Positions 1-32,606 of a DNA stretch of 32,606 nucleotides are shown here, in pieces. Location: assembly GCA_020628305.1 (NCBI GenBank), contig JAHDFH010000019.1, forward strand, positions 1-32,606. The letters are read 5' to 3'. Under the pieces are notes generated by a model that saw only the letters and a program-made list of their open reading frames with translations, was not told the DNA's origin and did no database searches. The position numbers and the translations under genes were made by a program. The first letter of the stretch is position 1, and every line of letters begins with the position of its first letter. The DNA comes from Acidimicrobiales bacterium (GTDB lineage Bacteria > Actinomycetota > Acidimicrobiia > Acidimicrobiales > SZUA-35).

Positions 1-50
1 AAGGAAGTGTCCTCGTAAGGGGACCGTGGGTTCAAATCCCACCCTCTCCG
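1..50 (+). tRNA. tRNA-Ser, 3' part only
   Basis: The window opens inside a class II tRNA. A long variable arm (GTCC/GGAC-type stem), a perfect T stem-loop GTGGG-TTCAAAT-CCCAC at 26-42, a 7-nt acceptor strand CCTCTCC at 43-49 and discriminator G50 are visible. A long variable arm with discriminator G fits tRNA-Ser better than tRNA-Leu, which has A73. CCA is not encoded. The anticodon lies outside the window, so the isoacceptor cannot be given. Confidence 0.85.
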
Positions 51-63
51 CTCTTATCTTGAT

Positions 64-1284
64 CTAAGGTGTTTGAACTCTTCTGAACGAAGTGGCGGAG
101 CCTCTACCTGCCGAAAGAAGTTTTCCATCGGGGCTAAAGGCGTAGCCTTCTATTACTTCAAAGCCTTGCTCAGTCTTGTCGGCAGCCCAACGTCTAGAGC
201 TTTGCAAACCGCTAACGCCCTCGACGAAACCGCCACTCAAAACCTGGTCATGTTCTAGCTGCCCGTTTTCAAGGTCTGGACGGAAATCCGAGAAGATTCC
301 TTCAGCCCTTGCCCTGTTGCTGCCATCGAGCCGGTTGCTCAGCTCATCATATCGTGCCTGCATTTCACGGAAATCTCTCGCATCTGTTTCAAAAGGCAAC
401 CTGCCCTTGTCTTTAGCTACACGAAGCTCGCTGCACTCTTCGGGATTCAAGAACTGGTCGGTGGTCCAATGCTGCGGATTATGAATTATCGCGAATGCAC
501 GCGATGCAGTATATTCGCCTCGAGTGTTCGTATAAGGCAGCGACAGCCCTTCAGGTGCGACCTCTAGATCGCCACGAAAAAACTGATGTTCAACACTTGG
601 AGCTGGCGATCGGCTCTCGTCCACAAAGTTAGCAGCTCGAGGATGAGGGTTGATATACAAGGGCCGCAGAGACACAGCTAGCGAGCCAGTTGGAAAATCG
701 CCCTGCCCCCATTCATCGACACTCGACCAGTGGAAGGGAATCTTTGAAACAGGTTTGCCCGGTCGGAGACTCAAAGCAGCTAGGCCTCCAAAGCTTGGGT
801 CAATAACAAGATGATCAAGCAAAGCTACCGATGGACCATACATGCCTCCACAATCTTCGAACGTTTCTCCATGGTGACGATCCAGCGTGCAATTCACCTC
901 AAGAACTAGGCCGGTTCGATGAGGTAACATCTCACGAATCTCAGCTGAGTTAGCCACTCCATATAAGTGTGGTGCAACGCTCCTCCCTAAGTATCCGTTC
1001 AGGTGATTTTGGACGTCGATGTGGTTACCTTGAACTTTCTGCTCGGAGGTTCGAAAACTCTCAATCGCTTCAATTTCAGCGATGCCTGGCAGCTGTAAAG
1101 CTCCTTTGGCGATCAATGGTGGTAAGTGAAACCGCAGAGAGGAACCTGCATCGCCTCTCTCAAGATCAGAGTGTGTCAATCCAGCTTCAGTTGTCCAAGA
1201 GGTGTACGATGAAACCGCTTGTCTAACAAGTTCGAGAACCGTCTGATAGTCCAGGCCATCCTCTTCTTTCAATAGTCCCGTCAT
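64..1284 (-). CDS. Hypothetical protein, 406 aa
   Basis: I do not recognise this family. The product is soluble-looking: no signal peptide, no membrane segment, many charged residues, and a His/Asp/Trp-containing middle (residues about 130-230). Residues about 290-340 look helical and charged. It converges on the tRNA with only 13 bp between them. The ATG is preceded by TAACCT with a 7-nt spacer and no Shine-Dalgarno sequence, so the transcript is probably leaderless, which also supports this start. Codon use looks like that of its neighbours. It is very likely a real gene because of its length and clean promoter; the function is unknown. Confidence 0.8.
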   Translation of the reverse strand: MTGLLKEEDGLDYQTVLELVRQAVSSYTSWTTEAGLTHSDLERGDAGSSLRFHLPPLIAKGALQLPGIAEIEAIESFRTSEQKVQGNHIDVQNHLNGYLGRSVAPHLYGVANSAEIREMLPHRTGLVLEVNCTLDRHHGETFEDCGGMYGPSVALLDHLVIDPSFGGLAALSLRPGKPVSKIPFHWSSVDEWGQGDFPTGSLAVSLRPLYINPHPRAANFVDESRSPAPSVEHQFFRGDLEVAPEGLSLPYTNTRGEYTASRAFAIIHNPQHWTTDQFLNPEECSELRVAKDKGRLPFETDARDFREMQARYDELSNRLDGSNRARAEGIFSDFRPDLENGQLEHDQVLSGGFVEGVSGLQSSRRWAADKTEQGFEVIEGYAFSPDGKLLSAGRGSATSFRRVQTP

Positions 1285-1291
1285 AAAACTA

Positions 1292-1297
1292 AGGTTA
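1292..1297 (-). promoter_or_regulatory. -10 box TAACCT, leaderless promoter
   Basis: TAACCT on the minus strand, 7 nt upstream of the ATG at 1284. A second TAACCT in a TGTTAACCT context lies about 11 bp further upstream. The 10-mer CATGTTAACC recurs on the plus strand in front of the small gene at 2277. Confidence 0.45.
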
Positions 1298-1356
1298 CCA
1301 GCAGGTTAACATGACCGAGCCTTTCACCGTGCCCGACTACTCGATACACTTAAATC

Positions 1357-1425
1357 ATGAGAGTCCCACGCAAACAACGTTTAGACATTCGTCGCAGCTC
1401 TCGTATTTCCGGGGACTGCACTTAA
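1357..1425 (+). CDS. Possible 22-aa leader peptide
   Basis: ATG-to-TAA ORF of 22 codons reading MRVPRKQRLDIRR then SSRISGDCT. It is Arg-rich and ends about 25 bp before a hairpin that precedes the racemase gene. AGTCCC near its start (1362-1367) is complementary to GGGACT near its end (1412-1417), so the ORF could itself fold. The arrangement resembles attenuation leaders, but there is no clear ribosome binding site. Function is inference only. Confidence 0.3.
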   Translation: MRVPRKQRLDIRRSSRISGDCT

Positions 1426-1450
1426 CTTTTCTTTCAGCTTAAGCCCTTGC

Positions 1451-1477
1451 AGCCCCCGAGTAATTTCTGGGGCTTTT
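1451..1477 (+). terminator. Hairpin with T-run in the racemase leader
   Basis: AGCCCC (1451-1456) pairs with GGGGCT (1469-1474) around a 12-nt loop and is followed by TTT. It lies between the putative leader peptide and the AGGAG ribosome site (1486-1490) of the next gene. It could be an intrinsic terminator for an upstream short transcript or an attenuator of the racemase. Confidence 0.45.
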
Positions 1478-1495
1478 AATGTTTTAGGAGTAACA

Positions 1496-2236
1496 ATGAA
1501 CGAAACAATTAACTTAAACGAGCCATCATCGATGGACGCACAATCAAAGATCGGACTTATCTCAGGATTCGGACCCTTGGCAGGGGCTGACGTCCTAAAA
1601 AGAATCCTGGAATACAGCGCACGGCAATACTCGGCATTTGAAGATCATGAATACCCGTCTGTTGTTTTGCAAAGTCAGGGCTTCGATGGATTTGGAGATA
1701 GTGCAGAGTTATCGAATGGCTTTCAAGAGGCCCTGGTTGAACTTGCTACGCAAGTAACTTCAGGTGGCGCCAGCATCATTGGAGTTGCGTGCAACACTGC
1801 CCATCTCTACCTACCCGAGATTCAAGCATCTGCGTCCAGAGCAGTTGTTGTTAACCTTATTGAAGAGGTGGCTTTGAAAGCTGCAGGAATTCCCAAACGA
1901 TACCTACTGCTCACTTCACAAAGCACCAAAGATGAGGGGCTCCACTCTCAGCGTTTGAAACAACACGGTGTAGATTTTTGCGAAACAACGATTGAACAAC
2001 AGGAGCGCATCAACGAGGTCATCAATGCTGTGATGCAGTTCGACCTGGATCTGGCTGCTGAAACCCTAAGGACAGTCATTATTGATTCTCAGCCTCTGCG
2101 GATCGAAGGCTTGATACTTGGCTGCACTGAGCTGCCGATTGCCTATCAAGCCCTCGCAAAAGAGATTGACCTACCAGTAATAGATTCCAATCAAGTACTT
2201 GCTGAAGCTTTGACAGATCGTTATTACGAGAATTGA
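1496..2236 (+). CDS. Aspartate/glutamate racemase family protein
   Basis: 246-aa cytoplasmic enzyme of the Asp/Glu/hydantoin racemase superfamily. These cofactor-independent racemases use two cysteines as acid and base. Both cysteine motifs are present: VACNTAH at about residue 100 and LGCTELP at about residue 208. The N-terminal GLISGFGPLAG is the substrate/phosphate-type loop typical of aspartate racemases (YgeA/RacX-like). Length is normal for the family. The ATG has a good AGGAG 5 nt upstream. The substrate (Asp, Glu or another amino acid) cannot be told from sequence; D-amino acids for cell wall or signalling are the usual roles. A leader with a hairpin precedes it. Confidence 0.88.
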   Translation: MNETINLNEPSSMDAQSKIGLISGFGPLAGADVLKRILEYSARQYSAFEDHEYPSVVLQSQGFDGFGDSAELSNGFQEALVELATQVTSGGASIIGVACNTAHLYLPEIQASASRAVVVNLIEEVALKAAGIPKRYLLLTSQSTKDEGLHSQRLKQHGVDFCETTIEQQERINEVINAVMQFDLDLAAETLRTVIIDSQPLRIEGLILGCTELPIAYQALAKEIDLPVIDSNQVLAEALTDRYYEN

Positions 2237-2240
2237 CTAA

Positions 2241-2270
2241 TTGAAGGGTGTCGTAGCGACATGTTAACCT
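2241..2270 (+). promoter_or_regulatory. Promoter of small gene at 2277
   Basis: TTGAAG (2241-2246), 18-bp spacer, then extended -10 TGTTAACCT ending at 2270. The ATG at 2277 is 6 nt after the -10, so a leaderless mRNA is expected. Confidence 0.5.
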
Positions 2271-2276
2271 TCAATT

Positions 2277-2438
2277 ATGAAGTTTGACGACGTTGAAGAA
2301 AACGAGAAAATTAATCTGATCCAAGAACATCTTGTGACTGATTACTCTTCTCTACCAAGCCATGTTCAGAGCATCATTGCGAAAAGCAAAGCTGAGTATG
2401 CCTGTGACGTAAGCACCGAATCGATCGAAACAACTTAG
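2277..2438 (+). CDS. Small hypothetical protein, 53 aa
   Basis: Not in the ORF track. ATG to TAG, 53 codons, beginning MKFDDVEENEKINLIQEH. It has a plausible promoter directly upstream and lies 8 bp before the next gene, so the two probably share a transcript. The pattern of a short charged N-terminus followed by helices around YSSLPSHVQSIIAKSKAEY resembles the small three-helix-bundle dimerisation-domain proteins annotated in many actinobacteria, but that is a resemblance from memory, not a proven match. Confidence 0.55.
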   Translation: MKFDDVEENEKINLIQEHLVTDYSSLPSHVQSIIAKSKAEYACDVSTESIETT

Positions 2439-2446
2439 TTACTCCC

Positions 2447-2779
2447 ATGCGGCGGAAAGTTATGCTTGCTCCTCAGATAGAAGAAACGATAGTAAGTACA
2501 CTTCCGGAACTTGCCTCTGGAGCTACAGATTTACCCTCACAGAAAGAGTTCCTTGAGCAAGCACTTCCGCCAATCATCGAGACCTATAGCGCCTACTTTG
2601 ATGAGTTGGAATCGATCTTCCCAGGGCGTGACGACCACAAATATGCTGCCTTTACTCACCTTCTCGGCATTGACCTAACAGAAACTTACGCTCAGTACGT
2701 TTATGCACTCGGAGGCGGAGACTTCATCGTCATCAATAGACTTGTTCTGTCGCCAAGACTTGAAATCCATGATGACTGA
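2447..2779 (+). CDS. Hypothetical protein, 110 aa
   Basis: Unrecognised acidic, soluble protein, with no signal peptide or membrane span. The start is ambiguous: ATG 2447 follows TTAGTT by 6 nt, whereas the in-frame ATG at 2462 has a GGCGGAAAG sequence just upstream, which would give 105 aa. It follows the 53-aa gene by 8 bp in the same direction and precedes the beta-galactosidase stump by 60 bp. Confidence 0.65.
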   Translation: MRRKVMLAPQIEETIVSTLPELASGATDLPSQKEFLEQALPPIIETYSAYFDELESIFPGRDDHKYAAFTHLLGIDLTETYAQYVYALGGGDFIVINRLVLSPRLEIHDD

Positions 2780-2839
2780 GCGTTAGCTAGTCAAACCCAA
2801 CTTAAACCCTTAAGTAGTTTCAACCGATAAGGTCTTGAA

Positions 2840-3019
2840 ATGAAACCAGTTCTAGGAACCTGTTACTATCCCGAGCATTGGCCTGAAGCTCAGTGGGCTG
2901 AAGATGCCAAGCGCATGGCAGACCTTGGTTTGAAGTTGGTGCGTATCGGCGAGTTTGCTTGGTCGAAGCTAGAACCAACTCCAGGCGATTACCATTGGAC
3001 TTTGTTGCCTAACGAATAA
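2840..3019 (+). pseudogene. GH42 beta-galactosidase, N-terminal stump
   Basis: The 59 codons encode the very N-terminus of a glycoside hydrolase family 42 beta-galactosidase: [19 protein letters not shown] and [19 protein letters not shown] are the diagnostic opening strands of the TIM barrel. A complete enzyme has roughly 650-700 residues, with its two catalytic glutamates far downstream, so this fragment cannot be active. Homology stops at about 3005 and a stop codon follows at 3017. The end overlaps the 3' end of the convergent HAD gene by 11 bp, so the break probably came from a deletion that removed the rest of the gene and whatever lay beyond. The preserved frame indicates a recent event. 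Confidence 0.85.
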
Positions 3020-4286
3020 GGCCGGTTCTATCGCTGAACGGGCTGGAGAAGTTAGTTTGCGTAATCAGGGCTTCGTACACTGTACGATCACCTCTCCCCT
3101 CAACGACTGCTGTAAACGCAAATGCCGACTGACTCACTCTCGCAACCCCCGCTTCTGCCGGAGGTCCAATAAGTCTGATCTGATACTTCAAGTGGTGAAG
3201 AATCACCCCGAGCTCAGCCTCATCAATCTGGATACCTTGTTCTGCTAACGAGGCTACGACTGTACTAGTTTCATCGATCAATCCGGCGATTGCTCCATCT
3301 GCGGTTCGCAGCACTTCATTTGCAACTGCAGATGCTAGAGCTTCTCGCTGCTCGCCCTTCAAGTCGCTGAGTTCGAAAGGCACGGTAACTGATTGTCGTT
3401 GACTGCCAGCAGCAATCTTTCGCACACCAGCTATCAATGCTGATAACTCAACTCGAACTTTCTCAGTTACAAGCCGCTCTACAAAGTCCTTACCAGCCGT
3501 GTTTACCAACCGCACATTTATACCTGGCACGACCATCATGTCGAAGTCATTACCTGAATTACCGAACGCAAAACATTTTGTTGCGTCAATCTCTAACGCT
3601 TCGCAAACTCGCCTGACAACACCGCCCTTGTTTCCATGAGGGTTGAATATTTGCACCTGCCATGGAATAGGACCTTCGGCTTCCACTTCAGCCCGGGCAC
3701 GTCCATTTAGGTCTTCGATAGCAACAGCTGCAAAACCTTGAAGCTTTGAGATCTCATCAACAATGTCGTCTGCTTCTTCTTTCGAAATGAACCTTACACA
3801 AACTCGGCAAGCTTCTTGTGGTAGTTCACCCTCTGACTCGCCCAAAACGTAATCATCGTACTCGACTACGACCTGTTCGGGGTTACTTGACTGATTCTGT
3901 AAAGAGATACCAGCAACTTTCTCGACTATCTCCTGAATAGGCTCAAAGGAGCTACCAATATCTAGGAAGACTTCGTCAAGAATCTCCACCTTCGATGTCT
4001 CATCGCTATAGCCGAACTGAGCAAGCCTTGAACCACCATCAATAAAGCACAGCCCGTGACCAATGATGCCGTGTAGCTGCTCCATCACTTCATCAGAACG
4101 GTCAGCTTTTCTGCCAGTCACAGGAAGAATAAGATACTTTTCAGATAGTGCCTTAAGAGCTGCAAGAACTTCAGCACTAACTTCAGTTCCCTCATCAGGC
4201 AGCGTCGTACCATCAAGATCTAAGTAAATGATGCCATTTCTGGCTTCTAAAGCCTGCTTAAGGGCTTTTTCCCAAGCTTTATTCAT
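3009..4286 (-). CDS. HAD-IIB (Cof-like) phosphatase with C-terminal extension
   Basis: 425 aa. The N-terminal ~285 residues carry all HAD motifs: YLDLDGTTL (nucleophile D23 and acid/base D25), LPVTGR (motif II), a lysine in [12 protein letters not shown] (motif III) and [11 protein letters not shown] (motif IV). HAD type IIB members such as Cof, sucrose-phosphatase and mannosyl-phosphoglycerate phosphatase remove phosphate from sugar phosphates or cofactors. Residues about 290-425 form an extra, mostly helical domain that I do not recognise; a plain HAD-IIB enzyme is about 270 aa. The start is supported by AAAGG 7 nt upstream. Its 3' end overlaps the beta-galactosidase stump. The substrate is unknown. 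Confidence 0.82.
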
Positions 4287-4331
4287 TCCGACGCCTTTAA
4301 TAGTTCCATATTAGTGTATGAAGATGAGTGC

Positions 4332-4371
4332 CGCAGGTCGGGTTAGGTAGCCAATTCGGCCTAGACCTGCG
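4332..4371. promoter_or_regulatory. Long inverted repeat between divergent genes
   Basis: CGCAGGTC (4332-4339) and GACCTGCG (4364-4371) are perfect 8-bp arms. An inner TAGG/CCTA pair extends the stem after a 4-nt bulge. It sits in the 91-bp spacer between the divergent HAD and kinase genes, 7 nt before the kinase ATG, so it could be a regulator site or a 5'-UTR hairpin of the kinase mRNA. Confidence 0.45.
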
Positions 4372-4377
4372 AGACTT

Positions 4378-5004
4378 ATGCCCATGAATGAAAAAGCCAA
4401 CATAGCTGACCTCATAATCGAAAATCTGCCCGAGCTTGAGCCGGTTCAGCGCTTTGTTGTTGCAATAGCTGGTCCGCCTGCATCCGGTAAATCAACTCTC
4501 ACAGAAGAGCTGCTAGCCAAGCTTGGATCAAAAGGCGGCGCTTTAGGGCTTGACGCATACCATCTCGATGACACAATCTTAGAAGCTCGTGGAGAGGGGC
4601 ACCGCAAAGGAGCAGTGCACACATTTGACCCCATTGCTTACAAGAACACTCTTGTTGCTTTAAAGACCAACCCGTCAGAGACAGTAACAGTTCCAGTGTT
4701 TGACAGAAGTATAGAGATATCTAGAAACTGTGCGCATGTCATCGAGCCCCAACAAACTGTTCTGGTAACCGAAGGCAACTACCTTCTGTTAGAACAAGAC
4801 CCGTGGCTCGATTTAAAGCAGCACTTCGATCTAACAGTAAAACTAAGCCCAAGCTTTGAAGTTATTGAACAACGCCTACATCAACGCTGGGTAGACCACG
4901 GATACCCACCAGCAGAGATTGAAGCCAAAGTGAACGACAACGACCTACCCAACGCAAAATTTGTTGTTGAGAACTCAGGGCCAGCTGATCTCGAGTTTGA
5001 TTAG
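4378..5004 (+). CDS. P-loop kinase, uridine kinase/YggC-like
   Basis: 208-aa soluble kinase of the phosphoribulokinase/uridine kinase/pantothenate kinase superfamily. The Walker A motif GPPASGKST lies near residue 32. LGLDAYHLDD is the substrate-binding Asp segment, HTFDPIAY the following conserved loop, and VTEGNYLLLEQDPW the Walker B-like strand characteristic of YggC/fructokinase-like nucleoside kinases. The length is normal (about 200-215 aa). No clear Shine-Dalgarno precedes the ATG; the in-frame ATG two codons later is equally possible. The substrate is unknown: nucleosides or sugars are known for relatives. It is divergent from the phosphatase, which may mean shared regulation. A REP-like element follows its stop by 7 bp. 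Confidence 0.82.
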   Translation: MPMNEKANIADLIIENLPELEPVQRFVVAIAGPPASGKSTLTEELLAKLGSKGGALGLDAYHLDDTILEARGEGHRKGAVHTFDPIAYKNTLVALKTNPSETVTVPVFDRSIEISRNCAHVIEPQQTVLVTEGNYLLLEQDPWLDLKQHFDLTVKLSPSFEVIEQRLHQRWVDHGYPPAEIEAKVNDNDLPNAKFVVENSGPADLEFD

Positions 5005-5011
5005 GTCTACG

Positions 5012-5040
5012 TGGGACATTGGGGACGGGGGTATTTGTCC
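5012..5040 (+). repeat. REP-like palindromic element, copy 1
   Basis: TGGGACATTGGGGACGGGGG followed by TATTTGTCC. The arms GGACA/TGTCC can pair. All 29 bases match the reverse complement of copy 2 at 13145-13174. It begins 7 bp after the kinase stop codon. Confidence 0.8.
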
Positions 5041-5087
5041 AACCCGCCTAGTCACAGAATGTCAGACCGTTGTGCGATGATGCGAGA

Positions 5088-5462
5088 ATGAAAAAAGCGG
5101 AGGCAACCATTACCCCATCAGAGCTACTAGATTCAGACGTTTCTGCATCACTCGCATATATCTCAGTTGATAGCGACATGTATAGTGCAACCGAGACTGA
5201 ACAAATGCTCGATGACCTTACCCTCAACCAGGGCATCCAAGTGCTGACGAAAGAAATGCTGCAAGATTGGCTCTGGGAGGAGGTTCCAACGAAGATGCGG
5301 GGCTTGGATCATCAGTTCCCGGCGATTGCTGCGAAACTTATGTCAAACCTCTTCGACGATCTCGAACTGTATGAATACGCTGAAGTATGTCGATCAGAAA
5401 GAACCAAGACAATCCTTAACGCCCTGACTCATGAGCGACACGACAGTCAAGAGCAGCAATGA
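5088..5462 (+). CDS. Hypothetical protein, 124 aa
   Basis: Acidic soluble protein of unknown family. The ORF track starts at TTG 5070, but ATG 5088 (MKKAEATITPSELL) is the better start: it follows an extended -10-like TGCGATGAT by 6 nt. No signal peptide or membrane segment. Tryptophan and acidic residues cluster in LQDWLWEEVPTKMRGLDHQFP. Its stop codon overlaps an in-frame ATG of the upstream-extended antitoxin ORF by ATGA. However, the antitoxin has its own promoter at 5527-5554, so the overlap is probably accidental and this gene need not belong to the toxin-antitoxin operon. Confidence 0.65.
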   Translation: MKKAEATITPSELLDSDVSASLAYISVDSDMYSATETEQMLDDLTLNQGIQVLTKEMLQDWLWEEVPTKMRGLDHQFPAIAAKLMSNLFDDLELYEYAEVCRSERTKTILNALTHERHDSQEQQ

Positions 5463-5508
5463 AAGTAGGGATCGCTCTAAAGAAAGGCGTTCAATCTGCC
5501 GTTACTAC

Positions 5509-5533
5509 CACTGCAAGCACTTTGCTTGCAGTG
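5509..5533. promoter_or_regulatory. Palindromic operator of the toxin-antitoxin operon
   Basis: Perfect inverted repeat of 10 bp arms, CACTGCAAGC-ACTTT-GCTTGCAGTG. It overlaps the -35 hexamer of the antitoxin promoter. RHH antitoxins of the FitA/VapB group bind such palindromes to repress their own operon, so this is the expected autoregulatory site. Confidence 0.75.
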
Positions 5534-5554
5534 CACCCAGATAGCATCTATAGT
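5527..5554 (+). promoter_or_regulatory. Toxin-antitoxin promoter
   Basis: -35 TTGCAG (5527-5532), 16-bp spacer, -10 TATAGT (5549-5554). The antitoxin ATG at 5561 is 6 nt downstream, predicting a leaderless mRNA. The -35 lies inside the right arm of the palindrome. Confidence 0.65.
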
Positions 5555-5560
5555 AGAAAT

Positions 5561-5791
5561 ATGAACAAAACACTACAGGTTCGAGACGTTCCAGAAGCAA
5601 CTCACAATAAACTTCGCTCTCGCGCTGGTGCTAGTGGGAAGTCATTGTCTCAATATGTCCTAGAACTATTGAACCGTTCCGCATCCACTCCCACTGTTGA
5701 AGAAGTACTTGATCAAGCCTCAAAACGACCTATCAACGTATCTGAACCATCAGTTGTCGATGCGATTCGCTCTAGACGAGATCTTGAGTGA
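5561..5791 (+). CDS. Ribbon-helix-helix antitoxin, FitA/VapB type
   Basis: 76-aa antitoxin. The N-terminal half MNKTLQVRDVPEATHNKL plus SLSQYVLELL is a ribbon-helix-helix DNA-binding fold of the FitA type, which dimerises on palindromic operators. The C-terminal tail (residues about 45-76, ending VVDAIRSRRDLE) is the flexible toxin-blocking part. The ORF track extends 34 codons upstream to 5459, but promoter and operator lie inside that extension and the RHH fold begins at ATG 5561, so this start is much better. The toxin gene follows 9 bp after the stop. Confidence 0.88.
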   Translation: MNKTLQVRDVPEATHNKLRSRAGASGKSLSQYVLELLNRSASTPTVEEVLDQASKRPINVSEPSVVDAIRSRRDLE

Positions 5792-5800
5792 ATTGCACCA

Positions 5801-6187
5801 ATGACAGTAGTCGACACATCAGCTCTTGTTCTCGCTTTAGCTGATCCAACACATAAAGCTGCGGAACATCTTGTCAAGAGTGAAGCTTTACACGCCCCAC
5901 ACCTAATTGATATTGAATTCCTTCATGTAACACGTAAGCTTTGGTTGAAGAACGAGATTAGCGAAGACCAAGCCAGCCAGCTTCTTATCAGTCTGTCAGA
6001 CGTGCCTATTACGAGGCATCAACACTTACCACTTAACCAGCGCATTTGGCAGCACCGTCACAACCTCACTCCTCACGATGCCAGCTTCGTGGTCCTGGCA
6101 GAGGTTCTAGAGTGCCCCCTCCTCACAGCCGATCGAAAAATGGCCGAATCGCCGGGCTGCGATAGTGTCGAATTCATTTTGGTCTGA
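5801..6187 (+). CDS. vapC: PIN-domain toxin, VapC family
   Basis: 128-aa PIN-domain ribonuclease, the toxin of the pair. All four acidic metal ligands are visible: D5 in VVDTSA, Glu in DIEFLHVTRKL (about residue 46), Asp in TPHDASFVVLAE (about 98) and Asp in LLTADRKMA (about 116). VapC toxins cleave tRNA or rRNA and are held inactive by their RHH antitoxin. The intact active site suggests a working toxin. Length is typical. It is downstream of and co-transcribed with the antitoxin; no obvious terminator follows for about 160 bp. Confidence 0.9.
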   Translation: MTVVDTSALVLALADPTHKAAEHLVKSEALHAPHLIDIEFLHVTRKLWLKNEISEDQASQLLISLSDVPITRHQHLPLNQRIWQHRHNLTPHDASFVVLAEVLECPLLTADRKMAESPGCDSVEFILV

Positions 6188-6351
6188 AGTTTTCCAACGA
6201 CCAACTATGGGGCCATTAGCTTTTCGTTCTCTATCGCCAGCTGATTCTTCCCAGCTCGCCCCATCCTCAGTTCGCGAATCTCAGGGGAAGGAATAGCAGT
6301 GGGTTCGACCCGTGTTGTCTTGTTCGACCCTGGGCTTTAGCTGTGCTCCAT

Positions 6352-6370
6352 ACACTCGTGGAGTGTTTCT
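6352..6370 (+). terminator. Short intrinsic terminator
   Basis: ACACTC-GTG-GAGTGT, a perfect 6-bp stem with a 3-nt loop, followed by TTCT. It probably ends transcription from the toxin-antitoxin operon. Confidence 0.5.
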
Positions 6371-6379
6371 AGTTCTGTG

Positions 6380-6431
6380 AAGTGAAAACCACTTCTGGCA
6401 GAGTCTGCCAGAACTTGTCACAGCTGCGACA
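6380..6431. promoter_or_regulatory. Cluster of three palindromes, likely operator region
   Basis: AAGTG-AAAAC-CACTT (6380-6394), TTCTGGCAGA-G-TCTGCCAGAA (6393-6413, perfect 10-bp arms) and TGTCA-CAGCTG-CGACA (6416-6431, one mismatch) follow each other without a gap. A TTGTCA sequence that could serve as a -35 lies at 6415-6420. The dense symmetry suggests a binding site for a dimeric regulator controlling the gene at 6478. Confidence 0.5.
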
Positions 6432-6477
6432 CCTAAATTTGCTTGACTGTAGGAAACAGACAAGAAAGGAACACCAC

Positions 6478-6651
6478 ATGCGATCTCTCCACAGATCATC
6501 AAGCAGGACTGAAACAGAAATCGGCTTCGCTGTTCGCAGTGCCCGATATCTAGCAAATAACGGTTATTCCTTTGGCCAAATCAAACGTGCCCTCGTGAAC
6601 GAGCTAGATATAAAGCGCTGGCAAGCTGAGCAAATCGCGGCTAGAACATAG
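6478..6651 (+). CDS. Small hypothetical protein, 57 aa
   Basis: The ORF track opens at 6382, inside the palindromes, but ATG 6478 has AGAAAGGA 7 nt upstream and is the likely start. The product is basic (many Arg/Lys) and probably helical; the second half, ARYLANNGYSFGQIKRAL, reads like a small helix-turn-helix or RNA/DNA-binding helix pair. I do not recognise a family. Its position between a palindrome cluster and a LuxR-type regulator suggests a regulatory function, but this is inference. Confidence 0.6.
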   Translation: MRSLHRSSSRTETEIGFAVRSARYLANNGYSFGQIKRALVNELDIKRWQAEQIAART

Positions 6652-6660
6652 AATTCAGAA

Positions 6661-6700
6661 GGCTCCATCGTGATCTTTGCTAGGGTCACAAGATGGAGTC
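6661..6700 (+). promoter_or_regulatory. Hairpin overlapping the start codon of the LuxR-type gene
   Basis: GGCTCCATC (6661-6669) pairs with GATGGAGTC (6692-6700) with one G:T pair, and GTGA/TCAC continue the stem. The ATG at 6693 lies inside the right arm, and the right arm is followed by TTCTTCT. A -10-like TGCTAGGGT lies in the loop, with 6 nt to the ATG. It may act as the terminator of the 57-aa gene while the promoter inside its loop gives a leaderless mRNA. Confidence 0.45.
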
Positions 6701-7373
6701 TTCTTCTAATCTTCAGGCGATTGGATTAGTTGCCCGCAGGCTTAGGCGCTTTGCAGAGGCTATATCGCAGGGCCATGAGCTGGGCATAGCCCCCGGCAGC
6801 TTTCATGAACCTTGGAAAATTGAGTTCCATCAAGCCGCACTCACCGTTTACACTGAAGCGCTTCCCTGGTCTTACCTTCTAAAGTTAGCTTCTGCATTTG
6901 AGGACTGTTTGGCTCGTTCAGTCTCCGTGATTGGTCCGGGCGAGTACGCTGAAGAATGGTCGCTGTTTCAACAGTATCTAAGAACCTACGCTGAAACAGC
7001 ACGCGGCGCTGCACCCCAAGATGTTTGTCCGACTCCTACTCAGGCGAATGAGATCGAGCCCGTCAGCCCACCAATACTTCCCTTCAATAAACTTTCAGGT
7101 CTCGTTTCAGAACGAGGCGCTACCAGACTCAAAGAGGTCGCCGCAGCTGTTGAAACATTTTGCGATGAAAGCTTGGATCTCTCACCTCTTACCGAGCTTG
7201 AGGCCCAGTGGTTGAGACAGATAGTGAACGGTGATCGGGTTCTTGATATTGCGGAGAGTTCAGGGTATTCAGAAAGGAGCTTGTACCGAGCACTTTCTGA
7301 TCTTTGGGACCGCCTTGGTGTTGATAACCGCCATGAGGCAGTAGCTCTCGCAACCGAAAAACAATGGATCTAG
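6693..7373 (+). CDS. LuxR-type HTH transcriptional regulator
   Basis: 226 aa. The C-terminal ~60 residues form a LuxR/FixJ-type helix-turn-helix: LTELEAQWLRQIVNG, then VLDIAESSGYSERSLYRAL as the HTH, then LWDRLGVDNRHEAVALA. The N-terminal ~150 residues are helical and do not match a receiver, PAS or autoinducer domain that I can see, so the signal is unknown. The ATG lies 6 nt after TAGGGT (extended -10 TGC), so a leaderless mRNA is likely. It is probably a DNA-binding regulator; targets are unknown. Confidence 0.75.
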   Translation: MESSSNLQAIGLVARRLRRFAEAISQGHELGIAPGSFHEPWKIEFHQAALTVYTEALPWSYLLKLASAFEDCLARSVSVIGPGEYAEEWSLFQQYLRTYAETARGAAPQDVCPTPTQANEIEPVSPPILPFNKLSGLVSERGATRLKEVAAAVETFCDESLDLSPLTELEAQWLRQIVNGDRVLDIAESSGYSERSLYRALSDLWDRLGVDNRHEAVALATEKQWI

Positions 7374-7742
7374 GTTAGTTTCAGCTATCAATCCAGTGCC
7401 TGAGCAGACCCTCTGTCGTATTCACGGATCGCCATTCTCCGTACAACCACTGCCATCTTATCCATCGACGATATCGAAATTTCGCTAAATTAGTGCTGTT
7501 GGCAACACTGAAGTAAAAGCTTGACTTAAACGTGGATAGGCCGATGGGCTTACGTGCAGATTTCTTATGTTTTGTGGATCGCAGGAGGGGCGGCCATCAG
7601 TCTTTATGACAGTGTCTAGCGCATTGGCTATAGCGCTATGTATCTCAACAAGCCAGCTACTTGCAGCTAACAAGTTGAAAGATTTAACGACAGCGCACCT
7701 ACCCAGCACACTTAAGGACACTCCATGAACTAGCATTGCAAA
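7374..7742. other. Intergenic region, 369 bp
   Basis: No gene I can support. A 53-codon frame (7567-7728) has no convincing ribosome site. The only feature I trust is the TAGCAT -10 box at the right end, which serves the next gene. Confidence 0.5.
7731..7736 (+). promoter_or_regulatory. -10 box TAGCAT, leaderless GTG start
   Basis: TAGCAT followed by a 6-nt spacer and GTG at 7743. This spacing decides for the GTG start of the transporter, which has no Shine-Dalgarno sequence. Confidence 0.5.
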
Positions 7743-8630
7743 GTGACCGTCACTAGCCCAGAAACTTCAAGCTTTACACCCTTCAACTGGCTTCTGCTAT
7801 TGACGTGTGCCGGGCTATGGGGAGCTTCGTTTCTGTTTATGGACATTGCGCTTGAAGCCTTTGCCCCGGGCTTGGTCACCTGGTTAAGAATAGGTTTTGG
7901 ATGCGTCACTTTGTGGACCATACCCGTTTCTAACTACGCCATTCCAAAAGAGGACCGACGTAGCGTGGCCGTCCTAGGCGTGCTGTGGATGGCGTTTCCT
8001 CTTTCGATGTTTCCAATCGCACAGCAATGGATCGACTCCTCGTTAGCCGGGATGCTAAACGCTGGAATGCCCATCTTTGTTGCCATAACTGGGATCCTAT
8101 TCTTTGGTTCCAAAGCTGTTCCTAAACAAATTGCCGGAGTGGCGATTGGACTGATTGGGATCCTCGTTATCGGTATCCCCAACGCTACAGCAGCTGGAAC
8201 AACCGCACTAGGAGTGGGATTGGTAATGCTTGCCGTTATCTCCTATGGTTTCGCAGCAAACATAGCCGGCCCACTACAGCGAACATATGGCTCAGTCCTG
8301 TTGCTAAGGTGGGCACTTCTTGCAGCAACAATCCTGACCGCTCCCCTTGGCATAGCTGGTGTTTTAGAAAGCACTTTTGAGCCTGGACCACTTCTAGCTT
8401 GTGTGATTCTTGGCATTGGAGGCACCGGAGTTGCGTACGTTTCAATGGCAACATTGGTAGGCAAAGCTGGAGCTGTCAGAGCTTCAGTTGTTACCTACCT
8501 AATTCCAATTGTGGCTATCGCTCTTGGAGTCGCCTTCAGAAACGAAGCACTAAGCCTCTATAGCACCCTGGGCACTACAGTTGTATTAGCCGGGGCTTGG
8601 ATAACAACACAGGGTTCGTTGAAGACGTAA
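7743..8630 (+). CDS. EamA/DMT-family membrane exporter
   Basis: 295-aa inner-membrane protein with about ten hydrophobic segments arranged as two EamA repeats (residues about 15-140 and 155-290). LTCAGLWGASFLFMDIAL is the typical first helix of drug/metabolite transporters. Family members export amino acids or other small metabolites by antiport; the substrate cannot be read from sequence. The GTG start is supported by the leaderless promoter and by the position of the first helix. It is a single-gene unit. Confidence 0.88.
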   Translation: MTVTSPETSSFTPFNWLLLLTCAGLWGASFLFMDIALEAFAPGLVTWLRIGFGCVTLWTIPVSNYAIPKEDRRSVAVLGVLWMAFPLSMFPIAQQWIDSSLAGMLNAGMPIFVAITGILFFGSKAVPKQIAGVAIGLIGILVIGIPNATAAGTTALGVGLVMLAVISYGFAANIAGPLQRTYGSVLLLRWALLAATILTAPLGIAGVLESTFEPGPLLACVILGIGGTGVAYVSMATLVGKAGAVRASVVTYLIPIVAIALGVAFRNEALSLYSTLGTTVVLAGAWITTQGSLKT

Positions 8631-8950
8631 ATTTCTGAGAAATCTTCATCCAAAAAATGAAAAGATCCGTAGTGATAGTTAACAACCATTCTTAAGTTAC
8701 GAGATCACGGATGATAACAGCAGCAGGCGCTGCAAGAAACAAACCATAGAACCCACCCAGAAACTTTCTAGTTGCAGTCACCTCTCATGGTATACAACAC
8801 AGATTCCTCCTCTGTGTTACACACCAGCCAGATTATGCTTTCAGCAGCTGCACTTCTGCCGCAAGCCACGTCAACGCTGGTGTAGACAATTGCAACAGGT
8901 TAAGTCTTCGGGTGAAACTGCTAAGCGCTGTCGTCGTTCAGCAACAACAG
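8631..8950. other. Intergenic region with a C-rich-loop hairpin
   Basis: No gene I can support. At 8796-8818, AACACAGA and TCTGTGTT form a perfect 8-bp stem with the 7-nt loop TTCCTCC. The CCTCC loop is complementary to Shine-Dalgarno sequences, as in some regulatory RNAs, but no promoter or terminator is evident. The rest may be decayed DNA belonging to the sigma/anti-sigma relic that follows. Confidence 0.4.
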
Positions 8951-9318
8951 TTGGTTTGGTCGAAAGTTTCAGCATTGACTAATTTAAAAGCGGAGATAGT
9001 GCTGCGTTCAAGGAGCTCTTTGACAGGCACAGTCCGCTTATTCTTGGTTTATCTAGAAAACTTGTCGGCGCCGATGCCGAAGACCTTCTCCAAACAGTCT
9101 TTTTATCCGCCTGGCGTAATCGTTCACAGTATGATCCGTCTCGTGGCTCTATCAAGTCGTGGCTTTGTGGAATAACCCGGTTTAGAGCCATCGCCTTACT
9201 TCGCCAAAGGGCCTCTAAACCATTCAAGGCAGCAACGACACAAGTCGAAATTGGCATGTTAGCAGTTGGTGATCTTTCTGTAGCTGGCTCCACCTCGCTC
9301 AACGGGTCCACCTCTTGA
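8951..9318 (+). pseudogene. ECF sigma factor relic (region 2 only)
   Basis: Frame 8989-9318 reads SGDSAAFKELFDRHSPLI, then DAEDLLQTVFLSAWRN, then RGSIKSWLCGITRFRAIALL: region 2 of an ECF sigma-70 factor (core-polymerase and -10 binding). The expected N-terminal lead-in (VSALTNLK) is in another frame (8951-8989). One extra A in the AAAA run at 8986-8989 would restore TNLK-SGDSAAF, so there is a 1-nt frameshift. Region 4 (-35 recognition) is absent: after LLRQRASKPFKAATTQ the frame runs into sequence that looks like an anti-sigma factor and stops at 9316. The gene is inactive. Confidence 0.8.
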
Positions 9319-9559
9319 AGTCACAACAGACATACTGCATGAGCTACAAGACGAGTTCTATGAAGTCTGGTTGTTGGATACCAATGACGCCGGCGCAGTT
9401 GAAGCACTTCAATCACTTGGCAGACTCTCGACTAACGGAACTTATACAGTGCATGACGACATTGACACCCGGCAGTACTCGGTGGTTGACATATCTTTAG
9501 AACCTAACGACAGTGACGACACCCACTCTGGCAATAGCCTCTTACGGGGCGGTTTCTAG
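9284..9559 (+). pseudogene. RskA-type anti-sigma factor relic (C-terminal domain)
   Basis: Frame 9284-9559 has EFYEVWLLDTNDAGAVEALQ, LGRLSTNGTYTVHDD, TRQYSVVDISLEP and a final HSGNSLLRGG. These are the extracytoplasmic C-terminal motifs of RskA-family anti-sigma factors (YEVWLxD, VVDISLEP, HSGxSxLRG). The zinc-binding N-terminal domain and membrane helix are missing. The sigma-factor frame (VAGSTSLNGSTS) appears to continue the same domain up to about 9312, where a frameshift intervenes. A deletion thus joined the front of a sigma gene to the back of its anti-sigma partner. The last bases overlap the convergent DUF4153 gene. Confidence 0.78.
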
Positions 9560-11085
9560 CAGTTCTCTACTGCTTCGTTAGCCTTGTTGATTCCTCTATT
9601 ACTACCAAGCCATCCCCAAGTGGTTGGATTATCACGACAAATCTCCTCTTCTAGGGAAACGAGGCGTTTCTGGTCTTCGTTGATCTTCGTGATGAGATCT
9701 TTGTTTTGCACCAACACTGGTGTTACGTCGGGTGAGAGACTAACTAGGTAGCCAACGTCTAAAGGAAACTCTTCACTTTCTTGAGATCTAGAAAGATTGG
9801 TTTCCGCTATCAAAGCGTCCGGATTCATCCATCCAAACAGTGTGATAGCAATGACAGCAGTCACGGCTGCGAAAGAATATGCAGAACCAAGTTTGTGACC
9901 AGAAGCTGACTGGGTCCAGCTTTGCAAAATAAGATAGCACAGCAAAACAAACAGCCAGGCTAAGAAAGCTGCTACCAAAAGCCGGGTCGAGGTAAGTCCG
10001 AAGGCATCCATGTAGAGATCGAGTCTGTAATAGCTCACAGCTACCAATACAACCGTCTCGGCTGCTAGCACTGTTCCTAAAACTTTCAGGAGCTTTGCCC
10101 CACTAGACCGATCACCCGTGACAGTGTTCTTCACTAACTTCTGCGTTGTGTAAGACAGCACCAGAATAACAATCAGGGCCACACCAACAAGCTGGAAGAA
10201 GCCTGATCTTGCGTATTCTGCACGGGTAAGGTCGTTATCTTCAAAGATCGAATCAGCTCCCCCGGAAGCCACCACCAGCTGAGTGACACACCAAACACCG
10301 AGGGTAAACACCAAACCTCCAACTGCAATGGCAAGATCCGTAAATGAACTCTTGGCAGCGACAGGCACAGAATCCTTCTTATCTCCCCTAGCTGCGGAGA
10401 AAGTAAGCCCCATAGATAGCAACAACAAAAGCCCGGTGATAATCACATGACTCGGCTGATTGCCAAGGTTCAGCTCAAACTCGAACAGACTGGCAAACAC
10501 AGCATCACCGCTTGCAAGCAACAACACTACAGGTAGCGTAACTATCGCCGCTAGCGAAATGCCACGAAGAACCTGAGGGCTTGGAGCTGCGCTTGGTTTA
10601 GGGAGCCAGCGATAGAACCATCCAGGACCTGAGAAGAGATCAGCGAACGAGTCTGAGATTATCGCAGCCCATTGTGAGAATCTAAGGCCAAAGGGGCGGT
10701 AGGTTGCGGCTCCAAGAGCGATACCCACTCCGACAACCGATAGGAATCCAACTAGTTCAGATGACCGTAGATAGTAGTTAGATGAAGCAACAAGGGCCAA
10801 AGCCAACATCATAATTCGATCCCGCTTGAGCTCTTTAGCAACCAAGACGTGGGCTACTACAAGGCCGATAGTTGACAGTGTCATTGCAAGCGAAATAGCT
10901 GTTGCACGTAGCGCTACATTGGCAAACCAGCTCGCCAGTGTGAGAACTGCAACAACACCCAGGGCGCTCGTGTTTGGGAAGTCCACCTTTTCGACTCGCT
11001 GCCAAACTGTTTCAACGCTTGTTCCCACACCCTCAACCGGTTCCGGCGCAGATACCGGAGCTGGGGCGTTTTCTGCATCGTTCAT
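9556..11085 (-). CDS. DUF4153/DUF4173 multi-pass membrane protein
   Basis: 509 aa from ATG 11085, chosen over the ORF-track start because GAGAGG precedes it and a Pro/Ala-rich cytoplasmic N-terminus (MNDAENAPAP) follows. About ten to twelve hydrophobic helices. LLLASGDAVFASLFEF, AVSYYRLDLYMDAFGLT and FGWMNPDALIAETNLSR are conserved marks of the DUF4153/DUF4173 family, whose function is unknown. A charged C-terminal ~60 residues, with two Trp and Cys pairs, lies after the last helix. It converges on the sigma/anti-sigma relic with 4 bp overlap. Confidence 0.82.
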   Translation of the reverse strand: MNDAENAPAPVSAPEPVEGVGTSVETVWQRVEKVDFPNTSALGVVAVLTLASWFANVALRATAISLAMTLSTIGLVVAHVLVAKELKRDRIMMLALALVASSNYYLRSSELVGFLSVVGVGIALGAATYRPFGLRFSQWAAIISDSFADLFSGPGWFYRWLPKPSAAPSPQVLRGISLAAIVTLPVVLLLASGDAVFASLFEFELNLGNQPSHVIITGLLLLLSMGLTFSAARGDKKDSVPVAAKSSFTDLAIAVGGLVFTLGVWCVTQLVVASGGADSIFEDNDLTRAEYARSGFFQLVGVALIVILVLSYTTQKLVKNTVTGDRSSGAKLLKVLGTVLAAETVVLVAVSYYRLDLYMDAFGLTSTRLLVAAFLAWLFVLLCYLILQSWTQSASGHKLGSAYSFAAVTAVIAITLFGWMNPDALIAETNLSRSQESEEFPLDVGYLVSLSPDVTPVLVQNKDLITKINEDQKRLVSLEEEICRDNPTTWGWLGSNRGINKANEAVENC

Positions 11086-11286
11086 GCTTTCCCTCTCGTA
11101 TTCACCTAGAGCCACGTTACAACACACCTACGACTAACCTAAGGCAGGGGCCAGTTATGTTGCGAATGAGTTACAGGATGACGTTGAAAAGCACCTCCCT
11201 TCGGCTACAGCGGGGACAGTTTGGAAAAATATCAAATCAGTGCGCCATATTTGAGCGCTTTGTGATTTGCCAGATACGCTTAAGAT
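11086..11286. other. Intergenic region, about 200 bp
   Basis: Holds the promoter of the cold-shock gene at its right end. A plus-strand open frame at 11132-11254 (reading ...SYVANELQDDVEKHLPSA...) looks protein-like but has no start codon, so it may be a remnant of a lost gene. Nothing else is supported. Confidence 0.35.
11251..11280 (+). promoter_or_regulatory. Promoter of the cold-shock gene
   Basis: TTGAGC (11251-11256), 18-bp spacer, TACGCT (11275-11280), 6 nt to the ATG. If used, the mRNA is leaderless and lacks the long 5' UTR thermosensor of classical cspA mRNAs. Confidence 0.5.
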
Positions 11287-11505
11287 ATGACTATCAACGG
11301 CACAGTAAAGTTTTTCAATACAGAGAAAGGCTTCGGATTCATCACTCCTGATGAAGGTGATGGTGACGTTTTTGTGCACATCTCTTCTCTACAGAGCTCA
11401 GGTCTACAAAGCCTTTCTGAGAACCAACGAGTAAGCTTCGACACAGAAGACGACACACGCGGCAAAGGTAAGAAAGCCGTAAACCTCTCAGCTCTCGAAG
11501 AGTAG
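11287..11505 (+). CDS. Cold-shock domain protein
   Basis: 72-aa single OB-fold RNA chaperone. [21 protein letters not shown] contains RNP1 (KGFGFI) and [10 protein letters not shown] contains RNP2, both with their aromatic residues. Such proteins bind single-stranded RNA or DNA and melt mRNA structure in the cold or during growth. Length is slightly above the usual 66-70 aa because of a basic-acidic tail. No Shine-Dalgarno; the ATG is placed for leaderless translation. A strong hairpin terminator starts at its stop codon. Confidence 0.95.
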
Positions 11506-11528
11506 TTAGAGCCCGAAAGGGTTCTAAC
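11505..11528. terminator. Bidirectional terminator hairpin
   Basis: GTTAGAGCCC-GAAA-GGGTTCTAAC: a 10-bp stem (one G:T pair) capped by a GAAA tetraloop. It overlaps the last base of the csp stop codon and the stop codon of the opposing gene, so it can serve both converging genes. Confidence 0.7.
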
Positions 11529-11832
11529 CGCCGGTTTTACATTCAGATTCCAACATCGGCGCGTTCACGACGACAAGTTTTGAACCAAAAATGCCTTGCT
11601 TTATTGCCAGCGTCAGCGTCTTGGTGTATCTCTCGAGACCTTGTGAGTAGTACACAGTAACGTCCCCGTGTTTGACTCGGCGGTATTTTGATGTGTCACG
11701 ACCCTTTAAGTTTGTAGATACAGACACTTCAGACACCTTGCCACAGCCAACCGGCGGGATGAAGTCAACAGCGACTTGCCCGCCTTTGGCTGAGACCTTC
11801 TGTAACGCTTTTTCCGAAAGTGTGACCTGCAT
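11524..11832 (-). CDS. HesB/YneR-like small protein, 102 aa
   Basis: Begins MQVTLSEKALQKV and has VDFIPPVGCGKVSEVSVST, a layout that resembles the HesB/IscA-like iron-sulphur biosynthesis fold (VTxSEKA at the N-terminus, a GCG segment about 25 residues later) as seen in YneR/YqkB-type variants. The second and third cysteines of a true A-type Fe-S carrier are not clearly in place (one Cys near the C-terminus), so the assignment is tentative. The start codon overlaps the stop of the DUF427 gene upstream (TAATG), implying translational coupling. Confidence 0.6.
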   Translation of the reverse strand: MQVTLSEKALQKVSAKGGQVAVDFIPPVGCGKVSEVSVSTNLKGRDTSKYRRVKHGDVTVYYSQGLERYTKTLTLAIKQGIFGSKLVVVNAPMLESECKTGG

Positions 11833-12119
11833 TAAGGGGCTTCCACCGTTATCTTCGGATAAAACGCAACGTACTTTGTGATGTTTTCGGCCTTAGCGTA
11901 CGGCTCTATGTAACTCCAAGCCACATTCTCGTGGGTCTCATCCCCAACTGACACCGTGTAGTAGCTGGCTTGCCCTTTCCATCCACAAGTGGTTGAGTGG
12001 TCAGTTTCAGAAAAATATTCCCACTTAATTGACTCTGGTGGAAAGTAATGATTGCCCTCCACTACCAAAGTCGAATCAGACTCTGCGACTACTTTCCCAT
12101 TCAATGTTGCCTTGGCCAT
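11832..12119 (-). CDS. DUF427 domain protein
   Basis: 95 aa from ATG 12119, which has TGGAGG about 8 nt upstream; the ORF-track GTG start lies inside that ribosome site. The sequence MAKATLNGKVVAESDST, YFPPESI, TTCGWKGQASYY and AWSYIEPYAKAENI matches the compact beta-barrel DUF427 family, including the CxWKG segment. Family members are small cytoplasmic proteins of unknown biochemical role. It is followed by and coupled to the HesB-like gene. Confidence 0.88.
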   Translation of the reverse strand: MAKATLNGKVVAESDSTLVVEGNHYFPPESIKWEYFSETDHSTTCGWKGQASYYTVSVGDETHENVAWSYIEPYAKAENITKYVAFYPKITVEAP

Positions 12120-12248
12120 AGTTAGGTCCTCCACATACTAAAACCATAGAATCAGAGAATAATTCCCATGGTCTTGACGAACTTAGGTCTGGTCCCAGGA
12201 TATATTCAATGAAGCTAACCCAAAGTTGCTAGATCATAAGACAGAGAA

Positions 12249-13067
12249 GTGATACCTGTGGGTCCGTTTAGATACAACCAAGACGCTATTCCAACCCTAA
12301 TCTTCTTCGCTGTCACCATAGCTGATTTAGCCATCTACCTAATGGTTGACAATCTTGTAGTGGTAGCTGCGTACTGGCTGCTCATGATCGGACCCAAGGG
12401 GCTCATTAGCGCCTGGAATCATCACCACCAGCACCTACCCTTCTTTCACCACAGAGCGCTCAATCGAGTGCTCGAGCTCAGCTTTGCTCTGCACACTGGC
12501 GCTACCACTAACCTATGGGTGCTGCATCATGTACACGGTCATCACATGAACTACCTGGACCAAAGCAAAGACGAGAGCCGATGGCAAACAGTCTCTGGAA
12601 AGACTATGGGTAAGTATCGCTATACATTGGTAACAAGCTTCACATCGTACTTGCGCGCCTTTGAAGTTGGAAAGAAACACGCCAGAATTCAAAGAGCATT
12701 CATCGGCTATGGGCTGTTAACCATCGCAATTGTCGCTGCATTAGTAGCCGTCAAGCCGCTACATGGACTACTTCTTTATGTGTTGCCAATGGTAACCTCT
12801 CTTGTACTAACGACAGCAGCTACCCATGAACATCACTCTGGTTTGGAAACCGATGATCCGCTACTTGCGTCACGCAACTACACCGGAAAGATTCGCAACA
12901 CCTTGACTGGCAACCTGGGTTACCACACCGCACACCACTACAGGCAAGGGCTGCACTGGTCCAAACTTCCGGAGCTTCATGCCCAGCTAGCTAAAGACAT
13001 TCCCGACGAATACATTGCCACCGCCCCTGGAATTGGCAAAAAGATAGCTGCAGCTACAGCCTCTTGA
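12249..13067 (+). CDS. Fatty-acid desaturase/hydroxylase family membrane protein
   Basis: 272 aa with four to five membrane helices. The histidine clusters of the membrane di-iron family are present: NHHHQHLPFFHH (about residue 58), LHHVHGHH (about 97) and GYHTAHHYRQGLHWSKLPELH (about 230), with an additional THEHHSG (about 195). Such enzymes use a di-iron centre and oxygen to desaturate or hydroxylate lipids or carotenoids in the membrane. The GTG start follows TAAGAC by 6 nt; a second GTG three codons later is possible. The exact substrate is unknown. It converges on the nitroreductase with a REP-like element between them. Confidence 0.82.
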   Translation: MIPVGPFRYNQDAIPTLIFFAVTIADLAIYLMVDNLVVVAAYWLLMIGPKGLISAWNHHHQHLPFFHHRALNRVLELSFALHTGATTNLWVLHHVHGHHMNYLDQSKDESRWQTVSGKTMGKYRYTLVTSFTSYLRAFEVGKKHARIQRAFIGYGLLTIAIVAALVAVKPLHGLLLYVLPMVTSLVLTTAATHEHHSGLETDDPLLASRNYTGKIRNTLTGNLGYHTAHHYRQGLHWSKLPELHAQLAKDIPDEYIATAPGIGKKIAAATAS

Positions 13068-13144
13068 ACCGCCATAGCTAAAGTGCACTCTTGACTGGAT
13101 TACTAAACAGCAGTGGGATGCATTGAGTCGTTCAATGTCGACCT

Positions 13145-13174
13145 GGGACAAATACCCCCGTCCCCAATGTCCCA
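13145..13174 (-). repeat. REP-like palindromic element, copy 2
   Basis: GGGACAAATACCCCCGTCCC followed by CAATGTCCCA. The reverse complement matches copy 1 over 29 bases. It lies between two converging genes, 3 bp from the nitroreductase stop codon. Confidence 0.8.
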
Positions 13175-13177
13175 TTG

Positions 13178-13837
13178 TCAAATCTCGGTTGCGATTTCCG
13201 TCCAATCGAGCCTTGATTTGGGGAGTTTGGCGTTGTAGTCGTTTTCTTCGTCGCTGTAGCCAAGCGTTACTACCACCAGCGCTGAGAGCCCTTGTTCGCT
13301 GAGGCAGAACTCTCTGTTTAACGCTTCGGTGTCAACGCCTTCCATCGGTGTGGCATCAATCCCAAGAGTTGCTGCACCCAAAAGCAAAGCTCCCAGATTC
13401 AGATAAGTTTGGAGCGCTGCCCACTCCTTAACATCTCCAGCTTCTCTGTGAATGTTTGTAAACATCGTTCTGCTCGCAAGCTGGCGTTGCTTAGCTTCTT
13501 CAGCAACCAGCCGCTTGTCCGCCACTTCTTTGTTCAGTACTTTCTGGATGTACTCATCTGAAATCTCAGACCTGCAGGCAAAGACGACCGCATGAGAACA
13601 GTCACGGATGGCTTTAGAATTAAACGGATACTTCTCATCGGTTCCCTTGGCAACTCTCTCCTTACCATCTGGGGTGGAGGCGATCAGGAAGTGCCATGGC
13701 TGCAAGTTGACGCTTGACGCAGCGTTTCTCAACAGCGTTCTGATGTGCTCCATATCAGCATCCGAGATCTTGCGGCTAGAGTCATATGCCTTTGCGGTAT
13801 GACGAGAAGTTGCATAATGGCTGATTGAATGCTCCAT
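13178..13837 (-). CDS. NfsB-like oxygen-insensitive nitroreductase
   Basis: 219-aa FMN-dependent NAD(P)H oxidoreductase. HYATSRHTAKAYD supplies the N-terminal FMN-phosphate Arg/Ser, LLRNAASSVNLQPWHF is the SSxNxQPW flavin-binding motif of the NfsB group, and a C-terminal GIDATPMEGVD is also typical. The length equals that of E. coli NfsB (217 aa). These cytoplasmic homodimers reduce quinones, flavins or nitro compounds; the natural substrate is not known. TAGAAT lies 8 nt upstream of the ATG, so the mRNA has almost no leader. It may be co-transcribed with the small membrane protein upstream. Confidence 0.9.
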   Translation of the reverse strand: MEHSISHYATSRHTAKAYDSSRKISDADMEHIRTLLRNAASSVNLQPWHFLIASTPDGKERVAKGTDEKYPFNSKAIRDCSHAVVFACRSEISDEYIQKVLNKEVADKRLVAEEAKQRQLASRTMFTNIHREAGDVKEWAALQTYLNLGALLLGAATLGIDATPMEGVDTEALNREFCLSEQGLSALVVVTLGYSDEENDYNAKLPKSRLDWTEIATEI

Positions 13838-13892
13838 ATAGGCAGATTCTACGCTGACGAGGAACCATTCGGACCTGTCCCCGGTGGTTCAT

Positions 13893-14072
13893 TTAGTGGA
13901 GTGCGCGAGTGGCGAAGAAGGCTGCGTTCATCATAAAGATGCCAAGTAGCAGGGTGCGATATTCTTTGGGGGCCTTACGGGCTGCAAAGGCGATAACTAG
14001 CCAGATACCGGCAGCGGCAGCCCACTGGATGAACACCGCTTGGTCTGTGGTTGGATAGAAAAAATCACGCAT
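13893..14072 (-). CDS. Small membrane protein, 59 aa
   Basis: Two hydrophobic segments (AVFIQWAAAAGIWLVIAFAA and LLLGIFMMNAAFFAT) joined by a basic loop ARKAPKEYR, so the loop should face the cytoplasm. ATG 14072 is preferred to the ORF-track TTG, although neither has a good ribosome site. No family recognised. It lies upstream of the nitroreductase in the same direction. Confidence 0.5.
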   Translation of the reverse strand: MRDFFYPTTDQAVFIQWAAAAGIWLVIAFAARKAPKEYRTLLLGIFMMNAAFFATRALH

Positions 14073-14158
14073 AGAAAAGACCGAGACCAATCACTTTGTC
14101 TTGTTATCCAACACGCCAAGTCTGTCTCTGATTCCCTCCACCAAGAATTGACCTAAAC

Positions 14159-14290
14159 CTAGCGCCTACGTGTTCGAACTACGTTTCGACCCAGTAGAGA
14201 CACCGATGGCAGCGGCCTGCGTCCCATCTGAGTTGAACCTGGTCTTGGTTTCCTACCGGGCCCAAGCGGGCGCCTTCTTCTCGATCTCAT
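14159..14290 (-). CDS. Possible Arg-rich 43-aa peptide
   Basis: ORF MRSRRRRPLGPGRK... with 14 or so arginines and a GGGGGAA sequence a few bases before the ATG. Very basic mini-proteins of this kind include accessory ribosomal proteins in actinobacteria, but I recognise no match. Another frame over the same bases also looks protein-like, so this may be chance. Confidence 0.2.
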   Translation of the reverse strand: MRSRRRRPLGPGRKPRPGSTQMGRRPLPSVSLLGRNVVRTRRR

Positions 14291-14373
14291 TGCTTCCCCC
14301 ACTGAGTTTTGCGGAACTCTTAATGTAGCAACTAGAAACAGTCCATGCCATCAATAGCTAAAGTCAGCGCAGA

Positions 14374-14502
14374 CTAACCAACAAAGGTCGTCGAGCTGGA
14401 TGGTGTAATGATCACTGGATCTTCATCTCTTGAATCAAGATACGCAAAGAACAGATTGATGGCGACGATCGCAAGCACCACATATCTAAGAATTTTGAGC
14501 TT
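14374..14502 (-). pseudogene. Single-span mini-protein, start lost by 1 nt
   Basis: Open frame of 42 codons reading KLKILRYVVLAIVAINLFFA then YLDSRDEDPVIITPSSS, a credible one-helix membrane protein with an acidic tail. It has no ATG in frame. The upstream ORF stop is in the string AAATGAAAGCTC: removing one A gives ATG-AAG-CTC, an ATGA-overlapping start in the correct frame. A GTG at 14481 could be an alternative start giving 35 aa. Confidence 0.35.
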
Positions 14503-14604
14503 TCATTTGGCTTTAGGCGAACCGTTGCGAGCAGCATCACCCAACTCTCTCGCAGCCCAAGCCCCAGGGGCTGTGTATTGAACTGATTCATCCCAGTCGT
14601 TCAT
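14503..14604 (-). CDS. Possible 33-aa protein
   Basis: Starts MNDWDESVQYTAPGAWAA and ends GDAARNGSPKAK. A GAGAG sequence lies 6-10 nt upstream of the ATG. The longer ORF-track version (from 14733) crosses a GAGCTC-GGC-GAGCTC palindrome and looks less like protein. The stop overlaps the start region of the next mini-ORF. Confidence 0.35.
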   Translation of the reverse strand: MNDWDESVQYTAPGAWAARELGDAARNGSPKAK

Positions 14605-14913
14605 AAGATTCTCTCGCCTTGATAGACGATTTGGTTGGTAAAAAACGGATTTAACGAGCTCGGCGAGCTCTCCAAGTACGTATCCCAGACTCCACGGGAA
14701 CAGGGGCTTGTCCAGTTGTGGGAAGTGGATCAATCGCTCTTGCTAGCTGCCGAATGCCTCGACTATTACTCTGAGGCCTCCCAAGTCCAGTCTTGAACGC
14801 CTTTGTACCGTTTCTTCTGCCCAATGCTCTCTCCTTCGCCACGCAGGTATTCAAGCTAGCCGCTTAACCCACCGAATATCAACTAGAAGGCATGTAGTAA
14901 AGTACTTATAGCA
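14605..14913. other. Intergenic region, about 300 bp
   Basis: No gene I can support. It contains the perfect palindrome GAGCTCGGCGAGCTC near 14658-14672, with a run of A (T on the minus strand) nearby, possibly a minus-strand terminator, and TAAAGT/TACTTA promoter-like boxes just before the dehydratase. Confidence 0.4.
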
Positions 14914-15879
14914 ATGACAGACATGGATCCGAATTTAATCACCACCTTTACAGACATTACTTCTGCTCGGGTTAGGGTCTCCCCCTACATTCACACCACC
15001 CCGATCTTGACCTCAACGTTTTTCAACCATAAGGTCGGTGCCGAAATCTACTTCAAATGTGAAAACCTTCAGAAAGCCGGAGCCTTCAAAGTTCGAGGAG
15101 CTAGTAATGCTGTGTTTAGTCTCACCGAAGAAGAGGCTGCCAACGGTGTAGTCACACACTCATCTGGCAATCACGGCCAAGCTCTAGCATACGCTGCTCA
15201 ACAAAGAGGTATCCCATGTTATGTAGTGATGCCAAGTAACGCGCCCGAAGCGAAGAAGGCTGCAGTGAAAGGGTACGGCGCTGTGGTCACTGAATGCGAA
15301 CCCACTAACTCTGCTCGAGAGTTCGCTGCCAAGGTGAAAAAGCAAGAAACAGGAGCAAACTTTGTTCCACCATTCAACGACCCACGAGTTATCTCAGGCC
15401 AAGGCACTTGTGCCCTCGAGATCTTCGAACAGGTCGAAAACCTCGACTATCTAGTAGCCCCCATCGGTGGTGGTGGACTCATCTCAGGATTGGCTATAGC
15501 GGCGGCGGAACTTTCGCCCAACACCAAGGTTGTTGCTGCCGAACCGTTAAACGCTAACGATGCTGCAATGAGTTTTGAATCAGGACGCCTAACTTCAATT
15601 GATGCCCCACAGACTATTGCCGATGGGTTAAAGGTAAACGTTAAAGAACTCACCTTCTATCACATTCAGAAACACGTCGATCAGATTCTCACAGCGACAG
15701 AAGAACAAATTATTGAAGCTATGTACCTAACCTGGCAACGCATGAAAATAGTTATCGAACCTGCATGTGCTGTGCCAATGGCGACAATACTTGCCAATCC
15801 AGAGATCTTTAGAGGAAAGCGGATTGCCGTGGTCCTCACCGGCGGAAATGTTGACCTGGATGCTTTACCTTGGATGTAA
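14914..15879 (+). CDS. PLP-dependent threonine/serine dehydratase or racemase
   Basis: 321-aa fold-type II PLP enzyme. K59 in KAGAFKVRGA is the Schiff-base lysine, SSGNHGQALAYAA binds substrate and PLP, and PIGGGGLISGLAIA is the glycine-rich phosphate-binding loop. The length, with no C-terminal ACT domain, matches catabolic threonine dehydratase (TdcB), serine racemase and threo-3-hydroxyaspartate ammonia-lyase, which cannot be separated here. These act on hydroxy-amino acids, giving 2-oxoacids plus ammonia or the D-isomer. The ATG lies shortly behind TAAAGT/TACTTA boxes; no Shine-Dalgarno. Confidence 0.88.
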   Translation: MTDMDPNLITTFTDITSARVRVSPYIHTTPILTSTFFNHKVGAEIYFKCENLQKAGAFKVRGASNAVFSLTEEEAANGVVTHSSGNHGQALAYAAQQRGIPCYVVMPSNAPEAKKAAVKGYGAVVTECEPTNSAREFAAKVKKQETGANFVPPFNDPRVISGQGTCALEIFEQVENLDYLVAPIGGGGLISGLAIAAAELSPNTKVVAAEPLNANDAAMSFESGRLTSIDAPQTIADGLKVNVKELTFYHIQKHVDQILTATEEQIIEAMYLTWQRMKIVIEPACAVPMATILANPEIFRGKRIAVVLTGGNVDLDALPWM

Positions 15880-15966
15880 CACGTCTAAGATTCTCTCTGT
15901 TGCACCCTTAATACTTAACAGCTAGTCTGACGCTGTAACTAGCGGACCGACAACAGGTGGAATCAA

Positions 15967-16833
15967 ATGCCCAAAGGAAATACTCTCTTCCCTCTCGACT
16001 CAGTTCAAAACACCGGTTTGGTAGCGAAGGAGCACTGGCTCAAGCTTCGTCGCAACAAGGACGGCATACTCACGCCAGAGCAGTACGATTTACTTTTCAA
16101 CAATGAATGTCAGGCATACAGAATCCTGGATGCTGATGAAGCAGCTGAGCTTGACACCGATGAGCCATGGGGAGTTCTGTACTACGACGGATACTGGGTT
16201 TGGTTGCGGGATCCGGTACAAAAAGGAGAAGGAGATCTGTTTTTCTACATTCGATTAGTCACTCCCGATCTGAGTAGAAGCGTAGGGGTAATCGTCATCC
16301 CAGAGCTAGACGGCAAGATCTATCTCGCTAAAGCCGACCGTCACGCAACTCGAAGGTCTCACTACGAAATACCGAGGGGTTTCGCTGAACGGGTGATTGA
16401 AGGAGCACTCCAGGAACTCAGTGAAGAGGCTGGGGTAAAAGCGGGTGAAGACCAACTGCATGGAATTTCAAGACTTTTCCTTGATAGCGGCCTCGTAGGT
16501 CAAGATGTTGCTGTTCTACACGTTGCAGTAGAGAGTCACCAAATCGGTGAAATCGCTCCAGAGCCTACTGAATCTATCGAAAAGGGAATCTGGGTGGACC
16601 GTTCAAAGTTTTTCGAAATGATTCGAAACGGCGAAATAACAGACGGCCCAACTCTCGCTGCCTTAATGACTCTACTAGCACAAGACCCTGCGCCAAAAGG
16701 TTCAAAGTTCTTCAGTGACTTGAAGCCAAGTCCAAACCCAGAAGGAAATATTCCTAGCGAGGTCGAAGAACTAGTTACAGGCGCTTTAGATGCCGTAGCC
16801 CACGGCGCCAATACACAAACTCAAAGACGCTAG
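15967..16833 (+). CDS. Nudix-fold protein with a degenerate Nudix box
   Basis: 288 aa. Residues about 105-245 have the Nudix fold layout (VGVIVIPELDGKIYLAKADRH, then YEIPRGFAERVIEGALQELSEEAGV at 133-157, then SGLVGQDVAVLHV). The signature is altered: the Arg of REUxEE is Gln, and the loop between GF and the ELxEEAG helix is about three residues shorter than usual, though both helix glutamates (EE) remain. Nudix enzymes normally cleave nucleoside diphosphates linked to another group. An N-terminal ~100 residues of unknown role and a C-terminal helical tail flank the domain. A good AGGTGGA ribosome site precedes the ATG. Its stop is 10 bp before the amphi-Trp gene. Confidence 0.8.
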   Translation: MPKGNTLFPLDSVQNTGLVAKEHWLKLRRNKDGILTPEQYDLLFNNECQAYRILDADEAAELDTDEPWGVLYYDGYWVWLRDPVQKGEGDLFFYIRLVTPDLSRSVGVIVIPELDGKIYLAKADRHATRRSHYEIPRGFAERVIEGALQELSEEAGVKAGEDQLHGISRLFLDSGLVGQDVAVLHVAVESHQIGEIAPEPTESIEKGIWVDRSKFFEMIRNGEITDGPTLAALMTLLAQDPAPKGSKFFSDLKPSPNPEGNIPSEVEELVTGALDAVAHGANTQTQRR

Positions 16834-16836
16834 AAT
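16831..16836 (+). promoter_or_regulatory. -10 box TAGAAT inside the Nudix stop region
   Basis: TAGAAT, whose TAG is the Nudix stop codon, lies 7 nt before the ATG of the amphi-Trp gene, so that gene probably has its own leaderless promoter although it follows closely. Confidence 0.45.
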
Positions 16837-16843
16837 CTTCCTT

Positions 16844-17053
16844 ATGGAAAGAGATATCGAAAAAGACGTTAGCAAGACTCAGTTTGTCGAAACCCTTAGA
16901 CGTCTAGCTGATTCAATCGAAGCCCAAGAGGCGTTCCGAATTCAGATTCAGAACAAGCGTTTCACCGTTCCGGCCGATGCTGATCTAGTCATTGAGCACG
17001 AAGCCGCTGACGGCAGCCACGAAGTAGCACTTGAACTCCAGTGGTCTGAATAA
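16844..17053 (+). CDS. Amphi-Trp domain protein
   Basis: 69-aa acidic protein. SKTQFVETLRRLADSIEAQEAFRIQIQNKRFTVP and a terminal VALELQWSE match the small amphi-Trp family, named for its conserved C-terminal tryptophan in an alternating hydrophobic strand. It is cytoplasmic; the function is unknown. The gene follows the Nudix gene by 10 bp and has its own -10 box. A REP-like element begins 1 bp after its stop. Confidence 0.85.
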   Translation: MERDIEKDVSKTQFVETLRRLADSIEAQEAFRIQIQNKRFTVPADADLVIEHEAADGSHEVALELQWSE

Positions 17054-17054
17054 A

Positions 17055-17085
17055 GGGGACAAATCACCCCGTCCCCATTGTCCCC
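17055..17085 (-). repeat. REP-like palindromic element, copy 3
   Basis: GGGGACAAATCACCCCGTCC followed by CCATTGTCCCC. It fills the whole gap between the converging amphi-Trp and lysA genes and touches the lysA stop codon. Outer arms GGGGACAA/TTGTCCCC pair perfectly. Confidence 0.8.
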
Positions 17086-18357
17086 CTAGATCAAGTCACA
17101 GGCCAGCATGTCTTCAAGCGTTTCCCGTCGGCGCACTAGCTTGGCATCCCCATCAGCAACAAACACAACAGCTGGTCTTCCCACTCCGTTGTAGTTAGAT
17201 GCCATTCCGTAGCCGTAGGCTCCGGTGACTGGTGTTGCTAGAAAATCACCAACTTGTAGCGATTCAGGCACCTGAGCATCTTCGACCACAATGTCTCCTG
17301 ATTCGCAGTGCTTGCCAACAACATGTGCAGTCAACTTACGCTGGTCGTTCATCTTTGTTGGACAGAACGCCTCATAACCTGATCCGTACATGATTGGTCT
17401 GGGGTTGTCGCTCATGCCGCCATCGACGGCGACAAAGTTACGAACACCTGGGATCTTCTTTATTGTTCCAACCTCGTACAGAGTCATCGCAGCAGGGCCG
17501 ACTATCGATCTACCCGGCTCTATTCCAATCGAAGCCGTCACTCCCATAGCATCAGCTTCAGCTTTTATCGCTTCTACCCACTCGTTAATTGAAGGTGCCT
17601 GCTCGCCAGCGACATAGGGAACACCGATGCCTCCGCCAACAACAATCTCATCAAAATCGTAAGGCGCCGCAACCTTGGCAATCACCTGAAACGCTTTTAC
17701 TAGTGACTCTACAGAAAACACCTGTGAGCCGATATGTGAATGGATTCCCAGCAGGTTAACGGCTGGAGACTTCAGCGCTTTCTCGATGCAAACCTCAGCA
17801 TCACCGTTGGAAACAGTAAGGCCAAACTTGGTGTCATCTTGACCTGTAGAAATAAACTTGTGTGTCTCTGCTTTAATGCCAGGTGTAACTCGAATAAGAA
17901 CATCTGGAACTCGGGCAGGGTTCTGAGAGTGGAGAAACTCAAGTCGGTCAAGCTCGTCGAACGAGTCGATAACGATCTTGCCAACACCTGCTTCGATGGC
18001 TTGGTCTAACTCTGCAAGGGACTTATTGTTGCCATGCACTGTAATACTCGCAGGGTCAACCCCAGCAGACAAAGCTATTCCGAGTTCGCCGCCAGTAGCT
18101 ACATCAACGCCAAGCCCTTCTGATGCAACGACCTGAAGTAGATGCCTACAGGAGAAAGCTTTTGAGGCATAAGCTGCATGTACGCCCTCAACAGAGACAG
18201 CCTCTCGACAACGGTTGCGAACATGCTGCTCATCGTAGACAAATAGAGGCGTACCAAACTCCTTAGCCAAATCAGATACATTCACTCCGCCAACAAACAG
18301 ATCATCATCTGTCACTTCAGCGGTATCACTTAACAGGTAGGTTTCTAATTTCGCCAT
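17086..18357 (-). CDS. lysA: Diaminopimelate decarboxylase
   Basis: 423-aa PLP enzyme for the last step of lysine synthesis, meso-diaminopimelate to L-lysine plus CO2. Fold-type III alanine-racemase-like barrel: K66 in YASKAF binds PLP, GVDVATGGELGIAL and HIGSQ line the barrel, EPGRSIVG binds the PLP phosphate and CESGD supplies the active-site cysteine. The C-terminal YGYGMASNYNGVGRPAVVF is also typical. Length is normal. The ATG is 6 nt behind TATCGT, so it is probably leaderless. It is divergent from the unknown gene at 18431, sharing a 73-bp promoter region. Confidence 0.95.
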   Translation of the reverse strand: MAKLETYLLSDTAEVTDDDLFVGGVNVSDLAKEFGTPLFVYDEQHVRNRCREAVSVEGVHAAYASKAFSCRHLLQVVASEGLGVDVATGGELGIALSAGVDPASITVHGNNKSLAELDQAIEAGVGKIVIDSFDELDRLEFLHSQNPARVPDVLIRVTPGIKAETHKFISTGQDDTKFGLTVSNGDAEVCIEKALKSPAVNLLGIHSHIGSQVFSVESLVKAFQVIAKVAAPYDFDEIVVGGGIGVPYVAGEQAPSINEWVEAIKAEADAMGVTASIGIEPGRSIVGPAAMTLYEVGTIKKIPGVRNFVAVDGGMSDNPRPIMYGSGYEAFCPTKMNDQRKLTAHVVGKHCESGDIVVEDAQVPESLQVGDFLATPVTGAYGYGMASNYNGVGRPAVVFVADGDAKLVRRRETLEDMLACDLI

Positions 18358-18363
18358 AGATAG

Positions 18364-18369
18364 ACGATA
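18364..18369 (-). promoter_or_regulatory. -10 box TATCGT of lysA
   Basis: TATCGT on the minus strand, 6 nt before the lysA ATG. Confidence 0.5.
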
Positions 18370-18418
18370 ACGGCCTGAGAGAAATAGAGAAACGTGCTCA
18401 CAAAGACGTCCCTATCGA

Positions 18419-18424
18419 TACACT
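18419..18424 (+). promoter_or_regulatory. -10 box TACACT
   Basis: TACACT, 6 nt before the ATG at 18431; leaderless arrangement. Confidence 0.5.
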
Positions 18425-18430
18425 CTAACA

Positions 18431-19471
18431 ATGGCGGATATTGACCTTAAATCGCGATTACAGACCCTTTCCTCAATTATTCGACTGGCTTATCCAGACT
18501 TTATAGATCAGCCAACCCCCGAAGAGTCTGTCGCAATTCTGCTGACAAATGTTCTAATCTCGGAAGATCGTAGCGCTCCCGAACTAGAGGTTCTATCAGA
18601 CGGTCTTGATCGTCTTCTCGCTGATGAGATACAACTAGGACTGTCATTTGAGCACAAGCTTGATGACCTTAGTCAACGGGTACAAGCGTTAGGTAGCTTT
18701 TCTGACTTGTTACACCTTCTGGAAACAAGTGAGGACATCACAGATCAGCACCGTACTGAGCTCATCAGAATTGTTAGGCTTGTTGAACGTATAGTTGTCA
18801 GTCTTAAGATCAGCACCCAGGCGGCTAGGAATCCGGTAAAACCACCTAAGGAAGCACTAGGAGACAAAAACCGACGGAGAATATTTCCGGCACTGAGACC
18901 TAAGCCCAAGTCTTCACCACAAGGTTTGCGTGACGCTTTGTCCAAACCGATTGTCACTGACGGGTGGGCAGATGATTTCGAACTTTCTGGTGAACAGTCT
19001 GTAATAGCTGGAGACCTCATTGCTCTTCACTTAGTTGTTAGAGACTCATCAGTCTTGAGAGCTAGCTCTATTCACGCAAACAGTATCAGCATTGAAGGAA
19101 ACGGCAGAATTGAATCCCAGCTCATCAGATGTCGAACACTTCACGTCGACGGAACTGGTAGTGCGCTAGCGACAGCATCGCTTCTTGCCACCGTCCTGAT
19201 TGCAGATGGTGCTGCTCAAGTGAGTTGTCAAGTTCTTGAAAAGACCGAGGCAACTCTACGGGGCCAGTCATTCATGAAATTCGAGAAGGGTCACGGAAGC
19301 GTTGTGCACGCTCTAGACCATTCAATCGTTCACTCCGGAAGAACTGGAGCGAATGTACGTACACGCGACGCCGCCGGACACTTTTACGGTTTCAGGCTTG
19401 TTCCACAGCCACCGCCATACTTTCCGTTTCCAGGCTCCCAAAAAGCTACTCGTGGCACGATCCTCGACTAA
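18431..19471 (+). CDS. Unknown two-domain protein, 346 aa
   Basis: No family recognised. Residues 1-125 are helical and acidic. A basic Pro-rich linker follows (about 130-170: KPPKEALGDKNRRR and ALRPKPKSSPQ). Residues about 195-300 are short repeating hydrophobic strands such as SVIAGDLIALHLVV, ASSIHANSISIEG and RTLHVDG, which look like rungs of a right-handed beta-helix as in bactofilins or polymer-forming proteins; this is inference. The C-terminus is Pro/Phe-rich. No signal peptide, so it is cytoplasmic. It is probably leaderless and followed by another unknown gene 62 bp on. Confidence 0.7.
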   Translation: MADIDLKSRLQTLSSIIRLAYPDFIDQPTPEESVAILLTNVLISEDRSAPELEVLSDGLDRLLADEIQLGLSFEHKLDDLSQRVQALGSFSDLLHLLETSEDITDQHRTELIRIVRLVERIVVSLKISTQAARNPVKPPKEALGDKNRRRIFPALRPKPKSSPQGLRDALSKPIVTDGWADDFELSGEQSVIAGDLIALHLVVRDSSVLRASSIHANSISIEGNGRIESQLIRCRTLHVDGTGSALATASLLATVLIADGAAQVSCQVLEKTEATLRGQSFMKFEKGHGSVVHALDHSIVHSGRTGANVRTRDAAGHFYGFRLVPQPPPYFPFPGSQKATRGTILD

Positions 19472-19533
19472 CCACAGAAGGCCCTTTCCGATTCCGCAAG
19501 CCAAACGGCGCTGATACTGGTAGCCTGCAGGAC

Positions 19534-19950
19534 ATGGCGAAAAAACTTGTTGTACCCAAGAACAAAACCAGCTTCACGGTTGATTTATCCCTGAAGGAAC
19601 TCAAAATCCTCATAGACCTGAAAGCCTTCGACAAGTGTCTCCAAGGCGGAGGACAGGCCTTTTACCTTCATACTCGTGTCGATGTCGAAGACTGGAGAGC
19701 GCTCGACAATCTAACCGTCCAACCAAGACTCATAGTCACAACCAACGATCCTAAGCTCGACCCAACAACCGCCAGAGAGCGTCTTGATATCTTCATGGCT
19801 AATGCCTTCGAAAGAAACAGGAACCGCCAGCCCGATCCTACCTTTGATCCTGAGAAAGCCAGGAGAGATCTGTCTCCCGGAGCTGCTCAGATCGTGTATG
19901 GACGTCACGGCCAGAACCTGCCCAGTAGACCTATTTTGACTGTCGTTTAA
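19534..19950 (+). CDS. Hypothetical protein, 138 aa
   Basis: Unrecognised basic soluble protein. It opens MAKKLVVPKNKTSFTVDLSL and has a helical, Arg-rich segment around ARERLDIFMANAFERNRNR. No signal peptide or membrane span. The ATG is 7 nt behind TAGCCT (extended -10 TGG), and GCAGGAC could also act as a ribosome site. It lies in the same direction as the preceding unknown gene, so the two may work together. Confidence 0.65.
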   Translation: MAKKLVVPKNKTSFTVDLSLKELKILIDLKAFDKCLQGGGQAFYLHTRVDVEDWRALDNLTVQPRLIVTTNDPKLDPTTARERLDIFMANAFERNRNRQPDPTFDPEKARRDLSPGAAQIVYGRHGQNLPSRPILTVV

Positions 19951-19965
19951 CTTACAGCGCCCTAC

Positions 19966-20298
19966 TCAACTCAGAGCGACAGCAACCCAAATCAAGACAA
20001 GCACTAAGGCGCCGAGACAAAACACCTTTCTAGCAGCTGCTTGATTACTCGTCAGTCTGGTCATCAGCATTGCGGCAACAAGTGGAACCCCAATAGTTAT
20101 AGCTATCCCGGCTGCCCATTCAACCAACGCAAATTGCTGGTCCTCTCTCAGAAAATTCCTAACGGCTCTTGCCAGCAGGGAAACATGAAGAATAATAAGC
20201 GCAGCAGCAATCAAAGATTGATACAGGGGGATTTCAAACTTCTTAATCCCAGGCCCAGGCAACGGTAAATGCAGATGTTTAAAGAACTGATCAACCAC
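19966..20298 (-). CDS. Small membrane protein, 110 aa
   Basis: Three hydrophobic helices (residues about 25-45, 60-80, 90-108) and a Pro-rich N-terminus, HLHLPLPGPGIKKFEIP. No family recognised. The GTG start lies 4 bp after the stop of the galactokinase-like gene, with GAGG upstream, so it is probably the last gene of the pan/galactokinase transcript. Confidence 0.6.
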   Translation of the reverse strand: MVDQFFKHLHLPLPGPGIKKFEIPLYQSLIAAALIILHVSLLARAVRNFLREDQQFALVEWAAGIAITIGVPLVAAMLMTRLTSNQAAARKVFCLGALVLVLIWVAVALS

Positions 20299-20302
20299 GA
20301 CG

Positions 20303-21400
20303 CTATAAGACCTCTACGCCGCCACTTGGTTCGAAAACAACAAAGCTAAGCTCCGTGCCAAACTTCTGGCTATAACTCTCATTCATTGCATCCTCATAGT
20401 CAACAATCGCTGCGTTCTCAATGAGCGCAAGCGAAACAGATGAGAAACCACCACCCATGTTTCGCATGCCTAGAACTCCTGGCAGGTCCCTGCCCTGTTC
20501 CACAATAAATGTCAGCTCTGGAGTACCTTCATCTAGTTCATAGTCTTCTAACGCGCTCTTTCCAGATTCAGTCATCAATCTGCCGAACTCTTCAGGGTTG
20601 TTGTTTGACAAGGCCTTGACAGCTTCATCGACTCGCTGCATTTCAGACACAACATGGTGCAGTCTCCTGTAAACCACTTCCGACGATAAAGCCGAACCTT
20701 GTCCTGAGTGAGCGCTCTCAATAGCTTCCCTGTTGTCTTGCAGCCATTCGAGGCTAACCTGCCGAAGCGAGCTGAACTCATTCGAACTTACTTTGTTAAT
20801 GGCAGCTAACCCTTCTTCGCAAGCTTGCCTGCGAACCAAATATCCGGTCTCACCAAGCTTCCTACTAAGCGAAGGATCGAAAATCACTACAAACGAGTTG
20901 CTGCCAAGATCGCCTTTGACAACTTGGCTCGAATCATCAGCGAAATCGAGCTTCAGTAACGAACCTTGCTGACCTAAAGCTACTGCAAACTGGTCTAGTA
21001 GACCGCACATGGAACCAATCGCATGTTCTGCCCGCTGACAGAGCCTCGCCAAGTCCTCAAGCAATATCTCATGTCCGGCTAACTCACATAACGCACGACC
21101 AACCCCTAGCTCGAACGATGCTGAGCTTGAAACGCCACCAGAACTAGGAACCGTTGAGGTGATAGTCATCTCAAAACCAGGGACTTCAACTCCAGCAATG
21201 TTCAACTCCGCAACTACAGCTGCGGCATAATCAAACCACTGCACAGCTCCACTAGGTGAATGTTGACTTCCACTTCGCAAGCTTTGAGCATCAAGGTGGA
21301 TTGGAGTGTCGGTAAACCCAGCGGAAGAAACCACCATTGTTTCGGAATGTGCCCTTGAAACAGCAATAAGAGTATGTTGAGCGATAGCACCAGCCAACAC
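20303..21400 (-). CDS. galK: Galactokinase-like GHMP kinase, start region broken
   Basis: Annotated from the track's GTG, but the family frame continues upstream to 21547 (see next entry). GHMP motifs: VPSSGGVSSSASFELGVG (ATP loop, usually PxxxGLSSSA) and GMRNMGGGFSSVSLALI (C-terminal GHMP motif). With the upstream SPGRAEIIGNHVDYCSG (the galactokinase GRxNxIGEHxDY signature) the match is to galactokinases of about 400 aa. Galactokinase makes galactose-1-phosphate from galactose and ATP. A GTG-initiated protein would lack the sugar-binding signature, so a working product needs the upstream part. Given the lost beta-galactosidase nearby, decay is likely. Confidence 0.7.
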   Translation of the reverse strand: MLAGAIAQHTLIAVSRAHSETMVVSSAGFTDTPIHLDAQSLRSGSQHSPSGAVQWFDYAAAVVAELNIAGVEVPGFEMTITSTVPSSGGVSSSASFELGVGRALCELAGHEILLEDLARLCQRAEHAIGSMCGLLDQFAVALGQQGSLLKLDFADDSSQVVKGDLGSNSFVVIFDPSLSRKLGETGYLVRRQACEEGLAAINKVSSNEFSSLRQVSLEWLQDNREAIESAHSGQGSALSSEVVYRRLHHVVSEMQRVDEAVKALSNNNPEEFGRLMTESGKSALEDYELDEGTPELTFIVEQGRDLPGVLGMRNMGGGFSSVSLALIENAAIVDYEDAMNESYSQKFGTELSFVVFEPSGGVEVL

Positions 21401-21551
21401 AGCCCCGGAACAGTAGTCGACATGGTTGCCGATTATCTCTGCCCTGCCTGGAGACCTGACAATGACCTTAGGTTCTTTTCCGTAGTTGCTTTGATGCTGG
21501 ATTAAAATATCGATACCGAAGATCTTACGGCTAAGAACTAGGAAAGATCAA
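21401..21551 (-). pseudogene. Frameshifted N-terminus of the galactokinase-like gene
   Basis: In frame with the gene at 20303-21400 the codons read FGIDILIQHQSNYGKEPKV then SPGRAEIIGNHVDYCSG, i.e. the normal galactokinase N-terminus. Between the in-frame TGA (21548-21550) and 21400 there is no ATG, GTG or TTG. A TTG at 21551, one base out of frame, has AGGTAAG just upstream. Removing one T from the TTT at 21544-21547 would give M-I-F-L-V-L-S-R-K in frame. A 1-nt indel, or an assembly error, therefore separates the start from the gene. Confidence 0.6.
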
Positions 21552-21565
21552 ATACTTACCTAGTT
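21536..21565 (-). promoter_or_regulatory. Inverted repeat between panB and galactokinase
   Basis: AACTAGG (21536-21542) and CCTAGTT (21559-21565), perfect 7-bp arms with a 16-nt loop that contains the putative ribosome site and TTG start of the galactokinase gene. It could act as a panB terminator or mask the ribosome site. Confidence 0.4.
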
Positions 21566-21575
21566 TGATAAAGCG

Positions 21576-22376
21576 CTACGAGTAGATTTCGGCTTCTAAA
21601 GGATAGTTTCGAGATCGTACATCTTCTGCAAAGTTGGCTACTGCCTTAGTCTGGTCTGCGTACGAATCTGCATAGGTGCGGACAAACTTCGCTCTAAAAC
21701 CATTGCTCAAACCAACCAGATCGTTATACACCAGCACTTGACCATCTGTGTTTCTGCCAGCACCTATTCCAATTACCGGAACGTCCACTGCTTCGGTGAC
21801 TTTGGTCCCCACATCTTCAGGCACCCCTTCGCAAACTATTGCAAAACATCCCGCCTGTTCACATGCCTTAGCATCAAGCAAAATCTGCTCAATCTGGTTT
21901 AGCTCTCTCCCCTGCACCTTGAACCCACCCGTCATGTTTGTTGATTGAGGCGTAAGCCCAACATGGCCCATAACTGGAATCTCCGCCTTGGAGAGAGTTG
22001 CAATCATTTCTGCTCGAATAGCTCCACCCTCCAGTTTGACTGCGCCCGCACCTGCCCGAATCAGTTTCGCAGCGTTACGGACAGTCTCATCCACAGACAG
22101 GTGATAACTCATCCACGGCATGTCCGCAACCACAAGCGCCTCTGGTTTTGCCGCAGCTACCGCCAAGGTGTGATAAGCCATTTGTTCTACCGTGACCTGA
22201 AGCGTGTCGCTATGCCCGAGAACAGTCATAGCCAGCGAATCACCCACCAAAATTATGTCAACTCCAGCCTCATCGCAAATACTCGCTGAGGCAAAGTCAT
22301 ACGCAGTCACCATAACAAGTGGAGTGTCTTGTTCTTTTGCTGCTCGAACCGTTGCTACTGAAACTTTCTTAACCAT
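21576..22376 (-). CDS. panB: 3-methyl-2-oxobutanoate hydroxymethyltransferase
   Basis: 266 aa from ATG 22376 (MVKKVSVATVRAAKEQ). Cytoplasmic enzyme that uses methylene-tetrahydrofolate to turn 2-oxoisovalerate into ketopantoate, the first committed step of pantothenate and CoA synthesis. GDSLAMTVLGHSDTLQVT holds the metal-binding Asp (VGDSL), VVADMPWMSY the second, and VMGHVGLTPQS and GIGAGRNTDGQVLVYND are family marks. Length is normal. The start overlaps the end of panC by 8 bp, so the two are translationally coupled. Confidence 0.95.
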   Translation of the reverse strand: MVKKVSVATVRAAKEQDTPLVMVTAYDFASASICDEAGVDIILVGDSLAMTVLGHSDTLQVTVEQMAYHTLAVAAAKPEALVVADMPWMSYHLSVDETVRNAAKLIRAGAGAVKLEGGAIRAEMIATLSKAEIPVMGHVGLTPQSTNMTGGFKVQGRELNQIEQILLDAKACEQAGCFAIVCEGVPEDVGTKVTEAVDVPVIGIGAGRNTDGQVLVYNDLVGLSNGFRAKFVRTYADSYADQTKAVANFAEDVRSRNYPLEAEIYS

Positions 22377-23241
22377 TACTAACAACTCCTAGTGCCGCTG
22401 CCATGTTGTCGATAAGTCGTGTCTCACCAACGGCTGCAGCTATCAATAAACGCACTTCGCCTTCTACTTCATCTATCGGCTCTAAGCTTGTCGGATCAAC
22501 GACAGCAACATAGTCAAGGCTTAGTCGCTCTGCTTGGACCACTCTGGCTGTTATGACTTGTTCGATCTGGACTACGTCAGTCTCTCCAGATTCAATTAAC
22601 TCTTTACCTGTATACAGGGCCTCACTTATAACAGTGGCATCTTGCAACTGTGATTCAGAAAGATAGCTGTTGCGGCTCGATAGAGCCAAACCACTTTCCG
22701 TTCGCACAGTTGGGCAACCCACCACCGTTACGGGCAAAGACAAATCTGCAGCCAGTCGTCTGACTATCGCAAGCTGCTGAAAGTCCTTCTCACCGAAATA
22801 GGCCTTACATTCACCAACTATTGAGAACAGTTTGGTGACAATGGTTGAGACTCCGTCAAAGTGCGTTAGCCGAGAAGCTCCTTCCCAACGCTGAGATAAC
22901 TCGGCTACGCTCACAGTGGTAAGACTCGTTGAGCTGGCCATCTCAGTTGTGTCCGGAGCAAAAACCAGATCCGCCCCTAAAGTGCTTGCCAAGTCGCAGT
23001 CTTGTTGAAAAGTTGATGGATAATCAGATAGATCCTCGCTGGCGCCAAACTGCAGCGGATTCACAAAAATACTGACGACAACGAAGTCACATTCCTTAAC
23101 TGCCGCTGCAATCAACGAACCGTGGCCATTGTGAAGTGCACCCATCGTTGGAACAAAGCCAACACTATGGCCCTGAGCTCGGACCTTGCTTACAGCCAAT
23201 CTGCAGCTATCGATGGAGTGGACTACTTGAATAGACGACAT
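22369..23241 (-). CDS. panC: Pantothenate synthetase
   Basis: 290-aa cytoplasmic ligase that joins pantoate and beta-alanine with ATP to form pantothenate. FVPTMGALHNGHGSLI is the HIGH-type ATP motif, GEKDFQQLAIVRRL and RTESGLALSSRNSYLS are further conserved active-site segments (KMSKS-like position). Normal length. It precedes and overlaps panB and starts 10 bp after the small CxxC protein, so all belong to one minus-strand operon with ltrA at its head. panD is not in the window. Confidence 0.95.
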   Translation of the reverse strand: MSSIQVVHSIDSCRLAVSKVRAQGHSVGFVPTMGALHNGHGSLIAAAVKECDFVVVSIFVNPLQFGASEDLSDYPSTFQQDCDLASTLGADLVFAPDTTEMASSTSLTTVSVAELSQRWEGASRLTHFDGVSTIVTKLFSIVGECKAYFGEKDFQQLAIVRRLAADLSLPVTVVGCPTVRTESGLALSSRNSYLSESQLQDATVISEALYTGKELIESGETDVVQIEQVITARVVQAERLSLDYVAVVDPTSLEPIDEVEGEVRLLIAAAVGETRLIDNMAAALGVVSNG

Positions 23242-23251
23242 CTGAAAACTC

Positions 23252-23416
23252 TTAACGCCGCAGAACCTTAGCTAGCCACTTTGGCATGCTCAGCCCTGAA
23301 GGTTGACATTCACATCTGTCCGATTCTGGCACGTCAGCCATCACCACATCTACGTGTGCCCCACAACCAGCCCAAGAAGCCTTACCACACTTACTGCAGG
23401 AAACTTTTCTGCACAT
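23252..23416 (-). CDS. MCRKV-type CxxC mini-protein, 54 aa
   Basis: Missed by the ORF track. MCRKVSCSKCGKASWAGCG, then AHVDVVMADVPESDRCECQP. Six cysteines in a CxxxxCxxC...C...CxC pattern plus a histidine suggest a small zinc-binding knuckle. I recognise this as a short protein conserved in scattered bacteria and fungi (MCRKVxCxKCGKxTWAGCGxHV), of unknown function. The ATG shares its A with the ltrA stop (TAATG), and panC starts 10 bp after its stop, so it is co-transcribed and translationally coupled with both. The last ~16 residues (SMPKWLAKVLRR) are an extra basic tail. Confidence 0.82.
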   Translation of the reverse strand: MCRKVSCSKCGKASWAGCGAHVDVVMADVPESDRCECQPSGLSMPKWLAKVLRR

Positions 23417-24576
23417 TACGCACCAACTGTAGCTGCTGCGCCGGTCTCGATGCGTCGATGTTCAAATACGAGCGCAACAAACAACACCAAATCAACAAGC
23501 GCCACTAGCCAAACTCCCTTTAACTCAGAACCAGCGAGCACAAGAACGATCAGTGCAGCCACTGCCAAAATTCTCTCTGTAGCAACCACCTTGTAGTACT
23601 GATAGACCGACCCAATAACTCCAATCCAAAACAAGGCAAGCCCAGCAGCAAGCATTACTCTGAACTCGATGTATAGCGGATCATCTGGATGCAACAGGGC
23701 CTCTTCTAGAGCCGCTGCGGAAGCAATGATGCCTGCGATAATGAACGTATGCCAGTAGGTAAAGACGTTTCGAACGAAGCGACTCAAATCGTTGCCTTGC
23801 AGTTCTGACCCTTTATGCTCTAACGCTGGACTGAAACGATCAAAATAGGACCACCAAAGTAGACCGGCAAAGATACCAGCAGCGACTAGGCCCGCCACTG
23901 TTGAAGTTGTAATCTCATCTCCCTCGGATGCTTCGACAAAGGAAAGACCAAGAGCTACGATTACTTCACCCAAGGCAATTATGAAGATCAGGCCGTGCCG
24001 TTCGGCGAAATGACCGATTCTCACTATCCACTCATTTGATCCAGCGGCGATAGTCGAACCGACGATGATGACTAAGGCCAAGGACCAGCAAACAACTCTT
24101 GCAATGTCTTCCAAGATTCCGCCAGCAACCAACAGACCCATAACTGCAAAGTTAGGAGCAGCAAACTGCATGATGGAGCGAAACACTTCCGAGTCTCGAT
24201 CATGCGAAAGCAGGCTTAACACCACAACAAGCACCATTAATATGGCAGCACTACCACCAAAAACTAAGCCAGTATTCTCGAATGCTCCCTCTATCGACGC
24301 CGCTAACGGGACCGTCAACGCTGTACCCACAAGAAACACCAGTCGAACAGGTCTTGAGTTGCCAGACACAGCATTGGCACTCCAAGTGAACCAAGACCAC
24401 ATAAACCAAATCAAGACAAACAGCAGTGCCGCTTCGGCAGCTCCTGTCCACGTTGGATGGTGCACAAGCCAGGAAACCAGCTGCGCAAAAGCAAATACAT
24501 AGGCGAGATCGAAAAACAGTTCAACCGGATCAGCGGTGAAGTCTTCTTCTCTATCGGGAAGAGTTATACCTTTCAT
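23416..24576 (-). CDS. LtrA (low temperature requirement A) family membrane protein
   Basis: 386 aa with about eleven membrane helices. PVELFFDLAYVFAFAQLVSWL is the hallmark opening of LtrA proteins, and ERHGLIFIIALGEVIVALG with its Glu residues and the FRVMLAAGLALFWIG region also match. The family was named from a Listeria mutant that grew poorly in the cold; the molecular role is unknown. The ATG is 7 nt behind TAGATT (leaderless). It heads a tight operon: its stop overlaps the mini-protein start by one base, followed by panC and panB. Confidence 0.9.
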   Translation of the reverse strand: MKGITLPDREEDFTADPVELFFDLAYVFAFAQLVSWLVHHPTWTGAAEAALLFVLIWFMWSWFTWSANAVSGNSRPVRLVFLVGTALTVPLAASIEGAFENTGLVFGGSAAILMVLVVVLSLLSHDRDSEVFRSIMQFAAPNFAVMGLLVAGGILEDIARVVCWSLALVIIVGSTIAAGSNEWIVRIGHFAERHGLIFIIALGEVIVALGLSFVEASEGDEITTSTVAGLVAAGIFAGLLWWSYFDRFSPALEHKGSELQGNDLSRFVRNVFTYWHTFIIAGIIASAAALEEALLHPDDPLYIEFRVMLAAGLALFWIGVIGSVYQYYKVVATERILAVAALIVLVLAGSELKGVWLVALVDLVLFVALVFEHRRIETGAAATVGA

Positions 24577-24600
24577 ATACGCAAATCTACCACCGGGCGC

Positions 24601-24625
24601 GGCAATGGGGACGCGGTAACTTGCC
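24601..24625 (+). repeat. Degenerate REP-like element, copy 5
   Basis: GGCAATGGGGACGCGGTAAC then TTGCC. It shares the ATGGGGACG-GG-TA-TTG core with the other copies, but both arms have changed together (GGCAA/TTGCC instead of GGACA/TGTCC), which keeps the pairing. Unlike the others it lies between divergent genes, in the -35 zone of both. Confidence 0.5.
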
Positions 24626-24628
24626 CGC

Positions 24629-24634
24629 TATAGT
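24629..24634 (+). promoter_or_regulatory. -10 box TATAGT, leaderless promoter
   Basis: TATAGT, 6 nt before the ATG at 24641. Confidence 0.55.
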
Positions 24635-24640
24635 TCGGGC

Positions 24641-25120
24641 ATGGAGCGATGGAAGTGCCCAAAGTGCAAACGGGAGTTCGGCAAAAAGGGCCAAGGACAC
24701 ATCTGCCAGCGAGGCATGACAGTCAGCCAATACTTTAAACAAGCTCGAGAGTTTGAGCGGCCAATCTTCGATGTGGTAAACACACATTTTGAGTCACTCG
24801 GAGATGTCATAGTTGACCCAATAGCGATGGGCATTATGTTCAAGAACGGACCTATGGTTTGCGAGCTTAGAGCAAAAACCAAATGGGTTGCGGTTGGCTT
24901 TAATCTCAATCGTAGATTGTCCAGCGGCAAGCTATCTCGCAAGGTTTCTGACTTTGGTTCCAAATTCTTTCACGTCGTCAATGTTGCCACCCCAGATGAA
25001 GTAGACGAAGACCTACTTGAATGGCTGACCGAGGCCTATCACTTCGCCGGTGGAACCCTAGATCAGATCAATCAACGGGTCGATGCAATGGTGCCTGACG
25101 ATATCGACGACCCGTTTTAA
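24641..25120 (+). CDS. DUF5655 protein with N-terminal zinc knuckle
   Basis: 159 aa. The first ~20 residues, MERWKCPKCKREFGKKGQGH plus IC, form a CxxC...HxC zinc knuckle. The remainder, including YFKQAREFERPIFDVV, MVCELRAKTKWVAVGFNLNR and SKFFHVVNVATPDEVDEDLLEWLTEAY, matches the DUF5655 fold, a small domain often seen with DUF1801-like or nuclease-associated proteins; its function is not known. Cytoplasmic. It is a single gene, divergent from ltrA. Confidence 0.8.
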   Translation: MERWKCPKCKREFGKKGQGHICQRGMTVSQYFKQAREFERPIFDVVNTHFESLGDVIVDPIAMGIMFKNGPMVCELRAKTKWVAVGFNLNRRLSSGKLSRKVSDFGSKFFHVVNVATPDEVDEDLLEWLTEAYHFAGGTLDQINQRVDAMVPDDIDDPF

Positions 25121-25194
25121 TAAATTTTCTCAAAAGATTTCTCCAGTTGTCCAAATACGCCTTGCCTATTCGTTGCTGTAATAACAAATAGAAT

Positions 25195-25208
25195 GAACCT
25201 TAAGGTTC
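25195..25208. promoter_or_regulatory. Perfect 14-bp palindrome before the DGPF/sigma operon
   Basis: GAACCTTAAGGTTC, directly ahead of the AGAGGA ribosome site of the DGPF gene. Likely a dimeric regulator site or a short 5'-UTR hairpin. Confidence 0.45.
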
Positions 25209-25223
25209 TGAGAGGACAAAGCA

Positions 25224-25577
25224 ATGAAATACCTACTACTACTTGCAAGTGACCCTGCCGTGGGTCCTCAAACAGATGAGGAGTTAGCTGCAGAGATGCC
25301 AAAGTGGGCGGCACTAACTGAAGAGATGGCTAAAGCCGGAGTGCTACAGGGAGGGGAAGCTCTTCAACCACCAGCCACTGCTACCACCATTCAAGTTCGC
25401 AATGGGGAACGCGTAATTTCAGACGGCCCGTATGCAGAAACTAAGGAAGTTCTAGGCGGTTTCTATCTTATTGAAACAGATAATCTTGATGAGGCACTCG
25501 AGTGGGCGGCCAAAATACCCTCTGCTATCTACGGATCGGTCGAGGTTCGACCTGTATGGGACATTCCCACCACATAG
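25224..25577 (+). CDS. YCII-related DGPF-domain protein
   Basis: 117 aa. MKYLLLLASDPA opens the ferredoxin-like YCII fold; ISDGPYAETKEVLGGFYLIE carries the DGPF/DGPYxExKE signature. The protein belongs to the group genetically paired with ECF42 sigma factors in actinobacteria, where it is thought to affect or sense for the sigma factor; the mechanism is not settled. Good AGAGGA ribosome site. Its stop is 8 bp before the sigma gene. Confidence 0.9.
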   Translation: MKYLLLLASDPAVGPQTDEELAAEMPKWAALTEEMAKAGVLQGGEALQPPATATTIQVRNGERVISDGPYAETKEVLGGFYLIETDNLDEALEWAAKIPSAIYGSVEVRPVWDIPTT

Positions 25578-25585
25578 GCCAATCA

Positions 25586-26779
25586 ATGGATATTGCTGAA
25601 GTCTTTGCTAATGAATGGCACAAAATCGTTGCTACCGTCAGCAGAGATTTCGGCGATATCGAACTTGCCGAGGACGCCGCCCAAACAGCTTTCTCCAAAG
25701 CACACAGACTTTGGAGAAGTGGGCTACCCAAAAATCCTGGTGCTTGGCTTACCACAACTGCCCGCAACTATGCCATTGATACCGTGCGGCGATCTAAAAA
25801 CTATTCAGACAAACTTGCTCTGATGAGAGACCAACCAGGCCCTGACGAAGCAAATGAGCTTCTTGACCCTCAATTATCGCTGTTACTTACGTGTTGCCAC
25901 CCGGCCCTAAACCTAGAATCCCAAGTAGCACTGACTCTTAGGCTCGTTGGAGGGTTAACGACCGACCAGATTGCGTCCGCCTTCAGGGTTGACTCCCCAA
26001 CAATGGGTAAGCGATTAACAAGAGCTAAAAACAAGATAAAAGCAGCGGGCATTTCTGTCGACTCAGCCACTCACGAAACATTGCTTGAGCGTGTCGAATC
26101 AATCAGAAATGTCATCTACCTAATCTTCAACGAGGGTTATGCGAGCAACTCAACTAACGAACTCATCAGAGGATCCCTTTGCGACGAGGCACTGTGGTTC
26201 GCTCAGCTTCTCTGCCAGCTAGATCCAGGAGTGAACGAGAATTACGGCCTCCAAGCACTTGTTGCCTTTAATGATTCTCGCAGAAACGCACGCACAGACC
26301 GTGAGGGTCTTCCGGTGCTCTTGGAAGATCAAGACAGAACACTGTGGAACCCAGAAAAAATTGGGCAAGGCGAATCGTGCCTGAGACACTTAAACCGTCA
26401 ACAGCCGTTCGGACCCTACAGTTTGCAGTCGCTGATCTCTTATGAGCATGTCGCTGCAATGTCATTCGAAGATACGAATTGGCAGACAATCTACGATCTT
26501 TACACCCTGCTATTGACTATCGAGCCAAATCCCATAATTCAACTAAATCAGTACGTCGCTCTCAGCTATCTCGAAAACACGCTTGGCGTACTAGACAAGG
26601 TTGAGTTACTAGAAACCGAACTCTCTGACTATCTGTATTGGCATACAACGAAAGCTCAACTTTTTGCTAGAGCTGGCCAGGTCGGCAAAGCAGTCGAGTG
26701 CTACCAAAACGCAGTGGCCCTAACCAGCTCAGAGAGTGAGCACCGATGGATCCGGCGACAGATCGACAAAATGACCTAG
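25586..26779 (+). CDS. ECF42-type RNA polymerase sigma factor
   Basis: 397 aa from ATG 25586; the ORF-track start lies inside the DGPF gene. Sigma region 2: VFANEWHKIVATVSRDFGD, AEDAAQTAFSKAH and PGAWLTTTARNYAIDTVRR. Region 4: QVALTLRLVGGLTTDQIASA and PTMGKRLTRAKNKIK. Unlike ordinary ECF factors (about 190 aa) it has a long C-terminal extension (about 165-397) with NVIYLIFNEGY and helical repeat-like segments (AGQVGKAVECYQNAV), as in the ECF42/DUF6596 group, where this part is essential for activity. No anti-sigma gene is adjacent, as usual in this group. It contrasts with the dead ECF gene at 8951. Confidence 0.92.
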   Translation: MDIAEVFANEWHKIVATVSRDFGDIELAEDAAQTAFSKAHRLWRSGLPKNPGAWLTTTARNYAIDTVRRSKNYSDKLALMRDQPGPDEANELLDPQLSLLLTCCHPALNLESQVALTLRLVGGLTTDQIASAFRVDSPTMGKRLTRAKNKIKAAGISVDSATHETLLERVESIRNVIYLIFNEGYASNSTNELIRGSLCDEALWFAQLLCQLDPGVNENYGLQALVAFNDSRRNARTDREGLPVLLEDQDRTLWNPEKIGQGESCLRHLNRQQPFGPYSLQSLISYEHVAAMSFEDTNWQTIYDLYTLLLTIEPNPIIQLNQYVALSYLENTLGVLDKVELLETELSDYLYWHTTKAQLFARAGQVGKAVECYQNAVALTSSESEHRWIRRQIDKMT

Positions 26780-26804
26780 CTAACTGCGCATTCGAACCTA
26801 GCGC

Positions 26805-26834
26805 GGGACAAATTGCCCCGTCCCCAATGTCCCA
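26805..26834 (-). repeat. REP-like palindromic element, copy 4
   Basis: GGGACAAATTGCCCCGTCCC followed by CAATGTCCCA. It differs from copy 2 only in the four bases around TTGC. Between converging genes, 4 bp from the lipoprotein stop codon. Confidence 0.8.
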
Positions 26835-26838
26835 CTCG

Positions 26839-27192
26839 TTATTGCTCGACTAGATCGTCGAATGATTCTTCGACGATCGTTGCTGGTCCGCAGTCTGCGT
26901 AAGCTTGTGCTTGTTCTGTTGTGAACTCAGTTTGTACCGTTGCAAGATCTGACAAGTTTTGAATGCTCGAAGCAAGTCCTTCAGTTTCGAAAAAGTCTGT
27001 ATAGCACTCCGCCAATTCTGGACGCATACCCGCTTCGTCTATAAACAACGTTTCCAAGCTGCTCAAGACTTCGTCTTCCGTTAGCTCAATCGCCTCAGAA
27101 TGTCCGGTAATACCAGACCCACGAAGCTCTTCGTCATCTGAGCTACAACCAGCTATTAGAAGCGCAAGAACCACAAAACCAAGCTTTTTCAT
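26839..27192 (-). CDS. Small secreted lipoprotein, 117 aa
   Basis: MKKLGFVVLALLIAGCSSDD is a lipoprotein signal peptide with lipobox LIAGC; Cys16 would be lipidated and the mature acidic protein anchored outside the membrane. The body (ELTEDEVLSSLETLFIDEAG, AECYTDFFETEGL, TEEQAQAYADC-like) has two or three cysteines spaced for disulfides and a helical look. No family I can name with certainty. The ATG is 6 nt after TAGGGT, so it is leaderless. It converges on the sigma gene. Confidence 0.82.
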   Translation of the reverse strand: MKKLGFVVLALLIAGCSSDDEELRGSGITGHSEAIELTEDEVLSSLETLFIDEAGMRPELAECYTDFFETEGLASSIQNLSDLATVQTEFTTEQAQAYADCGPATIVEESFDDLVEQ

Positions 27193-27330
27193 GGCTCAAC
27201 CCTAGTCGTAGAGGCCCAATAAGGGGTGAATCACCTAAATAACTAGGTCAGAAGGCTTTACATTTCTTGGCCTTTTGCCGATCCAAACCCTTGTGGGTCT
27301 TTTGTCTAACAACCCGCAAGAGCAATAGAA
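27193..27330. other. Divergent intergenic region, 138 bp
   Basis: Separates the lipoprotein from the giant repeat protein. Two short T-tailed hairpins on the plus strand (AAGGC...GCCTTTT near 27253-27275 and ACCCTTGTGGGTCTTTT near 27288-27304) may form an attenuator or terminator upstream of the giant gene. No clear promoter for it. Confidence 0.35.
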
Positions 27331-30300
27331 ATGTCTAGATACACGTATCGAATAATGGAACTACCGATGAGAATTCTCTCTGCGGTTGTTCTACTTGCAA
27401 CAATAATCGTGCCGGTCGGTTCAGCATCTGCTGATGACAACCCGTCAACACAAGACCTCGTGGTTGATTGTGATGTGCGACCAAACGGAACGCCAGTTGG
27501 TCTCGATCAATCAGGTGTGCAGGGTGCAGTACCTGGCGAATGGGTTGACTTCATCCAAGTAGTCGAGTTCGACGAAGGTGATGTATACCAAGACATCCTC
27601 CTGCGACCTGACGGCACAACATACTTTGCTTCTCGTTTAGAACTAACCGCTCTACCTTCAGCTCTTGATGTTGATCTATCTTCGATTGAGTTCCGTATTG
27701 CTCCGGGCTCATCAACTGATCCATTCGCTGACGGTGTTGTACAAACAACTGTTGCCGGAACCGAACCAGATGTAACTGACTGGGTGTTAGACGCAGACGC
27801 ATCTGTTCCGGACACAAAGTACACACTTCTGTTCCCAGGTGACGTAGCAGCAATGACTGCCGGCCAACCAGGGTCTGGTCAGGTTTCTTACACCGTTCCT
27901 GTAGGTGGGGAAAAGTTTGTTCTCTCTTTCCGTGCGCAGATCCCAACCACAGAAGCGTGGGGTTCTGTTCATAAGGGTGCTGAATGTTTTGCATCTGTCT
28001 CTACTGGTGATTCAAACCGTGACTCTTCACGAATTGAATCTGGCGTTTCGGTTTTTGAACCAATCGTCGACATCGACAAATCAACTGCGCTCGCAAACGT
28101 CTACAACTTAGGCAACAACATTGAATACACAATCACAGTTTCTGTTCCAGAAGTTGATCCAGCTAACCCATCGCAAGTAATTGCTCCAGCTAGAGATGTT
28201 ATTGTTACTGACACGATCCCAGCTGGGCTCATTCCCCTTGATGCAAACGGTGACCCTGTACTAGACGGCCAGGTAACTGACGCTGGTGGAGTTTGGAACG
28301 AAGCAACACGAGAAGTCACATACAACGCTGGTGACATTCTTCCAGGTGATGAGGTCCTTATAACTTATGACCTTCGTATGGACCCTGACGCCGGCTTAAT
28401 TCCAACACAGATTCTAACCAACACAGCTTCAGCTGGTTTTAGCTACCTTCCTGCTGGAACCCCTGACAACACAACAGTTACCGACTACGCCACGGATGAT
28501 GCCGATGTAATTGTGGCATCGCTGCCTCCTACAGTTAGCAAAGAAGCGGACATTGAGCGAACCGGTACAGACCTCCCTTATACATACACAGTTACGGTGG
28601 ACATCCCCGAAAATGCTTTGTACGAAAACTTCTCGATCTATGACACACTTCCTGATGGTCTCGAGTTTGTTCAGTACCTAACAGCTGAATGTCTGCCTGC
28701 TGGACCTACTTGTCCTACACCAATTCCAACTCTTACAGAAACAATCTTCCCAGCTGGTGGTACAACAATTGGTTGGTACCCAGACACTATCCCAGCTGAC
28801 CCTAATCCTCGTCAGATTGTGCTCACCTACGAAGCTCAGATTGCCTCAACTTACACCAATGGTGATGAAGTTCTATTCTTCGATGAGTTCACTAACAGCC
28901 TTCAGGTTAAGTGGAACGCTGTTGACCGTCTCGGCGATGTGACACCTAGTACTGCTTCTCAGCCATCTTATGACGGAACAGTCGGTGATGATGATGTTGT
29001 AATCTATGACCGTCCTGTTCTCGACATCGACAAAACTGTTTTAACCACAGACGGCTTTGCCGCCGACGTTGCTCGAGTTGCGTGGGATTATGAGACCGGT
29101 GATATTGCTACCTATACATCTGTAATTACTAACTCTGGTTCTCGTGACGCTACAAACCTTACAGTTACCGACACTCCTGCTGGCCTCGACATTGACGTAA
29201 CAACAGTAACAATAGACGGAGTCCTTTGTGGAGCTGCTTGTTCTTGGGATGGCACTGTACTAACTATTCCAATCGCTGGCCCAATCGCTGCTGGTGGTGG
29301 AACTGCAATAGTCGCATACGACGCAGTCCCAACCCAGAACGGCGATATTGACAACCTTATAGAGATCCCTTCTTACTTTGATGATCTTGGTGTCGGAACC
29401 GAATACCTAGAGAACCCATCTGATGTGGTTCCTTTGAACATTCCAGACCCAGTGTTAACCATTAGCAAGACTCGAGCTGGAGCCACAGACACAATCGCAA
29501 ACACAATCGGAACTACCTATCCGTTTAACATCACCGTCCGTAACACTTCGGCTGTCACTGCGTACTCAGCACAGGTGATTGACACACCGCCAACCGGTAT
29601 CTGTATGGTGGCAAACTCTTTGGCCAATGTTTCAGGAGACTCAACTGTTACTCAGGTAAACGACACAACCTTTGATATTGATGATCCACTCGCTCCTGGC
29701 GAAAGTGTCACATTCGAGGTCACCGTGTTTGTATGTGGACCGCCATCAGTTGACCCTGGAGACTACACCAACACGGTCGACCTAACCTGGGCTGACCTTG
29801 TTGACGGTGTCAACGAAGCTGGTGACGCTTATGCGGCTAGCGACACTGAAACAATCACACTTGTTGGCCCAGAATTTGAGATTGAGAAACTACCTCCAAT
29901 AGATGGTGGGGCGACACTCAACTACACAAATGACGTTAACGAGAACGGCACACTTGAATACTCAACCGCTTCGGGCACCATGGTTTCAACAGAAGTTTCC
30001 TCTGGCGCTTGGACCTTTATCATCAAGAACACATCGCTTGTCCCTATTGGTGGCCTCCAGCTTGATGACCCGCTACCAGACCCTTTCGAATACTTCCCAG
30101 GAGATATTGACACCCAGGCAATCTGGATTGGGCAGGCGCCATCAACCTTTACAGACAACTCGGTTGCTTCTGGAACGACCATCTTAGCTGGACATACAGA
30201 ACAGATTGACTTCACACTCGGGCAGCTAGAACCAGGTGCCGAAGTGAGAATCATTGTTCCTTTTTCTCACAACGGTGAGGACCCATCTGATGGCAATTTG

Positions 30301-32606
30301 ACTCGCCAGAATACAGTAACTGCCCGCAACGACAACCTCACATTCGACCCTGAGCTGCACGAAGCTACAGGTGAATACACACTTATCCCAATAGAAATTG
30401 GCCCCGAAATTTCTAAGACTGTTGAAGCAGCTGGCGTGGTACCAGGTGTCGAGTCAGTTCTCGGAGCGCCAGGACAACAATTCGACTATACAGTCGATGT
30501 TTCTCTACAACAGCATCCGACTCTCTGGAACTATGACCTCTGGTTCTTGGACGAACTTCCTGACGGGCTTACGATTGTAAATGAGCCAACAGCGGGCACT
30601 ATCCCAGCAGCCAGCGGATGGTCAGTCAGCTGTCTAAGTGGTCCGTGTCCCGCAACTGAAGGCGGGGTCTACCTTGGTAGCAACGCCAACCTTGATGGCA
30701 CAACCGACCTTGCATGGTACTTGGGCGACACACCTCCAGACGTTTCTGAAGCAATCTCTGTTTACCGTTTCACTTTCCGTGTTGAGATGAACACAACATT
30801 TATCGATGGTGAAGAAATCATCGATGGCATCAATGATCCGCTAGTGAACACCGCAAAGCCAATCTTCAACCGAGACTTAGGTTCAGGCAACGTTGATTCT
30901 GGACTTCCGGCAACCCCAGGTGTTCCTAGTACCAACGACTATGACCGTGTTTATCCAAAAGATCCAGCGTCGATTGATATTGCAACTCCTCGTCTTGACT
31001 TTGAAAAGAACGTGTACGACGAGAACGACCTCCCTGTGACTGAAATCAACGCAGGTGAAACAGTCTTCTATGAAATCATCGCTACCAACGTAGGTTCTGG
31101 CGCAGCATTCGATATCGATATTCGTGACGACCTTGGTAACCCTGACGGCATTCCCTATATGACTGTTAATAATGCAAGTCTCAATGTAACCCCAGCTGGT
31201 GTTACCTGTAACTTCGTCAACCCACCTGAAGGCGGCCAACGCCTCTTCTGTGAGTTCCCTGGTGGATTAGCAGGAGACCCGGATGGTGCAGGTCCAAGTA
31301 TCGGTGGTCAAATTGTAATCACCTATGAGGCTACAACCGTTCCTGCAGAAGACTTCTACTCACAATTCTCTACTCAGAACTTTGACCCAATGATTCTTAT
31401 CAACCGTGCATTCACCAGCGAATATTGGGAAGCTGCCGGTGAAGGTGGTAACCAATATTCAACTGGTTCCACACTTACTCGACTTTTTGCCTTCACGCCT
31501 GTTCCAGAAGTTGATGCTTTCTGTGTCAACTCAGAAGCCTTCGTCGCTGCAGCACCAGGAAGTCAAGTACAGTTTGGTGTTATCGCAGGTAACGGAGACC
31601 GCAGTGATGTCAATGGCAACCCTGATGGTGACAAGACACTTACTCCACACCCTGTCGAAGACCTCGATGGTGACGGCTACCCAGATGCAGCGTTTGGTTA
31701 CAACCCAGACCTTCGTATAACGATTCAAGATAAGTTCACCTACGTTGGAACACAGGGAACAGGTCCAGGTGCAGGTGATCCAACTTACACCACTTATACC
31801 CCATTCCCAGCCCCAGATCAGATCCTCGATGAGGTTGAGCCAAACACCTACACTCTAGTTTGGAACGACAGCCTTGAAGATATTCCTCACTCTCCAAACC
31901 ACGAGACGCAGGCCGACTTCTTAGCTCACTACCAACTCCTGATTGATGTCATCAAGACTCAAGAGGGTGGTGGAACAATCTGGTTCGAGCTAACCCTCGA
32001 AGATGCAGCGGGTAATACCGACCGTGGTACTGGCGCAATCAACGAGCCATTTGAGCTGATTGAAAAAGACCGAAATGGATGCCCAGGTGGACCTCCACCA
32101 AGAGCAGATAAGTACCCAGATGTTGAAGATGCTGTAAAAATTGCTCCAGGAGCAACAGATGAGTTCACCATCTATATTCAGCAGCCAGATGAAGACTTTA
32201 TGGCTGGTAACTTGGTCGACACTTTACCATTTGGTTTAACGTACCGTGGCGATCTTGCACCCACAGATCCAAACTATGCAGTCGCTACTCTCGAGCAGCG
32301 CAACATCGGTGGTGTGCCTTCAAACTGGACAGATGTTGACGGCAACGGCACGATAGAACTACAAGACTATTTCACTTCATCCACTACTGGAGCAAACGGT
32401 GATACCGCCATTCAGTGGGACCCACCTCCTCTACCTCAAGGTGTCATCAACGATGCTAACAATGGTGGCACTGATACTCGTTGGGTATTGACTGTTCCTG
32501 TTATCGCAGACGATGACCCTCCTTTCCCTAACGAATTTGTTGTTAACTCTTTCTCTTGGAACACCGAGGCGTTTGGTGCTAGGTCTGATACTGGTGCGAT
32601 GCTCAC
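27331..32606 (+). CDS. Giant secreted DUF11-like repeat protein, partial
   Basis: Open from 27331 to the window end, 1758 codons with no stop; missed by the ORF track because it has no end here. The N-terminus MSRYTYRIMELPMRILSAVV leads into a signal peptide cleaved after VGSASA (Met 27355 or 27367 are other possible starts). After an N-terminal region of ~215 residues come about nine beta-sandwich repeats of 140-200 residues, each opening with an I/F-x-K strand (for example VDIDKS, LTISKT, FEIEKL, PEISKT, LDFEKN) and a YTITV-type strand, with DTxPxGL inside. These are DUF11/isopeptide-type surface repeats. DLDGDGYPDA and DVDGNGTIELQDY look like calcium-binding loops. Likely a cell-surface or adhesion fibre; the anchor lies beyond the window. 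Confidence 0.9.
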   Translation, partial: MSRYTYRIMELPMRILSAVVLLATIIVPVGSASADDNPSTQDLVVDCDVRPNGTPVGLDQSGVQGAVPGEWVDFIQVVEFDEGDVYQDILLRPDGTTYFASRLELTALPSALDVDLSSIEFRIAPGSSTDPFADGVVQTTVAGTEPDVTDWVLDADASVPDTKYTLLFPGDVAAMTAGQPGSGQVSYTVPVGGEKFVLSFRAQIPTTEAWGSVHKGAECFASVSTGDSNRDSSRIESGVSVFEPIVDIDKSTALANVYNLGNNIEYTITVSVPEVDPANPSQVIAPARDVIVTDTIPAGLIPLDANGDPVLDGQVTDAGGVWNEATREVTYNAGDILPGDEVLITYDLRMDPDAGLIPTQILTNTASAGFSYLPAGTPDNTTVTDYATDDADVIVASLPPTVSKEADIERTGTDLPYTYTVTVDIPENALYENFSIYDTLPDGLEFVQYLTAECLPAGPTCPTPIPTLTETIFPAGGTTIGWYPDTIPADPNPRQIVLTYEAQIASTYTNGDEVLFFDEFTNSLQVKWNAVDRLGDVTPSTASQPSYDGTVGDDDVVIYDRPVLDIDKTVLTTDGFAADVARVAWDYETGDIATYTSVITNSGSRDATNLTVTDTPAGLDIDVTTVTIDGVLCGAACSWDGTVLTIPIAGPIAAGGGTAIVAYDAVPTQNGDIDNLIEIPSYFDDLGVGTEYLENPSDVVPLNIPDPVLTISKTRAGATDTIANTIGTTYPFNITVRNTSAVTAYSAQVIDTPPTGICMVANSLANVSGDSTVTQVNDTTFDIDDPLAPGESVTFEVTVFVCGPPSVDPGDYTNTVDLTWADLVDGVNEAGDAYAASDTETITLVGPEFEIEKLPPIDGGATLNYTNDVNENGTLEYSTASGTMVSTEVSSGAWTFIIKNTSLVPIGGLQLDDPLPDPFEYFPGDIDTQAIWIGQAPSTFTDNSVASGTTILAGHTEQIDFTLGQLEPGAEVRIIVPFSHNGEDPSDGNLTRQNTVTARNDNLTFDPELHEATGEYTLIPIEIGPEISKTVEAAGVVPGVESVLGAPGQQFDYTVDVSLQQHPTLWNYDLWFLDELPDGLTIVNEPTAGTIPAASGWSVSCLSGPCPATEGGVYLGSNANLDGTTDLAWYLGDTPPDVSEAISVYRFTFRVEMNTTFIDGEEIIDGINDPLVNTAKPIFNRDLGSGNVDSGLPATPGVPSTNDYDRVYPKDPASIDIATPRLDFEKNVYDENDLPVTEINAGETVFYEIIATNVGSGAAFDIDIRDDLGNPDGIPYMTVNNASLNVTPAGVTCNFVNPPEGGQRLFCEFPGGLAGDPDGAGPSIGGQIVITYEATTVPAEDFYSQFSTQNFDPMILINRAFTSEYWEAAGEGGNQYSTGSTLTRLFAFTPVPEVDAFCVNSEAFVAAAPGSQVQFGVIAGNGDRSDVNGNPDGDKTLTPHPVEDLDGDGYPDAAFGYNPDLRITIQDKFTYVGTQGTGPGAGDPTYTTYTPFPAPDQILDEVEPNTYTLVWNDSLEDIPHSPNHETQADFLAHYQLLIDVIKTQEGGGTIWFELTLEDAAGNTDRGTGAINEPFELIEKDRNGCPGGPPPRADKYPDVEDAVKIAPGATDEFTIYIQQPDEDFMAGNLVDTLPFGLTYRGDLAPTDPNYAVATLEQRNIGGVPSNWTDVDGNGTIELQDYFTSSTTGANGDTAIQWDPPPLPQGVINDANNGGTDTRWVLTVPVIADDDPPFPNEFVVNSFSWNTEAFGARSDTGAML

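Follow-up and report, generated by a model that had tools for sequence, protein, structure and literature searches.

Probable pseudogene of an ECF sigma factor and RskA-like anti-sigma factor pair in an Acidimicrobiales genome

The locus at 8951-9559 of the window (the whole stretch of 32,606 nucleotides that we analysed) is, with a probability of about 93%, a pseudogene of a two-gene regulatory unit: an ECF sigma factor and its RskA-like anti-sigma factor. A preliminary description had read it as a collapsed sigma/anti-sigma pair, and this reading holds, as both pieces match their domain profiles and the pair occurs in most relatives of the family. Compared with its intact homologues, the locus is disabled by a deletion, a stop codon and a frame shift.

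Anatomy of the remnant

The pieces follow each other on the plus strand:

8980-8982, plus strand: in-frame TAA stop, directly 5' of sigma region 2 (reading frames)
8983-9222, plus strand: remnant of the ECF sigma factor gene, region 2 (PF04542, E = 1.6e-16; 48 of 77 residues identical to the intact congener G001)
9223-9240, plus strand: approximate deletion junction (gap relative to intact pairs, net about 0.5-0.8 kb)
9241-9312, plus strand: putative anti-sigma segment just outside the membrane, sharing the frame of sigma region 2 (ungapped alignment)
9313-9318, plus strand: single reading-frame shift (the sigma frame reaches TGA at 9316)
9314-9559, plus strand: remnant of the RskA-like anti-sigma outer domain (PF10099, E = 5.3e-7)

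The match to Sigma70 region 2 (PF04542), which identifies the ECF sigma factor, spans 9016-9213 and is read in the plus frame of phase 8632. The RskA_C match (PF10099), which identifies the RskA-like partner, lies at 9347-9532 in the plus frame of phase 8630 and covers the second half of the domain only (profile positions 73-133 of 135). Both are well above chance. The anti-sigma remnant is closed by a stop of its own (9557-9559), which overlaps the end of the convergent DUF4153 gene. No sigma-70-like plus-strand promoter, Rfam family or tRNA bearing on the region was found at the locus.

The deletion is apparent from the spacing of two motifs. The WL motif of region 2 and the E[VL]W motif of RskA lie 202 nt apart at this locus. 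In 14 intact pairs the distance is 703-973 nt; in G001 it is 853 nt, which makes the remnant about 650 nt shorter. The net loss of 0.5-0.8 kb comprises the sigma linker, region 4, the cytoplasmic sigma-binding part of the anti-sigma factor and its membrane helix. In the sigma reading frame the locus has no match to PF08281 (region 4), which intact relatives do have. The cytoplasmic part and the membrane helix are absent from the locus and were not found elsewhere in the assembly. A genome-wide profile search gave no second RskA_C match, and the full-length G001 anti-sigma factor detects nothing else above noise in the genome (next best E 0.11).

The preliminary description had thus correctly listed region 4 and the membrane helix as missing; the zinc domain that it added to them does not belong there. 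The H-x3-C-x2-C motif of the zinc-binding anti-sigma (ZAS) domain is absent from the locus and from the intact anti-sigma partners at all 15 loci read in detail, and therefore no zinc domain was lost here. The three intact partners that were scanned contain RskA_C and have no zinc-finger Pfam match.

The reading frame is kept across the deletion junction, and the sigma frame leads into the anti-sigma segment that follows the membrane. Translated in this frame, 9241-9312 reads QVEIGMLAVGDLSVAGSTSLNGST, and an ungapped alignment places this peptide on the segment that follows the membrane helix in intact partners (10 of 24 residues identical to the relative at locus L162). Its averaged ungapped score is matched by 1 of 5000 shuffles, and the two other frames score negative. 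A short-profile hmmsearch of the same segment gave no signal (-0.4 bits, with 962 of 2000 shuffles equally good), which we attribute to its shortness; the gapless comparison is better suited to a segment of this size. Of the whole anatomy, this join is the least secure.

Beyond the shift near 9313, the translation realigns with the intact partners up to the E[VL]W motif. Since the sigma piece stays in frame across the deletion, this is the one frame shift that can be demonstrated, out of two previously proposed; the other lesion is the in-frame TAA at 8980, which occupies the position of a residue in intact sigma factors. The next in-frame ATG, GTG or TTG is found at 9256, leaving region 2 without an ordinary start. 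An N-terminal frameshift could be present instead of the TAA, or besides it, because the N-terminus of the sigma factor is poorly conserved.

Intact pairs and genomic sites in related genomes

Of 39 genomes in the family, 31 (including that of the window) contain a relative of the RskA fragment, with an ECF sigma gene just upstream at every locus long enough to show it. At the 15 relative loci read in detail, the anti-sigma gene is always open and the sigma gene is complete in 14, the exception (L174) being interrupted by unknown residues. With genes called by longest open frames, the two overlap by 4-20 nt in 12 of 14 measured loci.

The pair of the congener G001 (C5:467904-469326, locus L080) encodes the same two proteins as the remnant, with 62% identity in region 2 and 43-45% (29/67) in the outer domain. 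Unlike the remnant, the G001 pair is complete, its genes overlapping by 17 nt. It is located downstream of sortase and DUF4397 genes, whereas the remnant lies between EamA and DUF4153. No remnant of these sortase and DUF4397 neighbours was found in the window. Adjacent DUF4397 and sortase genes resembling them (26% and 39%) occur on contig 110, away from the broken pair (locus L180, G000:C110, 6354-8753).

The family's usual site is a different one. Of the 15 loci, 11 have a class II DAHP synthase gene close by, in most cases convergent with the anti-sigma gene; in 9 loci a group sigma factor gene follows on its far side, and VWA_CoxE and AAA (MoxR-like) genes lie 5' of the sigma gene in at least 7 of 15. 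The domain names of these neighbours are taken from locus L165, and the remaining loci were assigned by similarity. The genome studied here has its VWA gene on contig 95 and its DAHP synthase gene on contig 99; no traces of a sigma/anti-sigma pair were found beside either. The G001 pair is likewise away from the DAHP synthase and VWA-AAA site.

A search for intact orthologues between the EamA and DUF4153 genes of related genomes had been suggested, and none was found. The DUF4153 loci of relatives, inspected with 1.5 kb flanks (6 kb in G001), have neither the pair nor an EamA gene nearby. The EamA/DUF4153 site is therefore particular to this species, a statement that covers three genomes of the genus.

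Alternative readings and age of the loss

The locus could also be a pseudogene of another history, the pair having been acquired horizontally, perhaps already broken, without ever being the ancestral circuit of the lineage. We consider this unlikely. Its site does differ from the usual one of the family, and the anti-sigma piece is 43% identical to G001 and up to 58% to other genera; yet the joined-block tree pairs the window with its congener G001 (split support 85), and the G001 pair has left the usual site too. An artefact of assembly or of the population, with a collapsed contig or mixed strains hiding an intact locus, is more improbable still. The genome is a draft of 132 contigs, 95% complete, but more than one error would be needed to give a single locus the stop, the frame shift and the deletion; moreover, the missing anti-sigma part was found on no separate fragment of the genome, and no RskA_C match was found elsewhere.

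Hardly any weight falls on a new fusion protein, in which region 2 and the outer domain would be joined through readthrough at 8980 and frameshifting near 9313. The in-frame junction and the good conservation of both pieces agree with such a protein; against it, two separate recoding events would be required, no start codon occurs between the stop and 9256, and the product would have neither a membrane helix for its outer domain nor region 4. The chance that the same stop readthrough and frameshifting yield a short regulatory peptide from this fusion is just as slight.

How long ago the pair broke can be approached from the drift of its pieces. When the pieces are scored against intact relatives by leave-one-out, the RskA piece comes 6th of 16 and has 0 of 12 invariant positions broken; the sigma piece comes 13th of 15 and has 2 of 15 invariant positions broken. 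In the joined-block tree, the branch of the window measures 0.42, against 0.50 for the intact G001. With so little coding drift, and a branch not longer than that of G001, the loss appears recent relative to the split from G001, as had been suggested before; it cannot be dated in absolute terms. Two pieces so nearly normal in conservation would also be expected under continuing constraint, though a product from the locus is unlikely, given its lesions.

The lost unit and the remaining ECF factors

In the favoured reading, that of a broken two-gene unit, the ancestor would have carried an ECF sigma gene overlapping the gene of a membrane-anchored, zinc-free, RskA-like anti-sigma factor. Some 0.5-0.8 kb would then have been deleted, so that sigma region 2 runs at its end into the beginning of the anti-sigma outer domain, and the in-frame stop and the frame shift would further block translation of the pieces. 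Judging from these lesions, neither product is presumably made, so that the pair would no longer control its regulon. With both partners broken, control would be lost rather than the regulon being left constantly active.

The closest known arrangement is SigK/RskA of Mycobacterium tuberculosis (ECF18/19 groups), where the ECF sigma gene is also followed by that of a membrane anti-sigma factor. As in the intact relatives, the outer domain of this partner is RskA_C and a zinc motif is not required; M. tuberculosis RskA does not rely on one (PMC7406223). The sigma factor does not qualify as SigK by the NCBIfam model PRK09646.1, however: the intact congener protein reaches 98.5 bits, far under the cut-off of 226. 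In a PDB sequence search with the intact sigma factor, the nearest solved structures are SigE of Rhodobacter and SigK; the intact anti-sigma factor gave no meaningful match. By analogy with SigK/RskA, the intact unit most likely worked through a membrane protein that would control the sigma factor until an envelope signal frees it. The RskA architecture makes a role in envelope stress plausible.

Naturally damaged sigma/RskA pairs have been described before: rskA is truncated in the majority of Nocardia and carries mutations in M. bovis and M. orygis, and the sigma factor survives in all of them (PMC7509140). In Nocardia and M. bovis, sigK is kept and only rskA altered, whereas both genes are broken in the window. 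The loss probably belongs to genome reduction in this lineage, the genome measuring 2.36 Mb against 2.8-6.9 Mb in the other genera of the family. It would be a further clear example of a reduced genome that has lost an ECF sigma factor and its anti-sigma factor together, caught early, while the order of the pieces is still readable. The lineage could dispense with this regulatory unit, and ideas on how such circuits work stay unchanged.

The genome retains more than the single ECF42-type factor implied in the preliminary description. Among 13 region-2 matches genome-wide, six belong to ECF-type proteins in which region 4 is present as well; these lie on contigs 126, 45, 121, 85 and 111 and in the window at 25637-26038. 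Four of the six adjoin candidate anti-sigma genes: two lie next to small proteins with zinc-finger matches, one above and one below the Pfam cut-off, and two next to proteins that are predicted to have one membrane helix and match no named domain. In the window (25224-26779), a short gene that reads as DGPF/YCII-like by translation is directly 5' of the ECF42-like sigma gene, whose protein is matched in regions 2 and 4.

Two other parts of the window deserve mention. About 1 kb at 13890-14910, between nitroreductase-like and threonine dehydratase-like genes, is without a long open frame; of the several short frames on its minus strand two are hydrophobic, and the stretch may encode small membrane proteins or be a further decayed gene. 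At 5459-6187, two adjacent small genes read, by translation only, like an antitoxin and a PIN-domain (VapC-like) toxin.
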